From NCBI RefSeq assembly GCF_964036645.1, contig NZ_OZ038525.1, positions 2,626,501 through 2,690,500 on the forward strand: 64,000 nt of DNA. Reading direction: 5' to 3'. The translations under genes were made by a program, and so were the position numbers. The notes beneath the pieces are model-generated. The model ran no database searches, was not told the origin of the DNA, and saw nothing but the letters and a program-made list of their open reading frames with translations. Source of the DNA: Tenacibaculum sp. 190524A02b (GTDB lineage: Bacteria > Bacteroidota > Bacteroidia > Flavobacteriales > Flavobacteriaceae). This document shows, piece by piece, positions 1 to 64,000 of the stretch. How positions within the stretch are numbered: the first letter of the stretch is position 1; every line of letters starts with the position of its first letter.

Positions 1-2088
1 ATTATAACGTTCTTTTTGCGTTAACATACCCATGTTATAGTTCATGATAATTCCATCAACCTCTTTATTAGCTTCAGCAATCATATCATGTTTTTCAGCA
101 GGAATAATAATATCTCCTAATGAGAATGATAAACCTCCTTGGAATGCAAACTTATATCCCATATCCTTGATAGAATCTAAGAACTTACCTACCGCAGGTA
201 TGTCAGTTACTTTAAGAATTCCACCAATAATACCTCTTAACGATTTTTTAGTTAATACCTCATTAATGTAACCAGCTTGTTCAGGTACTACTTCATTAAA
301 TAATACTCTACCAACAGTAGTTTCAATAACTTTAGTTACTAACTCTTTATTTTCGTTTAAATCTTTAGTTCTTACTTTAATTCCAGCATTTAAGTCTACT
401 CTTTCTTCATTATAAGCTATCGTAACCTCTTCTGGTGAATAGAACGTTAATCCTTCTCCTTTAATAGGCACTTCAGGCGTAGACTTACGCTCCTTAGTCA
501 TATAGTATAAACCTAATACCATATCCTGAGATGGTACTGTAATTGGCGCACCATTTGCAGGGTTTAAGATATTGTGAGAAGCTAACATTAATAATTGAGC
601 TTCTAAAATTGCCTCTGGACCTAAAGGTAAGTGAACCGCCATTTGATCCCCATCAAAATCGGCGTTAAATGCCGTACATACTAATGGGTGTAAACGAATT
701 GCTTTTCCTTCAATTAATTTAGGCTGGAAAGCTTGGATACCTAAACGGTGTAACGTAGGAGCACGGTTTAATAAAACTGGATGTCCTTTAATTACGTTTT
801 CTAAAATATCCCAAACAACAGGCTCTTTTCTATCTATAATTTTCTTTGCAGATTTTACTGTTTTAACAATTCCTCTTTCTATTAACTTACGAATAACAAA
901 AGGCTTGTATAATTCAGCTGCCATATCTTTTGGCAATCCACATTCGTATAATTTTAACTCAGGTCCTACAACAATTACAGAACGAGCAGAATAATCAACA
1001 CGCTTACCTAGTAAGTTTTGACGGAAGCGTCCTTGCTTACCTTTTAAACTATCAGATAATGATTTTAATGGTCTATTAGATTCCGTTTTTACTGCAGATG
1101 CCTTACGTGTATTATCAAATAATGAATCTACCGACTCTTGTAACATACGCTTTTCATTACGTAAAATTACTTCAGGGGCCTTTATTTCCATTAATCGCTT
1201 TAAACGATTGTTACGGATAATTACACGACGATAAAGATCATTTAAATCTGAAGTAGCAAAACGACCTCCATCTAATGGTACTAATGGACGTAATTCTGGT
1301 GGAATTACCGGTACCACTTTCATTATCATCCACTCTGGTTTATTCTCTCTATTTTTTTGAGATTCTCTGAATGCTTCAACAACATTTAAGCGCTTTAATG
1401 CTTCATTCTTACGTTGTTTAGAAGTTTCAGTGTTGGCCTTGTGACGTAGTTCATATGACAAAGAGTCTAAATCAATTCTTTCTAATAAATCAATTAAACA
1501 CTCAGCTCCCATTTTAGCAATAAACTTATTAGGGTCTGTATCCTCTAAGTATTGATTGTCTTGTGGAAGTTCATCTGCTATATCCAAGTATTCTTCCTCA
1601 GTTAAAAAGTCCATTTTTTGCAATGGTTCTCCTTCTGAGTTTTTAGCAATACCTGGTTGAATTACTACATAACGCTCATAGTAAATTATCATATCTAACT
1701 TCTTAGATGGTAACCCTAAAAGGTATCCCATTTTGTTAGGTAATGATCTAAAGTACCAAATATGAGCAACTGGTACTACTAAGTTAATATGACCTACTCT
1801 ATCTCTACGTACTTTTTTCTCAGTAACTTCAACACCACATCGGTCACAAACGATTCCTTTATATCGGATTCTTTTATATTTACCACACGCACACTCGTAA
1901 TCTTTTACAGGTCCAAAGATACGCTCACAGAATAATCCGTCACGCTCTGGTTTATGTGTACGATAGTTAATAGTTTCTGGCTTTAACACCTCTCCTTTAG
2001 AAGCTTCTAAGATTGCTTCTGGAGAAGATAAACCAATTGTTATTTTGTTAAACTTCTTAACAGTGTATTTTTCGTTTTTTCTTGCCAT
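1..2088 (-). CDS. rpoC: DNA-directed RNA polymerase subunit beta' (5' part, runs off the left edge)
   Basis: The beta' subunit of RNA polymerase, which carries the catalytic magnesium site and much of the DNA clamp. Only the first 696 codons lie in the window; the frame is open to base 1. The protein begins MARKNEKY, has the N-terminal zinc-ribbon cysteines (CACGKYK followed by CDRCG, around residues 66-85), the clamp/rudder region, and the universal catalytic motif NADFDGDQ at residues 475-482, whose three aspartates (477, 479, 481) hold the metal. It follows rpoB by 99 nt and belongs to the same minus-strand transcript. No defect is visible in the part present. Confidence 0.97.
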
Positions 2089-2114
2089 AATAATGGATTC
2101 GAATTATAATTGAA

Positions 2115-2173
2115 AATAGCCTTTAAAAGACCGCTATTGAAAAAATGATTTGCCTCAGAGTATAAACTCTGAG
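2115..2173 (-). other. Two stem-loops in the rpoB-rpoC spacer
   Basis: AATAGC (2115-2120) pairs with GCTATT (2133-2138), and CTCAGAG (2154-2160) pairs with CTCTGAG (2167-2173). Neither is followed by a clear U-tract, so they are more likely RNA-processing or stability structures between rpoB and rpoC than terminators. The function is inferred from position only. Confidence 0.4.
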
Positions 2174-2187
2174 ACATTTCACTGTGA

Positions 2188-5100
2188 TTATTCTTCTAAT
2201 CTAACGTCTAATCCTAAACCTTTAAGTTCGTGCATTAATACGTTAAATGATTCTGGTAAACCTGGTTCTGGCATTGCTTCACCCTTAACGATTGACTCGT
2301 AAGTTTTTGCTCTACCTAATACATCATCGGATTTTACAGTTAGAATTTCTCTTAAGATACTTGAAGCACCATATGCTTCAAGTGCCCAAACTTCCATTTC
2401 TCCGAAACGCTGACCTCCAAATTGAGCTTTACCTCCTAATGGTTGTTGTGTAATTAATGAGTAAGGACCAATTGAACGAGCATGCATCTTATCTTCAATC
2501 ATGTGACCTAACTTAATCATATAAATTACTCCAACTGTTGCAGGTTGATCAAATCGTTTTCCTGTTCCTCCATCATATAAATAAGTATGGCCATAGCGAG
2601 GGATTCCTGCTTCATCTGTTAAAGCGTTTATCTCATTAATATTCGCTCCATCAAAAATAGGAGTTGCATATTTTTGGTGTAATTTTTGACCTGCCCATCC
2701 AAGAACAGTTTCATAAATCTGACCAATGTTCATACGTGATGGTACCCCTAATGGATTTAATACAATATCAACTGGTGTTCCATCTTCTAAGAATGGCATA
2801 TCTTCTTGACGTACGATTCTTGCAACAATACCTTTGTTACCATGACGTCCAGCCATTTTATCACCTACCTTTAATTTACGTTTCTTAGCTACGTATATTT
2901 TAGCTAATTTTAAGATTCCTGCTGGTAATTCATCACCAACAGAAATAGTAAACTTTTCACGACGTAAACTACCTTGAAGGTCATTAACCTTAATTTTATA
3001 GTTATGTACAAGTTCAACTACTAAAGCATTTAACTCTTTATCAGTTGTCCAAGTTCCACTTAAGTGTGTGAAATCTTCAACAGAGTTTAACATTTTTTGA
3101 GTAAACTTCTTACCTTTAGGCAATACTTCTTCTCCTAAATCGTTATAAACTCCTTGTGAAGTTTTACCTGTTACTAAATTAAATAATTTATCAACTAAGT
3201 TATCTTTTAAACCATCAAATCTAGAAACGTAAGATGCTTCTAAAGTAGCAATTGCTTCTTTGTCACGAGCTCTCTTGTTTTTATCTTTAACTGCACGTTT
3301 AAATAACTTTTTATCTATTACCACACCTCTTAATGAAGGAGAAGCTTTTAATGATGCGTCTTTTACATCTCCTGCTTTATCTCCAAAGATAGCACGTAAT
3401 AATTTCTCTTCTGGTGTTGGATCTGACTCTCCTTTTGGGGTTATTTTACCTATTAAAATATCTCCAGGTTTTACTTCAGCTCCAATACGAATCATTCCAT
3501 TTTCATCAAGGTCTTTAGTTGCCTCTTCAGAAACATTTGGAATGTCATTTGTTAATTCTTCAGCTCCTAACTTAGTATCTCTAACATCTAATGAATATTC
3601 ATCTATATGTATAGAAGTAAAGATATCTTCCCGAACTACTTTTTCAGAAATTACAATTGCATCCTCGAAGTTATATCCTTTCCAAGGCATGAAAGCAACT
3701 TTCATATTTCTTCCTAAAGCAAGTTCTCCTTGTTGAGTAGCATATCCTTCACAAAGTACTTGTCCTTCTTCAACTCTATCACCTCTTCTTACAATTGGCT
3801 TTAAGTTAATGTTAGTACCTTGGTTAGTTTTTCTAAACTTAATTAAGTCGTATGATTTTTCATCTGGATCAAAGCTTACCATTCGCTCTTCTTCAGTTCT
3901 ATCATACTTAATTATTATTTTATTTGCATCTACATATTCAACAACTCCATTACCTTCTGCATTTATTAAAATACGAGAATCTTTAGCTACTCTTCTTTCT
4001 AATCCAGTTCCTACAATTGGAGATTCAGGACGTAATAATGGTACAGCTTGACGCATCATGTTTGATCCCATTAAGGCACGGTTTGCGTCATCATGCTCTA
4101 AGAAAGGAATTAACGATGCTGAGATTGAAGCTATCTGGTTTGGAGCAACGTCCATATAATTGATAGCCTCTGGTGTTTCAACTGGAAAATCACCTTCTTC
4201 ACGAGCAATAACTCTATCTGTTCCAAAAGTACCATCTTCATTAACTGGTAAGTTAGATTGAGCTATTTTCATTCCTTCTTCTTCTTCAGCAGAAAGATAA
4301 ATTGGCTCTTCTATTGAAACAACTCCACCATCTACTTTTTTATATGGAGTTTCTATAAAACCTAGATTATTAACCTTAGCAAATACTGCTAAAGAAGAAA
4401 TTAATCCAATGTTTGGTCCTTCAGGTGTTTCAATAGGACATAAACGTCCATAGTGAGTATAGTGAACATCACGAACCTCGAAACCAGCTCTTTCACGAGA
4501 TAAACCTCCAGGTCCTAAAGCTGATAAACGACGTTTATGGGTTATCTCTGCTAATGGATTGGTTTGATCCATAAACTGAGACAACTGGTTTGTACCGAAA
4601 AATGAATTAATAACAGACGATAAAGTCTTAGCGTTAATTAAGTCAATAGGCGTAAAAACCTCATTGTCACGCACATTCATTCTTTCACGAATAGTACGAG
4701 CCATACGAGCTAAACCTACACCAAATTGTCCTGCTAATTGCTCACCAACTGTTCTAACACGACGGTTAGATAAGTGATCAATATCATCTACTTCAGCCTT
4801 AGAGTTTATTAACTCAATAAGGTACTTAATTATCGTAATAATATCTGTTTTAGTTAATACTTTTTGATCTAAATCTTCATCTAAACCAAGTTTTGTATTC
4901 ATTCTAAAACGTCCAACTTCACCTAAACTATAGCGCTGCTCTGAAAAGAATAATTTTTCAATAATTCCTCTTGCAGTTTCCTCATCTGGCGGTTCAGCAT
5001 TACGTAATTGTCTATATATATGTTCTACAGCCTCTTTTTCTGAGTTTGTAGGATCTTTCTGTAATGTATTATGAATAATTGCGTAATCAGCTTGAAGATT

Positions 5101-5997
5101 ATCTTCCTTATGTAGTAAGATAGTCTTAGCTCCAGCTTCAATTATTTCATCAATATGCTCTTTTTCTAAAATAGTATCACGGTCGAAAATAATTTCATTA
5201 CGCTCAATAGATACAACTTCTCCTGTATCTTCATCAACGAAATCTTCATGCCATGTTTTTAAAACTCTTGCCGCTAATTTTCTACCTAATACTTTTTTTA
5301 ATCCAGCCTTAGAAACTTTTACTTCTTCAGCTAAATCAAAAATCTCTAAAATATCTTTATCTCTTTCAAAACCTATGGCTCTGAATAACGTAGTTACTGG
5401 TAATTTTTTCTTTCTATCAATATAGGCATACATTACCTGATTGATATCTGTGGCAAATTCTATCCACGACCCTTTAAAAGGAATAACTCTAGCTGAGTAT
5501 AACTTAGTTCCATTAGCATGGAAAGATTGACCAAAGAACACCCCTGGTGAACGGTGTAATTGTGATACCACAACACGCTCCGCTCCATTAATAATAAAGG
5601 TACCAGAGTTGGTCATATAAGGAATTGTACCTAAATAAACATCCTGTACTATAGTCTCAAAATCTTCATGTTCTGGGTCTGTACAGTATAATTTTAAACG
5701 CGCTTTTAGAGGTACACTATAAGTTAACCCTCTTTCAATACATTCTTGGATGCTGTATCTTGGTGGATCTACAAAATAGTCTAAAAATTCTAATACAAAT
5801 TGATTACGTGTGTCTGTAATCGGAAAGTTGTCCATGAAAGTTTTATACAAACCTTCATTACCTCGCTGATCAGCCTTAGTTTGAAGTTGGAAGAAATCCT
5901 GGAAAGATTTCACCTGAATATCTAAGAAATCTGGATAGTCAGCTCCTAATTTAGATGATGCGAAGTTAATTCTTTCAGTAGTGTTTATCGTTGCCAA
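2188..5997 (-). CDS. rpoB: DNA-directed RNA polymerase subunit beta
   Basis: The beta subunit of RNA polymerase, 1269 aa, the usual size in Bacteroidota (shorter than about 1342 aa in E. coli). The order is protrusion/lobe domains, the fork-loop region, the hybrid-binding domain with GRHGNKGIV, and the C-terminal clamp-contacting segment. The rifampicin pocket (about residues 465-500) reads [22 protein letters not shown], so the D516, H526 and S531 equivalents are the sensitive-type residues and nothing here predicts rifampicin resistance. The gene lies between rplL and rpoC in the conserved beta operon. A 232-nt spacer rich in stem-loops separates it from rplL. Confidence 0.98.
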
Positions 5998-6033
5998 AAG
6001 AGATACTATTTTTAAATTAAAAATATTTTAAAA

Positions 6034-6226
6034 TGAAACTTTATGTTTCAGCAATGCAATTTTATTGCAACAACTGACGTTTATTCATCAGTTAATTATT
6101 GTCGTAAATATCACAAAACGCGATATTATAAAAAGAACGAATATATACACAAAATGGTTTAGGACTAAGAACTTTAGTTCCTAGTACCTAAACCTTTATT
6201 GTTTATTCCCGATTAATCGGGAATAA
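6034..6226 (-). promoter_or_regulatory. Six tandem stem-loops between rplL and rpoB (putative attenuator/processing region)
   Basis: Read in transcription order: a perfect 24-nt palindrome (6203-6226, core CCCGATTAATCGGG); a long hairpin (6156-6194) with GGTTTAGG/CCTAAACC, ACTA/TAGT and GAACT/AGTTC closing a TT loop, followed on the minus strand by a short T-rich stretch; then AATATC/GATATT (6107-6127), AACTGA/TCAGTT (6072-6093), TGCAAT/ATTGCA (6055-6069) and TGAAAC/GTTTCA (6034-6050). In E. coli the rplL-rpoB spacer holds a partial attenuator and an RNase III site. An equivalent role here is an inference from position and structure. Confidence 0.5.
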
Positions 6227-6229
6227 TTA

Positions 6230-6607
6230 TTACTTAAGCTCTACTTCAGCTCCAGCCTCTTCTAAAGACTTTTTAAGACCTTCAGCCTCATCTTTAGCAA
6301 CTCCTTCCTTAACTGGTGCTGGAGCGCTATCTACGATTGCTTTAGCATCTTTTAATCCTAAACCAGTTAATTCTTTAACTAATTTAACAACTGCTAATTT
6401 AGAACCTCCTGCTGCTTTTAAGATAACGTCAAATTCAGTTTTCTCTTCTGCTGCATCTCCTCCAGCTCCACCTGCTGGTCCTGCTACTGCTACTGCAGCT
6501 GCTGCTGGCTCAATACCATATTCATCTTTTAAAATATCAGCTAATTCATTAACTTCTTTTACTGTTAAGTTAACTAATTGTTCTGCGAAATCTTTTAAAT
6601 CTGCCAT
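6230..6607 (-). CDS. rplL: 50S ribosomal protein L7/L12
   Basis: The acidic stalk protein that recruits translational GTPases, 125 aa. It has an N-terminal dimerisation helix ([14 protein letters not shown]), an Ala/Gly-rich hinge around residues 35-52, and the C-terminal factor-binding domain ([31 protein letters not shown]). It follows rplJ by 49 nt as in most bacteria. The stem-loop-rich spacer to rpoB just downstream would allow a higher level of L7/L12 than of RNA polymerase subunits. Confidence 0.97.
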
Positions 6608-6656
6608 TTTAATTGTTTTTTGAAAATTTTATTATTTAGTTTATTAGTGCGCTTAA

Positions 6657-7172
6657 TTATTTTTCTGATAATGTTTTTAAGATACCTGATAACTTACCTC
6701 CACCAGACTGAAGTGCTGAAACAACATTCTTAGCAGGTGATTGTAATAATCCAATAATATCTCCAATAAGTTCTTCTCTAGACTTAATGTTAACAAGAGC
6801 GTCTAATTGGTCATCTCCAACATAAACCGCTTCTTCAACATAAGCACCTTTTAATAAAGGTTTATCAGATTTTTTTCTGAACTCTTTAATAACTTTTGCT
6901 GGTGCATTTGATGCTTCAGCAATTAACATTGATGTATTACCTTTTAATACATCTGCTAATTCAGCAAAATCTTTATCAGAAGCTTCCATTGCTTTTGCTA
7001 ACAATGTATTCTTCACAACAGCCAATTGTACGTTAGCTTTAAAACAAGCTCTACGTAAGTTAGATGTAGTTATAGCATCTAACCCAGATATATCTGCTAA
7101 ATAGATTGTATTAGTATCTGCTAACTGTGCTGTTAAATCTTGTATTACTTGTGATTTTTCCTCTCTAGTCAT
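6657..7172 (-). CDS. rplJ: 50S ribosomal protein L10
   Basis: Base of the ribosomal stalk. It binds 23S rRNA through its N-terminal domain and carries L7/L12 dimers on its C-terminal helix. 171 aa, starting MTREEKSQVIQDL; the internal motif VVKNTLLAKAM (about residues 53-63) is typical of the RNA-binding domain. It sits 21 nt after rplA and 49 nt before rplL. In many bacteria L10 with L7/L12 represses its own mRNA leader. I saw no obvious conserved leader in the short gap here. Confidence 0.96.
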   Translation of the reverse strand: MTREEKSQVIQDLTAQLADTNTIYLADISGLDAITTSNLRRACFKANVQLAVVKNTLLAKAMEASDKDFAELADVLKGNTSMLIAEASNAPAKVIKEFRKKSDKPLLKGAYVEEAVYVGDDQLDALVNIKSREELIGDIIGLLQSPAKNVVSALQSGGGKLSGILKTLSEK

Positions 7173-7193
7173 AATTAAAAAGTTTTAACTGCC

Positions 7194-7886
7194 TTATGAT
7201 ACTGTTTTAACATCTACTGCAACACTAGGACTCATAGTTGAAGACATAAATATACTCTTAATATAAGTACCTTTAGCTGCTGTTGGCTTTAATTTTAAAA
7301 TTGTTTGTACTAACTCATTTGCATTTTCTGCAATTTTATCAGCGTCAAAAGATGCCTTAGCTATAGCAGCGTGTACAATACCAGTTTTATCAACTTTAAA
7401 GTCAATCTTACCAGCCTTTACTTCTTTTACTGCTTTTGCAACATCCATAGTTACCGTACCTGTTTTTGGGTTAGGCATTAATCCTCTTGGTCCTAAAATA
7501 CGTCCTAAAGGTCCTAATTTACCCATAACACTTGGCATAGTAATTATAACATCAACATCAGTCCATCCTCCTTTGATTTTTTGAAGGTATTCATCTAACC
7601 CTACATAATCAGCACCTGCTGCTTGAGCTTCTGCCTCTTTATCTGGAGTAACTAATGCTAATACTTTTACATCCTTACCAGTTCCGTGTGGTAAAGTTAC
7701 TACTCCACGTACCATTTGATTAGCTTTACGAGGATCTACTCCTAAACGGATAGCTAAATCTACCGATGCATCAAATTTTACGTTTGTAATTTCCTTTACT
7801 AAAGCTGATGCTTCACTTAAATTATAAACTTTAGAGCTATCAATTTTAGCACGAGCTTCTTTTTGTTTTTTAGTCAATCTTGCCAT
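7194..7886 (-). CDS. rplA: 50S ribosomal protein L1
   Basis: Forms the L1 stalk that helps release E-site tRNA, and is a classic autogenous translational repressor of the L11-L1 mRNA. 230 aa, full length. Family signatures include [17 protein letters not shown] (about residues 59-75) and the [21 protein letters not shown] segment (about 121-141). It lies 20 nt downstream of rplK, the conserved order. Confidence 0.97.
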
Positions 7887-7906
7887 GTTCTAAATTGCTT
7901 TTAAGT

Positions 7907-8344
7907 TTATTCAGGAGCATCACCTGTAACTGTTAATCCCATTGAGCGAGCAGTACCAGCAATCATTCTCATTGCAGACTCCACTTTAAAAGCGTTTAAA
8001 TCCGCCATTTTGTCCTCTGCAATAGTTCTTACCTGATCCCAAGTAACACTTGCTACTTTTTTTCTATTAGGTTCTCCTGAACCTTTCTTAATTTTGGCCG
8101 CTTCTAATAATTGCACCGCAGCTGGTGGTGTTTTTACAACAAATTCAAACGATTTGTCTTTATAAACTGTTATCACAACAGGTAATACTTTACCTTGCTT
8201 GTCCTGTGTACGAGCATTAAACTGCTTACAGAACTCCATGATATTAACACCGGCAGCACCTAAAGCGGGTCCAACTGGTGGCGATGGATTCGCAGCACCT
8301 CCCCTAACTTGTAGTTTTACTAATTTACTAACTTCTTTTGCCAT
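7907..8344 (-). CDS. rplK: 50S ribosomal protein L11
   Basis: Binds the GTPase-associated centre of 23S rRNA and is needed for RelA activation and thiopeptide sensitivity. 145 aa. The N-terminal domain has the proline-rich segment [17 protein letters not shown] that thiostrepton contacts. The C-terminal domain binds rRNA and ends with [14 protein letters not shown]. It follows nusG by 64 nt and starts the ribosomal-protein part of the operon. Confidence 0.97.
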
Positions 8345-8408
8345 TGTTTAAGATTTAAAAATGTGTTTAATTTGGAAGCTCAAACACATTAAAATATAGA
8401 TGTAACAA

Positions 8409-8960
8409 TTATATTTTCTCTACTTGCATGTAATTTAACTCTAACGGTGTCTTCCTTCCGAATATCTTCACCATTACTTCTAATTTACGTTTTTCTTCAT
8501 TTACATTCTCAACAGTTCCGTCAAAACCATTAAATGGCCCATCAATAACCTTAACTGTCTCTCCAACACTGTAAGGTATAACTACATTCTCATCTTTTAC
8601 AGATAATTCATCAACCTTACCTAACATTCTATTAACCTCAGACTTTCTCATTGGTACCGGGTCTCCTCCTTTAGTCTCACCTAAAAAACCAATAACCCCA
8701 GTTACAGCCTTTATTACGTGTGGTACTTCCCCTGCTAAATTAGCTTCTACCATGACATATCCTGGAAAATAAACGCGTTCTCTGTTTATTTTTTTCCCAT
8801 TTCTTACCTGAATAACTTTTTCTGTAGGAACAATAACTTGGTTAACAAAATCAGATAAACCATGACGAGCTATTTCAGTCTCGATATAAGTTTTTACTTT
8901 ATTTTCTTGTCCACCGATAGCCCTAACTACGTACCACTTCATCACCGAATCAGCCATCAT
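8409..8960 (-). CDS. nusG: Transcription termination/antitermination protein NusG
   Basis: An elongation factor that binds the RNA polymerase clamp and links transcription to translation or Rho. 183 aa. It has an N-terminal NGN domain (KWYVVRAIGGQENKVKTYIE) with the FPGYVMVEANL core, and a C-terminal KOW domain (GETVKVIDGPFNGFDGTVENV). The start codon overlaps the secE stop in a TAATG arrangement, so the two are translationally coupled. Starts at the second or seventh codon (both Met) are also possible; MKWYVVRA aligns best with short homologues. Confidence 0.96.
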   Translation of the reverse strand: MMADSVMKWYVVRAIGGQENKVKTYIETEIARHGLSDFVNQVIVPTEKVIQVRNGKKINRERVYFPGYVMVEANLAGEVPHVIKAVTGVIGFLGETKGGDPVPMRKSEVNRMLGKVDELSVKDENVVIPYSVGETVKVIDGPFNGFDGTVENVNEEKRKLEVMVKIFGRKTPLELNYMQVEKI

Positions 8961-9151
8961 TAAAACATTTTAAAGAAGTTATCTAATCCTGTTTGAAAAA
9001 CTTTATCAATAGCTGCTACAACTAATGCAAAAGCAATAGTAAAAGCTGCTACTACTACTGTTGACTTTTGAGCTTCTTCACGAGACACCCAAGTCATATT
9101 TGTGTTTAATTCTTCAAAAGAATCCTTGATGTATTGTATAAAGTTATTCAT
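8960..9151 (-). CDS. secE: Preprotein translocase subunit SecE
   Basis: The small essential SecYEG subunit in its one-helix form, 63 aa, as in most non-proteobacteria. It has an amphipathic N-terminal helix (YIKDSFEELNTNMTWVSREEAQKST), with the conserved TWVSREEA segment just before the single membrane helix (about residues 33-53). It is placed directly upstream of nusG, the near-universal pairing, and after the tRNA-Trp gene. Confidence 0.95.
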   Translation of the reverse strand: MNNFIQYIKDSFEELNTNMTWVSREEAQKSTVVVAAFTIAFALVVAAIDKVFQTGLDNFFKMF

Positions 9152-9208
9152 GTGTTTTTATCCTTTTAACGAGTTGCAGTAAAACAACTACAACTCGCTT
9201 TAAATTTG

Positions 9209-9281
9209 CACGGGTTGAGAGACTCGAACTCCCGACACCTGGTTTTGGAGACCAGTGCTCTACCAACTGAGCTAAACCCGT
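9209..9281 (-). tRNA. trnW: tRNA-Trp (anticodon CCA)
   Basis: A 73-nt cloverleaf on the minus strand. Acceptor ACGGGTT pairs with AACCCGT, the D-arm is GCTC/GAGC, the anticodon stem CTGGT/ACCAG closes the loop CTCCAAA, and the T-stem GGGAG/CTCTC closes TTCGAGT. The discriminator is G; the terminal CCA is not encoded. It sits between tuf and secE, as is usual in Bacteroidota. Confidence 0.96.
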
Positions 9282-9343
9282 TTTTCATTTTAATGGAGTC
9301 TCTCTATAAAAGAGACTCCATATGCTTTATATTAAACTTGTAA

Positions 9344-10531
9344 TTAGTCTAAAATTTCAGTTACCTGACCAGCTCCAACTGTTCTACCTCCTTCACGGAT
9401 AGCGAACTGTAAACCTACGTTTAATGCGATTGGCTGGATTAAATCAACAGTAATTGTTAAGTTATCACCTGGCATAACCATTTCTACACCATCAGGTAAA
9501 CCAATGTTACCAGTTACATCAGTTGTACGTACGTAAAACTGTGGACGGTAGTTATTGTGGAAAGGAGTGTGACGACCACCTTCTTCTTTCTTCAAGATAT
9601 ATACCTCAGCTTTAAACTTAGCGTGTGGAGTTACAGAACCTGGCTTACAGATTACCATTCCTCTCTTGATATCAGTTTTATCAATACCTCTTAATAAGAT
9701 ACCTGCATTATCTCCAGCTTCTCCTCTATCTAAAATTTGACGGAACATCTCGATACCAGTTACTGTAGAAGTTAACTTCTCAGTTCCCATACCAATAATA
9801 TCTACAGGATCTCCAGAGTTAATAATACCAGTTTCGATACGTCCAGTTGCTACAGTACCACGACCTGTAATAGAGAATACATCCTCAATTGGCATTAAGA
9901 AATCCTTTTCAGTATCTCTTGGTGGCTCTTCAATCCAAGTATCAACAGCTTCCATTAATTCTAAAACTGTATCAACCCACTTTTGCTCACCATTTAAAGC
10001 ACCTAAAGCAGAACCCATTACAACAGGACCATTATCTCCATCATACTCATAGAAAGATAATAAATCTCTTACTTCCATTTCTACTAACTCTAATAACTCC
10101 TCATCATCAACCATATCAACTTTGTTTAAGAAAACAACGATACGAGGAATACCTACCTGACGACCTAATAAGATGTGCTCACGAGTTTGAGGCATTGGAC
10201 CATCAGTAGCAGCAACTACTAAGATAGCACCATCCATTTGCGCAGCTCCAGTTACCATGTTCTTTACATAATCCGCGTGACCAGGACAGTCAACGTGTGC
10301 ATAGTGACGGTTTGCTGTTGCATACTCTACGTGAGAAGAGTTAATTGTGATACCTCTTTCTTTTTCTTCTGGAGCATTATCAATTTGATCAAAAGCTCTT
10401 TGCTCAGAATATCCTGCATCAGCTAAAACTTTAGTGATTGCTGCAGTTAAAGTAGTTTTACCGTGATCTACGTGACCGATAGTACCTACATTTAAGTGTG
10501 GTTTCGAACGATCATAAGTTCCTTTTGCCAT
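9344..10531 (-). CDS. tuf: Elongation factor Tu
   Basis: A GTPase that delivers aminoacyl-tRNA to the ribosome. 395 aa, three domains. G1 is [10 protein letters not shown] (about residues 19-28), followed by the effector RGITIN, G3 [12 protein letters not shown] with the catalytic His, and G4 NKVD. Domains 2 and 3 are complete and end [11 protein letters not shown]. It is embedded among tRNA genes (Thr, Tyr, Gly, Thr upstream; Trp downstream), an arrangement well known in Bacteroidota. No insertions or unusual residues were seen. Confidence 0.98.
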
Positions 10532-10603
10532 GATTATTAATTTTAATTCTTAGTTAAATATATTTAGTGTTACTTTAAAACTTTTTAAAAAAACTCTAAA
10601 AAG

Positions 10604-10676
10604 AGCCAATGACGGGATTTGAACCCGTGACCTCATCCCTACCAAGGATGCGCTCTACCAACTGAGCTACACCGGC
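10604..10676 (-). tRNA. trnT: tRNA-Thr (anticodon GGT)
   Basis: 73 nt. Acceptor GCCGGTG pairs with CATTGGC (two G-T wobbles), and the anticodon stem CATCC/GGATG closes the loop TTGGTAG. The T-arm ACGGG/CCCGT closes TTCAAAT. The CCA is not encoded. It is the last tRNA before tuf in this transcript. Confidence 0.96.
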
Positions 10677-10690
10677 TTGGAAATTTTTAG

Positions 10691-10763
10691 AGCGGGAGAC
10701 CGGGTTCGAACCGGCGACATTCAGCTTGGAAGGCTGACGCTCTACCAACTGAGCTACTCCCGC
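10691..10763 (-). tRNA. trnG: tRNA-Gly (anticodon TCC)
   Basis: 73 nt. Acceptor GCGGGAG pairs with CTCCCGC, the anticodon stem TCAGC/GCTGA closes CTTCCAA, and the T-loop is TTCGAAC. It lies 14 nt upstream of tRNA-Thr(GGT) in the same orientation, so the two are almost certainly co-transcribed. Confidence 0.96.
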
Positions 10764-10787
10764 TTTTAAATTTAAAAAAGTTATTAG

Positions 10788-10870
10788 TGGGGAGAGCAGG
10801 ATTCGAACCTGCGAAGTCGAAAGACAACGGAGTTACAGTCCGTCCCATTTGGCCGCTCTGGAATCTCCCC
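10788..10870 (-). tRNA. trnY: tRNA-Tyr (anticodon GTA)
   Basis: 83 nt, class II with a long variable arm. Acceptor GGGGAGA pairs with TCTCCCC, the anticodon loop is TGTAACT, the T-loop TTCGAAT, and the discriminator A. The extra arm separates the anticodon and T-arms, as expected for bacterial tRNA-Tyr. Confidence 0.96.
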
Positions 10871-10900
10871 GAAAAACTTTTAAATATTTTAATGAACTTG

Positions 10901-10974
10901 AGCCGATAGAGGGACTCGAACCCACGACCTGCTGATTACAAATCAGCTGCTCTAGCCAGCTGAGCTATATCGGC
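10901..10974 (-). tRNA. trnT: tRNA-Thr (anticodon TGT)
   Basis: 74 nt. Acceptor GCCGATA pairs with TATCGGC, the anticodon stem GCTGA/TCAGC closes TTTGTAA, and the T-loop is TTCGAGT. It is the first tRNA of the thr-tyr-gly-thr-tuf transcript and follows the putative promoter at 11018-11025. Confidence 0.96.
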
Positions 10975-11017
10975 TTTTTACTGCTATAAAAAACAGCCCG
11001 CTATTTCTAACGGACTG

Positions 11018-11025
11018 CAAATGTA
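11018..11025 (-). promoter_or_regulatory. Putative -7 promoter element of the tRNA-tuf transcript
   Basis: On the minus strand the octamer reads TACATTTG, matching the Bacteroidota -7 consensus TAnnTTTG, about 45 nt before the first tRNA. A short stem-loop (TCCG/CGG type) follows in the leader. No convincing -33 TTG was found at the expected spacing, so this rests on one element. Confidence 0.45.
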
Positions 11026-11066
11026 AAAAGTAATTTTTGATTTTTAAAACTTTTTCTAATTATTTT

Positions 11067-11375
11067 TTACAAAGCTAATATTGTTCTTGATTTTTCTTTC
11101 GATTTACGCAACTGCCTTTTTAGTGATTCCACACTGATACTCACACCCTCTTCAAAGGTTTTGCACTGTTTTTTTACCATTAATTCATTTCCAGGTATAT
11201 TAATTTTAACTTCAGTAACTTTATTTTCTTTTTCACTTGTTTTTTGCACTTTTAAAAAAACTTCCACATCAACAATCTTGTCATGAAACTTTTCCAAGTT
11301 TCCAACCTTCTTTTCAATATAATTTATCAATTTTTGATCTGCATTGAAGTTAATAGATTGTGTAAATACCTTCAT
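11067..11375 (-). CDS. hpf: Ribosome hibernation-promoting factor, short form (HPF/YfiA family)
   Basis: Binds the 30S decoding centre in stationary phase and keeps ribosomes inactive. 102 aa, a single HPF domain with no long-form C-terminal dimerisation domain. It starts MKVFTQSINFNADQKLINYIEKKV; the basic C-terminal helix (ESLKRQLRKSKEKSR) is the rRNA-contacting part. It begins 13 nt after xerC, a pairing often seen in flavobacteria, and lies upstream of the tRNA-tuf promoter. Confidence 0.93.
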   Translation of the reverse strand: MKVFTQSINFNADQKLINYIEKKVGNLEKFHDKIVDVEVFLKVQKTSEKENKVTEVKINIPGNELMVKKQCKTFEEGVSISVESLKRQLRKSKEKSRTILAL

Positions 11376-11388
11376 AATCTTCCAATTT

Positions 11389-12276
11389 TTAGTCTGACTC
11401 CCTAGGGTGAGTCTTATTAAACACTCTTTTGATTTCCTCCAAGCTATTATGAGTATAGACTTGGGTAGAGGCTAAACTTGAATGCCCTAGCAATTCTTTA
11501 ACCGAATTTAGCGACGCTCCATTATTTAACATATGCGTCGCAAACGCGTGTCTTAGTATATGAGGACTTTTTTTCGCCTTTGTTGACACTCTACTAAAAT
11601 ACGAATTTATTATCCGATAAACAAGTGTTTCATATATTTTAACTCCCTTTTTAGATACTAACAGGTATTCTCTATCTGCTTCTTTTAAGTTTTTTTTCTC
11701 TATCAAATAACGCTCTAAAGATTTTTGTACCAGAGGTAATAAAACAATTAATCGTTCTTTATTTCTTTTCCCCAAAACCTTAATAACTCCTCTCGCCAAA
11801 TCAATATCCTTTTCTCTTATAGCTATTAACTCCGCCCTTCTTATCCCTGTTGCATACAACAATTCCACTATTAACCTATCCCTAACAAACTCAAAACCAA
11901 CTCCTTCATTTAATAAATCAATAACTGCCTTTACTTCTTCTTTTGTAAAAGGCACACTAACTTTTTTTTGAACTTTTAAAGATTTATGTTTTGCTAAAGG
12001 ATTCATTTTTATTTCTTCAATTTTTTGTAAAAAATTATAAAATGTTTTCAAAGAGCTAATTTTTCTATTTATAGTTCTGTTTGTTACTCCTTTCTCTACT
12101 AAATTAACAATCCATGTTCTTATTTGGTTATAATGCACTCCAACTAAACTTTCTTCATCAAAAGTTTTCACACAAAACTCTTCAAAAGACTCTAAATCTT
12201 TTTTATAAGCTGTAACTGTATGTTTTGAATATTTTTTTTCAACCTCTAAATATTCTAAAAACGCTTCTATTAGCAT
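11389..12276 (-). CDS. xerC: Tyrosine recombinase XerC/XerD family
   Basis: A site-specific recombinase, likely the chromosome-dimer resolvase acting at dif. 295 aa from the chosen start, with an N-terminal SAM-like core-binding domain (FLEYLEVEKKYSKHTVTAY) and a complete catalytic domain. Expected catalytic residues are Arg146 (ATGIRR), Lys170, His239 and Arg242 (PHILRH), His265 (LLGHSS) and Tyr274 (QVYTH). The frame stays open 19 codons further upstream, but that start at 12333 falls inside the rpsU terminator hairpin, so ATG at 12276 is preferred. Whether it acts as XerC or XerD cannot be settled from sequence alone. Confidence 0.9.
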   Translation of the reverse strand: MLIEAFLEYLEVEKKYSKHTVTAYKKDLESFEEFCVKTFDEESLVGVHYNQIRTWIVNLVEKGVTNRTINRKISSLKTFYNFLQKIEEIKMNPLAKHKSLKVQKKVSVPFTKEEVKAVIDLLNEGVGFEFVRDRLIVELLYATGIRRAELIAIREKDIDLARGVIKVLGKRNKERLIVLLPLVQKSLERYLIEKKNLKEADREYLLVSKKGVKIYETLVYRIINSYFSRVSTKAKKSPHILRHAFATHMLNNGASLNSVKELLGHSSLASTQVYTHNSLEEIKRVFNKTHPRESD

Positions 12277-12305
12277 TCTATCTAATTTAAAATTACCCCA
12301 TTTTA

Positions 12306-12340
12306 CAAAAAAAATCTCGCATTGTATATACAATGCGAGA
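12306..12340 (-). terminator. Intrinsic terminator of rpsU
   Basis: TCTCGCATTGTA (12315-12326) is followed by its perfect complement TACAATGCGAGA (12329-12340) across a TA loop. On the minus strand a run of T follows (12306-12314). It lies just downstream of the rpsU stop and upstream of xerC. Confidence 0.85.
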
Positions 12341-12371
12341 CCTAATTATCTTAATAAAGACTAAAAATTCT

Positions 12372-12569
12372 CTATCCTACTTCTTCTTGAGTTCTTAATC
12401 TTTGTACATAAGCTGCTTTAATTTTTTGAGCTCTTTTTGCTACAGAGGGTTTAGTAAACTGCTTTCTACCACGCAATTGCCTCATTGTTTTAGTACGATC
12501 AAATTTACGTTTATAACGCTTTAATGCTCTATCAATATTCTCTCCTTCCTTAACTGGAATAATTAACAT
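12372..12569 (-). CDS. rpsU: 30S ribosomal protein S21
   Basis: A small basic 30S protein near the anti-Shine-Dalgarno end of 16S rRNA, 65 aa, starting MLIIPVKEGENIDRALKRYKRKF. In Bacteroidota, bS21 together with bS6 and bS18 is known to sequester the anti-SD tail, which explains the general lack of SD use. The gene here keeps a strong SD (see 12578-12587), consistent with the reported autoregulation of rpsU in Flavobacterium. It is monocistronic between its SD leader and a strong terminator. Confidence 0.95.
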   Translation of the reverse strand: MLIIPVKEGENIDRALKRYKRKFDRTKTMRQLRGRKQFTKPSVAKRAQKIKAAYVQRLRTQEEVG

Positions 12570-12577
12570 ATTTTTGC

Positions 12578-12587
12578 ACCTCCTTTC
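12578..12587 (-). promoter_or_regulatory. Strong Shine-Dalgarno of rpsU
   Basis: The minus strand reads GAAAGGAGGT, ending 8 nt before the ATG at 12569. It is a near-perfect SD in a genome whose other starts are A-rich without an SD. Established work in Flavobacterium links this exception to bS21 autoregulation. Confidence 0.85.
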
Positions 12588-12717
12588 ACTTACTTTTTAT
12601 ATTTTTAAAAGTTAATTGTTTTTTTGGGACTGCAAATTTACAAATTAATTATTAAACTCAATTTTAAATTATATTTTTTTTTTAATATTAACTTAAATAT
12701 AATCAAAATCATAGCGT

Positions 12718-13287
12718 ATGTATGCCTCTATTTTAAAGAAAGCTTTTGACCCTTATTATAATGCCCCTATAACTATTTGGGAGTATTTTTCGGATTTGTG
12801 TGAAGAGATTACGTTTAAAAAAAATCAAAAAATTAAAGAAGTAAATACCGTTTCAAAATTTGGGTATTTTTTACTAGAAGGGGCATGCGGTTTTTTTGTT
12901 TTCAAAAAAAATTACTTTGTTTGTACTGACCTTTATTTAGAAAATTGTTTTTTTGGAGACAACTCTTCTTTATTTACGGGTAAAGCTTCCCCTGTAGAAA
13001 TTGTTGCTCTAGAAAACTCAAAACTATTACGTATAAGTAAATCCAATATTGATGAATTAAAAAAGATGCAGATTGGGGCTCTATTGTTTCATACTGGCGA
13101 ACTACATTCTAATATAGAAAAACAGCAACAGCAAATTGAAATGATGACGATGACTGCTGAAGAAAAATATATGAATTTACTTGAAACTAATCCTGAAGTT
13201 TTAAAAAGAATACATCAAAAACATATTGCTTCTTATTTGGGAATTACCCCACAAAGTTTAAGCAGAATACGAAAAAAAGTACGCTAG
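12718..13287 (+). CDS. Crp/Fnr family transcriptional regulator
   Basis: 189 aa. The N-terminal cyclic-nucleotide-binding-like beta-roll (about residues 20-110, containing the GYFLLEGACGFF turn) is followed by a long dimer helix and a short C-terminal helix-turn-helix (KHIASYLGITPQSLSRIRKKV, the recognition helix near the end). Such proteins are common in Bacteroidota; the ligand is usually unknown, and the canonical cAMP-binding residues are not evident. The gene lies 74 nt upstream of a TonB receptor in the same orientation, with a 16-nt palindrome between them, so local control of receptor expression is plausible. Confidence 0.85.
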   Translation: MYASILKKAFDPYYNAPITIWEYFSDLCEEITFKKNQKIKEVNTVSKFGYFLLEGACGFFVFKKNYFVCTDLYLENCFFGDNSSLFTGKASPVEIVALENSKLLRISKSNIDELKKMQIGALLFHTGELHSNIEKQQQQIEMMTMTAEEKYMNLLETNPEVLKRIHQKHIASYLGITPQSLSRIRKKVR

Positions 13288-13293
13288 TCATTT

Positions 13294-13316
13294 GTTACCA
13301 AATGGTAACTTTTTTA
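13294..13316 (+). promoter_or_regulatory. Palindrome between regulator and TonB receptor (operator or weak terminator)
   Basis: GTTACC (13294-13299) and GGTAAC (13304-13309) flank AAAT, followed by TTTTTT. The symmetry suits a Crp/Fnr-type dimer site; the T-run would also suit a short terminator of the regulator gene. The sequence alone does not decide. Confidence 0.4.
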
Positions 13317-13361
13317 ATAATTTGACTTTTTAGATTTGGCCATAAATAAAACATCTAAATT

Positions 13362-15788
13362 ATGGCTAGGTATTTTTCAATACAGTTTTTTCTTTTCTTC
13401 TTTTTTTTCAATTTTACTCAGGCACAAACAACTCAAACAATTAAAGGAATTGTAACTGATAAATATAGCTCTATCCCATTATATAATGTTGCTATAGAAG
13501 TTATCAATAAGAAATCTAAGATTGGGACAGTAACTAATAACAAAGGTGAGTTTGAACTAAATAATCTCACTCCTGGCAACTACACATTAAGTTTTACAAT
13601 AATAGGTTATACTCCTGTAACTGTAGAAAAACTAACCTTAACATCAGGAAAACAATTAAACATCAACATACTTATGGAAGAAGCTTCTGACATTTTAAAT
13701 GAAATAGTTATTACCTCCCATTCAAAAAATAAAACAATCAACAACTTCACTTCCTTAAGTGCTCAGTCATTCTCTGTAAAAGAAACCGAAAAATATGCCG
13801 GCACTTTTGGAGACCCAGCTAGAATGGCTCTTAATTTTTCGGGTATAACAACCGCTGGTGATGCCAGAAATGATATAATCATAAGAGGTAACTCTCCTAT
13901 AGGAGTATTATGGCGCATAGATGGTGTAGAAGTAAACAACCCTAATCACTATGCTTCTACAGGAACCACTGGAGGAAGTGTTAGCATTATAAATAACAAT
14001 ACATTACAAAACTCAGATTTTTTTATTAGTGCATTTCCAGCTGAATACGGAAATGCTTTTTCTGGCGTTTTTGACCTCAACTTAAGAAATGGTAATAAGA
14101 ATAAATATGAATTAACTGGACAAATAGGTTATAATGGTGTTGAAGCAATGATTGAAGGTCCTTTTAATGAAAAGTATGATGGTTCATTTCTTTTATCCTA
14201 TAGATACTCTGTATTGAGTTTACTTGATAAAATAAACCCTGAAGAAACTAAAGAGGCTGTTCCTAACTATCAGGATTTAACTTTTAAATTAAATTTTCCT
14301 TTAAAGAAAAATAATCTTTCTGTTTTTGGAATAGGCGGCTTAAGCAATATTAACTTTTTAGCTGAAAAATTACCTGATGATGCTGAGCAATATAGTTTAT
14401 CAAAAGAAAGAGATTTATATAACGAATCTAATTTAGGCATTATAGGTGCTAATTACAAACACTTACTAAACGATAATTCTTATTTAAACTACAATATTTC
14501 TTATTCTACAAGTGAAATTATTACAAAGATTGATTCAGTTAAAACCGCTACTAATTCAACACCCAAAAAAACTAAACCTTTTTTTAGGTCTAAAAATAAA
14601 GATGATAAGCTTAACTTCTCATTAAGTTATAATAACAAAATAAACAGAAGAAACATTTTTAAATCTGGAATAACTTTTCAAAGACAATATGCTTCTTATA
14701 TTGATAGTGCGGCTATAAATTATAAAAGGTTAGATTTAACTACTAATACATTAGTGGATACTATTGGTTTTATTAAAACGATAGATATTACAAATGGAAA
14801 ATTGGATAATTTAAAGGTTTATACTCAGTGGCACCATCGTTTTTCTAAAGCTTTTAAAATGAACTTAGGAATTAATTTTCAGAAAATTTTATTAAACAAT
14901 CAGTCTAGCATTGAACCTCGTATCAATTTCTCTTACAATTTATCCAAAAATAAAAAGATAGCTTTAGGCTACGGACTACACAGTAAAATACCGCCAATTA
15001 TTAATTATTTTGCCTTATCAAATGGTCAAATTGATGAAATAATTATTGATAAACCAGCACTTACTAACTTAGATCTAAGCTTTATTAAATCCCACCACTT
15101 TGTAATTGGCTACAAACATAAATTTAACAGAAACCTACATTTGAATATAGAAACCTATTACCATTATCTTTTTAATATCCCTATAGAAAGAACTCCTTCT
15201 AATTTTTCACTTATCAATACAGGAGCTGCTTTTGCTCCAGTATACCGTACAAACCTTATTAATCAAGGAACTGGAAAAAATTACGGTATAGACTTTTCTA
15301 TAGAGAGATTTCTATATAAAAAATGGTATGCTAAGCTTAATGCTTCTATTTTTGATTCAAAGTACAGAGGCAGCGATAAGATAGAAAGAAGTACCGCCTT
15401 TGCTTCTAACTATTCCTTTAAAGGTTTAGGCGGATATCAGCATAAAATAGATAAAAATATATCTGCAAATTTTAATACTACCATTAATTACTCTGGAGGC
15501 TCAAGAAAAAAACACATAGACCTTAAACAATCTATTTTAAAAAACAGAACTATTTATGATGATGAAAAAATTTACACTACTCGAGAGGAAGATTATTTCA
15601 GATTAGATTTTAGAATTTCATTACAAAGAAATAAAGATAATTATTCAGAAGAACTTGGAATTGATTTTATTAACGCTACTAATCATAAAAATACTTACTC
15701 CAGAGAATTTGACCCCAACACTGGAAATATTTCGAAAAACTATCAACAAAAATTCCTAGCCATGGTTATGTATAGAATTCATTTTTAG
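13362..15788 (+). CDS. TonB-dependent outer-membrane receptor with carboxypeptidase-regulatory-like domain
   Basis: An outer-membrane active transporter, 808 aa. A signal peptide with an unusually Phe-rich core (FFLFFFFFNFTQAQ) is followed by a CarboxypepD_reg-like beta-sandwich (TIKGIVTDKYSSIPLYNVAIEV, residues about 27-110). The plug domain (about 130-245, with IIIRGNSPIGVLWRIDGVEV) precedes a 22-strand-type barrel that ends with an aromatic terminal strand (MVMYRIHF). The substrate is unknown: there is no SusD partner or siderophore gene nearby. The preceding Crp/Fnr-like gene is a candidate regulator. Confidence 0.9.
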   Translation: MARYFSIQFFLFFFFFNFTQAQTTQTIKGIVTDKYSSIPLYNVAIEVINKKSKIGTVTNNKGEFELNNLTPGNYTLSFTIIGYTPVTVEKLTLTSGKQLNINILMEEASDILNEIVITSHSKNKTINNFTSLSAQSFSVKETEKYAGTFGDPARMALNFSGITTAGDARNDIIIRGNSPIGVLWRIDGVEVNNPNHYASTGTTGGSVSIINNNTLQNSDFFISAFPAEYGNAFSGVFDLNLRNGNKNKYELTGQIGYNGVEAMIEGPFNEKYDGSFLLSYRYSVLSLLDKINPEETKEAVPNYQDLTFKLNFPLKKNNLSVFGIGGLSNINFLAEKLPDDAEQYSLSKERDLYNESNLGIIGANYKHLLNDNSYLNYNISYSTSEIITKIDSVKTATNSTPKKTKPFFRSKNKDDKLNFSLSYNNKINRRNIFKSGITFQRQYASYIDSAAINYKRLDLTTNTLVDTIGFIKTIDITNGKLDNLKVYTQWHHRFSKAFKMNLGINFQKILLNNQSSIEPRINFSYNLSKNKKIALGYGLHSKIPPIINYFALSNGQIDEIIIDKPALTNLDLSFIKSHHFVIGYKHKFNRNLHLNIETYYHYLFNIPIERTPSNFSLINTGAAFAPVYRTNLINQGTGKNYGIDFSIERFLYKKWYAKLNASIFDSKYRGSDKIERSTAFASNYSFKGLGGYQHKIDKNISANFNTTINYSGGSRKKHIDLKQSILKNRTIYDDEKIYTTREEDYFRLDFRISLQRNKDNYSEELGIDFINATNHKNTYSREFDPNTGNISKNYQQKFLAMVMYRIHF

Positions 15789-15797
15789 TTATAACAA

Positions 15798-15831
15798 AAA
15801 AAGAGTGTTTAATTTAATAGACACTCTTTTT
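15798..15831. terminator. Bidirectional terminator
   Basis: AAAAAGAGTGT (15798-15808) pairs with ACACTCTTTTT (15821-15831). The A- and T-runs on both sides make it work for the TonB receptor gene (plus) and the convergent acyl-CoA dehydrogenase gene (minus). Confidence 0.8.
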
Positions 15832-15857
15832 ATACTTTCCAATTTACAGATTTAAAA

Positions 15858-17024
15858 CTATGTAGCTGGTTTATATTCTTTTTTATCAATTACCATTTTA
15901 GCTATTATTTCTTTCAAAATCTCTGAAGTTCCACCTCCAATAGGTCCTAAACGACTATCCCTTAAAAGTCTTGCCATTGGATACTCTTCCATATAACCAT
16001 AACCTCCTAATAACTGTAATGCATCATAAATAACTTCATCAGCCATTTTTGTAGACAACAACTTACTCATGCTTGCCTCTTTGACCACATATTGCCCATC
16101 ATTTAAACGTTTAGCTATTGAATAATTATACTCTCTACACATATCAACCTTACTAGCCATTTCGGCAACTTTATGTCTTAATGCCTGAAACTTATTAAGA
16201 TTTTGACCAAAAGCCTCTCTCTCTCCCATGTACTGAATAGCATAATTCACAGCATATTCAGCTCTAGCATGTGCATTAATTCCCATTACAAGTCTTTCTA
16301 ATGCAAAATGTTGCATTATATAAGAGAACCCCATTCCTTCTTCTCCCATTAAATTTTCTTTAGGCACAATAACATTATCAAAAGCTATCTCTGCAGTATC
16401 TGAAGCTCTCCAACCTAATTTATCTAGCTTTGTAGAAGACACTCCTTTACTATCTCTATCAATAACAAAAATACTCATCCCACGATGTTTCTCTTCAGAA
16501 TTTGTTTTTGCTGCTACGACCAAATAATCTGAGTACACACCATTAGTTATAAACGTTTTAGAACCATTTAAAACATAATGATCCCCATCTTTGACAGCTG
16601 TTGTTCTCATTCCTGCTACATCACTCCCTCCAAATGGTTCTGTAATACACAAACAACCAATCTTTTCTCCATCAATACTCGGAGCTAAATATTCTTTTTT
16701 AATACGATCATCTCCTTCTTTATTAAGATGTGTCATTGCTAAATAAGCATGTGCCCACATATTAGCAGCAAATCCACCTGAGTTTATTTTTTGCAATTCC
16801 TCCAAAAATATAACCGTATAAAAAAGATCTAAACCTAATCCTCCATATTCTTCAGGCTGATTCAGCCCAAAATATCCCATTTCTCCAAACTTCTTCCATA
16901 TGAATCTTTCAACTGCTCCATCCTTTTCCCATTTTTCTATGTGTGGAACTACTTCTTTTTGCAAGAAGTCCTTAAAACTTTGACGAAAAGCCTCATGCTC
17001 TTCAGTAAAGTACATACTATTCAT
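15858..17024 (-). CDS. Acyl-CoA dehydrogenase family protein
   Basis: A FAD-dependent alpha,beta-dehydrogenation enzyme, 388 aa, with complete N-terminal helical, middle beta (CITEPFGGSDVAGMRT, about 128-143; GSKTFITNG) and C-terminal helical domains. The C-terminal signature (GGYGYMEEYPMARLLRDSRLGPIGGGTSEI) has Gly where many members carry the catalytic Glu. A Glu in FALERLV (about residue 240) sits where isovaleryl- and long-chain acyl-CoA dehydrogenases place their base, which points to that subgroup. It probably serves branched-chain or fatty-acid breakdown; the exact substrate is not inferable. Confidence 0.88.
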   Translation of the reverse strand: MNSMYFTEEHEAFRQSFKDFLQKEVVPHIEKWEKDGAVERFIWKKFGEMGYFGLNQPEEYGGLGLDLFYTVIFLEELQKINSGGFAANMWAHAYLAMTHLNKEGDDRIKKEYLAPSIDGEKIGCLCITEPFGGSDVAGMRTTAVKDGDHYVLNGSKTFITNGVYSDYLVVAAKTNSEEKHRGMSIFVIDRDSKGVSSTKLDKLGWRASDTAEIAFDNVIVPKENLMGEEGMGFSYIMQHFALERLVMGINAHARAEYAVNYAIQYMGEREAFGQNLNKFQALRHKVAEMASKVDMCREYNYSIAKRLNDGQYVVKEASMSKLLSTKMADEVIYDALQLLGGYGYMEEYPMARLLRDSRLGPIGGGTSEILKEIIAKMVIDKKEYKPAT

Positions 17025-17054
17025 CGGTATTTATTAAATTAGTTGTTGTTTTGT

Positions 17055-17945
17055 TTATTTTGCTTCCAAATATAATACTATTCTATCGTATTTACTCATT
17101 GGGAAGCCTGTTATGTTTTTTATTTCTGATATATCCTGAATCTCAGCAACTTCCTCTTTATAATCCAATATACTCTTACACAATTCATAATCTACATAAG
17201 GTATTTTTAAAAGCTGTTTAAAAGATACGGTATTAACATTTAATCTATTAATTTTAGGCTTTTGAAGAATCTTAAAAACTGTTAATATTTCATTACTTTG
17301 TTTTTTTGTCATTCCAAAAACCTCACCTAATTGCGATTCAAACGTATACCCTTTAATTTTTTCTCTATACTTGATTATTCGATTAGCTAACTCGATATCC
17401 AAATCTAACTCTTGTGATAAGTCATAAGAACTAACTGAATTAATATCTTTTAAAACCTTTCTCTTACCTTCTTTGTATTCTATAGATTTAATCTTTTTAT
17501 TTTTCCTTACTTTATTTCTTTTTCTATTTCTTTCAACCACCCAATCAGGAAACTTAAAATAAGGACTTATAATATTCAGTAAAGAATCAGAAACCCCTGT
17601 TACTCTTTGAAAGTCTTCTACAGAATTTATATACTTATTCCTTTTTCTATGTATATGAAGCCTATCGATTTGATCAACATTCATTCCTAATTTATACCCT
17701 TTAAAATCTGAGATATAATTTGGGTTAAAAGGTTTGATTACAAATTTACCACTTCTTTTTTTATTTTTTTTTAAACTATCGACTATTGCTATATAATGAC
17801 TCTCCTCTGCTGTATCAACTTCTGGTTCATTTGAAAAATCAACAAACATATATATTGCTTGCAAGAAAACAATAATCGTACCCAAAAAGAAAACCCCATT
17901 TCTTTGGCTTTTAGTATACCAGAAATGAGGTTTAAATATTTTCAT
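17055..17945 (-). CDS. Helix-hairpin-helix domain protein, membrane-anchored
   Basis: 296 aa. One membrane segment near the N-terminus (about residues 17-36) is followed by a basic region and repeated ComEA-type helix-hairpin-helix motifs in the second half (INSVSSYDLSQELDLD; LNVNTVSFKQLLKIPYVD; IKNITGFPMSKYDRI). HhH repeats of this kind bind DNA non-specifically in competence proteins, but many Bacteroidota copies have no assigned role. It is followed 10 nt upstream by the alanine symporter gene on the same strand, probably co-transcribed. Confidence 0.75.
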   Translation of the reverse strand: MKIFKPHFWYTKSQRNGVFFLGTIIVFLQAIYMFVDFSNEPEVDTAEESHYIAIVDSLKKNKKRSGKFVIKPFNPNYISDFKGYKLGMNVDQIDRLHIHRKRNKYINSVEDFQRVTGVSDSLLNIISPYFKFPDWVVERNRKRNKVRKNKKIKSIEYKEGKRKVLKDINSVSSYDLSQELDLDIELANRIIKYREKIKGYTFESQLGEVFGMTKKQSNEILTVFKILQKPKINRLNVNTVSFKQLLKIPYVDYELCKSILDYKEEVAEIQDISEIKNITGFPMSKYDRIVLYLEAK

Positions 17946-17955
17946 TTTTAAAATT

Positions 17956-19536
17956 TTATACTTTCAAAACTCCTATTGCTTTCAAATATTTTGACAGCTC
18001 TTCTTTTACCTTAGGGAATAAGAAAAATAATCCTATTACATTAGGCACAGCCATTGCAAAAATCATTGCATCTGAAAAATCAGTAACCGCCCCTAAACTA
18101 GCTACTGAACCTATTATAACAAATAAACAAAATAAGATTTTATATGCATAATCAGAAGCTTTAGATCTTCCAAATAAAAACATCCATCCTTGTAAACCAT
18201 AATAAGACCACGATAACATTGTTGAAAATGCAAATAACACTACTGCAATTGTCAGTACATACGGAAACCAAGGTAAAACTGAAGCAAATGCCTTAGAAGT
18301 AGCTAAAACTCCATCAGGAGACTTAACTCCATAAGTCATTATATCACCATTCCCATTTGTTATTATAATAACTAAAGCAGTCATTGTACAAACTACAACA
18401 GTATCGATAAAAGGCTCTAACAATGCAACTAACCCTTCTGATGCAGGGTATTTAGTTTTTACCGCAGAATGTGCTATTGCTGCTGAACCTACTCCTGCTT
18501 CATTTGAAAAAGCAGCTCTTTGAAAACCAATAATCAATACACCTAAAAGCCCACCAGATATTCCTTTTGCATTAAACGCCCCATCAATTATCTGTCCAAA
18601 AGCTGATCCTATTTGAGATATATTAGCTATTAATATTATCATTGCTGCTATAAAATAAATCCCAACCATAAAAGGCACTATTTTCTCAGTTATGTTACCT
18701 ATTCTTTTAATACCTCCAATTATTACAACTGCAACTAAGGCTGACATTATTAAACCGAAAACAAGTGCTGAAGATAAAGAACTAGACCCAATCATAGTTG
18801 TAAATTGCTGAGCTGCTTGGTTTGCTTGAAACATATTCCCTCCTCCAAAAGAACCACCTACAACCATTACTGCAAAAACAGCCGCTAAAACTTTACCTAA
18901 TCCGCTTTTACCAACATCTGTTAATCCTTTTTTAAGATAATACATTGGCCCTCCATAAACTGTTCCATCTTCACCAACATCTCTATACTTTACACCTAAT
19001 GTACATTCCACAAACTTTGAAGACATCCCTACTAAGCCAGCCACAATCATCCAAAAAGTAGCTCCAGGCCCTCCTAATGACAGAGCTACAGCAACACCTG
19101 CAATATTACCTAAACCTACCGTTCCTGATAAAGCAGCTGTTAAAGCTTGAAAATGTGAAACCTCTCCTTCCTCTCCTTCAACTCTAATAGTTTCAATAGC
19201 ATCTCCTCCTGGTGTTGGATCGCCTGCCATAACTCCAGAAGTAGCATGATCTACATCGTCATATTTACCTCTTACAATATTTATTGAAACAGGAAACAAT
19301 CTAACATTTACAAACTTGAATATTATCGTAAATATTAACCCTGCTAATAAAAGCATAATGATTACTAAAGGCATTTCAACCCCACCTCCTAGATTTATTG
19401 GATAAAACACAATACCTCCCCATGCATCTGCTACTGGTTTAAAGCCCTCATTAATTTTTTCAGCTAACCCTTTTTCTTGGGCAAAAGTCAGCATTGGAAT
19501 TAGTAACATTAATAGTGATAGAAGTTTTTTCTTCAT
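17956..19536 (-). CDS. Alanine:cation symporter family protein (AGCS)
   Basis: Sodium-coupled uptake of alanine or glycine across the inner membrane, 526 aa. Family motifs include the N-terminal GTVGLGNIAGVAVALSLGGPGA (residues about 136-157) and later AAFSNEAGVGSAAIAHSA. About eleven membrane segments are visible. As in other flavobacterial members, an extra signal-peptide-like segment (LLSLLMLLIPMLTFAQ) and a short periplasmic stretch precede the transporter core. Confidence 0.92.
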   Translation of the reverse strand: MKKKLLSLLMLLIPMLTFAQEKGLAEKINEGFKPVADAWGGIVFYPINLGGGVEMPLVIIMLLLAGLIFTIIFKFVNVRLFPVSINIVRGKYDDVDHATSGVMAGDPTPGGDAIETIRVEGEEGEVSHFQALTAALSGTVGLGNIAGVAVALSLGGPGATFWMIVAGLVGMSSKFVECTLGVKYRDVGEDGTVYGGPMYYLKKGLTDVGKSGLGKVLAAVFAVMVVGGSFGGGNMFQANQAAQQFTTMIGSSSLSSALVFGLIMSALVAVVIIGGIKRIGNITEKIVPFMVGIYFIAAMIILIANISQIGSAFGQIIDGAFNAKGISGGLLGVLIIGFQRAAFSNEAGVGSAAIAHSAVKTKYPASEGLVALLEPFIDTVVVCTMTALVIIITNGNGDIMTYGVKSPDGVLATSKAFASVLPWFPYVLTIAVVLFAFSTMLSWSYYGLQGWMFLFGRSKASDYAYKILFCLFVIIGSVASLGAVTDFSDAMIFAMAVPNVIGLFFLFPKVKEELSKYLKAIGVLKV

Positions 19537-19704
19537 AATATAAATATAAGTTAATAGTCTTTTTTGAATTAGTAGCCCGCAATATCTTAAAAAATTGAAG
19601 TTTTCCCAACTTTTATACGTTAAAAGTCCTTTTTAAAACAAGCATGATTATTTTTTAATGAATATTTTTCACTTCTTATAATTAGCAATTTTTATATTTT
19701 TAAA

Positions 19705-20709
19705 TTAAAACAATTGTCTTAATTTGTTTATTTGTTCAGGTTTTCCTAATACAATTAAATTAGAATCTTTAGTTAAAATAGTTGAAGCTTCTGGATTGAT
19801 CACATACTCTTGTTCTAATGTCTTGAAACCAATAACCGTACAACCTGTTTTTTTTCTAAGATCTAAATCTAAAATTGTTTTACCAACATATATATCAGGT
19901 AAATTATTCACTGATACTTCTTCCAAATTAGCTGTCGTTTCTCCTTCAATTGTTAACTGATCAACAAATTCAATAACATCGGGTGTCACCACTAAAGTAG
20001 CCATATGCGCTCCACCTAACTTATCTGGCATAATTACATTATCTGCTCCTGCTATTTTTAATTTATTTACAGTAGTTTCTTTGGATGCTCTACTTATTAT
20101 TTTACATTTATTACTCAACTGTTTTGCTGTTAACACCACAAATAAGTTATCTGCATCAGAAGGCAAGGCAGTAATTAAGCTATTTGCATTAAATATTCCA
20201 GCTCTTATTAAAGTCTCATCACTTGTTGCATCTCCTTCAATATTCAGTATCCCTTCTTCGTCCATTTTTTTTATAAGCTCTTTGTTTTTTTCAACCACTA
20301 CAAACTTTTGCTTATAATTCCTCAACTTGACTATGGCTTGTTTACCGTTTCTCCCGAAACCACAGACTATAGTATGCTTTTGTAAATCTTCAATTTTCTT
20401 CTGCACTCTTTTTTGTTTTATTTGTTTAAAAAATTCACCACTTACTAAATATTCTGAAAATATAGAAATGGCATAACCAAAGATAGAAATACTTGATAAG
20501 AGTAGAAAAATAGAGAACATCTTATCATAAGCATCAAAGGGCTTGACTTCTCCAAACCCAACAGTAGTAACTGTTATCACTGTCATATACAAAGCATCGA
20601 TAAAGTTGTAATCAGCTATCATCATAAAACCAATTACCCCTATTATTAACACTAATAACATTAACATTAATGCCTTATACAAACGAGATTTAAACAGTCT
20701 ATTCATCAT
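19705..20709 (-). CDS. Two-TM potassium channel with RCK/TrkA-N domain
   Basis: 334 aa. TM1 (about 10-30) is followed by a pore loop with the selectivity filter TTVGFGE (residues about 47-53) and TM2 (about 65-85). A Rossmann RCK-N domain begins with HTIVCGFGRNGKQA (GxGxxG, nucleotide binding) and is followed by an RCK-C domain ending at the C-terminus. This is the architecture of ligand-gated K+ channels such as Kch and MthK. The ATG overlaps the stop of the PspC gene in a TAATG junction, indicating coupled expression. Confidence 0.9.
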   Translation of the reverse strand: MMNRLFKSRLYKALMLMLLVLIIGVIGFMMIADYNFIDALYMTVITVTTVGFGEVKPFDAYDKMFSIFLLLSSISIFGYAISIFSEYLVSGEFFKQIKQKRVQKKIEDLQKHTIVCGFGRNGKQAIVKLRNYKQKFVVVEKNKELIKKMDEEGILNIEGDATSDETLIRAGIFNANSLITALPSDADNLFVVLTAKQLSNKCKIISRASKETTVNKLKIAGADNVIMPDKLGGAHMATLVVTPDVIEFVDQLTIEGETTANLEEVSVNNLPDIYVGKTILDLDLRKKTGCTVIGFKTLEQEYVINPEASTILTKDSNLIVLGKPEQINKLRQLF

Positions 20710-20939
20710 TATAAATCAAAAACAGAACTACGTTTGGTATAAATCATATCTTTTAACCTTAATAAAAAAGCTAATGTTAAATACAAACCAAAGGATAAAC
20801 CTACAGTTACAAAAGATATGTATATGAAAAATAGCCTAACATTTACTGCTCGCATTCCCAACCTATCTGCTAGTCTTGAAGACACATAAAATCCGTTTCT
20901 TTCAAAAAAAAGTCTAACTGAATGAATAAATCTCATCAT
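20709..20939 (-). CDS. Small PspC-domain membrane protein
   Basis: 76 aa. The PspC core (GFYVSSRLADRLGMRAVNVRLFFIY) leads into one hydrophobic segment (about residues 35-62). It is shorter than most PspC proteins, which may carry long C-terminal domains; minimal versions are common in flavobacteria. It overlaps both neighbours: its ATG overlaps the methyltransferase stop and its stop overlaps the K+ channel start. Its biochemical role is unknown; PspC proteins act in envelope stress responses elsewhere. Confidence 0.8.
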   Translation of the reverse strand: MMRFIHSVRLFFERNGFYVSSRLADRLGMRAVNVRLFFIYISFVTVGLSFGLYLTLAFLLRLKDMIYTKRSSVFDL

Positions 20940-21766
20940 ATTGTTCTTTTTAAAATGTAAAAGTTCTCGTTTAAAATTAAATCTTTATCTAAATTGACTT
21001 TGTTCTTATATTTTTCTGACAAACTAAAATAATCCTGATGGTTACTCAATTTATATTTAGGTATTTTTAAATAAAATTCATCTTCTATAGTTTGCCAATC
21101 AGATGATTTAGTTTTTGATACCTTTTTATTAAAAAATTGTAAAAGTTTATGAAATGCTTTTGTTTGTTTTAAACTATTTTGAAAAGAAGCACTTCCTATG
21201 CAATCTCCTTTTATTTGTAATTTAGAAAAAAAATAAAATAAATTCTCAGTATCTTTTCTTGTCAAAAAAAACAAAACGCCTTCTATTAAAATAAAACAAG
21301 ATCTATTTTTAACTATCTTCTTTAGTTGTAGAAGTAACTTCTCTTGATAACTTTCTCTAAAATCTACCCCAATAAAATGTAGTTCTCGTTTAGGCAATTC
21401 ACCTATTTCTTGAAACTCTTTAATCTTTTGTTTCTTATAAGTTATTACTTCAAACTTATCTATTTCAACATTAATTATTTTTTCATTTAATAAAAAAGGA
21501 TACATGCTAAAACCACACCCAAAATTTATAAGTACTTCTGGATTTGCTTTTTTTATTTCTTCCAGAAAAAACCTATTACGTAAACAATGGGTTAACACTT
21601 CTTCTGAGCTAACTTCTTCTAAATACTCTTTTAACCAAGTATTTGTTTTAGAGTTGCTCCATAATTTAGCATAGATATCACCACTCAAGTTTTCATTTAA
21701 TGACCTGAATGTTGAGATAACAAAAGCAGTTTCGTGTATTTCTATATTTTGGTTTTGTTGTTGCAT
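20936..21766 (-). CDS. Leucine carboxyl methyltransferase-like (LCM/PPM family) SAM methyltransferase
   Basis: 276 aa. The SAM-binding region is VLINFGCGFSMYPFLL (about residues 76-91), followed by the acidic strand NVEIDKFEVI. The segment CFILIEGVLFFLTRKDTENLF corresponds to the LCM motif after strand 4. Bacterial members methylate carboxylates or hydroxyls of small molecules or peptides; the substrate here is unknown. It is the first gene of a three-gene overlapping operon with the PspC protein and K+ channel, and is divergent from uvrA. Confidence 0.75.
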   Translation of the reverse strand: MQQQNQNIEIHETAFVISTFRSLNENLSGDIYAKLWSNSKTNTWLKEYLEEVSSEEVLTHCLRNRFFLEEIKKANPEVLINFGCGFSMYPFLLNEKIINVEIDKFEVITYKKQKIKEFQEIGELPKRELHFIGVDFRESYQEKLLLQLKKIVKNRSCFILIEGVLFFLTRKDTENLFYFFSKLQIKGDCIGSASFQNSLKQTKAFHKLLQFFNKKVSKTKSSDWQTIEDEFYLKIPKYKLSNHQDYFSLSEKYKNKVNLDKDLILNENFYILKRTI

Positions 21767-21827
21767 AAACTACATGCAAGATACTATTTTGTTCACACCT
21801 ACTGAACTAAAATAAATAAGTATTGCT

Positions 21828-21835
21828 TAAATTTG
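21828..21835 (+). promoter_or_regulatory. Putative -7 element of uvrA
   Basis: TAAATTTG matches TAnnTTTG exactly. If used, transcription starts near 21840, downstream of the longest possible uvrA start (TTG at 21833), which favours the TTG at 21860. No good -33 element was seen. Confidence 0.45.
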
Positions 21836-21859
21836 CTTCTTTCTCTAAAAAAGAACAAC

Positions 21860-24682
21860 TTGAAGGAACAGGAGTACATTGAAGTTTATGGGGCTAGAGC
21901 TCATAATTTGAAGAATATTGATATAAAAATCCCTCGTGAAAAGCTAGTCGTTATCACTGGATTAAGTGGAAGTGGTAAATCTTCTTTAGCTTTTGATACA
22001 ATTTATGCGGAAGGACAACGAAGGTATATTGAGACTTTCTCTGCGTATGCTCGACAGTTTTTAGGTGGATTGGAAAGGCCTGATGTTGATAAAATTGACG
22101 GACTTTCTCCTGTGATTTCAATTGAGCAAAAAACCACTAATAAGAGTCCTAGATCTACCGTAGGAACGATTACAGAGATTTATGATTTTTTACGTCTGTT
22201 GTTTTCTAGAGCTTCTGAAGCTTATTCTTATAATACTGGCGAAAAAATGGTCAGTTATTCAGACGAACAAATTAAAGATTTAATCCTAAAAGATTTCAAC
22301 AACAAACGAATTGCTGTTTTAGCTCCTTTAATCAAATCTAGAAAAGGACATTACCGTGAGCTTTTTGAACAAATTTCTAAACAAGGCTTTGTTCGTGTTA
22401 GAGTAGATGGAGAAATTCGTGAAATTGAAAAAGGGATGAAACTAGACCGATACAAAACGCACGACATTGAAGTGGTTATTGATCGTTTAGCTGTAAACGA
22501 AAATGCTGAAAAAAGATTAGAGGAAACTATAAAAACAGCACTTTATACGGGAAATAATATTTTAATGGTTATTGATGTAGAGGAAGAAAAGCCTCGTTAT
22601 TTCAGTCGAGAATTAATGTGCCCTTCTACCGGGATTGCTTACCCTAATCCTGAACCTAATACTTTTTCTTTTAATTCTCCTAAAGGTGCTTGTAATACTT
22701 GTAATGGTTTAGGAACTACCAATGAAATTAATCTTAAAAAAGTAATTCCTGACGACACAATTTCTATCAAAAATGGTGGAATTGCACCACTTGGTGAACA
22801 AAAAAACAGTTGGATTTTTAAACAACTGCAAAACATAGCCAATCGTTATAACTTTAAACTAAGCGACCCCGTAAATACCATTCCAAAAGATGCTATGGAG
22901 ATTATTCTTCATGGAGGTAATGAAAAATTTGAAATTCAATCCAAAGTAGCTGGAGTTACCCGAAATTATGAAATAGATTTTGAGGGTATTGTTGCTTTTA
23001 TAGAGAACCAATACAAAGAATCTGACAGCACCTCTATAAAAAGGTGGGCTAAAGGTTTTATGGATGAAGTTTCTTGCTCTTCTTGCAAGGGAAAGCGATT
23101 AAAAAAGGAGGCACTTCATTTTAAAGTTTTGGATAGAAACATTAGCGACCTTGCGCAAATGGACGTGGTTGAATTAGCAAATTGGTTTAAAAATGTTGAA
23201 AAAAAACTATCTGATAAACAACTTAAAATTGCTTCTGAAATTTTAAAAGAAATTAGAACTAGAATTCAATTTTTATTAGATGTTGGACTTGACTACCTTA
23301 CTTTAGACAGAACCTCCAAGTCTTTGTCTGGAGGAGAAGCACAACGAATTCGTTTAGCTACTCAAATTGGCTCACAATTAGTTGGCGTACTCTATATTTT
23401 AGATGAACCAAGTATTGGACTCCATCAACGCGATAATGAAAAATTAATTCATTCTTTGATAAAATTACGTGATGTTGGGAACTCTGTTTTGGTAGTGGAA
23501 CATGATGAAGATATGATTAAACAAGCCGATTTTGTACTAGATATTGGCCCTGGTGCTGGAAGGCATGGTGGAGAAATTGTTAGTAAAGGTTCTTTTAATG
23601 ATTTGAAATCACACAGTACGTTAACCGCTGATTATTTAGCCAAGAGAAAAACGATTGAGGTTCCTAAAAAAAGAAGAGAAGGAAATGGAAACAGTATAAA
23701 ACTAAGTGGAGCAACAGGGAACAACTTAAAAAATGTTTCTGTCGAATTCCCTTTAGGAAAAATGATTTGCGTAACTGGTGTTTCTGGAAGTGGTAAATCT
23801 ACCTTAATTAACGAAACACTTTACCCTATATTAAATGCACATATTTATAGAGGTGTAAAAAAGCCAATGCCTTATACAGCTATTGAAGGATTAGAGCATA
23901 TTGACAAAGTAATTGACATTGATCAATCTCCAATTGGAAGAACTCCTAGATCAAACCCAGCAACCTATACTGGAGTCTTTAGTGAAATAAGAAGTCTATT
24001 TTCCAAAACTCCTGAAGCCTCTATAAGAGGTTATAAACCTGGACGTTTTAGTTTCAATGTAAAAGGCGGACGTTGTGAAACCTGCCAAGGTGGTGGTGTT
24101 CGTGTTATTGAAATGAATTTCTTACCAGATGTACATGTTGAATGTGAAACTTGTCAAGGAAAACGTTTTAATAGAGAAACGTTAGAAATTAGATATAAAG
24201 GAAAATCTATTTCTGATGTTTTAAATATGACTATTAATGAAGCTACTGACTTTTTTGAGCATATTCCAAAAATATTCCGAAAGTTAAAAACGATTAAAGA
24301 TGTAGGTTTAGGCTATATTACATTAGGACAACAATCTACTACTCTATCTGGTGGTGAAGCACAACGTATTAAATTAGCTTCTGAACTTTCTAAAAGGGAT
24401 ACTGGTAATACTTTTTATATTTTAGACGAACCCACCACAGGGCTACATTTTGAAGACATCCGTGTTTTAATGGACGTTTTAAACAAACTAACTAATAAAG
24501 GTAATACCGTTTTAATTATAGAACATAATCTTGATGTTATAAAACTTGCCGACCATATTATTGATGTAGGTTTGGAAGGCGGTAAAGGTGGTGGCCAAAT
24601 TTTAGCCACAGGAACTCCTGAAGAAGTTTGCAAACATAAAACTAGTTACACCGCTAAATTCTTAAAGAAAGAACTTAATTAA
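21860..24682 (+). CDS. uvrA: Excinuclease ABC subunit A
   Basis: Damage-recognition ATPase of nucleotide excision repair; as a dimer it loads UvrB. There are two ABC modules: Walker A GLSGSGKSS and GVSGSGKST, signature LSGGEAQRI in both halves, and Walker B YILDEPS/YILDEPT. Zinc-binding CxxC pairs are present (CNTCNG; CSSCKG; CETCQG twice). No ATG precedes the conserved start YIEVYGARAHNLKNI. TTG at 21833 gives 949 aa; TTG at 21860 gives 940 aa, lies behind an A-rich stretch (AAAAAAGAACAAC), and is downstream of the -7 element, so I prefer it. The gene is otherwise complete. Confidence 0.95.
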   Translation: MKEQEYIEVYGARAHNLKNIDIKIPREKLVVITGLSGSGKSSLAFDTIYAEGQRRYIETFSAYARQFLGGLERPDVDKIDGLSPVISIEQKTTNKSPRSTVGTITEIYDFLRLLFSRASEAYSYNTGEKMVSYSDEQIKDLILKDFNNKRIAVLAPLIKSRKGHYRELFEQISKQGFVRVRVDGEIREIEKGMKLDRYKTHDIEVVIDRLAVNENAEKRLEETIKTALYTGNNILMVIDVEEEKPRYFSRELMCPSTGIAYPNPEPNTFSFNSPKGACNTCNGLGTTNEINLKKVIPDDTISIKNGGIAPLGEQKNSWIFKQLQNIANRYNFKLSDPVNTIPKDAMEIILHGGNEKFEIQSKVAGVTRNYEIDFEGIVAFIENQYKESDSTSIKRWAKGFMDEVSCSSCKGKRLKKEALHFKVLDRNISDLAQMDVVELANWFKNVEKKLSDKQLKIASEILKEIRTRIQFLLDVGLDYLTLDRTSKSLSGGEAQRIRLATQIGSQLVGVLYILDEPSIGLHQRDNEKLIHSLIKLRDVGNSVLVVEHDEDMIKQADFVLDIGPGAGRHGGEIVSKGSFNDLKSHSTLTADYLAKRKTIEVPKKRREGNGNSIKLSGATGNNLKNVSVEFPLGKMICVTGVSGSGKSTLINETLYPILNAHIYRGVKKPMPYTAIEGLEHIDKVIDIDQSPIGRTPRSNPATYTGVFSEIRSLFSKTPEASIRGYKPGRFSFNVKGGRCETCQGGGVRVIEMNFLPDVHVECETCQGKRFNRETLEIRYKGKSISDVLNMTINEATDFFEHIPKIFRKLKTIKDVGLGYITLGQQSTTLSGGEAQRIKLASELSKRDTGNTFYILDEPTTGLHFEDIRVLMDVLNKLTNKGNTVLIIEHNLDVIKLADHIIDVGLEGGKGGGQILATGTPEEVCKHKTSYTAKFLKKELN

Positions 24683-24782
24683 TCTCTATTTACAAAAGGG
24701 AAAATTACTTTTTATAAAAAAACTACCCATTTTGGGTGGGAAAATTCTTGTTTGCCATTATTAGATTTGTCTTGGGAATAAC

Positions 24783-24813
24783 TTCTAACACACACTAATA
24801 TATTTTGTTAGAA
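24783..24813 (+). other. Inverted repeat in the leader of the first peptide gene
   Basis: TTCTAACA (24783-24790) pairs with TGTTAGAA (24806-24813), an 8-bp stem upstream of RNA element copy A. A TAGATTTG octamer (24762-24769), a possible -7 element, lies just before it, so the hairpin would be near the 5' end of the mRNA. It is not present before the other element copies. Confidence 0.4.
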
Positions 24814-24825
24814 CAAAATCTTTCA

Positions 24826-24875
24826 TTTTTTCGCGAAAAAAAGACATAAGCTTTGAGTGTCTTTAAAGTTCAAAG
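24826..24875 (+). ncRNA. Cis-regulatory RNA candidate, copy A: TCGCG hairpin plus H-type pseudoknot
   Basis: The hairpin TTTTTT-CGCG-AAAAAA (24826-24841) directly abuts stem 1. Stem 1 is AGACAT (24842-24847) with GTGTCT (24857-24862). The stem-1 loop contains CTTTGA (24851-24856), which pairs with TCAAAG (24870-24875), forming stem 2 of an H-type pseudoknot. Loop 1 is 3 nt (AAG), loop 2 is 0 nt and loop 3 is 7 nt, ideal geometry. It ends 26 nt before the ATG of the first peptide gene. Related copies lie at 30829, 31070 and 33674. I do not recognise it as a known class. Confidence 0.7.
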
Positions 24876-24901
24876 TATATTTTATTTTAAAAAATTTAAT
24901 A

Positions 24902-25120
24902 ATGAAAAAACAAATTTTAAACCTAGGAAAGTCTTTAAACAAGGTAGAACAAAAGTTAATTAACGGAGGTGGTGCTCCAGGCGTACCTGGAGATGCTACA
25001 CAAGAAGAATTATATCAATGGTGTATAGACACTTGTAATTGGAAGCAAGAAACTTATCAACTACGTGAACCTGAAACATACTCAGGATGTATTAACAGTT
25101 GTGAAACTACTTACGCATAA
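24902..25120 (+). CDS. Double-glycine-leader peptide 1 (twin CX3C core)
   Basis: A 72-aa precursor-like peptide. The leader MKKQILNLGKSLNKVEQKLINGG ends in Gly-Gly, the cut site of C39 leader peptidases. The predicted core is Cys-containing: CIDTC and CINSC, two CX3C motifs separated by 17 residues, a pattern seen in alpha-hairpinin-type disulfide-linked helical hairpins. There are four core cysteines and none in the leader. The frame is open 15 codons further upstream, but those codons overlap the pseudoknot element, and the shared MKKQIL start fixes ATG 24902. It is first in a run with peptides 2 and 3. The activity (bacteriocin, signal or toxin) is unknown. Confidence 0.8.
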   Translation: MKKQILNLGKSLNKVEQKLINGGGAPGVPGDATQEELYQWCIDTCNWKQETYQLREPETYSGCINSCETTYA

Positions 25121-25164
25121 CAATTTAATTAAAAAGCATACTATAAAATTTTAAAAATACAACA

Positions 25165-25353
25165 ATGAAAAAACAAATTTTAAACTTAGGAAAATCTTTA
25201 ACTAAAAATGAATTAAAAACTGTTAACGGAAGTGGTCCAATACCGGATGGGTGCATTACTATATGTGTGTATCCAGAACCACAGAGACAAGATATAATTA
25301 ATGACCAATTAAGAAGATTTGGTTACGATTATTCTAATTGTAACTGTAATTAA
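25165..25353 (+). CDS. Double-glycine-type leader peptide 2
   Basis: 62 aa. The leader MKKQILNLGKSLTKNELKTVNGS fits the L-[ST]-x-x-E-L-x-x-[IV]-x-G-[GS] rule, with Gly-Ser at the predicted cut. The core begins GPIPDGCITIC and ends SNCNCN, so it has a CX3C pair and a terminal CXC pair (four cysteines), the same plan as peptide 5. The first ten residues are identical to those of peptide 1. It starts 44 nt after peptide 1 with no pseudoknot element between, so it is probably on the same transcript. Confidence 0.78.
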   Translation: MKKQILNLGKSLTKNELKTVNGSGPIPDGCITICVYPEPQRQDIINDQLRRFGYDYSNCNCN

Positions 25354-25377
25354 CATAAATATTAATTCTTTTAAGTA

Positions 25378-25548
25378 ATGAAAAAGCAAATTTCTACCTT
25401 AGGAAACCTTTTAAGTACTAATGAACTAAAATCAATTAAAGGTAGTAATGAATCATATCAATATGCTTGTTGGTGTGTCGGGCATTTTCTTGGGTATGTT
25501 TTAGAACAATCTGATTGCGAATGTTGGACTGACAGACCTAAGTTATAA
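25378..25548 (+). CDS. Double-glycine-type leader peptide 3 (56 aa)
   Basis: Found by reading the frame, too short for usual ORF cut-offs. The protein begins MKKQISTLGNLLSTNELKSIKGS, a textbook L-S-x-x-E-L-x-x-I-x-G-S leader end. The core has a CWC and a CEC pair (four cysteines) and ends TDRPKL. It starts 24 nt after peptide 2. A 13-bp-stem terminator follows at 25601, closing the three-peptide unit and separating it from the convergent TPR gene. Confidence 0.75.
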   Translation: MKKQISTLGNLLSTNELKSIKGSNESYQYACWCVGHFLGYVLEQSDCECWTDRPKL

Positions 25549-25600
25549 CATTAAAAAATGTTTTGCTTACTACTATAAACTATAGAATACAATAACAGAT

Positions 25601-25647
25601 GAAGCTATAATTTAAATTCTAGTTTTACTAGAAAAAATTATAGCTTC
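25601..25647. terminator. Bidirectional terminator between peptide 3 and the TPR gene
   Basis: GAAGCTATAATTT (25601-25613) pairs with AAATTATAGCTTC (25635-25647); inside it, TTCTAG pairs with CTAGAA around TTTTA. The stem is long and nearly continuous between convergent genes. Confidence 0.75.
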
Positions 25648-25660
25648 TTAGTTTAAACTT

Positions 25661-26452
25661 TTAATTCAATTCCTCCAATAGCTTTTTTGCTTCTTTATTT
25701 TTATAGTATGATTTTTCAATAATAAGCTTAAGAAGTGATTTCGATTTTTCTAGCTCGTTCATTTTTACATACAATAAAGCTTTATACCAATATCCTTTTT
25801 CTGAGTCAATAAAATCACTTTTTATTAGCGTATTTAATGTTTCTTCCGCTTTTTTATATTGTGCTAGTTCAATATGAGCTATTGCTTTGTATAAATATAT
25901 GGTACCACTCTCCTTAGGTTTTAATTTTAAAAACTCCACATATACTTTTAAAGATTTTTTATACTCTTTATTCTTAAAAAATTTTTCTCCATCAATCAAG
26001 TCTCCTTCATCTTCTCCCCTACTTATAAAAGTGGGTAATTCTTCTAAGTTTATATACTCTGAAAACAAGCCCTCATTAGAAAAGTTTTTTTTCTTGCCAA
26101 AATTTAAAACATTAAATAAAATTAAAATCGCCGCAACAACTCCTGAAAAATACCAAAGCCTCCTAACTTTACTCTTATTTTTGTATTGGTTTGCTACTTC
26201 ATCAATCGTTTTCTTTATAGATCTACTTTCTTCACTACTAAAATTATCTACCCATTTCTTTACTTCATCAGAACTATTTTCAGCAAAACTCCAATCATTC
26301 TCATCCAATGACTCGTAAAGTTGTTTTTCAAGCCTGTATTTTTCCTTAAATTCTTTATCAGATTTCAAGCGATTTAAAAACAACTCATTTTGTTCTGGCG
26401 AAAGAGTATTTTTTATAAACTTCTCAATTAAAATATCATCTTCTAAGCTCAT
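25661..26452 (-). CDS. TPR protein with one membrane helix, putative anti-sigma partner
   Basis: 263 aa. A cytoplasmic N-terminal part (about 1-95) is reminiscent of anti-sigma helical domains (MSLEDDILIEKFIKNTLSPEQNELF). One membrane helix follows (LWYFSGVVAAILILFNVLNF, about 98-117), then an outer segment with tetratricopeptide-like repeats (about 150-263; YKKSLKVYVEFLKLKP, YKKAEETLNTLI). Its ATG overlaps the stop of the sigma-factor gene, so the two are translationally coupled. From this context and topology I infer that it senses an envelope signal and holds the sigma factor. No anti-sigma family was firmly recognised. Confidence 0.65.
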   Translation of the reverse strand: MSLEDDILIEKFIKNTLSPEQNELFLNRLKSDKEFKEKYRLEKQLYESLDENDWSFAENSSDEVKKWVDNFSSEESRSIKKTIDEVANQYKNKSKVRRLWYFSGVVAAILILFNVLNFGKKKNFSNEGLFSEYINLEELPTFISRGEDEGDLIDGEKFFKNKEYKKSLKVYVEFLKLKPKESGTIYLYKAIAHIELAQYKKAEETLNTLIKSDFIDSEKGYWYKALLYVKMNELEKSKSLLKLIIEKSYYKNKEAKKLLEELN

Positions 26453-27009
26453 ACATCTTTAAGGCTAGTATATCTTTTATCTTTTTTTATTAGCTCAGTC
26501 AACTTTTTTTTACACTTAAAAACTCGCTGTCTAATTACACTTTCTGAATTATATTCAGTTTCTTTCATTATTTCTGCATAGGATGTTTTAGCAAAAAACA
26601 ATGTCAATATTTTCTTACAATTGGCCGTTAAAACACCTAATTTTTCTACAAACAACTCTTGTCTCTTCTGCTCAACTAACGCCAATGAATCTTCATATTC
26701 ATCTACATACTGTTCAAATATTTCATTATTTGTTACCCTTTTTTTATGTTTATTTAATTCTCTCCTCCATAAATTCTTACAAACCGTAAATAAATACGCT
26801 TCAAAACTCGTTGTTATTTCAAACTTTTCTTTTTTATAACGAACTGCTAATTGTAACAAAGCTCTTTGAAAAATATCCTCCGCATCTTCTTTAGATCCTT
26901 TATTCTGTATAACAAACTTTTTAACCACTGGAAAGTTTTTGTTATAAATAGTTAGTATTTCTTTTTCTTTTCCTTTTATCAATGCATCTAAAAAAATAGC
27001 TCCTTTCAT
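26449..27009 (-). CDS. ECF-like RNA polymerase sigma factor (sigma-70 family)
   Basis: 186 aa from ATG 27009. Region 2 is SKEDAEDIFQRALLQLAVRY through AYLFTVCKNLWRRELNKHKK. Region 4 is a helix-turn-helix (LTANCKKILTLFFAKTSYAEIMKETEYNSESVIRQRVFKCKKKL). There is no region 1 or 3, typical of extracytoplasmic-function sigma factors. An upstream in-frame GTG at 27039 would add ten residues and is less likely. It is coupled to the TPR membrane protein downstream and divergent from the lipoprotein/CHAT genes across a 306-336 nt region. Likely targets are its own promoter, the divergent pair and perhaps the peptide genes; this is inference. Confidence 0.82.
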   Translation of the reverse strand: MKGAIFLDALIKGKEKEILTIYNKNFPVVKKFVIQNKGSKEDAEDIFQRALLQLAVRYKKEKFEITTSFEAYLFTVCKNLWRRELNKHKKRVTNNEIFEQYVDEYEDSLALVEQKRQELFVEKLGVLTANCKKILTLFFAKTSYAEIMKETEYNSESVIRQRVFKCKKKLTELIKKDKRYTSLKDV

Positions 27010-27039
27010 ATGCTTATATTTATTATTTTCAAAAGTCAC

Positions 27040-27345
27040 ATGTAACCTCAGGTGTTAAAATAATCAATCTAATACAAAATGATTATTGCCAACATATTAG
27101 TTTCATTATTTTTTTTCACTTCATTCTAAACAAAAATAGAGTTTTATATTAGTTGAAATTAAGCTATATCAACTTATTATGTAAAAATTAACTTTTAAAT
27201 TAATTAAAGCTACCTTCAAAAATTACCGTTTTTTATAATTAATACCTCATATTAACCCCTGTTAAAATAAAGTTTTATATTTACCTCGGGGTAACATTTC
27301 TGTTGTACTCGAACAGAAACGTAGAGAAAACAAAATTTTAATATC
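27040..27345 (+). promoter_or_regulatory. Divergent control region with two inverted repeats before the lipoprotein gene
   Basis: About 300 nt without genes, very A+T-rich. Near the lipoprotein gene, TTACC (27281-27285) pairs with GGTAA (27290-27294), and TTTCTGTT (27297-27304) pairs with AACAGAAA (27312-27319) around a 7-nt loop. The GTAAC at 27291-27295 resembles ECF -35 boxes, but I found no certain -10 partner. No other structure was seen in the rest of the interval. Confidence 0.4.
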
Positions 27346-27852
27346 ATGAAAAAAGTTAAGCAACTTCTTTTTTTATTTTTTTTAGCATTTATATCTAGCT
27401 GTCAAAACAATGACAGTATAGAAGTTATCCAAGAAATAAAAAATACAAACAATCTATCCACAGTCAATAAATCAACAAAAAAAAACACTAAACAGTTACA
27501 AAAATTTGGAGGGCCTATTAGAATTGATAATGACAATTTTCAGACAGTGAATATTGTTTATTTAAGCAACCTAAGCAGCTCAGAAAAAAATAGTTTTAGA
27601 GCTCAAATAATGAGAAACTCAAACCTATCTATAGATTGGTATGCTTGTCCTCAGGATGGTAATACTGAAATATGGCTTATAGATGGCTGGTTAAGATACA
27701 ATGACAACCAAGTTCAAACTACAAAAGTTTTTATTTTACCTCCAGGAACTGTTGGTGAAACGGAGTTAGACGATGATATATCTGAACCTCGTCATATTTA
27801 TGTTAAATGGAAAGCTAGCAAAACAGCATGCTCAATAAACGGTCTACCATAA
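27346..27852 (+). CDS. Predicted lipoprotein upstream of the CHAT gene
   Basis: 168 aa. The N-terminus is a lipoprotein signal with the lipobox FISSC (Cys19), so it is envelope-anchored. The mature part has no domain I recognise. It contains a segment VNIVYLSNLSSSEKNSFR and a Trp/Tyr-rich middle (LSIDWYACPQDGNTEIWLIDGWLRY), with two cysteines that may pair. Its last 25 nt overlap the start of the CHAT gene, so the two proteins are probably made together and may work together. Function unknown. Confidence 0.7.
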   Translation: MKKVKQLLFLFFLAFISSCQNNDSIEVIQEIKNTNNLSTVNKSTKKNTKQLQKFGGPIRIDNDNFQTVNIVYLSNLSSSEKNSFRAQIMRNSNLSIDWYACPQDGNTEIWLIDGWLRYNDNQVQTTKVFILPPGTVGETELDDDISEPRHIYVKWKASKTACSINGLP

Positions 27853-30533
27853 AACATATAAAAAGAAACACCAAGGCCAAGATAAGACTTATTATAACCT
27901 TGGTGTTATTTTACACTACTTTCTATAATAGTGTTTTCTCACAAGTACCTAATACTATACAAAGAACCGATAGTTTACTAAATTCCTTAATAAAAAATAA
28001 AAGCTATGAAAAAGCAATAAATATTTCTCATGATTTATCTATAAAAAAATACAAACATAAGCAGCTATTTCAAGCTATTAAATACAGTTTGATAGAAAAA
28101 AAAGCTTATGAAGAGAGTAATATTATAAATAAACCGTTTATTAATTGTTTATATAACCTAGGTTTTTTTTACTACAAAAACGCTTCTTATAATAATGCTA
28201 TCAATTTTTACTCTAAAGTAATTAGTCTAAATATAGATAGTATTCAAACCGCAAAAGCGTATTGCGAAATAGGAAGAACATATAACAAAACAGGTGATTT
28301 TTTTAAATCTATTAACTATTATAAAAAAGGGATTGATTTATTAAAGAAACTAAATAAGAAAAAGATACTACTTAAAAAGTATTTAAACTACTCTATAGTT
28401 CATCTTAATGTAGGGTCTAAAAAATCGTTCATAGAACGCTTTAAAATCTTAAAAAAAGCCTCTTTATTAATCACCAAACAAACTCCTTACAAAGTAAAAC
28501 ACACACTTAATAATCAATATGCTAATTATTACAATAAGAAGGAGGGTTTTGATTATTATGAAGCTAAAAAATACTATTTAAAAAATATTGAACTAAACAA
28601 AAAACATAAAGATACTCTTCTTTTAGCTGAAACCTACAACAACTTATCTGACCTTTATATAAAGCAACAAAATGATAGTGCTCGTTTTTTTATTAATCAA
28701 GGGTTATTACTTGTTAAAAAAGGTATTTCTAAAGCTAGACTTCACGACAATTACAGTCAGTTTTATTTAATAAAAAACAACCTTAACAAAGCGTTAGAAC
28801 ATATTGATTTATCCATTAAAGAAAATCTTAAAACAACCCCCAACTATCAAAACGAAATAAATAGAACTAGTTTATTTAAAAATCCTTTCAAATATCACCT
28901 ACTCCATTGCTTTAACAAAAAAACTGAAATTTTAATTAAACTATTCCAAAATAGCAAAGAACCTTCTTTTTTAGAATTAGCATTAAATTCAGTTAAAAAC
29001 GCCACAAAACTTATAGGTATTTTACAACAAAGCAGTACTGAATCTAAAACTAAGCTACATTGGAGAACCCATGCTTTCGAAACCTTTTCTAATGGAAGCT
29101 ATATAGCCAAACTGTTACATAACGACTCGATGCTTTTTTATTTCATGGAAAAGAGCAAAGCACTCTCTTTAACTGAAAGTATTGTATACAATACGCAACT
29201 TTCATTTTTACCAACTCATGTAAAAGAAAGAGAAAATAATTTAATGAAAACTATTTATGCTCATGAAGACGCCTTAGATAATCTTAAAAACAACTCTAAA
29301 AAGAAAACAATTCAAAATGCTCTTTTTTCTGCCAAACTGGAATACGACAAGTATATTGATTCCATTAAACCTTTATTTAATGATTATTTTAAAAATAAAG
29401 TTAATATACAGCTAACCTCCTTAAAAGAAGCACAGCTAAATATACCTAACCATAAATCAGCTATTATTTCATATACTTGGAATGAAATTTACAATAAAAT
29501 ACTAGGTATTGTAATTTTAAAAAACAAAACTTATTCTTTTAAAATAGATTCAGCACTAACTACAGGTCATAAAATAGAAAAATACAAAAAGCTTATCTCC
29601 TCTCCTTTTATTAAAAAAAGAGATTTAAAAAGCTTTCAAAAAACATCATTTAATCTTTACCAAACCCTTTTTCCCTCTGAAAAAATTAGACAGCTAGTCC
29701 TCAATAAAAATCTATTAATTGTCACTGATGGAAAATTACACGATATGCCATTTGAAGCATTAATCACTAAAGAAAACACAAACAACTACCTAATTAACAC
29801 TAATAATACTAGTTACACTTACTCCATGTCTTTTTTAAAGTATAATAATATAAAAAGGCGTAAACACACTAGTTCATTTATAGGTTTTGCTCCTGTAAAC
29901 TTTAATAATTCTGGTAATAGTTTGCAAAATTCCGAAAAAGAAATCCGTACAATCAAAGAAATTATTGGAGGGAAAGCTTTCAATAAAAAAAATGCTACCA
30001 AAGAAACTTTTTACTCAGAAACATCACAATCAAAAATAATTCACTTAGCTACACATGCCAATGCATCTAACAAACCTTGGATTGGTTTCTATAATGACAC
30101 TTTATTTCTTCACGAACTCTACACTCATAAAATCAATGCCAATTTAGTTACTTTAAGTGCTTGTGAAACCACTTTAGGAGAAACTATTGTGGGAGAAGGG
30201 GTTTTTAGCCTTGCTAGAGGCTTCTTTTTTTCTGGTGCAAAATCTGTCACATCCTCACTTTGGAAAGTTAATGACAAAGCTTCACAACAAATAATGGAAG
30301 AGTTTTATAGAAACTTAAAAAAAGGACAACATAAAAACACAGCTCTTACTAATGCTAAAAGAACTTATATAACTAATAATTCTCTTTCCGATTCTTCGCC
30401 TTATTATTGGGCTTCTTTCATATTAATTGGAGACTCAAACTCAATCGAGTTCTCTAATAAAAATTACATTCTTATTTACATTTTATTAGCTCTTTCTTGC
30501 TTTTTACTATTTTTTCTCAAAAAAAGAGGGTAA
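27828..30533 (+). CDS. Exported TPR-CHAT domain protein (caspase-like peptidase family)
   Basis: 901 aa. A signal-peptide-like N-terminus (LIITLVLFYTTFYNSVFSQ, about 20-38) is followed by TPR repeats (about 50-350), a linker helical region, and a C-terminal CHAT domain (about 640-865). The expected catalytic dyad is present: His743 in IHLATHA and Cys779 in LSACETTLGE, followed by the GEGVFSLARGFFFSGA motif. A final membrane helix (about 877-895) would anchor it with the peptidase outside the cytoplasm. CHAT proteins are caspase/separase relatives; the target is unknown. The start lies within the end of the lipoprotein gene. Its setting between sigma/anti-sigma genes and leader peptides makes a signalling or processing protease plausible. 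Confidence 0.85.
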   Translation: MLNKRSTIKHIKRNTKAKIRLIITLVLFYTTFYNSVFSQVPNTIQRTDSLLNSLIKNKSYEKAINISHDLSIKKYKHKQLFQAIKYSLIEKKAYEESNIINKPFINCLYNLGFFYYKNASYNNAINFYSKVISLNIDSIQTAKAYCEIGRTYNKTGDFFKSINYYKKGIDLLKKLNKKKILLKKYLNYSIVHLNVGSKKSFIERFKILKKASLLITKQTPYKVKHTLNNQYANYYNKKEGFDYYEAKKYYLKNIELNKKHKDTLLLAETYNNLSDLYIKQQNDSARFFINQGLLLVKKGISKARLHDNYSQFYLIKNNLNKALEHIDLSIKENLKTTPNYQNEINRTSLFKNPFKYHLLHCFNKKTEILIKLFQNSKEPSFLELALNSVKNATKLIGILQQSSTESKTKLHWRTHAFETFSNGSYIAKLLHNDSMLFYFMEKSKALSLTESIVYNTQLSFLPTHVKERENNLMKTIYAHEDALDNLKNNSKKKTIQNALFSAKLEYDKYIDSIKPLFNDYFKNKVNIQLTSLKEAQLNIPNHKSAIISYTWNEIYNKILGIVILKNKTYSFKIDSALTTGHKIEKYKKLISSPFIKKRDLKSFQKTSFNLYQTLFPSEKIRQLVLNKNLLIVTDGKLHDMPFEALITKENTNNYLINTNNTSYTYSMSFLKYNNIKRRKHTSSFIGFAPVNFNNSGNSLQNSEKEIRTIKEIIGGKAFNKKNATKETFYSETSQSKIIHLATHANASNKPWIGFYNDTLFLHELYTHKINANLVTLSACETTLGETIVGEGVFSLARGFFFSGAKSVTSSLWKVNDKASQQIMEEFYRNLKKGQHKNTALTNAKRTYITNNSLSDSSPYYWASFILIGDSNSIEFSNKNYILIYILLALSCFLLFFLKKRG

Positions 30534-30647
30534 CAACTTCCTTATTATTTAACATTAGATAAAACATTGTTCTTTACAACCTAATAAGTATACATAACTT
30601 ATTTAGTTGAACAATATTAATTGATAAATATTTAAAACTAAGTTATC

Positions 30648-30824
30648 ATGAAATCTAAAATTTTAAAAGTGGGAAAAAGCTTAAATAAGAAAGAATTAAA
30701 AAACATTAAAGGAGAGCTTGATAACAATTGCCCTCCTCAAACGCTTAATAATTGTTTTACTGGACCATTCCATTGTAATATTCATCAACTACCAATTTGC
30801 CCACCAATTAATAACGAAAATTAA
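30648..30824 (+). CDS. Double-glycine-type leader peptide 4 (58 aa)
   Basis: Below the usual ORF size limit. It begins MKSKILKVGKSLNKKELKNIKGE, the shared leader with Gly-Glu at the predicted cut, the least canonical of the eight. The core is Asn/Pro-rich with four evenly spaced cysteines (NNCPP, NNCFT, FHCNI, PICPP). It lies 114 nt after the CHAT gene and has no pseudoknot element before it; a 7-bp inverted repeat (AATAAGT/ACTTATT, 30583-30603) lies in that gap. RNA element copy B begins 4 nt after its stop. Confidence 0.72.
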   Translation: MKSKILKVGKSLNKKELKNIKGELDNNCPPQTLNNCFTGPFHCNIHQLPICPPINNEN

Positions 30825-30828
30825 CACA

Positions 30829-30863
30829 AGACATACAGCTTGAGTGTCTATAATAGTTCAAGT
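30829..30863 (+). ncRNA. Cis-regulatory RNA candidate, copy B: pseudoknot only
   Basis: Stem 1 is AGACAT (30829-30834) with GTGTCT (30844-30849). Stem 2 is GCTTGA (30838-30843) with TCAAGT (30858-30863), closed by a G-T wobble. Loop 1 is ACA and loop 3 is 8 nt. Unlike the other copies it has no TCGCG hairpin. It ends 29 nt before the ATG of peptide 5 and starts 4 nt after the stop of peptide 4. Confidence 0.65.
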
Positions 30864-30892
30864 AAACTTAACAACTAAATACACTATAAAAA

Positions 30893-31060
30893 ATGAAGAA
30901 ATCAATTTTAACCTTAGGAACCACCTTAAGTAAAGAGTCACAAAAGGTAATTAATGGCTCAGGAGCAGCTCCAGATTATGATTGTAGAATTGAATGTTAT
31001 CCTGATAACAAGAGACATATTTTAATAGCATGTGGATGCTATTTTAATGGACAAGTATAA
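30893..31060 (+). CDS. Double-glycine-type leader peptide 5 (55 aa)
   Basis: Not reported by length-limited ORF calling. The leader MKKSILTLGTTLSKESQKVINGS ends Gly-Ser. The core starts GAAPDYDCRIEC and ends ACGCYFNGQV. Its CX3C plus CXC layout (four cysteines) matches peptide 2, so the two are a subfamily. It is preceded by element copy B and followed by copy C. Confidence 0.75.
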   Translation: MKKSILTLGTTLSKESQKVINGSGAAPDYDCRIECYPDNKRHILIACGCYFNGQV

Positions 31061-31069
31061 TTAGAAACA

Positions 31070-31119
31070 ATCTTTCGCGAAGGTAGACACAAACCTTGAG
31101 TGTCTTTAAATGTTCAAGG
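31070..31119 (+). ncRNA. Cis-regulatory RNA candidate, copy C: TCGCG hairpin plus pseudoknot
   Basis: The hairpin ATCTT (31070-31074), loop TCGCG, AAGGT (31080-31084) abuts stem 1, AGACAC (31085-31090) with GTGTCT (31100-31105). Loop 1 is AAA. Stem 2 is CCTTGA (31094-31099) with TCAAGG (31114-31119); loop 3 is 8 nt. It ends 25 nt before the ATG of peptide 6. The C-G pair in stem 2 replaces the T-A pair of copy A, a compensatory change. Confidence 0.72.
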
Positions 31120-31144
31120 AGTTTTCACTAAAAACTCATTAAAA

Positions 31145-31372
31145 ATGAAAAGCAAAATTTTGAAACTAGGCAAAAGCTTAAATAAAAATCAACAAAAACT
31201 TATTAATGGAGGTAAGAGCCCAAATGACAAGTTAAACACTGATGGAGTTAACACCTCAACGCTTGGTTGCTCAGATGGTAGCACCCCACATTACACTTGT
31301 ATTAACAATACTATTGTAGGTTATTGTTTAAATGGACAAATTATACAAGGTCCAGGAGGACATTGTTTATAA
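31145..31372 (+). CDS. Double-glycine-leader peptide 6
   Basis: 75 aa from ATG 31145. An upstream in-frame ATG at 31100 would overlap the pseudoknot element and is rejected. The leader MKSKILKLGKSLNKNQQKLINGG has a true Gly-Gly end. The core is Asn/Thr/Gly-rich with four spaced cysteines (LGCSD, YTCIN, GYCLN, GHCL). It heads a pair with peptide 7, which starts 31 nt after its stop. Confidence 0.78.
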   Translation: MKSKILKLGKSLNKNQQKLINGGKSPNDKLNTDGVNTSTLGCSDGSTPHYTCINNTIVGYCLNGQIIQGPGGHCL

Positions 31373-31403
31373 TAATTTAATAATCATTAAAACATATAAA
31401 AAA

Positions 31404-31571
31404 ATGAAGAAATTAATTTCTACCTTAGGTAAAGTTTTAAATAAAGAAGAACAAAATAACGTTTTCGGAGGTTTTAATAACATAGCAGAATGTTATGATT
31501 ACTGCATCAGAAACTCAGCAGATAGAATGGAGTTAGGAGAATGTTTTGATCAATGTCAGATTATATTCTAA
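31404..31571 (+). CDS. Double-glycine-leader peptide 7 (twin CX3C core)
   Basis: 55 aa from ATG 31404. A longer frame open from 31332 overlaps peptide 6 and lacks the leader start. The leader MKKLISTLGKVLNKEEQNNVFGG ends Gly-Gly. The core has CYDYC and CFDQC separated by 12 residues, a twin CX3C pattern like peptide 1 and typical of alpha-hairpinin-like disulfide-stapled helix pairs. A strong terminator follows. Confidence 0.78.
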   Translation: MKKLISTLGKVLNKEEQNNVFGGFNNIAECYDYCIRNSADRMELGECFDQCQIIF

Positions 31572-31600
31572 AAGAGGTTAAAATAACTACAACCAATACA

Positions 31601-31630
31601 ATGACCAGATTTTTCTGGTCATTTCTTTTT
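31601..31630 (+). terminator. Terminator of the peptide 4-7 unit
   Basis: ATGACCAGA (31601-31609) pairs with TCTGGTCAT (31614-31622) around a T4 loop, followed by a T-rich tract. Confidence 0.85.
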
Positions 31631-31739
31631 ACAAAACACTTATAACTTATCAAAAAGCAAACTCAGCTAACTTAAAATTAGCTAAACACCACTTATTTAA
31701 CATTGAAAAACTTATAATTAAAGAAATATAAATTATTTT

Positions 31740-32125
31740 ATTTCCGTTGTTTATTTTTACTATACAGATCTTCTAAAGGAATTAATATTTTTTCACGTTC
31801 TTTCTGAGTTTGGTTACCAAGTGGATTCCATTATAGAACAACTTTAAATATGTATCCTTTATCCCCAAAGAGTTTACCTTATATATTATGAACTGTTTAA
31901 ATCTAAGCAGATTTTTATCACCTACACTACCTTTTTGTAGCCATCAAATCAATAATCCCTCCTTTTTATTGGTAATAGCATAAGCTTAAAACCATAAAAA
32001 GAATATTATCCTCTTTGAGCAATACCTTTAAAGGTTTTATCTTCTAAATTTCTTTCTTTATTACATATTTTTAAGTGGAGTAGAATCAATAAAACTAATT
32101 CCAGTACAATATGGTATTTATAGAA
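31740..32125 (-). pseudogene. Decayed IS982-family transposase remnant
   Basis: Read on the minus strand across several frames, fragments of an IS982-type DDE transposase are legible: TGISFIDSTPLK (around 32075-32110), then KGSVGDKNLLRFKQF, GKLFGDKGYIF and GIHLVTKLRKNVKK (around 31800-31950), interrupted by stops and frameshifts. No intact frame and no clear terminal inverted repeats remain. The 874-nt gap from 31572 to 32445 otherwise holds the terminator at 31601 and A+T-rich sequence, including a 16-codon micro-ORF at 32343 that I do not count as a gene. Confidence 0.7.
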
Positions 32126-32445
32126 ATAATGGAGAACATTATAATTGACATATGGTTTGGCTGTGAAACAACACAAAAGCAAAAAATAAATGATTCTAAA
32201 TTATACCTTATAAGGACAATAATCCAGCTATCCACCTCATTGCGTAACTATTAAAAATTAACTACATATTATTAAATATTAACCAATCCTTATTTATTTT
32301 ACGTTTTTAAAATTAAAAACAACTATTTTTAAACAAAAACTTATGATTAAAAAAAAGTCAAAAAACAGAGTATTACTTCTATTTCCTCCTTAAAATTATA
32401 ACATTTCCCATAAAGAATCTAAAACTAGACTAACATTAATAGATA

Positions 32446-33660
32446 TTGCTAACTATAAAAAATATTGTGACAAATTCAACAACCAACCTAGTATTAAAAC
32501 TACTTCAAAAGAATTCTATCCTGCTAAATGAAAAAGAATTTATTTTTCAAATTAAAAACCACTCATCTTACCCTAGTATTGATGCTATTACTAGTGTTTT
32601 AGATCATTTTAATATAGAAAATATAGCTGCTGAAGTACCTACCAACAAAGAAATATTAAAGCAACTACCTAATTACTTTATAGCAGAGCTTAAAAACTCT
32701 AGTGACGTAAAGGAATTTGTCTTGGTAGAAAAAGAAAAAACTAACTGTGTGTTATACTCCTCTGAAAACACAAAAAATACGCTTTCAGAAAATGATTTCT
32801 TAACCAAATTTACAGGTGTCATTATTGCTATTGAGGAATTAGAAAAAAGTGAACTTTCTTCTCAAAAAAATACTAGTACATTTCTTTTTAGCACTATATT
32901 AGTAGCTCTTCTATTTTTTATCCTTTATACAAGTACTTCTTCTTTTCAACTTATAGCAATACTAATCGCAATAGTTCTTACTATATTATTTATGTGGTTT
33001 TATATTAAACCTATAAAAATTGAAAACAAAAAACTAAAAAAGGAACAAGTAGTAAACTCTAAATTTAAACAGAACTTTACTGTTTTTAAAATGCTATTAA
33101 ACGAAACTCCTATAATAAAAACTTATATTAAAGGTAACAATGATATTATTTTAGGAAATCTAAATGCTAAAATTGAAATAACAGTAATTATTACACCGCT
33201 ATCCGAACAGTGTAGGTCTATTTCTAAACAGCTAAAAAAAATACTCAATTCATATGGCGAAAATATTAAAATAAGAGTTCGTTTTAACACAAACAATCAA
33301 AACCCTAAAGTTTTTAAAACATGTGTTAGTCTTTTAAATATTTTCAAAGAACAAGGGGAAAAAGTCTATTTACAAGCTTTACACGATTTATTTGATATTC
33401 CTACTCCACTTGAAAAATGGCTATTAAAATGGGAAAATCTTACTAATCAAACAGAACGAGAAAGCCAATTGAAAAAACAAAATTTATGGTGTCAAGAAAA
33501 CCTACTTAATTTTACCCCAGAATTTTTAATAGGCGGTCAGTTATACCCTAAAGAATATCATTTTGAGGATTTATTTCTTTTCATTGAAGAATTAAATGAA
33601 GAAAACCAAAATACTTCATCTCACCTAACTTATTTTGATGATAAAATCATTTTCAATTAA
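32446..33660 (+). CDS. C39-like/thioredoxin-like membrane protein that seems to have lost its VKOR core
   Basis: 404 aa. The N-terminal part (about 10-135; HSSYPSIDAITSVLDHFNIEN) matches the C39-like domain found in Bacteroidota C39-VKOR-thioredoxin fusions. Two hydrophobic segments follow (about 146-190). The C-terminal thioredoxin-like domain (about 225-385) reads PLSEQC where the active relatives have a CxxC. The four-helix VKOR core with its two cysteine pairs, expected between the hydrophobic segments, is absent, so the protein is more than 100 residues short of the form I know. There is no ATG at the start: TTG 32446 or GTG 32467 are the options. Intact relatives form disulfides in exported peptides. 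This one is probably degenerate or a chaperone-like survivor. Confidence 0.7.
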   Translation: MLTIKNIVTNSTTNLVLKLLQKNSILLNEKEFIFQIKNHSSYPSIDAITSVLDHFNIENIAAEVPTNKEILKQLPNYFIAELKNSSDVKEFVLVEKEKTNCVLYSSENTKNTLSENDFLTKFTGVIIAIEELEKSELSSQKNTSTFLFSTILVALLFFILYTSTSSFQLIAILIAIVLTILFMWFYIKPIKIENKKLKKEQVVNSKFKQNFTVFKMLLNETPIIKTYIKGNNDIILGNLNAKIEITVIITPLSEQCRSISKQLKKILNSYGENIKIRVRFNTNNQNPKVFKTCVSLLNIFKEQGEKVYLQALHDLFDIPTPLEKWLLKWENLTNQTERESQLKKQNLWCQENLLNFTPEFLIGGQLYPKEYHFEDLFLFIEELNEENQNTSSHLTYFDDKIIFN

Positions 33661-33673
33661 AAACAAATAAAAC

Positions 33674-33725
33674 ATTCTTTCGCGAGGAATAGACACAAAC
33701 CTTGAGTGTCTTTAACTGTTCAAGG
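33674..33725 (+). ncRNA. Cis-regulatory RNA candidate, copy D: TCGCG hairpin plus pseudoknot
   Basis: The hairpin ATTCTT (33674-33679), loop TCGCG, AGGAAT (33685-33690) abuts stem 1, AGACAC (33691-33696) with GTGTCT (33706-33711). Loop 1 is AAA. Stem 2 is CCTTGA (33700-33705) with TCAAGG (33720-33725); loop 3 is 8 nt. It ends 30 nt before the ATG of peptide 8. The hairpin stem differs in sequence from copies A and C but keeps pairing. Confidence 0.72.
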
Positions 33726-33755
33726 GGTTAGCCATCTTTATTAAATCATTTAAAA

Positions 33756-33992
33756 ATGAAAAAACAAATTTTAAAATTAGGAAAAGAATTAAAGAAACAA
33801 AGCCTAAAAACCATTAATGGAGGTCAAATGGTGTATTGTGTAAGTAACAAAACATGGTACAACATTGGAGTTCCTGGTCCTGGTTTACCTGAAGACTGCC
33901 ATACTCCACCAGGTGGAGAAGATACTTCAGATCCTTGTACTCCTGTATGGCAAGGTATACCTGGAGGTCCAGGTCAATGGGGATGTATATAG
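33756..33992 (+). CDS. Double-glycine-leader peptide 8 (Gly/Pro-rich core)
   Basis: 78 aa. The leader MKKQILKLGKELKKQSLKTINGG has a Gly-Gly end. The core is rich in Gly and Pro, with four cysteines (VYCVS, EDCHT, DPCTP, WGCI) and several Trp/Tyr residues, unlike the other cores. It is preceded by element copy D and the VKOR-less thioredoxin-like gene, and ended by a terminator at 34031. Function unknown. Confidence 0.78.
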   Translation: MKKQILKLGKELKKQSLKTINGGQMVYCVSNKTWYNIGVPGPGLPEDCHTPPGGEDTSDPCTPVWQGIPGGPGQWGCI

Positions 33993-34030
33993 AAAAACAA
34001 AAGTTTTTTATACTTAATACAAAACAATAT

Positions 34031-34056
34031 AGAGCAGGAACCATACCCTGCTCTTT
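34031..34056 (+). terminator. Terminator after peptide 8
   Basis: AGAGCAGG (34031-34038) pairs with CCTGCTCT (34047-34054) and is followed by a short T-run. It closes the accessory peptide locus. Confidence 0.75.
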
Positions 34057-34119
34057 AATATAAAAGTATTTCTATATACTAAAATAGTCCTTTATCAAAA
34101 AAACTAAAAAACAAATACT

Positions 34120-34707
34120 ATGAGCTTTTTAATACAAGAAAAAAAACACAACGCCATAGGAGGATGGCATTTTGAACCCGAAGCTTTTTCCGAAGAGGAA
34201 ATTGAAAAAATACACCAACTAGCTGACAAATTAGATTTTAAAAAAGCAGTATTAGCCTCTGGATCAAACAATAATGATGAATATAGAAAAAGTGAAGTAA
34301 AATGGCTAACTTCTCAAATGGAAGGAGCTTATTGGTTATACCAAAAGTTTGCAGAGATTTCTATAAAGGCCAATAACAAACTTTGGCAGTTTGATTTAAC
34401 AGGAATGCTTGAAAATATACAATATGGTATTTACCGTAGTGATGGAGGACATTACAACTGGCATATGGACGTTGGAGGAGGCTCTACTCATAAACGTAAA
34501 ATCAGTATTGTGCTCCAACTATCCGATCCAGAAGAATATGAAGGTGGTGAATTAGAAATGTTTGTTAGTAAAGACGTACAAAAAATCCCTAAAATCAAGG
34601 GCGCTGTATTATTATTTCCTTCATATTATATGCACAGAGTAACCCCTGTTACCAAAGGAGAAAGAAGATCTATAGTATTATGGGTTTCTGGCCCTCCATT
34701 AAGATAA
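34120..34707 (+). CDS. 2-oxoglutarate/Fe(II)-dependent oxygenase (prolyl-4-hydroxylase/PiuC-like)
   Basis: 195 aa, cytoplasmic. The iron triad is His115-x-Asp117 (YNWHMDVG) and His172 (YYMHRV), with Arg182 or Arg183 (GERRSIVLW) as the 2-oxoglutarate-binding residue. The double-stranded beta-helix between them is intact. Family members hydroxylate amino acids or peptides; the substrate here is unknown. It is the first gene after the peptide locus. A role in modifying those peptides is conceivable but unsupported, and a terminator separates the two. Confidence 0.85.
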   Translation: MSFLIQEKKHNAIGGWHFEPEAFSEEEIEKIHQLADKLDFKKAVLASGSNNNDEYRKSEVKWLTSQMEGAYWLYQKFAEISIKANNKLWQFDLTGMLENIQYGIYRSDGGHYNWHMDVGGGSTHKRKISIVLQLSDPEEYEGGELEMFVSKDVQKIPKIKGAVLLFPSYYMHRVTPVTKGERRSIVLWVSGPPLR

Positions 34708-34841
34708 AAAACAATTATTTTTTACTATTGAATCGTTAAATTTTAGCTTAAATTCATTTTTAAATGCCAAAAAACACTAAATTAGCAGGCTTGCTAAAAA
34801 ACTAGCTTTAGCCATACAATTGTTAAATACATTAAAAAAAT

Positions 34842-35558
34842 ATGAGTATGAGTCCGAATGACGATAGAAAAATTAGAGAAAAGTTACAACAAAAAACATG
34901 GAATGAAATAAAAACCAATGACTCTTGGGCTATTTTCAAAATAATGGCTGAATTTGTTGATGGTTATGAACGATTGAGCAAAATTGGCCCATGTGTATCT
35001 ATTTTTGGTTCTGCACGTACAAAACCAGATCATCCTTATTATAAATTAGCTGAAGAAGTTGCTTTTAAATTAACTCAAAATGGATTCGGTGTTATTACCG
35101 GTGGTGGACCTGGTATTATGGAGGCAGGTAATAAAGGTGCCCATAGAGGAAAAGGAACATCTGTAGGATTAAATATAGAATTACCTTTTGAACAACATGA
35201 CAATCCTTGGATTGATCCTGGTAAAAGTCTAGATTTTGACTACTTTTTTGTTCGTAAAGTTATGTTTGTAAAATATTCTCAAGGGTTTGTAGTAATGCCA
35301 GGTGGTTTTGGAACTATGGACGAACTTTTTGAAGCTATTACGCTTATTCAAACTAAAAAAATTGGTCGTTTCCCAATTGTTTTGGTTGGTAAAAAATTCT
35401 GGAGTGGTTTAATTGACTGGATTAAAAATACACTTTTAGAAGAAGGAAACATTAGTCCTGAAGACTTAAAATTATTTAGAGTAGTAGATACTGCTGATGA
35501 AGCTGTAGAGCATTTCAACAAATTCTATGCTAAATACAAATTAAAACCTAACTTCTAA
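34842..35558 (+). CDS. LOG family protein (TIGR00730, Rossmann-fold nucleotide monophosphate nucleosidase-like)
   Basis: 238 aa. The conserved motifs are CVSIFGSARTKP at the first strand, GGGPGIMEAGNKGA, and the signature PGGFGTMDELFE (about residues 152-163). The family includes cytokinin-activating phosphoribohydrolases and bacterial 5'-mononucleotide nucleosidases. The exact substrate in flavobacteria is not established. It is a single gene, ended by a strong terminator. Confidence 0.88.
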   Translation: MSMSPNDDRKIREKLQQKTWNEIKTNDSWAIFKIMAEFVDGYERLSKIGPCVSIFGSARTKPDHPYYKLAEEVAFKLTQNGFGVITGGGPGIMEAGNKGAHRGKGTSVGLNIELPFEQHDNPWIDPGKSLDFDYFFVRKVMFVKYSQGFVVMPGGFGTMDELFEAITLIQTKKIGRFPIVLVGKKFWSGLIDWIKNTLLEEGNISPEDLKLFRVVDTADEAVEHFNKFYAKYKLKPNF

Positions 35559-35577
35559 AAAAATAATTTATATTTAG

Positions 35578-35608
35578 AACTCGTTACTAAAAGTAACGAG
35601 TTTTTTTT
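35578..35608 (+). terminator. Strong intrinsic terminator abutting the next start codon
   Basis: AACTCGTTAC (35578-35587) pairs with GTAACGAGTT (35593-35602), then T8. It ends only five nucleotides before the ATG at 35614. Confidence 0.88.
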
Positions 35609-35613
35609 GGAGT

Positions 35614-38439
35614 ATGCTATACAAACAATTTTGGCTTTTATTTTTTATAAGCTTTTTTACATGGAACAACCTATTTTCTCAAACTAATACCATTGAAGCT
35701 AATGTGCTTTTACATAACAACAAAAGTACATTAGATATACAGCAAAAAATTATTTTCTACAACTCCTCTAACACTCCTTTAAAAAAAGTAATGCTCCATA
35801 ACTGGGCAAATGCTTTTAAAAATAATGATACACCATTAGGAAAACGATTTATAGAAGACTATAAAAAAGATTTCTATTTCTCAAAAGAAGAAGATAGAGG
35901 ATATTCTACTATTAGAAACTTATCTGTTAATTACAAAAAGGTAAACTTTAAGGAAGCAACGGCTCCTGATATTGTAGAGGTACAACTTAACAAACCCTTA
36001 TTACCAAAAGATAGTGTACAAATTTCACTATTCTACACTATAAAAACTCCTAACTTAAAGTTTACTGGATACGGAAAAATTAAAAATGGCTACCATTTAC
36101 GTTATTGGTTAATTGTTCCTGCCATATACCAAAATAACAAATGGCAAACTATGAGTAACTTAGATATTGATGACCTTTATCAAGATGTTGCCAATTACCG
36201 TATTCATATTGATGTTCCTAAAAAGTATACACTAGAAAGTAATTTATACCAGTATAAAACCCCTAAAGATAGTATTAACAGCTATTATTTAGTTGGTCAT
36301 AAAAAGAAAGATGTTATTATAAACATCAGCACAAAAAAAAGATTCAAATCGTTTAAAACCAAACATCAAGAAATTAAAACGGATGCATTTAGTGGTCACA
36401 TTTCTACCAAAGAAACTTCTCTAATAATTAATCAACAAATACAATTTATTCAAGAACATATTGGTAAATATCCACACCCTGAAATTTTTGTTGATGCTAA
36501 CACTGTGGGTAAAAACTCACTTCATGAACTCTATGGTATTCCTAGACAATTAAAACCTTTTCCTAAAAATTTTAGGTGGGAAATTAATTTCTTTAAAGCA
36601 TTATGTTCTAAATACATTGACGATGTTTTAATTCAAAATCAACGAAAAGACTATTGGTTTTCTAAAGGTGTACAAACTTTTTTAATGATGGAATACTTAA
36701 AAAAATATTATCCTAAAGTAACACTATTAGGTAAATATTCTAAGTATTGGCCTATTAAATATTATAATATCAGCAAAATAAACCAGCAAGATAAGTTTGC
36801 TTTTATGTACCAGTTTAGTGCTCGTAAATTTTATGACCAAGCTTTAAATATCTCGGCAGATTCTTTGTCTAACTTTAATAGAAAAATAATCAGTCAATAT
36901 AAAGCTGGATTAGGTTTTAGATATTTACAAGATTTTATAGGAGATAGTATTTTACAAAAATCTTTAAAAGAATACTTATATAAAAGTCATTTAAAATTAA
37001 GCTCTCCTAATAACTTTTTAAAAACGTTACAAAACAATACATCAAAAGACATCAACTGGTTTATAAATGGTTATTTAAAAACTAATAAAAAATTAGACTA
37101 TAAAATCACTAAAATAAAACAAACAAAAAATAAAGACTCTTTATATGTTACTATAAAAAACAAACGTAGTTTCTCTGCTCCTGTTTCTTTATACGGTATT
37201 AAGAAAAAGCAAATAACCTTTAAAACTTGGGTTACTGGGGTAGATTCTACTAAAACTGTTAAGATTGAGAAAAATGGTTTTAACCGACTGGCTTTAAACT
37301 ATGAAAATATTTACCCTGAATATAATTCTTTAGATAACTTTAGAAAAACTGACAATAGACTTTTAAATAAACCTTTACAATTTCGTTTTTTTAAAGATTC
37401 TGAAAACCCATATTATAACCAACTTTTTTACTACCCTGATGTTAAATATAATTTATATGACGGAGTTATTCTAGGCGTTAAAATAAACAACCAACCACTA
37501 ATTCCACATAATTTTGAATTTACATTAACCCCAAACTATAGTACTAAAAGCAATAATTTTACAGGCTCGTTTTCATTTGGATACAACCATTTCTTTCTTA
37601 AATCAAATATTTACAGAATTAGATATGGAATTGGAGGTAGTAATTTTCATTATGCCCCAGAGTTAAGTTACAATACCTTAGTCCCTTCTGTTAGTATAGA
37701 ATTTAGACGAAAAACATTAAGAGATGTAGGCTCTAAGTTTTTTACTACTCGCTTATTTTATATTAGAAAAGAAGTTAAAAAAGGAGATCCAGTTACAGAA
37801 CAAGATAGATACAAAGTTTTAAATTTTAGATACATATATAACAAACCTGATATTATTAAAAGACTTCAGTATGCTGTAAATTTAGAGATTGGAAATAACT
37901 TCACAAAGTTCTCTACGGATATTCGCTATAGAAAGTTTTTTGACAACCACAGAAGTTTTGACTTACGTTTTTTTGGAGGTATGTTTATTACTAATAACTC
38001 TATAGGTGATTATTTTAGCTTTGGCTTAAATAGAAGTTCTGATTATTTATTTGAACACAACTTATTTGGTCGCTCGGAAAACTCAGGATTATTCAGTCAA
38101 CAGTTTGTAATATCAGATGCAGGCTTTAAATCTAAATACGATACCAATAAAACTGCTAATCAATTTGTAACTGCTATCAATACCAGTGTAAGTATATGGA
38201 GATGGATTGAAGTTTATAATGATGTTGCTATGTTAAAGGACAAAAACAGTTATCCTGAATTCTTTTATGAAAATGGAATAAAACTAAACTTTCTACCTAA
38301 TCTATTCGAATTTTATTTTCCAATATATACCAATAAAGGCTGGGAGTTTAATAAAACTGCTTATCCTTCAAAAATTAGATTTGTAATTACCACCAACTTA
38401 GATAGAGTTTATAATTTTTTTAGAAGAGGGTTACTTTAA
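35614..38439 (+). CDS. M1-peptidase-like protein without HExxH, with C-terminal beta-barrel-like region
   Basis: 941 aa with a signal peptide (FWLLFFISFFTWNNLFSQ). The first 560 residues follow the M1 aminopeptidase plan: an N-terminal beta domain, then a helical region, where FWFSKGVQTF-like wording (residues about 350-358, DYWFSKGVQTFLMMEYL) replaces the W-x-x-E-G-x-x-x-Y region. The expected zinc motif HExxH just before it is missing (the segment reads FFKALCSKYIDDVL), so peptidase activity is unlikely. The last 330 residues alternate polar and aromatic residues like an outer-membrane barrel and end RVYNFFRRGLL. Probable cell-envelope protein; role unknown. Confidence 0.72.
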   Translation: MLYKQFWLLFFISFFTWNNLFSQTNTIEANVLLHNNKSTLDIQQKIIFYNSSNTPLKKVMLHNWANAFKNNDTPLGKRFIEDYKKDFYFSKEEDRGYSTIRNLSVNYKKVNFKEATAPDIVEVQLNKPLLPKDSVQISLFYTIKTPNLKFTGYGKIKNGYHLRYWLIVPAIYQNNKWQTMSNLDIDDLYQDVANYRIHIDVPKKYTLESNLYQYKTPKDSINSYYLVGHKKKDVIINISTKKRFKSFKTKHQEIKTDAFSGHISTKETSLIINQQIQFIQEHIGKYPHPEIFVDANTVGKNSLHELYGIPRQLKPFPKNFRWEINFFKALCSKYIDDVLIQNQRKDYWFSKGVQTFLMMEYLKKYYPKVTLLGKYSKYWPIKYYNISKINQQDKFAFMYQFSARKFYDQALNISADSLSNFNRKIISQYKAGLGFRYLQDFIGDSILQKSLKEYLYKSHLKLSSPNNFLKTLQNNTSKDINWFINGYLKTNKKLDYKITKIKQTKNKDSLYVTIKNKRSFSAPVSLYGIKKKQITFKTWVTGVDSTKTVKIEKNGFNRLALNYENIYPEYNSLDNFRKTDNRLLNKPLQFRFFKDSENPYYNQLFYYPDVKYNLYDGVILGVKINNQPLIPHNFEFTLTPNYSTKSNNFTGSFSFGYNHFFLKSNIYRIRYGIGGSNFHYAPELSYNTLVPSVSIEFRRKTLRDVGSKFFTTRLFYIRKEVKKGDPVTEQDRYKVLNFRYIYNKPDIIKRLQYAVNLEIGNNFTKFSTDIRYRKFFDNHRSFDLRFFGGMFITNNSIGDYFSFGLNRSSDYLFEHNLFGRSENSGLFSQQFVISDAGFKSKYDTNKTANQFVTAINTSVSIWRWIEVYNDVAMLKDKNSYPEFFYENGIKLNFLPNLFEFYFPIYTNKGWEFNKTAYPSKIRFVITTNLDRVYNFFRRGLL

Positions 38440-38644
38440 GCATACAAACTTACATTACTTAAAATGATTGAATAAAAATCAGAAAAATGAGCAGTCTATT
38501 TTTTTAGGTTAAAATATATTTTATCCTATGTAAATAAACAGATAAATCATTTTTTAACAAATACTCAGTTTTTAGTTAAAATTTAACGTTTTTTTGATGA
38601 ATTAACAATAAAAACAAATATTTTTAAAATTCAATTAAAAAAAC

Positions 38645-38652
38645 TATCTTTG
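38645..38652 (+). promoter_or_regulatory. Putative -7 element of the E1 dehydrogenase gene
   Basis: TATCTTTG matches TAnnTTTG. If used, transcription starts after the GTG at 38652, which argues for one of the ATG codons at 38667, 38670 or 38676 as the real start. No -33 element was seen. Confidence 0.45.
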
Positions 38653-38666
38653 TGAGCGTCCAAAAC

Positions 38667-41129
38667 ATGATGATTATGACGCAAAACACGGAAATAGCAA
38701 ATACCCAAAAACTTTCTTTCAACGATTTTAAAAACGAAGTACTTAATGACTACAAAATTGCTCGCATCAGTAGAGAATGTAGTTTTTTAGGTCGACGAGA
38801 AGTTTTAACAGGTAAAGCTAAATTCGGAATTTTTGGTGGCGGTAAAGAAGTTCCTCAATTAGCCATGGCGAAAGCTTTTAAGAAAGGTGACTTTAGATCT
38901 GGGTATTACAGAGATCAAACTTTTATGATGGCCATTGGTGAACTAACTGCTCAACAATTTTTTGCTGGATTATATGCACATACAGACATTGAATTAGAAC
39001 CTATGTCTGCAGGTCGTCAAATGGGAGGTCATTTCGCAACACACTCAATTGATGAAAATGGAAATTGGAAAAACTTAACACAACAATATAATTCTTCAGC
39101 CGATATTTCACCTACTGCTGGTCAAATGCCAAGATTATTGGGGCTGGCGCAAGCTTCTAAAATTTATAAAAACGTTAAAGAATTAGAAAATCATACTAAT
39201 TTTTCTAATAACGGAAACGAGGTAGCTTGGGGAACTATTGGTAATGCAAGTACAAGTGAAGGTTTATTTTTTGAAACTATTAATGCTGCTGGAGTATTAC
39301 AAGTTCCTATGGTAATGAGTGTTTGGGATGATGAATATGGAATTTCTGTTCACGCAAAACATCAAACTACTAAAGAAAGTATTTCTGAAGTATTGAAAGG
39401 TTTTAAAAGAGATAATAAAGCGAACGGATACGAAATTTTTGTAGTTAATGGATGGGATTATGTAAAGCTAGTGGATACTTATAACAAGGCTTCTAAGATA
39501 GCAAGAGAAGAACATGTTCCTGTACTAATACATGTAAAAGAGTTAACACAACCTCAAGGACATTCTACCTCTGGATCTCATGAAAGGTATAAAACTAAAG
39601 AGCGCTTGCAATGGGAGCAAGATTTTGATTGTATTGCTCAAATGCGTAAATGGATTTTGGAGTTTGAATTACAAGACGAAGATGGTGAGATTTTAAAATT
39701 TGTAGATTCTGAGGAAACATTAATAAACATTGAAAAAGAAGCTAAAAAAGAAGTAAGTAAAGCAAAACGTGATGCTTGGGCTTCATTTACTGGAGAAATT
39801 AAAGCAGAAGCTAAAACAGTTATTAGTATATTAGATAATTTAGCTAATAAAAGCGCCAATAGCTCTTTTATTAGTAAACTTTCTAATGATTTAAAAGCTA
39901 TTAACGAACCAATTCGTAAAGACGTCATAACTACAGCCAGAAAAGCGCTTAGGTATGTAAAAGATGAGATATTACCTGAAAAAACAGCTTTACAGAATTT
40001 TATTAAATCATACATAGATGAGGCTTATTCAATGTATTCAACGCACTTAACAAGTGAAACTGCTGAGGCTACTGCATCTATAACGGAATTGGCACCTACT
40101 TATAGCGATGATCAAAAAGTTGTTGATGCCCGTATTATTATGCGTGATAATTTTGAAGCCATATTAAAAAAACATCCTGAAGTAGTTATTTTTGGTGAAG
40201 ATGCTGGATTCATTGGAGATGTAAACCAAGGACTTGAAGGTTTACAAGATAAATTTGGAGAATTGCGTGTAGCTGATACTGGTATTAGAGAAGCGACTAT
40301 TTTAGGACAAGGTATTGGTATGGCAATGCGTGGTTTACGCCCTATTGCAGAAATCCAGTATCTAGACTACTTATTATATGCTTTACAAATTATTAGTGAC
40401 GATTTAGCAACGCTACGTTATAGAACTTTTGGTAAGCAAAAAGCACCAGTTATTATCCGTACTAGAGGGCATAGACTGGAAGGAATTTGGCATGCGGGTT
40501 CTCCAATGGGTGGAATTATAAATAATGTAAGAGGTATTCATGTTTTAGTACCTAGAAATATGACAAAAGCAGCTGGTTTTTATAACACTTTATTAGAAGG
40601 TGATGATCCTGCTTTGGTAGTAGAATGTTTAAACGGATATCGTTTAAAAGAAGAATTACCAACCAATTTAGGCGAGTTTAAAACGCCAATTGGTGTCGTA
40701 GAAACAGTAAAAGAAGGAACAGATATAACTATTGTTTCTTATGGTTCTACACTACGAATTGTTCAAGAAGCAGCTAGAGATTTAACACAGGTAGGCATTA
40801 ATGTGGAAATTATAGACGCACAGAGTTTATTACCATTTGACATTAACCATGATACTGTAAAATCTGTTGCAAAAACAAATAGATTATTAGTTATAGATGA
40901 AGATGTTCCTGGTGGTGCCTCTGCTTATTTACTACAAGAAATTCTTGAAACACAAAATGCTTATAAATATTTAGATAGCAAACCTGCTACACTAACTTCA
41001 AAAGCACACAGACCTGCCTATGGTACAGACGGAGATTATTTCTCTAAACCATCTGCAGAAGATATTTTTGAAAAAGTATATGAAATTATGCACGAAGTAA
41101 ATCCGAGTAAATTTAAAAGCTTGTATTAA
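38667..41129 (+). CDS. 2-oxoacid dehydrogenase E1, alpha and beta subunits fused (branched-chain type)
   Basis: About 820 aa. The N-terminal half is an E1-alpha thiamine-diphosphate enzyme (GYYRDQTFMMAIG, PMSAGRQMGGHFATH; the TPP motif region GNASTSEGLFFETIN). The C-terminal half (about from residue 480) is E1-beta (VVIFGEDAGFIGDVNQG, GIGMAMRGLRPIAEIQYLDY). Such fused E1 proteins are common in Bacteroidota and decarboxylate branched-chain 2-oxoacids or pyruvate with separate E2 and E3. The frame also opens with GTG at 38652, but the -7 element overlaps that codon, so an ATG start is preferred. Confidence 0.9.
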   Translation: MMIMTQNTEIANTQKLSFNDFKNEVLNDYKIARISRECSFLGRREVLTGKAKFGIFGGGKEVPQLAMAKAFKKGDFRSGYYRDQTFMMAIGELTAQQFFAGLYAHTDIELEPMSAGRQMGGHFATHSIDENGNWKNLTQQYNSSADISPTAGQMPRLLGLAQASKIYKNVKELENHTNFSNNGNEVAWGTIGNASTSEGLFFETINAAGVLQVPMVMSVWDDEYGISVHAKHQTTKESISEVLKGFKRDNKANGYEIFVVNGWDYVKLVDTYNKASKIAREEHVPVLIHVKELTQPQGHSTSGSHERYKTKERLQWEQDFDCIAQMRKWILEFELQDEDGEILKFVDSEETLINIEKEAKKEVSKAKRDAWASFTGEIKAEAKTVISILDNLANKSANSSFISKLSNDLKAINEPIRKDVITTARKALRYVKDEILPEKTALQNFIKSYIDEAYSMYSTHLTSETAEATASITELAPTYSDDQKVVDARIIMRDNFEAILKKHPEVVIFGEDAGFIGDVNQGLEGLQDKFGELRVADTGIREATILGQGIGMAMRGLRPIAEIQYLDYLLYALQIISDDLATLRYRTFGKQKAPVIIRTRGHRLEGIWHAGSPMGGIINNVRGIHVLVPRNMTKAAGFYNTLLEGDDPALVVECLNGYRLKEELPTNLGEFKTPIGVVETVKEGTDITIVSYGSTLRIVQEAARDLTQVGINVEIIDAQSLLPFDINHDTVKSVAKTNRLLVIDEDVPGGASAYLLQEILETQNAYKYLDSKPATLTSKAHRPAYGTDGDYFSKPSAEDIFEKVYEIMHEVNPSKFKSLY

Positions 41130-41150
41130 AAAAATGATATTACTATAAAT

Positions 41151-41187
41151 AAAAAAGCGATTTTTGATTAACAAAAATCGCTTTTTT
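41151..41187. terminator. Bidirectional terminator
   Basis: AAAAAAGCGATTTTTG (41151-41166) pairs perfectly with CAAAAATCGCTTTTTT (41172-41187). It serves the E1 gene and the convergent SH3 lipoprotein gene. Confidence 0.88.
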
Positions 41188-41204
41188 ATTATGTTTTTTA
41201 AACT

Positions 41205-41969
41205 TTATTTCATCTCTGAATTTTCATCTACTTTAACATCTTCTACATCCACTGCCTTATTTTTAGACTCGTAGTCAGCAATTTTATTTTTAATTACCTC
41301 AACAAACTTTGATGATGATAAATCTGGATTTGTAATTACTTCCTGTAACGCTTTAATTCTTTCTGTCATTGTAGACTTAGACATAGCTGTACTTGCAAAT
41401 TTAGCAGTAGCAATATCTACTGGATCAGCAGAAAAATTTGAAGATTTTATCCAACCTTCTTCAATATACTCTCCTTCTGATCTTTTCCCTTTTACTTGCA
41501 TCCAATCTCCTTGGATTGCCGTTACAGCGATAATATCCATTACACTATACTTCTTTTCAGTTTTAGTTAATAAATCTGGTCTTTTATACACACTTGCATC
41601 TCCCAGCATCACTCCTACTTTACCGTTAACCGCTAAAAAACTTTTTCTAGTCCAACCCTCTTTTCCATCTGTTAACTTTACTTTACAGTACTCTTTTTTT
41701 GAAGTATCATCGGTAACTTCATCTCCAGTATACACTACTGTTTCTCCTAAACTTATAGAAGTTATCCATTTTCCTTTAGCTTTTGGAGTTTCTCTTACTG
41801 ATAATTTATCTAGTAAGCAAATAGCTTCTACTGTCTTTTCAGCCTCCTCAACACTTGTTGCTGTTGTAGATGATTCTGCTGTATTTGTTTGTTTTTTTGA
41901 ACTTCCGCCTTCTTTACAACTTGTAAACAAAACAGCTACTGACATAATAGCAATAAATAGTTTTTTCAT
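41205..41969 (-). CDS. SH3-domain lipoprotein
   Basis: 254 aa. The lipoprotein signal has the lipobox LFTSC (Cys18), followed by a Ser/Thr-rich linker and two bacterial SH3-like repeats (about 50-110, VEAICLLDKLSVRETPKAKGKWITSI; about 115-180, VMLGDASVYKRPDLL) that usually bind peptidoglycan. The C-terminal helix region is charged. It is a single gene with no obvious functional partner nearby. Confidence 0.8.
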   Translation of the reverse strand: MKKLFIAIMSVAVLFTSCKEGGSSKKQTNTAESSTTATSVEEAEKTVEAICLLDKLSVRETPKAKGKWITSISLGETVVYTGDEVTDDTSKKEYCKVKLTDGKEGWTRKSFLAVNGKVGVMLGDASVYKRPDLLTKTEKKYSVMDIIAVTAIQGDWMQVKGKRSEGEYIEEGWIKSSNFSADPVDIATAKFASTAMSKSTMTERIKALQEVITNPDLSSSKFVEVIKNKIADYESKNKAVDVEDVKVDENSEMK

Positions 41970-42116
41970 CTTAATTAAATTTGCCGCAAATATATTATTT
42001 TATTGTTTCTATCCCTAAAATCTTAATTATGAAATTGTTATTTTAATCACAAGTCCGATAAGCAAAGGGTTAATTTCAGTATGTTTACACCTGAATAGTT
42101 CTTTTACTTTATTTTT

Positions 42117-43388
42117 TTAATTTCTTAATAAATACGTACCTATTACACACTCCGTACATCGTTTTTCATTACAATAGTTATTTTTAAGCTCCAATAAAGC
42201 CTGAGACTCCAATGCGTTTTTAGCTTTTATATTTATAGTGTTAAACTTTTTAAGTATGCTGTTTTTTTCTGAATTAATTTGTTGAATTAATTCTACAAAA
42301 GCTTCATTATCTAACTGCTTTGTTTCTTGAAAATACACAAAACGTAAAGGTAGTATGGTGTTAATTAACAATAAATCTATAAATGACTCTGTTATTCTTT
42401 TTAAACTTGTTTTACTGGTTGTTTGAAAAGTATAATGTTTTTGCCAAAAAGTATCAACCTCTACCTTTAAACATTTATAAAAGTCTTCTAATTTTTCATA
42501 TTTAATTAATTGTGAAAATAAGTTTTGATGTTGGTGTAATAGCATAATTAATTGAGCTATTCTAACCGTAGGAAAATTAGTGGGACGCATTCTAAAAAAA
42601 CTAAATTGATTTCCTGATAATGTTTTTAAATTATACTTATGTTTAATATATGCATACTCTTTTTTTAGTTTAAAAAAATACGGTTCTTCACAGTCTTCCT
42701 CTAAAAAACCCGCCTGACCAAAAAGTAAAGCAGACAATGCTAATGAATCAAATCTAAGTTTTCTAATTATTGTATAATCTATTGATTTAGCTAAATTAAA
42801 AAAAGCTACCCCATTTACTTTTAATCCAAAGTTTTTAGCTAATAATTGAAAAAGTACTGCTTCATAGTCATTATTAGTTTCTCTGAGTAATCCTTTTATC
42901 ACAACAGCTTTATTTTCTAAACGCTCAAAATAAAGTCGTTCTAACCAATTTTGTATTAAAAAAATATCTACTTTATCCATACTTCTCTCACAGGGTATCC
43001 AACGAAGTTCTTTTGAAAATAAATTTCTGTAATTAGCAAGTAGCTTGTTGTTCACATAATTCTTCAATTCCAATGTTGGTAAAGCTTTATCATTCTTCAT
43101 ATAAACCTCTACATCATGTTCCCAAACTATATGCAAAATAACCGCATCATAAGTAGTATTTACTTCATGGTAATGCAAATACCAATCAGATGATTTTAAA
43201 TGTATCTCTATATTACCTACCCAAGCTTGACCGTTAATCTTTAAATGGGCATTCAAAAAATCAGGCCCTGAATTTTTATTATGACTTCCAGTTTTTACAA
43301 CTACTATCTCCTCATTTTGAGAAGTATATATTTTTTTAGTTAAAAAAAGTTTATGTTTCCATAGAAAATGTAGAAATTCCTCTTTCAT
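42117..43388 (-). CDS. DUF2851 family protein
   Basis: 423 aa from ATG 43388 (MKEEFLHFLWKHKLF), which matches the common start of this Bacteroidota family; the ATG at 43406 would add six residues. The conserved N-terminal block GSHNKNSGPDFLNAHLKINGQAWVGNIEIHLKSSDWYLH looks like a nuclease-type active-site region (D, E and H in register), but no function is established. Four cysteines near the C-terminus (CNEKRCTEC plus an upstream Cys) may bind metal. It is divergent from the redoxin gene across only about 39 nt. Confidence 0.85.
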   Translation of the reverse strand: MKEEFLHFLWKHKLFLTKKIYTSQNEEIVVVKTGSHNKNSGPDFLNAHLKINGQAWVGNIEIHLKSSDWYLHYHEVNTTYDAVILHIVWEHDVEVYMKNDKALPTLELKNYVNNKLLANYRNLFSKELRWIPCERSMDKVDIFLIQNWLERLYFERLENKAVVIKGLLRETNNDYEAVLFQLLAKNFGLKVNGVAFFNLAKSIDYTIIRKLRFDSLALSALLFGQAGFLEEDCEEPYFFKLKKEYAYIKHKYNLKTLSGNQFSFFRMRPTNFPTVRIAQLIMLLHQHQNLFSQLIKYEKLEDFYKCLKVEVDTFWQKHYTFQTTSKTSLKRITESFIDLLLINTILPLRFVYFQETKQLDNEAFVELIQQINSEKNSILKKFNTINIKAKNALESQALLELKNNYCNEKRCTECVIGTYLLRN

Positions 43389-43427
43389 TATAGTGTAATT
43401 TAGCAATTATTTTACGACCATAAATGT

Positions 43428-44255
43428 ATGAAAAATTTTATTAAGTCACTTTTTATCAGCGGATTTCCTGTTTTCGCATTAGTCGTATTTATAATCAACT
43501 TAATCTCTTTCTCATATACACTTCATGAAATAGGGATTCTTATCTCTTCTTTAAGCATCGTGCTTTTCTTTTCATTACTGTTTATAAAACCTGTTGCTAG
43601 AACTTCAAAAAATTTACTTTTTTATTCTACCCCAATAACCTTTGGATTAGCATTAAACTTTATAAACTTTGAAAAAAATAATTTATTAATAGCCGTTTTA
43701 TTAGCAGTTGGGTGGTTAGCATACCTTACTTGGTATTCTACATTCTCAAAAAGAGTAACCCCTGCACTTAGCATAGGAAAGAAGCTTCCCGATTTTGCCT
43801 TAGAAAACAGCTTAAAAGAAAAAATAACAACCAACCAGTTTTCTGGTAACTTTAAAATATTCTTATTCTACAGAGGTAACTGGTGTCCGTTATGCATGGC
43901 ACAAATAAAGGAAGTAGTTACGCAATACAAAGAATTAAAATCAAGAAATACAGATGTAATCCTTGTGAGTCCGCAACCGCATAAGTTTAGTGAAAACTTA
44001 GCTAAAAAACACCAAGTACCATTTCATTTTTTAGTAGACACTAAAAGTAAAGTAGCTAAACAATTAGGTATATTTCATAAAAATGGATTGCCTGCTGGTT
44101 TTCAAGTTTTTGGTTACGATTCTGATGTAGTAATGCCTACTGTTATTATTACTAACAAAGACAACAATATTATTTTTGCTGACTTAACAGATAATTATCG
44201 AGTTCGCCCAGAACCAGAAACTTTTCTCTCTATTATTGACAATTATAAAGACTAA
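43428..44255 (+). CDS. Membrane-bound redoxin/AhpC-TSA family protein
   Basis: 275 aa. Three or four N-terminal membrane segments (about 8-100) are followed by a thioredoxin-fold peroxiredoxin-like domain with the active-site pair Cys153 and Cys156 (GNWCPLCMAQIKEV). A cis-Pro-like turn follows later (DVVMPTVIITN). Such fusions are thought to reduce or detoxify at the envelope; the substrate is unknown. The short divergent spacer with the DUF2851 gene suggests a shared promoter region. Confidence 0.8.
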   Translation: MKNFIKSLFISGFPVFALVVFIINLISFSYTLHEIGILISSLSIVLFFSLLFIKPVARTSKNLLFYSTPITFGLALNFINFEKNNLLIAVLLAVGWLAYLTWYSTFSKRVTPALSIGKKLPDFALENSLKEKITTNQFSGNFKIFLFYRGNWCPLCMAQIKEVVTQYKELKSRNTDVILVSPQPHKFSENLAKKHQVPFHFLVDTKSKVAKQLGIFHKNGLPAGFQVFGYDSDVVMPTVIITNKDNNIIFADLTDNYRVRPEPETFLSIIDNYKD

Positions 44256-44344
44256 TATATAGTCTTATAATTTTAAATTATTAAAGAACTACTTTTACTT
44301 CTTTTTTCTAATGTACTTTTGTGTAGTAAAACTAAAAAAACATT

Positions 44345-44974
44345 ATGAACAGTATTGAAAGTTTACAGTGGCGTTATGCCGTTAAAAAATTTGACGATAA
44401 AAAACATCTTTCAGAACAACAAATCAACATTTTAAAAGAAGCCTTCAATTTAACGGCTACTTCATACGGATTACAACCTATAAAATTGGTAGTTGTTAAA
44501 AACAAAGAACTACAAGAACAATTAGTCCCTCATTCTTGGAATCAACAACAAGTAGCCCAAGCTTCACATGTTTTGATTATTTGTGTTTCAAGTGAATTAA
44601 CTACTGCTGACGTTGACAACTATTTTAAGTTAGTTAAAGAAATTAGAAACACCCCTGATGAAATTTTAAATCCTTTTAAGGAAATGCTAACAAATAATAT
44701 TGCTAGTAAATCTAAAGAAGAACTACATATTTGGATGAAAAGTCAGGCATATATAGCTTTAGGAAATTTAATGACCGTAGCTGCTAATGAAAAAATTGAC
44801 ACTTGTCCAATGGAAGGCTTTGTTCCTGAAAAATATGATGAAGTTTTAGAACTTGCTAAACATAACTTAAAATCTGTTTTAGTACTTCCCGTTGGATTCA
44901 GAGCTGAAGATGATTTTATGAAAGACTTAAAAAAAGTAAGAAAAAATACAGAAGATATCGTTATAGAATTATAA
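44345..44974 (+). CDS. Nitroreductase family NAD(P)H-dependent oxidoreductase (NfsB-like)
   Basis: An FMN enzyme, 209 aa. It begins with the family N-terminus WRYAVKKFDDKKHLSEQQI (Arg and Lys bind FMN phosphate) and contains SYGLQPIKLVVV and the GFVPEKYDEVL segment. It ends with LPVGFRAEDD, then KVRKNTEDIVIEL. It is closest to the flavobacterial NfsB/dihydropteridine-reductase-like group that reduces nitroaromatics or quinones. An 18-bp inverted repeat lies just downstream. Confidence 0.87.
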   Translation: MNSIESLQWRYAVKKFDDKKHLSEQQINILKEAFNLTATSYGLQPIKLVVVKNKELQEQLVPHSWNQQQVAQASHVLIICVSSELTTADVDNYFKLVKEIRNTPDEILNPFKEMLTNNIASKSKEELHIWMKSQAYIALGNLMTVAANEKIDTCPMEGFVPEKYDEVLELAKHNLKSVLVLPVGFRAEDDFMKDLKKVRKNTEDIVIEL

Positions 44975-44982
44975 ATCTTCAC

Positions 44983-45034
44983 ATTACGAATTATGAATTT
45001 ACTCTTTAAATGGTAAAAATTCATAATTCGTAAT
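44983..45034. repeat. Long perfect inverted repeat
   Basis: An 18-nt arm beginning ATTACGAATTATG (44983-45000) is perfectly complementary to 45017-45034 across a 16-nt loop. No U-tract follows, so it is not a standard terminator. The arms resemble the dispersed ATTACGAATT-type palindromes of flavobacterial intergenic regions, which may be miniature elements. Confidence 0.6.
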
Positions 45035-45380
45035 TTCCTACACAACAACTACATTACTACTTCCCATTTTCTACATCACTAGAAAACATTTCCTTTCTCA
45101 AAAAAACACAAACACATAAATACCAGTAAGTTACAAGGATACATATAAATATATGTCTTACAAGTAACTCAAAACCCACAATTAACAAATCCACAATAAA
45201 ACATTAAACAAACAAAAAATACAATAGCCAAACAATAAAAAAAATAAAAAAAACACACATTTATAACAAAAAAAATAAATAATCGATAAAATAATACCCC
45301 CTTCCATTAAGATAGTATCTAACAAAAACAAAAAGTTGAAATAATTTTGTAAAGAATACTAATGATAAAACTCTTCTTAC
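45035..45380 (+). promoter_or_regulatory. Gene-free upstream region of the first metalloprotease
   Basis: About 345 nt. It holds an imperfect inverted repeat (AGTTAC at 45129 with GTAACT at 45164, and ACATAT/ATATGT inside), then a strongly G-depleted tract on the plus strand (about 45175-45300). A motif TAAGATAGTA (45308-45317) and the -7-like TAATTTTG (45342-45349) follow. The last two recur with identical spacing before the second protease gene (52304 and 52338). No gene is seen. Confidence 0.5.
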
Positions 45381-48300
45381 ATGAAAAATCAATTAACTAT
45401 ACTCTTAGGAGTATTCGTTTTTGGTTGCGGTTTTTCACAAAGTAATAACTTTTGGAAAAAAAACCTTCAACCCATTCAAAGCAAAAACATTTCTTCTACA
45501 AAGAAAAACCTAACAAACTCAAATGAAACCACTTACTCTTTAAGTGTCAACGACTTTAAAAAGGCTTTAGCTCGTTGCCCTAATAGATTCAACTCATTTG
45601 GTAAATCTAATGTAATTATAACCCTCCCAACTGAAAGTGGAAAATTCAAAAAATACCGCATAAAAGAAGCGAGTGTATTACACCCTGATTTAGCTAAAAA
45701 GTTCCCTGATATTAAATCTTATGTAGGCACATCTGTTAGCGGAGAAAACGAAGTCGTACACTTTAGTTTAAGTAATAACGACTTTAGGGCTATGATTATG
45801 AAATCTGATGCCACAATAACCGATATTAAACCTTCTACTATTAATAGTAAAACATATAAGGTTACTTCAAAAACAAATGGATCAGAACCAATTAGCTGTC
45901 AAACAATTGAGAGTTCAATTGATTTCTTTTCAGAAAAAAACACAAAGCCAGCTAAAAAATTATCAAAAACAGCCAGAAGGGATGCTAATGACGGGCTTGT
46001 TAGAGTATACCGAATGGCCATCGCTGTAACTGGAGAATTGTCTAAAATTTATACGGATAAAGCAAACGTTACCAATGGTTCAACTCAACAAAGGAAAGCT
46101 GCTGTACTTGCCGAGCTAAACGCACTCATGACTAGAGTAAACGCTGTTTACGAAAGAGACCTTGGAACTACTTTTGAATTAGTACCTAATATTCTGAATT
46201 CCATTTTTCTTGATCCAGCAACCGATGGTATTACACATGGTAATACTGGAATATCTATAAATGAATCTCAAGGTATTCTTGATGCTCAAATTGGTAATGC
46301 TAACTATGATATTGGTCATGTTTTAGATTCAGCTGGAACTGGACGTGGAGCTTTAAATTCTGTATGTATTGATAACAAAAAAGCACAAGGGTCTACAGGT
46401 GCGCACCCTTTCACTTCTGTCAATGATTATTTCTTCCGTACGTTCGTTCATGAAATAGGCCATCAATTTGGTGCTAACCACTCTTTTAATAATTCATGTG
46501 GTGGTAATCGTTTGGACGAAGGTGCTGTTGAACCAGGAGGAGGTAATAGTATCATGGCATATCAAGGTTGTGCTCCTAATTATGATTTAAGGACTTCACA
46601 TGTTTTTTTTCATGCGAAACAAATCGATGAGATGTGGAACCATATTGTAAACACAGCTGGTTGTGGCACAACAAAATCTGTGGGTAATAGCGCACCAGTA
46701 GCCAGTATAGGAGGTAATTATACAATTCCAAGATCTACTCCATTTATATTAGAAGGATCTGCTACTGATGCTAATCCATCTGATCAACTAACATATACCT
46801 GGGATCAAATGGATAAAGAAATAGCTCCTATGCCACCGCGTGCTACATCAACAGGAGGTCCTTTATTTCGTTTTAAACCACCTTCAACATCTCCTATCCG
46901 ATATATGCCTGATCTTGGTACAGTAAAAGCTGGAAACTCTTCTTCTGAATGGGAGGTAACACCTTCTGTTTCTAGAACTATAAATTTTAGATTCACCGTA
47001 AGAGACAATCATGCAGGAGGAGGTAATACAGATTCTAGAGATGCTGTTATTACAGTAGCTGGAAATGCAGGTCCTTTTGTGATTACTTCGCTAAATACAA
47101 GATTTGATGCTCCTGTTGGTTCTACACAAACAGTAACTTGGAACGTAGCAGGTACTACAGGAAATGGGATTAATGCCGCGAACGTAGATATTCTTTTATC
47201 TACAGATGGAGGAAATACATACCCAATAACATTAGCTTCTGCAGTACCTAATGATGGTTCTCATCAAGTTACCATACCCAATAATGAAGGTGGTGTAAAT
47301 AGAATTATGGTAAGAGGTACCAATAATATCTTTTATGATATTACCAATGCTAATTTTAGCATCACCGACGGAAACTCTGATCCTATGCCTACCAATTATT
47401 GTGCTGCAGGTTATCAAGGTAATAACTATATAAAGGAAGTTATTTTTGGAGATATCAATAATACCAGTGAAAATAGTGGGTATTCTGATTTCACCAACCT
47501 GGGAACTAACGTTACCAAAGGTCAGCCTGTTACTTTAACAGTTAACCCAGGAATCAATAGTTGGAGCCCTAATTATTTTGGGGCTTGGATTGACTGGAAT
47601 AAAGATGGAGATTTTGAAGATGCAGGTGAAGAAATCCTGTCAACAACCAATGGTGAAGGTGGTGTAACAACAACTATTGTAGTTCCAAATACCGCAAAAA
47701 ATGGTGCAACTAGATTAAGAGTACGTTATAAATTACATACTGCTCCTGAACCTTGTGGAACAGCATCAACCAATGGTGACGAAGTTGAAGATTATTTTGT
47801 GTTTATTAAAGGGAACTCAACTCCAGACACACAAGCTCCAAGTACACCAACAAATTTAGCATTTTCTAATCTTGAAAGTACTTCTTTAACTTTAAGCTGG
47901 ACAGCTTCTACTGATAATATAGGAATAGCTGGTTATGATGTTTTCCAGGGGAATACCAATATAGGTACCGCTACCGGAACTTCTTTTGATGTAACTGGTT
48001 TAACTAAAAACACATCGTATTCATTCTATGTAAGGGCTAAAGATTTTGCAGATAATACTTCAGGGAATAGTAATACAGTTAATGTAACCACTCCAGATGG
48101 TCCAAGTCCAGGTACAGAACCCTGTACTGCTTCTACAACACAAAATAGTACGTTACATATTACGAATGTTAGCTTTGGTTCTATAAATAATAGTTCTACA
48201 AATGCTGCTTATAATGATTTTACAACAACTTCTACTAACCTTACAGCAGGGCAAGCAGAAACACTTACTATAGACTTAAATAATAGTCATTGGACACTTA

Positions 48301-50297
48301 ATGATGTAGGAGTTTGGATAGACTGGAATAATAATGGAACTTTTGAAAACTCAGAGAAAGTATATGATCGAAATGGAGCTGGTCCATATTCAGGTAGTGT
48401 TACAGCGCCTAATACAGCTGTTTCTAATACTTTATTGCGTATGCGAGTAAGAATAGGATATGGTGGAGCTACTAATAGTGATGAGCCATGTGGTGTAGAC
48501 ACTTCTTTTGGAGAAGTAGAGGATTATTCAGTAGTAGTAAACGGAGGTACAAACCCAACACCAGATACACAAGCACCAACTACTCCTACCAATTTAGCCA
48601 CTTCTAATGTAACTCAAACATCAATTACATTAAACTGGAACGCATCTACAGATAATGTAGGAGTAACTGGATATGATGTATACCAAGGAAGTTCTTTAAT
48701 AACAACTGTTACTGGAACTACCTATAATGTCACTAATTTAACAGCTAACACATCCTACACATTCTCTATTAGGGCTAAAGATGCAGCTGGTAATGTATCA
48801 GTAGCTAGTAATACAGCAAGCGCCACAACTTCTGGCAATACAAATCCTAATCCTACATTACCAACTGGATATTGTAATGCAGGTAGACAAGGAACTAATG
48901 GTATTGGTGAGGTTATTTTTGGCAGCATAAATAATACTAGTGCTAACGGTTCATATTCAAATTATACTTCACAAAGTACTAATGTTACAGTTGGACAAAC
49001 AATATCATTAACAGTAAACCCTACAATTACATCTTCTAATTGGGGATCTAACGTAGTCGGAGCTTGGGTTGATTGGAATAGAGATGGTGATTTTGAAGAC
49101 TCTAACGAACAAGTATTAATGAAAACCCCAGGAACGGGAGGACAAACTACCAATGTAACTGTGCCTAGTAATGCTCAATCAGGGGCAACTAAATTAAGAG
49201 TGCGTTATAGGTGGGCTAATAATCCTAATCCTTGCGGAACTGCTTCAACTGATGGTGATGAAGTAGAAGATTATACTGTAAATATTGGAGGTGGAACTTC
49301 AGACACGCAAGCTCCTTCTAATCCATCCGGTTTAACAGCCTCTAATATTACACAAACTTCTTTAAGCTTAAATTGGAATGCCTCTACAGATAATGTAGGA
49401 GTAACTAGTTATCGAATATTTAGAAATAATTCTGAAATAGGAACCACAAGTTCACCATCATTCAATGTTACTGGATTAACCGCTAGCACCAGTTATAGTT
49501 TTGCTGTTAGCGCTCTTGATCAAGCAGGCAATCAATCTGCCTTAAGTAATACAATTAATGTTACCACTACTGGAACAACAACACCTACTCCAGATTATTG
49601 TACTCCAACAGCAGGAAATCCTACAGGACAACATATCACAAATGTTACTATTGGTAGTATAAATAACAATTCTGGCGCAGGAACCAATGGATACACAGAC
49701 AACACTTCACAAAGTACTAATATTAGTGGAAGCACTAGCTTATCCGTTACTGCTCAAGAAACTTGGCCTTCAACAAGAGCTTCAGCATGGGTGGACTGGA
49801 ATAAAGATGGTGATTTTGATGATGCTGGTGAACAGGTTCTTAATCGTTCTGGAAGTGCTACTAATAAAACATATACTACCACAATATCAGTACCTAATGG
49901 AATTTCAGGATCTGTTGTTCTTCGTGTAAGAGTAGCCTATTCATCAAGCGCTCCTACTCCTTGTGGTGAAATCTTTTTTAGCGATACAGAAGATTACACA
50001 TTAAATCTTAGCAGTAGCAGGTTAACAAGTAAAATAGCTATTGCTGGTAGTAACTCCATAATTTCATTTCCAAATCCTTTTAAAGATAAAGCTACGATTG
50101 ATGTTTCATCTATAGAAAACCATAGATTCACATTAAGTATACATAATATTCTAGGAAAAGAGTTAGTTCGTAAAGATTATGAACAAAACCCTGGTAAAGT
50201 AATTATTGGTGAACAAATTGAATCTGATGGACATTATTTTGTTAGAATTCAATCTAAACAAAAGAACAAAATTATACGAATTGTAAAATTAAAATAG
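45381..50297 (+). CDS. Secreted reprolysin-like (M12-type) zinc metalloprotease with GEVED and FN3 repeats, T9SS substrate
   Basis: 1638 aa. A signal peptide (ILLGVFVFGCGFSQ) and a propeptide region (about 50-190) precede the metzincin domain, with the full zinc motif HEIGHQFGANH at about residues 357-367 and a Met-turn-like NSIMAYQG after it. Then come an Ig/PKD-like region (about 440-660) and alternating modules: GEVED (about 673-805), FN3 (815-905), GEVED (913-1054), FN3 (1061-1150), GEVED (1164-1303), FN3 (1308-1399), GEVED (1406-1544). It ends in a type A T9SS sorting domain (FPNPFKDKATIDVSS to IVKLK). Likely exported through the outer membrane for protein degradation or adhesion. Confidence 0.9.
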   Translation: MKNQLTILLGVFVFGCGFSQSNNFWKKNLQPIQSKNISSTKKNLTNSNETTYSLSVNDFKKALARCPNRFNSFGKSNVIITLPTESGKFKKYRIKEASVLHPDLAKKFPDIKSYVGTSVSGENEVVHFSLSNNDFRAMIMKSDATITDIKPSTINSKTYKVTSKTNGSEPISCQTIESSIDFFSEKNTKPAKKLSKTARRDANDGLVRVYRMAIAVTGELSKIYTDKANVTNGSTQQRKAAVLAELNALMTRVNAVYERDLGTTFELVPNILNSIFLDPATDGITHGNTGISINESQGILDAQIGNANYDIGHVLDSAGTGRGALNSVCIDNKKAQGSTGAHPFTSVNDYFFRTFVHEIGHQFGANHSFNNSCGGNRLDEGAVEPGGGNSIMAYQGCAPNYDLRTSHVFFHAKQIDEMWNHIVNTAGCGTTKSVGNSAPVASIGGNYTIPRSTPFILEGSATDANPSDQLTYTWDQMDKEIAPMPPRATSTGGPLFRFKPPSTSPIRYMPDLGTVKAGNSSSEWEVTPSVSRTINFRFTVRDNHAGGGNTDSRDAVITVAGNAGPFVITSLNTRFDAPVGSTQTVTWNVAGTTGNGINAANVDILLSTDGGNTYPITLASAVPNDGSHQVTIPNNEGGVNRIMVRGTNNIFYDITNANFSITDGNSDPMPTNYCAAGYQGNNYIKEVIFGDINNTSENSGYSDFTNLGTNVTKGQPVTLTVNPGINSWSPNYFGAWIDWNKDGDFEDAGEEILSTTNGEGGVTTTIVVPNTAKNGATRLRVRYKLHTAPEPCGTASTNGDEVEDYFVFIKGNSTPDTQAPSTPTNLAFSNLESTSLTLSWTASTDNIGIAGYDVFQGNTNIGTATGTSFDVTGLTKNTSYSFYVRAKDFADNTSGNSNTVNVTTPDGPSPGTEPCTASTTQNSTLHITNVSFGSINNSSTNAAYNDFTTTSTNLTAGQAETLTIDLNNSHWTLNDVGVWIDWNNNGTFENSEKVYDRNGAGPYSGSVTAPNTAVSNTLLRMRVRIGYGGATNSDEPCGVDTSFGEVEDYSVVVNGGTNPTPDTQAPTTPTNLATSNVTQTSITLNWNASTDNVGVTGYDVYQGSSLITTVTGTTYNVTNLTANTSYTFSIRAKDAAGNVSVASNTASATTSGNTNPNPTLPTGYCNAGRQGTNGIGEVIFGSINNTSANGSYSNYTSQSTNVTVGQTISLTVNPTITSSNWGSNVVGAWVDWNRDGDFEDSNEQVLMKTPGTGGQTTNVTVPSNAQSGATKLRVRYRWANNPNPCGTASTDGDEVEDYTVNIGGGTSDTQAPSNPSGLTASNITQTSLSLNWNASTDNVGVTSYRIFRNNSEIGTTSSPSFNVTGLTASTSYSFAVSALDQAGNQSALSNTINVTTTGTTTPTPDYCTPTAGNPTGQHITNVTIGSINNNSGAGTNGYTDNTSQSTNISGSTSLSVTAQETWPSTRASAWVDWNKDGDFDDAGEQVLNRSGSATNKTYTTTISVPNGISGSVVLRVRVAYSSSAPTPCGEIFFSDTEDYTLNLSSSRLTSKIAIAGSNSIISFPNPFKDKATIDVSSIENHRFTLSIHNILGKELVRKDYEQNPGKVIIGEQIESDGHYFVRIQSKQKNKIIRIVKLK
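49301..49575 (+). repeat. FN3 module DNA repeat, copy 1
   Basis: 275 nt encoding the third FN3 module of the first protease. It matches 57070-57344 in the second protease gene without indels. Long stretches are identical, such as around GGAACCACAAG and TCACCATCATTCAATG, and silent differences are few. This indicates recent duplication or gene conversion. Confidence 0.75.
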
Positions 50298-50322
50298 AAT
50301 AGGATACAATCCTTTTATATTC

Positions 50323-50356
50323 TCCCTCTCTACATAAAACAGAGAGGGATTTTTTT
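50323..50356 (+). terminator. Terminator of the first metalloprotease gene
   Basis: TCCCTCTCT (50323-50331) pairs with AGAGAGGGA (50341-50349), followed by a T7 run. Confidence 0.85.
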
Positions 50357-50489
50357 ATATAGTTAGTTTGCACTTAACCAATTCTTAATAATTAACCTAT
50401 ACAATAAAGAAACATTTACTAGTAGTGTTCTATAATTATTGATGCATTTCTTTTATTCTTATATTAGCAACATACATAAACCAAAGTTA

Positions 50490-51932
50490 ATGCAACCCTT
50501 ACATATACTATTACTTATTCTCTCTTATTTTGGTGTACTTATTTTTATTTCTTACATCACTGGAAAATCTGCTAATAACTCTACTTTTTTTAAAGCGGAT
50601 AATGCTTCTCCATGGTATTTAGTTGCTTTTGGTATGATTGGAGCTTCTTTATCTGGCGTAACATTTATTTCTGTTCCAGGATGGGTGGAAACACAACAAA
50701 TGAGTTATATGCAGATGGTCTTTGGCTATATTGTAGGATACGCTTTTATTGGTTTAGTTTTACTCCCTCTATATTATAAATTAAACCTAACCTCTATTTA
50801 TACTTATTTAGAGGATCGTTTTGGAAGGTATTCCTATAAAACAGGGGCTTCATTTTTCTTACTTTCCAGAACTATTGGTGCAGCTTTTAGACTATTTTTA
50901 GTAGCCAATGTTTTACAACTTATTTTATTTAATGCCTATGGAATTCCTTTTTGGATTACTGTAACCATTACTATTTTACTTATTTGGTTGTATACATTTA
51001 AAGGAGGTATTAAAACCATTGTTTGGACAGATACATTACAAACACTATTTATGTTAATAGCAGTAGGTGTTTGTATTATTATGATAAAAGATGCCATGCA
51101 AATTGACAGTTTATTTTCATACGTTTCAGAAAATAAACTATCTAAGATTTTCTTCTTTGAAGATGCTAAATCTGGAAGTTATTTTTGGAATCGATTTTTC
51201 TCAGGAGCTTTTATAGCCATTGTCATGACAGGACTAGATCAAGACATGATGCAGAAAAACTTAACCTGTAGAACCTTAAAAGATGCGCAAAAAAATATGT
51301 TTTGGTTTACCATTGTTTTAGTTATAGTAAACTTCTTCTTTTTAGCTTTAGGACTTTTACTAACTGATTACGCTGCTGCCAATGGTATTGATGCCCATAA
51401 GGATCAACTATTTCCTAAAATAGCCATGAGCGGAAACTTAGGCTTAGCTACATCTTTATTCTTTTTATTAGGATTAATTGCTGCCGCTTATTCAAGTGCA
51501 GATAGCGCACTTACCTCTTTAACTACTTCATTTAGTATTGACATTTTAGAAATTGACAAAAAAGAAAATGAAGAAGAAAAAGAAACAACACGAAAAAAAA
51601 TCCATGTTCTTTTTTCATTATTATTAATAGCTACTATATTAATTTTTAAATATTACATAGCAGATGCAAGCGTAATTGCTAAGATATTTCAGTTTGCAGG
51701 TTATACCTACGGACCACTTTTAGGAATGTATGCTTTTGGTTTATTTACAAAATGGAACGTAAAAGACTACTTAGTTCCTGTTGTATGCTTATTTTCTCCT
51801 TTTATTGCTTTTGGAATTAACTATTTAACCAATACTTTTTTGAGTTTTGATTTTGAGTTTTTTGTTTTAGTTCTTAATGGATTTATTACCTTTTTAGGAC
51901 TTCTAATTATAAAAAAATCTACCAATGGCTAA
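50490..51932 (+). CDS. Sodium:solute symporter (SSS family)
   Basis: 480 aa from ATG 50490 (MQPLHILLLILSYFGVLIF). An upstream ATG at 50439 adds 17 residues that do not look like an SSS N-terminus. About 13 membrane helices are visible. Characteristic segments are FGMIGASLSGVTFISVPGW, TYLEDRFGRYSYKTGA, and the sodium-site helix SLFFLLGLIAAAYSSADSALTSLTTSF. The solute is not inferable. It overlaps the next small gene by 8 nt and lies between the two protease genes; a functional link such as uptake of released nutrients is only a guess. Confidence 0.9.
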   Translation: MQPLHILLLILSYFGVLIFISYITGKSANNSTFFKADNASPWYLVAFGMIGASLSGVTFISVPGWVETQQMSYMQMVFGYIVGYAFIGLVLLPLYYKLNLTSIYTYLEDRFGRYSYKTGASFFLLSRTIGAAFRLFLVANVLQLILFNAYGIPFWITVTITILLIWLYTFKGGIKTIVWTDTLQTLFMLIAVGVCIIMIKDAMQIDSLFSYVSENKLSKIFFFEDAKSGSYFWNRFFSGAFIAIVMTGLDQDMMQKNLTCRTLKDAQKNMFWFTIVLVIVNFFFLALGLLLTDYAAANGIDAHKDQLFPKIAMSGNLGLATSLFFLLGLIAAAYSSADSALTSLTTSFSIDILEIDKKENEEEKETTRKKIHVLFSLLLIATILIFKYYIADASVIAKIFQFAGYTYGPLLGMYAFGLFTKWNVKDYLVPVVCLFSPFIAFGINYLTNTFLSFDFEFFVLVLNGFITFLGLLIIKKSTNG

Positions 51933-52086
51933 AAAAGGAAAGGCAAAAAACACTGTTAATAAAGCTAAGCATTCTCGATTAATGAAACAAAAGGAAAATA
52001 AACTACGTTTAGAAAAACAACGTACCAAAGAACGGCTAAAAGCTATTATAAAAAAGGCTAACGAAACTTCAAAGAATAAAGAATAA
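51925..52086 (+). CDS. Small very basic protein (53 aa), unknown function
   Basis: MAKKGKAKNTVNKAKHSRL onward, about one third Lys/Arg, predicted mostly helical with no membrane segment. The start ATG overlaps the symporter stop (ATGGCTAA), an arrangement for coupled translation. It is too short for usual ORF cut-offs but has a clean start, start-coupling and codon use like its neighbours. Its composition suggests nucleic-acid or ribosome binding; there is no recognised family. Confidence 0.6.
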   Translation: MAKKGKAKNTVNKAKHSRLMKQKENKLRLEKQRTKERLKAIIKKANETSKNKE

Positions 52087-52372
52087 ATTAAAACCTCAAA
52101 TTCAAAGGAAATAACTTTTTGACTAAAGTTAATTAATCAATTTTCATTATAGTTTAATGAGGCCTTACCCCCTACCCCACTTTTAACAAATATTCAAAAC
52201 ACCCCAAACACAAAAAATCGCAAAAAAACACCCAACAAAACAAACAAACAACAATAAAAATGTTAAAAAATTAAATTTAAGATACTATAATACTCACATA
52301 TAATAAGATAGTACAAATCACAATTAAAAACTTCAAATAATTTTGTACTAATAACTAATTAAACCCTTTCTA
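52087..52372 (+). promoter_or_regulatory. Upstream region of the second metalloprotease
   Basis: 286 nt without genes. It contains a strongly G-depleted A/C-rich tract (about 52190-52260), then TAAGATAGTA (52304-52313) and TAATTTTG (52338-52345), spaced exactly as upstream of the first protease gene. The TAATTTTG fits the -7 consensus TAnnTTTG. Confidence 0.5.
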
Positions 52373-55300
52373 ATGAAAACAATAAGATATTATATATCAG
52401 TATTGTGTATACTGGTATTTAGTTGTTTGACTATTACTGCACAAGAACAACATTGTTCTTTTGACCAAACTCAAAAAGAGTATTATGACATCTATCCAGA
52501 ATCACTGGATAAACTACGGAAATTTGAACGGAAGTCTAAAGAAAGACAAAAAGCATTACTTAAAAACGGTTATAACCAAAAAGCCACTAAGTATATCATT
52601 CCCGTTGTATTTCACGTATATGGAAAAGAATGGCCAATTACAGGTGGACAAAATGTAGATGTAACTGAAGAGCAGGTAACCAAAGCACTAAAAGCCATTA
52701 ATGAAAATTTCAAGGGCTTTAATGACGCAGTTGATCCTTCTTTCGCCAATTTAGAAGGTGGAATGGACATTGAATTCAAGCTTGCACAAATTGACCCAGA
52801 CGGTAACACTACTAATGGAATTATTTTTCATGAAACTAAAGAAGGTTTTGGATTAAACGGAACTAATGATGCTGAAATTGCTAAATATGCATGGGACAAC
52901 TATAAATATATGAATGTACACATACAATTGATTATAAAATCAGGAAGTAAAGTACAATCTGGTATTGCTTGGTTTCCTGACAAAAGAATGTCAGACGAAG
53001 GACTTGCCAGAGTTGTTCATAATGGTAGATATATACTGTACAGCCCTCCAGCCTCTTCGTTAACACATGAGTTTGGACATTGGCTTGGTTTACATCATAC
53101 ATTTAACGGTGGATGTGTTCAAGGTGACGACAAAGGTGATTTAGTAGGCGATACACCACCAACAACAGCAGGTTTAGCTTCTGAAGCTGGAGGAAGGTCA
53201 TGTAAAACTGGAGTTCGAAATTGCTTCAATCAATTAATAAACCATCAAAACCATATGGACTATAACCCTTGCGAATCAATGTTTACCAAAGGGCAAGTAG
53301 CTCGTATGACCTCTTTCTTAGATCACGAAGCTAGAAAACCTATTTGGCAAGACAACAACCTAACAGCTACTGGAACCAAAACTGATTTAGGACCTAGAGT
53401 TTTATTTAATTATCAAGACTGGCAAGATAGTGACATAGACAAATCTTTAACATTCTTAGAAGACTTTGCTAATAACGGGAGAATTCAAAACAAAAAAAGA
53501 ATTAAAGCAGTGGGTGGAGCAAGATTTGCTACTACAGGAAACTTACAACTTGGTACACATTTTACTGCTACAGGAGTTCCTTCTGGACTTACACCTGTTA
53601 TTAATGTAACTGATACTAATAATGCTATTGTTTCATTTACTGGAAACGCTTCAAACCATATAGAAAGTAACTCTACAACTGTAAGAATTACATTTTTAAA
53701 TCCTGCAATCTCAGGTGGAACTTCTTCATTATATTCCAACTCAGGAACATTTAAAATAAACTTTCTTGATCCATACAAAGTTCATTATGAAGTCTATTCT
53801 CCTTTTATGCATATGGGATATTCAGCTTCAAATATTGTAGGAGAAATCCACTCTAAATTCAACTCTTTAGTAATTGGTGGGCAACTTAGAACTAAGTTAA
53901 GGGTATACGATGGAAATATTTTAACGTTAGATAACTTCTCTCAAGGCTTTGAAGTTTTATGTAACTCAAACTCGAACAATATAAAATACAATGGAGAAAA
54001 TAGTAGTATATCTTCTAGTTCAAGTGGAACTTGGGTAAAAAAGGCTACAATAGTTACAGCATCACCACCTGTTTTATCTAGTGCTAACTATACTACATGG
54101 AGAAATAGAACTGGTTATATTGGTATTAGAATGTTAACTCCTACAAACACCTATGTATACGGATGGCTAAGAGCTATGGTCTCTTCAAACGGAGAAGAAG
54201 GAAGTGTTACCAATCTTGCCTTAAATCCAGATCCAGGTAAATCAATTACTTCTAGATTTGAAAGACCACATCTTATTTATTCTTATGATCGATTTTTAGA
54301 AAAAACAACTAATGACAATACTATTGAAAATGAAATTACTGTTAATCTAAACAGCACTACATTTACTAAAACTGGAGCTTTAGAACGTGGAAAACACTTT
54401 ACGATTGAAAATGTTCCTGCTGGATTATTGTTAAAAGTAACTGCCGTTAACGCTACACAAGCAAGACTAAAAATGGAAGGCGTTATGGATGGTGTCTCAA
54501 ATAGAAGTGATTGGCTTGCCGTAAGAGATATTAATTTTAAATTTTTAAACGGTGCTTTTTCTTCAGGAGGAGAAAATGTTGAAATGAAAGAATTTAGTTT
54601 CAGTATTGAAAAAGTTGGAAAATCCTTTACAGGAACTAATATTACTAGGCCTACATTTAATATTGGTGCCACACAACCTACCGGTCAGTTTACTTTATTA
54701 AGCGCTTATAGTAACGTTTCTTTTTCTTCTGATTCTTATCAACTACAAGAGTACCCAAAATCTAATTCATCAAATAAGTATCCTGGCGTTAAACTAATTA
54801 CTTGGCGAAAAGATGCTGTTGCTAATAGTAATTATGAATTAACCCCTATTTCCAAAGGAACTATTATTGGTCCTAATAGCTCATGGAAAAATGGTAGAGA
54901 ATACCACCAAGGCAGAGGACAGCATATGATTGATTCTGATTCTTATAGAGCCTGGAGAGGTAGAACCGCCTATTATGGACTTCGAATTAGAAGATCTGGT
55001 AGAATGCACTATGGATGGGCTAAGATGAGAGTAAGTAGTAATGGAACACAGGTTACAGTTGAAGAATATGGACTTAACGGGACTCCTAATGCTAGTATCA
55101 GAGCTGGTGAGTTAACTTCAGATGACGTTAGAGAATACTGTAATGCTGGTAGTACTTTTGGCCCTGACCATATTAGTAGGATTACTTTTTCTAACATTGA
55201 CAACTCCTCCTCTAGAGGTACCAATGGATATGACAATCAAACAGATTTTGTTGTAAAATTAACTAGAGGAAAAAGCTATACCTTAAAAGTAAATACAACT

Positions 55301-58084
55301 GGTAACAGTACTAATGAACTATATGCTTGGTTCGACTGGAATCAAGATAAAGATTTTAATGATTCTGGAGAAAGAGTTCAGGTTACTTTAAACAATAATG
55401 GAGATGGAGAAATTAACATAAATGTTCCAACCAATGCCAGATTAGGTGGTTCTGGACTTCGCCTGAGAGTTTCTAGAAGCAACAACAATAACCCATGTGG
55501 AACTTCAGGTACTGGCGAAGTAGAAGATTATGGTATCTTTATTTCCAATGAAGATATTCCATCTTGTGATGATGGTATTAAAAATGGCGATGAAGAAAAA
55601 ATTGACTGTGGTGGTTCATGTAAACCTTGTCAGGTATACACTGAAATATGTGATGCACAAACCAACCAAAGTAGCCTACAAATAACTAATGTTAAATTTG
55701 GAACTATCAACAATACAAGCACTCATAGTCCTTATAATAATTTTACTTCGCAAAAAACAAACCTACAAAAAGGACAAGCAACTACATTAACGGTTACGCT
55801 TAATAACAATTGGGATCCAAACCAGGTTATTGTTTGGATTGACTGGTATAATGATAATGATTTTTTAAACACTGAAGATGTTGTTTTGCAAAAATCTGGT
55901 AAAGGTCCATACACAGCAAGTGTAATTCCACCTGCCAATGCTGTAGTAAATACTAATTTAAGAATGAGAGTCAGAGCAGGCTACACAAACCCTCCTAAAC
56001 CATGTGGCACAGACACCTACATAGGAGAGGTAGAGGATTACACTATTACTGTAGGAGGCGCGGCACCTGATGACACCCAAGCTCCTTCCGCTCCCACTAA
56101 TTTAGTTGTCACTAACATAGCACAAACATCACTTACATTAAATTGGAGTGCTTCAACTGACAACATAGGGGTTACTGGATATGATGTATATCAAGGCAGT
56201 ACAAGAATTGCTACCACAAATACAACATCATACAATGTAAATGGATTAACTGCAAATACATCTTATACCTTCTTCATAAGAGCTAAAGATGCAGCTGGAA
56301 ATACCTCAACCCCAAGTAGCACTGTGAATGCAACTACTACTTCCTCTTCAGACAATCAAGCTCCTAGTGCTCCTTCTAATTTAAGAACTTCAAATATTAC
56401 TGAAACTTCTTTAACATTAAACTGGAATGCTTCTACAGACAATGTGGGCGTAACTGGATATGAAGTCTACCAAGGAAGCAGTAGATTAACAACCATCAAT
56501 GCTACCACATATAATGTAACCGGACTTTCCGCAAACACTAGTTATACATTCTCTGTAAGAGCTAAGGACGCAGCAGGAAATACATCTGCTGCTAGTAATA
56601 CTGTAAATGCCACTACAAATGGCGGAGATACTACTCCTACTTATTGTACTGCATCTACAACTCAGAGTACTTTATACATTAGTAAAGTTGAATTTGGTAG
56701 TATTAATAATAGCACTTCACATTCTCCATATTCAAATCACACAAATATTTCCACTAACTTACCCAATGGACAAGCAACAACATTAACAGTTACTTTAAAC
56801 AACAATCATTGGACTTTTAATGCTGTAGGCGTTTGGATAGATTGGAACAACAATGGAGATTTTACAGATACAGGTGAAAAAGTATATTCAAGATTTGCTG
56901 CTGGTCCGTATTCCGTAAGCATAACACCTCCTAATGGAGCTGTAACCAATAAACAATTACGTATGAGAGTAAGAGCTGGTTATGGAACTGAAACTAAAAT
57001 TACTCCATGTGGAAATGACACTTACCTTGGAGAGGTGGAAGATTATACTGTAACAGTCCAAGGTTCAACAGACACACAAGCCCCTTCTACCCCTTCTGGT
57101 TTAACGGCTTCTAATATTTCACAAACTTCTCTAAATTTAAACTGGAATGCATCTACTGATAATGTAGGAGTAACTAGTTACAGGGTCTTTAGAAATAACT
57201 CTGAAATAGGAACCACAAGCTCACCATCATTCAATGTTACTGGGTTAACCGCTAACACCAGTTATAGTTTTGTTGTTAGCGCACTTGATCAAGCAGGAAA
57301 TCAATCTGCTTTAAGTAATACCATTAATGTTACCACCACTGGAAACACTAATCCTAATGATGGAACTGTAGTATATGTAAATATGAACGATGTAACCGTA
57401 AGTTCTTCTTCAACTTGGTCTCCATTCCAACTAGAAACCGGAGATCAAAGATATTTTGGACCGTGGTACTCTGGAGGAGCAATCCGCCTTGTTAATTATG
57501 AAAAAAATGTAATATCTGAAGGAAATTCTAACAATGTTTCTTTTATAACAGACGGTATAACCGTAGGGGCATCTAGTAATTTTAGAAGTGAAACAGGCTC
57601 TTTTATTATTAGTTCTAGTACATATACTAATTGGCGTGATAAATCTGGTTATATTGGTTTTAGTTTTAAAATTGGAGGTAACACACATTATGGTTGGTTA
57701 TACGCTACAGTTTCTAACAATGGTAACTCTATTACTTTTAAAGATTATGCTTATAATAGTAAGGCAGGAGAAAGTTTGGTTACCAAAAGACCTTCTTCTA
57801 CTTCTGCTAAAACACTTAATACAGAGAAAGTTTCTTTAAATACTATTCAACTATTTCCTAATCCTTTTAAAGAAAATATCACAATTGACGTTTCTTCTAT
57901 AGGTAATACTGAATTCAGTATAAGTGTTTATGATGTTTTAGGTAAAGAATTACTACATAAAAAGTATACAAAAAACCCTAATACAATTCTGATTGGTGAA
58001 GAAATAGAAATTTCTGGCAGTTATTTTATAAAGGTTAAGACCACTGAAAAATCTGAAATATTCAATATTATTAAATTAAAATAA
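52373..58084 (+). CDS. Secreted M43 (pappalysin/cytophagalysin-type) zinc metalloprotease with GEVED and FN3 repeats, T9SS substrate
   Basis: 1903 aa. A signal peptide (ILVFSCLTITAQ) and a short propeptide precede the M43 domain, which starts near YIIPVVFHVYG and carries HEFGHWLGLHH at about residues 232-242, followed by the M43-type loop with cysteines (GGCVQGDDKGD). A long beta-rich region (about 330-915) is followed by GEVED (about 922-1060), a CDDGIKNGDEEKIDCGG linker (1064), GEVED (1092-1227), two FN3 (1233-1416), GEVED (1423-1563), FN3 (1565-1657), a C-terminal domain, and a type A T9SS sorting domain (FPNPFKENITIDVSS to IIKLK). Likely an exported gelatinase-like degradative enzyme. Confidence 0.9.
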   Translation: MKTIRYYISVLCILVFSCLTITAQEQHCSFDQTQKEYYDIYPESLDKLRKFERKSKERQKALLKNGYNQKATKYIIPVVFHVYGKEWPITGGQNVDVTEEQVTKALKAINENFKGFNDAVDPSFANLEGGMDIEFKLAQIDPDGNTTNGIIFHETKEGFGLNGTNDAEIAKYAWDNYKYMNVHIQLIIKSGSKVQSGIAWFPDKRMSDEGLARVVHNGRYILYSPPASSLTHEFGHWLGLHHTFNGGCVQGDDKGDLVGDTPPTTAGLASEAGGRSCKTGVRNCFNQLINHQNHMDYNPCESMFTKGQVARMTSFLDHEARKPIWQDNNLTATGTKTDLGPRVLFNYQDWQDSDIDKSLTFLEDFANNGRIQNKKRIKAVGGARFATTGNLQLGTHFTATGVPSGLTPVINVTDTNNAIVSFTGNASNHIESNSTTVRITFLNPAISGGTSSLYSNSGTFKINFLDPYKVHYEVYSPFMHMGYSASNIVGEIHSKFNSLVIGGQLRTKLRVYDGNILTLDNFSQGFEVLCNSNSNNIKYNGENSSISSSSSGTWVKKATIVTASPPVLSSANYTTWRNRTGYIGIRMLTPTNTYVYGWLRAMVSSNGEEGSVTNLALNPDPGKSITSRFERPHLIYSYDRFLEKTTNDNTIENEITVNLNSTTFTKTGALERGKHFTIENVPAGLLLKVTAVNATQARLKMEGVMDGVSNRSDWLAVRDINFKFLNGAFSSGGENVEMKEFSFSIEKVGKSFTGTNITRPTFNIGATQPTGQFTLLSAYSNVSFSSDSYQLQEYPKSNSSNKYPGVKLITWRKDAVANSNYELTPISKGTIIGPNSSWKNGREYHQGRGQHMIDSDSYRAWRGRTAYYGLRIRRSGRMHYGWAKMRVSSNGTQVTVEEYGLNGTPNASIRAGELTSDDVREYCNAGSTFGPDHISRITFSNIDNSSSRGTNGYDNQTDFVVKLTRGKSYTLKVNTTGNSTNELYAWFDWNQDKDFNDSGERVQVTLNNNGDGEININVPTNARLGGSGLRLRVSRSNNNNPCGTSGTGEVEDYGIFISNEDIPSCDDGIKNGDEEKIDCGGSCKPCQVYTEICDAQTNQSSLQITNVKFGTINNTSTHSPYNNFTSQKTNLQKGQATTLTVTLNNNWDPNQVIVWIDWYNDNDFLNTEDVVLQKSGKGPYTASVIPPANAVVNTNLRMRVRAGYTNPPKPCGTDTYIGEVEDYTITVGGAAPDDTQAPSAPTNLVVTNIAQTSLTLNWSASTDNIGVTGYDVYQGSTRIATTNTTSYNVNGLTANTSYTFFIRAKDAAGNTSTPSSTVNATTTSSSDNQAPSAPSNLRTSNITETSLTLNWNASTDNVGVTGYEVYQGSSRLTTINATTYNVTGLSANTSYTFSVRAKDAAGNTSAASNTVNATTNGGDTTPTYCTASTTQSTLYISKVEFGSINNSTSHSPYSNHTNISTNLPNGQATTLTVTLNNNHWTFNAVGVWIDWNNNGDFTDTGEKVYSRFAAGPYSVSITPPNGAVTNKQLRMRVRAGYGTETKITPCGNDTYLGEVEDYTVTVQGSTDTQAPSTPSGLTASNISQTSLNLNWNASTDNVGVTSYRVFRNNSEIGTTSSPSFNVTGLTANTSYSFVVSALDQAGNQSALSNTINVTTTGNTNPNDGTVVYVNMNDVTVSSSSTWSPFQLETGDQRYFGPWYSGGAIRLVNYEKNVISEGNSNNVSFITDGITVGASSNFRSETGSFIISSSTYTNWRDKSGYIGFSFKIGGNTHYGWLYATVSNNGNSITFKDYAYNSKAGESLVTKRPSSTSAKTLNTEKVSLNTIQLFPNPFKENITIDVSSIGNTEFSISVYDVLGKELLHKKYTKNPNTILIGEEIEISGSYFIKVKTTEKSEIFNIIKLK
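57070..57344 (+). repeat. FN3 module DNA repeat, copy 2
   Basis: 275 nt encoding the last FN3 module of the second protease. It aligns without gaps to 49301-49575 in the first protease gene, 7.8 kb away, same strand. Confidence 0.75.
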
Positions 58085-58104
58085 TCAATCTACAAACTAG
58101 CTAA

Positions 58105-58138
58105 ACAAAAATCCCGAGTAGAAGCTCGGGGTTTTTGT
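58105..58138. terminator. Bidirectional terminator
   Basis: ACAAAAATCCCGAG (58105-58118) pairs with CTCGGGGTTTTTGT (58125-58138) around a 6-nt loop. It is shared by the protease gene (plus) and the convergent DUF6952 gene, whose stop codon it touches. Confidence 0.88.
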
Positions 58139-58395
58139 TATTTATCGATAGATCCTAAAACACGTTGCATAAAATTATTTAACGCTTCTTTTTTAGGAAC
58201 TCCTTCTTTTACCATTTTAGACACCTCAATAGCTCCGTACATGTTAGAAATTAACTCTCCTATAACATCAAGTTCTTCATCTTTTAAAGAAGGAACTTCC
58301 GTTAAAGCTTCTAAAGTTTCAATAGTCTCTAAAACATAGTCTTGATCATTTTCTTCTATAAAAGAAGTTAAATGCTTTATTACTGGTAATTTCAT
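58138..58395 (-). CDS. DUF6952 family protein
   Basis: 85 aa, acidic and helical, with no membrane segment or cysteine (MKLPVIKHLTSFIEENDQDYVLETIETLEALTEV). In flavobacteria this small family regularly follows a peroxiredoxin and a thioredoxin gene, exactly as here (2 nt after the thioredoxin stop). The biochemical role is unknown; the context suggests peroxide defence. Confidence 0.8.
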   Translation of the reverse strand: MKLPVIKHLTSFIEENDQDYVLETIETLEALTEVPSLKDEELDVIGELISNMYGAIEVSKMVKEGVPKKEALNNFMQRVLGSIDK

Positions 58396-58397
58396 AT

Positions 58398-58706
58398 TTA
58401 TACTACTTCGTTTACCAATTCTTTTAATACATCAAACTTATTAGTCTGTACCTGATTCACAAATTTTCCATCAACAAACGTAGCAAAGGTTGGCAAATTA
58501 TCAACATTAGCTAACTTTCTACTTTCAGGATACTTTTCTGCATCTGCTATTACAAACGCTACTCCTTCTTTTTCAGTTGCCAATTTTTTAAATTTTGGTT
58601 TCATAATCCTACAATTACCACACCACCCTGCTGAATATTGAACCACTACAGTTCCGTTATCTGAAACAATTTGTTCTAAATTGTCTTGATTTAATTCTTG
58701 TACCAT
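58398..58706 (-). CDS. Thioredoxin family protein
   Basis: 102 aa, one thioredoxin domain with no export signal. The active site is GWCGNC (Cys29, Cys32) and the cis-proline segment is NLPTFATFVDG. The CGNC rather than CGPC active site is typical of this operon-linked type, which probably reduces the neighbouring peroxiredoxin. It lies 105 nt downstream of the peroxiredoxin gene and 2 nt before DUF6952. Confidence 0.88.
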   Translation of the reverse strand: MVQELNQDNLEQIVSDNGTVVVQYSAGWCGNCRIMKPKFKKLATEKEGVAFVIADAEKYPESRKLANVDNLPTFATFVDGKFVNQVQTNKFDVLKELVNEVV

Positions 58707-58811
58707 AATTAAATTTATTTTTTAGTGTAAAACACAAAAAGACATGCTTTTAACAAGCATTAGTTGAAGAAAATTCGTGCTTAGTAAAAACTAAACACGA
58801 ATTAGTTTTAT

Positions 58812-59459
58812 TTAGTTTACAGAAGCTGCTAAGTACTCAGCTGTAGCTTTTGCATTTGGTTGCATTGCTGCCTTACCTTCTTCCCAGTTTGCAGGACAAA
58901 CTTCTCCTTTTTCTTGAACATGTGTATACGCATCAATTAAACGTAAGTACTCATTTACGTTACGTCCAATAGGCATATGGTTAACACCTTCATGTACAAC
59001 TGTACCTTCTTCATCAATAATATATGTAGCTCTATACGTTACATTATCTCCTTCTACTTGAACAGTACCTGTTGCCTCATCATACGTTTCATTAGCAATA
59101 TCTAAAATTCCTAAAATTGAAGATAAGTTACGGTTACTGTCTGCTAATAAAGGATAGGTAATTCCTTCAATACCTCCGTTATCTTTAGATTGGTTTAACC
59201 AAGCAAAGTGTACCTCTGGAGTATCACATGAAGCACCAATTACAATAGTATTTCTTTTTTCAAACTCTGGTAAAGCTTCTTGAAAAGCATGTAATTCTGT
59301 AGGACACACAAAAGTAAAATCTTTTGGGTACCAAAACAAAACTACTTTCTTTTTATTATTTACTGCTTCTTCTAAAACGTTTACTTTGAACGTATCTCCC
59401 ATTTCGTTCATTGCATCAACGTTTAAATTTGGAAATTTCTTACCAACTAATGTAGCCAT
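58812..59459 (-). CDS. 2-Cys peroxiredoxin (AhpC/Prx1 type)
   Basis: Reduces hydrogen peroxide and alkyl hydroperoxides, 215 aa. The peroxidatic Cys52 lies in FTFVCPTE and the resolving Cys (about 188) in KGEVCPANW, with a full C-terminal tail. It probably pairs with the downstream thioredoxin gene for reduction. A putative -7 element (minus strand TATTTTTG, 59507-59514) lies about 50 nt upstream of the start. It is divergent from katG, forming a peroxide-defence block. Confidence 0.93.
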   Translation of the reverse strand: MATLVGKKFPNLNVDAMNEMGDTFKVNVLEEAVNNKKKVVLFWYPKDFTFVCPTELHAFQEALPEFEKRNTIVIGASCDTPEVHFAWLNQSKDNGGIEGITYPLLADSNRNLSSILGILDIANETYDEATGTVQVEGDNVTYRATYIIDEEGTVVHEGVNHMPIGRNVNEYLRLIDAYTHVQEKGEVCPANWEEGKAAMQPNAKATAEYLAASVN

Positions 59460-61952
<2,493 letters not shown>

Positions 61953-61976
61953 AAAGCCTTAAAACTTAAAAATAAC

Positions 61977-62003
61977 AAGGGAGCTTTTCAGCTCCCTTTG
62001 TTT
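61977..62003. terminator. Terminator after katG
   Basis: AAGGGAGCT (61977-61985) pairs with AGCTCCCTT (61990-61998), followed by TGTTT. It may also serve the convergent beta-barrel gene. Confidence 0.75.
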
Positions 62004-62009
62004 ATTATA

Positions 62010-62795
62010 TTAATTAAAGTTTATTCCAAAACTAATCCCCAATACACTAGTATTAGTATCATAATTATATTCTGACTCTGTTAAAATAGCCCCTTTATTA
62101 ACACCTCCAAAAGATTGCTGATAATTTACATCTATGGTTAATTGAAAATCTTCTTGTTCATAATGCACAAAAGAAACCCCTAAAATCATATTTGGCACAA
62201 ACGATTTCCCATGATCAAATTCCCTTTCTCTAAAGTCTTCATTAACCTCAACAAAAGGACCAGAACTTCCTCCATGAGAAGCATAATAATTGCTTTTTAT
62301 ATCTGACTTTGTTAAAAAACCTGCTGAAAAACCTACATTAAAATGAATTGGCTTATAGTCAAAATCTGGGTCTTTAAATAATTTTCTCAAATTAACTCCC
62401 AATACCACTGGAATATCTACATAATCCAATCGATACCTTGTTTTATGATAGGCACCCTCTGAGCCTCCTCCTGTATTAATAATTAATACGTTATTATTTT
62501 TTCGCCTGTATTCTGTACCTCTTCCTTGGTAACTTATTCCAGACTGTAAACGTAAGTAATCATTAACTCTGTAATACACCTTAGCATTCAAATTCATTCC
62601 TAGTCTAAAGTAACTATTGTAATCTAATGCTTTGTTATTACCCAATTCTCCTATTGGACTTCCTAAAAAACCGAGGTTAACACCTCCACTTAAACCAAAT
62701 GAAATTTTGTTCTTGTTCTTTTCTTCCTGTTCTTGGGCAAATCCCCCCAAATTAAATAGCGTTAACACCACTATTAAAATTGCTTTTCTTATCAT
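62010..62795 (-). CDS. Outer-membrane beta-barrel protein (PorT/OmpW-like porin family)
   Basis: 261 aa from ATG 62795, with a clear signal peptide (MIRKAILIVVLTLFNLGGFAQ). The longer frame from 62834 would place extra charged residues before the signal. The mature protein is an eight-strand-type barrel with alternating residues (KISFGLSGGVNLGFLG, LRLQSGISYQGRGTEYR, VLGISFGINFN at the end). NCBI-type PorT-family labels are often given to such proteins, but there is no evidence that it is the T9SS component PorT. Confidence 0.75.
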   Translation of the reverse strand: MIRKAILIVVLTLFNLGGFAQEQEEKNKNKISFGLSGGVNLGFLGSPIGELGNNKALDYNSYFRLGMNLNAKVYYRVNDYLRLQSGISYQGRGTEYRRKNNNVLIINTGGGSEGAYHKTRYRLDYVDIPVVLGVNLRKLFKDPDFDYKPIHFNVGFSAGFLTKSDIKSNYYASHGGSSGPFVEVNEDFREREFDHGKSFVPNMILGVSFVHYEQEDFQLTIDVNYQQSFGGVNKGAILTESEYNYDTNTSVLGISFGINFN

Positions 62796-62903
62796 TTTTA
62801 AAAAAATTTCGCCAAAAATAGTCCTACTCAACATTCCTTACAAACTTTTGTGGGACTATTCACTAAAGTGGGTCATTTTATTATTTTAATTTTCAATAAA
62901 TCT

Positions 62904-62973
62904 CGTCACGTACTACAGCGAAAAACACTTTAAAAAAAATAAATACCGTCTCGTACCACTGCGACAACACTTT
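62904..62973. repeat. Imperfect direct repeat pair
   Basis: CGTCACGTACTACAGCG (62904-62920) and CGTCTCGTACCACTGCG (62947-62963), each followed by AACACTTT, are two closely similar copies 43 nt apart in a gene-free interval (62835-63070). The second copy is followed by ACACT/AGTGT pairing. They look like copies of a dispersed intergenic repeat. Confidence 0.5.
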
Positions 62974-63013
62974 TTATGAGTGTATTTGAGACTATCCATT
63001 AAATATATTTCAT

Positions 63014-63045
63014 AAAAAAAGCGTTGATTACAATATCAACACTTT
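63014..63045 (-). terminator. Terminator of the sigma-54 regulator gene
   Basis: On the plus strand AAAGCGTTGAT (63018-63028) faces ATCAACACTTT (63035-63045), with one G-T wobble; on the minus strand the stem is followed by a T-run (63014-63020). Confidence 0.75.
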
Positions 63046-63070
63046 TGATTCTTAATTTTTTAAACGATTA

Positions 63071-64000
63071 CTATTTACTAGCAAAAAGTTTTACATCATT
63101 TTCTGAAACTGTTTTCTCTCCTAATATTATTAAGCGTTCAACCACATTTCTTAACTCTCTAATATTTCCAGTCCAATCGTATTCTTGTAAAAGCTTTACT
63201 GCTTCTTTTGAAAATTCTTTTTTCACCATTCCTTGTTCAGTTGCTATTTTGTTTGAAAAGAAATCTACCAATAGTGGTATATCATCTCTCCTATCATTTA
63301 AAGCAGGAACTTTAATTAAAATTACAGCCAAACGATGATATAAATCTTCTCTAAATCGCCCCTCAGCTATCTCTTTCTTTAAATCTTTATTAGTAGCTGC
63401 AACAACACGTACATTTACTTTGATATCTTTATCAGAACCTACGCGTTGAATCTTATTTTCTTGCAAAGCTCTTAAAACTTTGGCTTGTGCAGAAAGACTC
63501 ATGTCTCCTATTTCATCTAAAAAAACCGTTCCTCCATTAGCAGCCTCAAACTTTCCTGCCCTGTCTTTATTTGCTCCAGTAAAACTCCCTTTCACATGAC
63601 CAAACAGTTCACTTTCTATTAGCTCTGAAGGAATAGCCGCACAGTTTACCTCAATCATAGGTGCTTTTGAGCGATCTGATTTTTCATGCAACCAGTGCGC
63701 TACTAATTCTTTTCCTGTACCATTGGGACCAGTAATTAACACACGAGCTTCTGTTGCCGCTACTTTTTCTATGATTTCTTTAATATGAGTAATGGCTTCA
63801 CTTTCTCCAATCATCTCATAATTCTTACTTACCTTTTTCTTCAAACGCTTGTTTTCTACTACTAACTCCTTTTTATCTAGAGCATTTCTAACAGTATTCA
63901 ACAAACGGTTTAAGTCTGGCGGTTTTGATATATAATCAAAAGCCCCTAAACGCATAGTATTAACAGCTGTATCTAAATCGCCATGACCAGAAATCATTAC
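63071..64000 (-). CDS. Sigma-54-dependent response regulator (3' part, runs off the right edge)
   Basis: 310 codons are visible; the start lies beyond the window. The end of a receiver domain (MISGHGDLDTAVNTMRLGAFDYISKP, with the conserved Lys) leads through a linker helix to a complete AAA+ activator domain: Walker A GPNGTGKE, the sigma-54-contacting loop GSFTGA, Walker B GGTVFLDEIGDM, and the arginine-finger region FREDLYHRLAV. The protein ends directly after the AAA+ lid (VSENDVKLFASK) without the Fis-type helix-turn-helix common in NtrC proteins, so it may act without specific DNA binding or with a partner. A histidine kinase is expected nearby but is not in view. Confidence 0.93.
   Translation of the reverse strand, partial: VMISGHGDLDTAVNTMRLGAFDYISKPPDLNRLLNTVRNALDKKELVVENKRLKKKVSKNYEMIGESEAITHIKEIIEKVAATEARVLITGPNGTGKELVAHWLHEKSDRSKAPMIEVNCAAIPSELIESELFGHVKGSFTGANKDRAGKFEAANGGTVFLDEIGDMSLSAQAKVLRALQENKIQRVGSDKDIKVNVRVVAATNKDLKKEIAEGRFREDLYHRLAVILIKVPALNDRRDDIPLLVDFFSNKIATEQGMVKKEFSKEAVKLLQEYDWTGNIRELRNVVERLIILGEKTVSENDVKLFASK

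Follow-up and report, generated by a model that had tools for sequence, protein, structure and literature searches.

A short RNA structure of marine flavobacteria, a real mRNA element that apparently has not been described before, stands just upstream of genes whose products seem to be precursors of exported peptides, starting with a GG-type leader. We propose, with a probability of about one half, that it is an mRNA boundary element insulating and/or protecting the start of the peptide segment. Covariation in the alignments shows the pseudoknot helices and the middle of the preceding P1 hairpin to be under selection for RNA pairing, and the element keeps a nearly fixed distance to the start codon.

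Copies in the window, the host genome and the family

The window is the whole analysed stretch of 64,000 nucleotides of Tenacibaculum sp. 190524A02b. All four copies of the initial annotation (A–D) were re-read in it where they had been placed, with the stems as described (Table 1). Copy B lacks the P1 hairpin, and the outermost pair of its stem 2 is G.U. The distance from the end of stem 2 to the ATG is 26, 29, 25 and 30 nt in A, B, C and D, respectively, in agreement with the 25–30 nt on the same strand given there. Eight GG-type genes were recognised in the window, four with the element (24902, 30893, 31145 and 33756) and four without it (25165, 25378, 30648 and 31404); none of the eight reached an NCBIfam cut-off, while four had weak matches to TIGR01847, NF047798 or TIGR04149. 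The initial annotation had spoken of leader-peptide genes; these do not encode leader peptides of the attenuator type. The protein encoded upstream of copy D is short and probably related to the C39-VKOR-thioredoxin proteins of ~530 aa that are found upstream at other loci. A tRNA scan of 24000–34500 yielded none.

Table 1. Element copies and neighbouring genes in the window.
Feature	Coordinates	Strand	Details
Copy A, P1 hairpin	24826..24841	+	T6/CGCG/A6
Copy A, H-type pseudoknot	24842..24875	+	S1 AGACAT/GTGTCT, L1 AAG, S2 CTTTGA/TCAAAG, L3 7 nt
Copy A, spacer to start codon	24876..24901	+	26 nt, A/T-rich
GG-leader peptide gene behind copy A	24902..25120	+	MKKQILNLGKSLNKVEQKLINGG..., first in run of three
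GG-type peptide gene	25165..25353	+	second in copy A run, no element
GG-type peptide gene	25378..25548	+	third in copy A run, no element
GG-like peptide gene	30648..30824	+	NIKGE replacing GG, no element; TIGR01847 bacteriocin signal just under cut-off
Copy B, pseudoknot	30829..30863	+	no P1; S1 AGACAT/GTGTCT, L1 ACA, S2 GCTTGA/TCAAGT
GG-type peptide gene behind copy B	30893..31060	+	INGSG
Copy C, P1 hairpin	31070..31084	+	ATCTT/TCGCG/AAGGT
Copy C, pseudoknot	31085..31119	+	S1 AGACAC/GTGTCT, L1 AAA, S2 CCTTGA/TCAAGG, L3 8 nt
GG-leader peptide gene behind copy C	31145..31372	+	
GG-leader peptide gene	31404..31571	+	no element
C39-peptidase-like protein gene	32446..33660	+	thioredoxin-like part (Thioredoxin_4 below cut-off); cistron upstream of copy D
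Copy D, P1 hairpin	33674..33690	+	ATTCTT/TCGCG/AGGAAT
Copy D, pseudoknot	33691..33725	+	S1 AGACAC/GTGTCT, L1 AAA, S2 CCTTGA/TCAAGG, L3 8 nt
GG-leader peptide gene behind copy D	33756..33992	+	

In the host genome (5.04 Mb) the exact pattern occurred seven times, five times on the forward and twice on the reverse strand, and the reversed control did not occur at all; thus, the element is not a chance match. When six copies were used to build a covariance model, it recovered the same six, as it had to by construction (E 1.1e-12 to 1.6e-9), and added copy B (E 0.18) and one other site (E 0.0011). Each of the resulting eight copies precedes a GG-type leader peptide gene, one of these genes being decayed.

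The proposed covariance-model search of relatives was performed with a model blind to stem 2, and gave matches beyond the window, mostly before GG-type genes, in 54 of the 397 family genomes at E <=0.1 and in 44 at E <=0.01; five of the 54 genomes (best E 0.049 to 0.099) were not among the loci retrieved. Among the matches listed, 152 were examined; the structure-parsed tables cover 135 of them, and the spacer letters 127 of these 135. Four weak retrieved loci (L136–L139) look false. Copies per genome reach at least 14, in front of different peptide genes; as 14 is the number of candidates scored, this value is a floor. No exact match was found in virus contigs.

Among known families, only tRNAs matched the whole window in Rfam 15 at the gathering score, and the four weak matches obtained for 24700–34100 at E up to 5 all lay outside the element copies. 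Flavo-1 RNA (RF01705), with which the initial annotation had suggested a comparison, is likewise a candidate structured RNA of the Bacteroidetes (PMC2864571, in excerpt), but has no match in the window, and according to the accessible part of PMC9723704 it is placed indistinctly in sense or antisense orientation, whereas our element is tied to gene starts. The STAXI motif is also a multi-copy pseudoknot, but in the excerpt of PMC2864571 it forms tandem repeats near genes for DNA-binding or DNA-handling proteins, whereas the element occurs as single copies before exported-peptide genes. The literature search returned no description of the element.

Evidence for base pairing

The covariation set comprised 143 of the 152 matches (E <=0.003), 138 of them distinct. 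Stem 1 and P1 were part of the search model, hence the alignment of these two is biased towards pairing, whereas stem 2 was left out of the model used for this set. Nevertheless, stem 2 was paired in 92.3% of the cells, compared with at most 67.4% in slid controls. All six stem-2 pairs had changes on both sides, with 98 double-change cells vs 30.3 in shuffles, and the mutual information at four of the six exceeded all 200 tree simulations. The observation made on four copies, that paired stem-2 positions change together, therefore extends to a set collected without stem 2, and homologues with a broken stem 2, which would have spoken against the structure, are rare (7.7% of cells unpaired). For the whole element, 16 of 18 pairs had changes on both sides. 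The structure parse, which also fixes the stem-2 end used for the distance to the ATG, looked for pairing, so its pairing rate is excluded as evidence.

If the conserved object were a DNA operator or promoter, as the initial annotation had allowed, its nested palindromes (AGACA..TGTCT, CTTGA..TCAAG, TCGCGA) would be read in double-stranded form. The sequences are indeed palindromic as DNA, the loop cores are often self-complementary, and P1 as a whole has equal numbers of G.U and A.C (80 vs 81), most of its unpaired cells being at the outermost (46) and innermost (50) pairs. In both pseudoknot stems, however, substitutions are not strand-symmetric: G.U prevails over A.C in stem 1 (45 vs 6) and in stem 2 (63 vs 15), which argues for an RNA element and not a DNA operator. 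Moreover, the P1 stem and the TCGCGA dyad do not share a centre: the stem is centred on the third of the five loop bases, half a step away from the centre of the dyad. In the 200 nt upstream of 135 copies, the full form of the flavobacterial promoter was found 0 times vs 1.2 expected, and its -7 part 16 times vs 14.0 expected; a very loose TTG..TA form was found 94 times vs 85.3 expected, equal to the highest of 30 shuffles. Finally, eight of the nine copies following ~730-aa transporters begin 2–9 nt past the stop codon. Given the G.U to A.C ratio, the offset of the P1 centre from the dyad and the lack of clear promoter enrichment, we rejected this reading as very improbable.

For each window sequence taken singly, the nested fold was no more stable than those of shuffles (z 0.34, -0.17, -1.08 and -0.14); thus, the support is comparative, not energetic. 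In the pseudoknot loops, L1 As and L3 UUAAAUGU are conserved, the only near-invariant letters being A55 in L1 and A83/A85 in L3, which could form structural triples.

The TCGCG loop of P1, regarded as invariant from the window copies, varies in other species, which have TTGCA, TGCGC, AGCT, CATG or CTGCAG cores. A palindrome of at least six bases was present in 13 of 33 loop variants vs 3.2 expected (the highest of 500 shuffles being 9), and one of at least four bases in 22 of 33 vs 13.2 expected (highest 20); CTCGCAA loops, seen in 4 of 102 hairpins, break self-complementarity. Mutual information at P1 columns 11–14 was above all 300 tree simulations; alternatively, this could be a cross-loop pair. 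The value for columns 12–13 was reached by 5 of 300 simulations, and that for the mispaired control 12–14 by nearly as many (7 of 300), but standard pairs were favoured at columns 12–13 only and not in the control. Columns 10–36 gave no mutual-information signal. Ahead of P1, 54 of 135 copies have a further hairpin, P0, compared with 6.3 expected from shuffles and with 16 of 135 in a stretch further upstream; its occurrence is too inconsistent for a part of the element.

Position relative to start codons and operons

A GG-type ORF follows 140 of the 152 matches, with a literal GG in 132 of these, under a loose rule (GG, GA, GS and similar within residues 15–45) applied without a shuffled control. 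Matches away from gene starts, the other finding that would have weakened the initial proposal, are thus few. A second count gave consistent same-strand placement at a gene start in 98 of 106 cases (80 of 112 stretches used). There are two exceptions: locus L142 has the element before a Sec-type secreted protein, and L132 before a lipoprotein. The distance from the stem-2 end to the start has a median of 27 nt (5–95% range 24–30 nt; 139 ATG starts). The main proposal of the initial annotation, that an RNA ahead of the start codon acts in cis on translation or mRNA stability, is supported by the covariation, the G.U excess, this near-fixed distance and the mostly intercistronic location; that it controls expression is what we infer from them.

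The spacers (n = 127) have 10% GC and 2.3% G. The letter A is found at -3 in 114 of them, at -11 in 104, at -12 in 113 and at -13 in 84, and T at -6 in 88. In F. johnsoniae, A at -3, -6, -12 and -13 is reported to favour initiation (PMC6847099, in the part available); the predominant T at -6 departs from this. As far as its letters show, the A/T-rich spacer carries much of the Bacteroidetes initiation signature. An upstream ORF starting from an AUG in loop 3 was considered and rejected by reading: the AUG is missing in A, B and D, and the spacer length shifts by single bases.

Most copies (115 of 135) lie behind a same-strand ORF, in 75 of the 115 within 100 nt. The element was present at 103 of 117 first GG cistrons of a run vs 19 of 60 later ones (copy B added by hand); when one ascertaining gene per locus was dropped, the numbers became 28 of 42 vs 12 of 53 (P = 2e-5), which corrects only partly for the loci having been chosen for carrying the element. 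Some first GG genes of runs have no element, and some copies have no P1. At GG start sites of other loci (TIGR04149 in 10 of 198 genomes, NF047798 in 6 of 198) the fold was found in 0 of 11 (10 genes, one same-family) by an insensitive test, which demanded perfect stems at sites chosen by a narrow expression and missed the gene at a known copy (genome G926, locus L280).

A proposed boundary element and its alternatives

The proposed boundary element would act as punctuation where cistrons in low demand (VKOR-thioredoxin, C39 ABC transporter, HlyD) give way to peptide cistrons in high demand. The optional P1 hairpin directly abuts the compact H-type pseudoknot, with the start codon ~27 nt beyond the latter. 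The rigid pseudoknot would stop nucleases or decay arriving from upstream, and would keep the initiation region free of folds with the sequence that precedes it. With a ribosome bound to the spacer and ATG just behind the pseudoknot, little naked RNA would be left. Hence both stability and translation would be higher for the downstream peptide segment than for the genes before it; in addition, the P1 loop may contact a protein or another RNA. Were the element to help translation of its own gene only, equal frequency would be expected at later GG genes, and were it to protect the mRNA only, the tight distance to the ATG would not be needed. What we observe is a structured element at a cistron boundary beside an open initiation site. 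The 5' mRNA stabilisers, e.g. the B. subtilis aprE leader, are likewise structured RNAs near an open initiation region with presumed downstream protection (PMC3997798, in excerpt), but they are hairpins at a primary 5' end, whereas the element is a mostly intercistronic pseudoknot of a family conserved across genera. In a speculative and rather unlikely scheme, the element is a dedicated punctuation RNA of Bacteroidota: one pseudoknot per run of peptide cistrons docks on the initiating 30S subunit or a standby ribosome, which would explain the fixed ~27 nt, and sets precursor dosage, while the P1 loops, whose self-complementarity is maintained by paired changes, form kissing loops between copies and co-control several peptide segments.

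The compact fold just ahead of the initiation region, the conserved loop letters and the presence of many copies in one genome before different peptide genes, as in a shared regulon, might also reflect a binding site for a trans-acting regulator, an RNA-binding or ribosomal protein repressing or activating translation of the GG peptides as in autoregulated pseudoknot leaders. We consider this possible, but tentative: no candidate protein was found, and since the stem letters vary freely, recognition would have to rely on loops and shape. It is unlikely that the element is a processing site, where a nuclease or self-cleavage frees the peptide mRNA from the polycistronic transcript, although the intercistronic place and the first-of-run position would suit it. 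The plastid intercistronic expression element, compared here by description, shares this position and makes the downstream cistron separately expressible (PMC2230500, in excerpt); it is, however, plastidial, and processing was the subject of that study, whereas for our element it is only a candidate role. No Rfam family, ribozymes included, matches. We also take the element to have no conserved unpaired core of the kind present in known self-cleaving RNAs, which speaks against self-cleavage. A ligand-binding riboswitch appears improbable. The preQ1, SAM-II and SAM-V riboswitches are likewise compact H-type pseudoknots of similar size upstream of a start codon, SAM-V being described, in the part of the source available, as controlling translation, and the conserved A-rich L1 and L3 could make triples. 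However, the element has no Rfam match, a different gene context without visible metabolic association, an initiation region not visibly sequestered, the spacer having 10% GC, few invariant unpaired letters and freely changing helix letters, and positive support for a ligand is absent.

Bacteroidota mRNAs lack Shine-Dalgarno signals. A new, strongly covarying RNA family tied to one gene class would provide a handle on the tuning of initiation in these bacteria and on the balance of cistrons within an operon, by a mechanism open to standard flavobacterial genetics. The element may also serve as a marker for exported peptide genes, as in the host genome every match led to a GG-type gene, the decayed one included.

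Window copies and their fold

All four copies of the element reported by the initial annotation were found at their assigned places and with their assigned stems (table). Each is an H-type pseudoknot with a stem 1 of 6 bp (AGACAY/GTGTCT), a stem 2 of 6 bp, a loop 1 of 3 nt (AAA, AAG or ACA), no loop 2, and a loop 3 of 7-8 nt. As had been described, a hairpin with a TCGCG loop (P1) is located directly 5' of the pseudoknot in copies A, C and D, and the ATG follows the end of stem 2 at the stated 25-30 nt.

Element copies and other features of the window (local positions)
Feature	Coordinates	Strand	Observations
Copy A	24826-24875	+	ATG 26 nt past stem-2 end
Copy B	30829-30863	+	ATG 29 nt past stem-2 end
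Copy C	31070-31119	+	ATG 25 nt past stem-2 end
Copy D	33674-33725	+	ATG 30 nt past stem-2 end
C39-like protein, 404 aa	32446-33660	+	thioredoxin match sub-threshold, without VKOR match; the C39-VKOR proteins of relatives are longer (~530 aa)
Region between two GG-peptide gene runs	25661-30533		sigma-factor-like gene and its neighbour (by look); lipoprotein-like gene; TPR-CHAT protein (Pfam CHAT, 8e-53)
Apparent gene debris (as a whole)	31660-32440
Short broken stretch	32090-32190		by eye, like part of the 34120-34707 gene
Oxygenase-like gene (by look)	34120-34707

In Rfam 15, the whole window yielded nothing but tRNAs at the gathering score, and no match fell on any element copy in 24700-34100 at E up to 5. 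No such element was found in the mostly open-access literature searched, including passages of PMC2864571, PMC9723704, PMC8040213, PMC8632094 and PMC3997798.

Distribution in the genome and in relatives

The exact element pattern occurs seven times in the 5.04-Mb host genome, and the reversed control pattern, zero times. The covariance model R1, built from six own-genome copies, comprised P1 and stem 1, stem 2 being deliberately omitted; at E up to 10 it retrieved eight places in this genome, the seven pattern copies and an extra one (E = 0.0011). Genes of GG-type (double-glycine) leader peptides lie downstream of all eight, with GS replacing GG in the peptide of copy B, and with the gene at the eighth place (L014) decayed by stop codons. 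The name GG-type rests on the visible leader, since no NCBIfam cut-off is reached by any of the window's eight such peptides.

Among 397 genomes of the family, R1 had a match in 54 at E up to 0.1; at E up to 0.01, the number is 44. The maximum is at least 14 copies per genome, as 14 candidates were scored in each. Match regions, 95 in all, were taken from 48 of the other 53 matching genomes. In these, the window and four own-genome loci, R1 gave 152 matches (92 + 60) at E up to 0.01. At the same threshold, another model, R2, had matches in 25 genomes at order level and in 11 at phylum level, out of 395 in each case (the samples overlap). In copies from one further family (f5), stem 1 differs (GTCAA/TTGAC) and loop 3 is similar; in another (f7), the copy L142 has stem 2 CTATGA/TCATAG. 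The class-level copy L166 (stem 1 AGTCAG/CTGACT, stem 2 with one C.A mismatch, P1 loop ATCGCGA) precedes a TIGR04149-type GG peptide, and the same place was reached by protein search. A pattern scan of named genomes gave at least 112 stretches; the matches listed (80 stretches) include Tenacibaculum, Aquimarina, Winogradskyella, Lacinutrix, Bizionia, Polaribacter, Dokdonia and other genera.

The P1 apex core varies in L067, L084, L091, L103, L109, L116 and L131 (AGCT, TGCGC, CATG, TGCA, CTGCAG, ATGCAT), these variants being self-complementary or nearly so. An optional hairpin of changing sequence, P0, is seen 5-18 nt 5' of P1 in 54 of 135 copies (e.g. L055, L056, L071, L100, L107), often with an A-run before it and a GAACAATAT-like linker after it.

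Selection on RNA pairing

The element is under selection at the RNA level. In 138 distinct aligned rows, 98.2% of stem-1 and 83.8% of P1 cells are paired, both stems being part of the search model, and so are 92.3% of cells in stem 2, which is absent from it; with a slid stem-2 partner, pairing was at most 67.4%. The covariation proposed for stem 2 is borne out, as both sides change at all six pairs (98 double-change cells vs 30.3 in shuffles). As a null, columns were simulated independently (200 runs) on a tree that FastTree inferred from the element's own sequences. Mutual information exceeded all simulations at four of six pairs in stem 2 (the other two reached by 1 and 7 of 200), at four of six in stem 1, where the remaining two scarcely vary, and at three of six in P1 (the rest reached by 14, 6 and 3). 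Excess pairing in the same simulations gave similar figures for stems 1 and 2, the stem-2 pair 62-93 being reached by 1/200, and was not observed for the innermost P1 pair (58/200). G.U outnumbers A.C in stem 1 (45 vs 6) and stem 2 (63 vs 15); the counts for P1 overall are 80 vs 81. Nested folding of single window sequences was no better than that of shuffles, which counts against pairing.

The pattern scan provides a partly independent check, as it prescribes stem 2 on the 5' side and not on the 3' side, some genomes being common to the first set. All three variable stem-2 pairs were kept in 94 of 106 distinct places (from 80 of the at least 112 stretches), and a GG-like ORF follows in 98.

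Position in the transcript and possible role

The distance from the element to the start is nearly fixed (median 27 nt, 5-95% 24-30; n = 139 ATG starts). By a loose rule, a GG-type ORF follows 140 of 152 matches, with a literal GG in 132; L131 and L132 among the 140 are doubtful, the latter resembling a lipoprotein. Of the remaining 12, about half read as GG genes that have decayed, and several as false matches. An intact or nearly intact element stands before apparent GG-peptide genes broken by stops or frameshifts at L014, L050, L098, L105 and L135. The spacer (n = 127) has 10% GC and 2.3% G, with A at -3 in 114, T at -6 in 88, and As at -11 to -13. According to PMC6847099, F. johnsoniae mRNAs lack Shine-Dalgarno sequences, and A at -3, -6, -12 and -13 favours translation. 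Since the spacer is A/T-rich with such letters, the initiation region seems to be an open, ordinary one, and the structure lies immediately beyond it.

The element is mostly intercistronic: the preceding gene is a same-strand ORF in 115 of 135 parsed copies (opposite-strand in 16, none found in 4, by a simple ORF rule), with a gap within 100 nt in 75 of the 115. Frequent upstream genes encode proteins of ~520-550 aa with a C39-like start (Pfam on three: C39-like and VKOR, with Thioredoxin_4 in two), ~730-aa C39 ABC transporters (one checked by Pfam; gaps of 2-9 nt in 8/9, one of 125), and ~430-aa HlyD-like proteins (one checked by Pfam; gaps of -3 to 4 nt in 8/10). In the 200 nt 5' of the element (n = 135), the flavobacterial promoter form shows no clear enrichment: its full form was found 0 times vs 1.2 expected, and a very loose form, 94 vs 85.3 expected.

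The element is biased towards the first GG-type gene of a run, being present before 103 of 117 run-starting genes vs 19 of 60 following another GG gene in the examined loci; with the locus-ascertaining gene removed, which partly removes ascertainment, the counts are 28/42 vs 12/53 (Fisher P = 2e-5). In the window, it precedes 24902 and is absent before 25165 and 25378 of the same run, and at 33756 it directly follows the C39-like gene. The exceptions are 30893 and 31145, which have the element despite coming after other GG-type genes in their run; 30648 starts its run without it.

At L142, where the protein that follows has, by eye, a Sec-type signal, and at L132, where it is lipoprotein-like, the element keeps its usual spacing with no GG-leader peptide, which suggests that the GG-leader coding sequence is dispensable for it. 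The fixed spacing suggests a link with a bound ribosome, and the first-of-run bias, an effect on the whole segment and not on one gene alone. We infer that the element is an mRNA boundary element, which would protect the peptide segment of the mRNA and insulate it.
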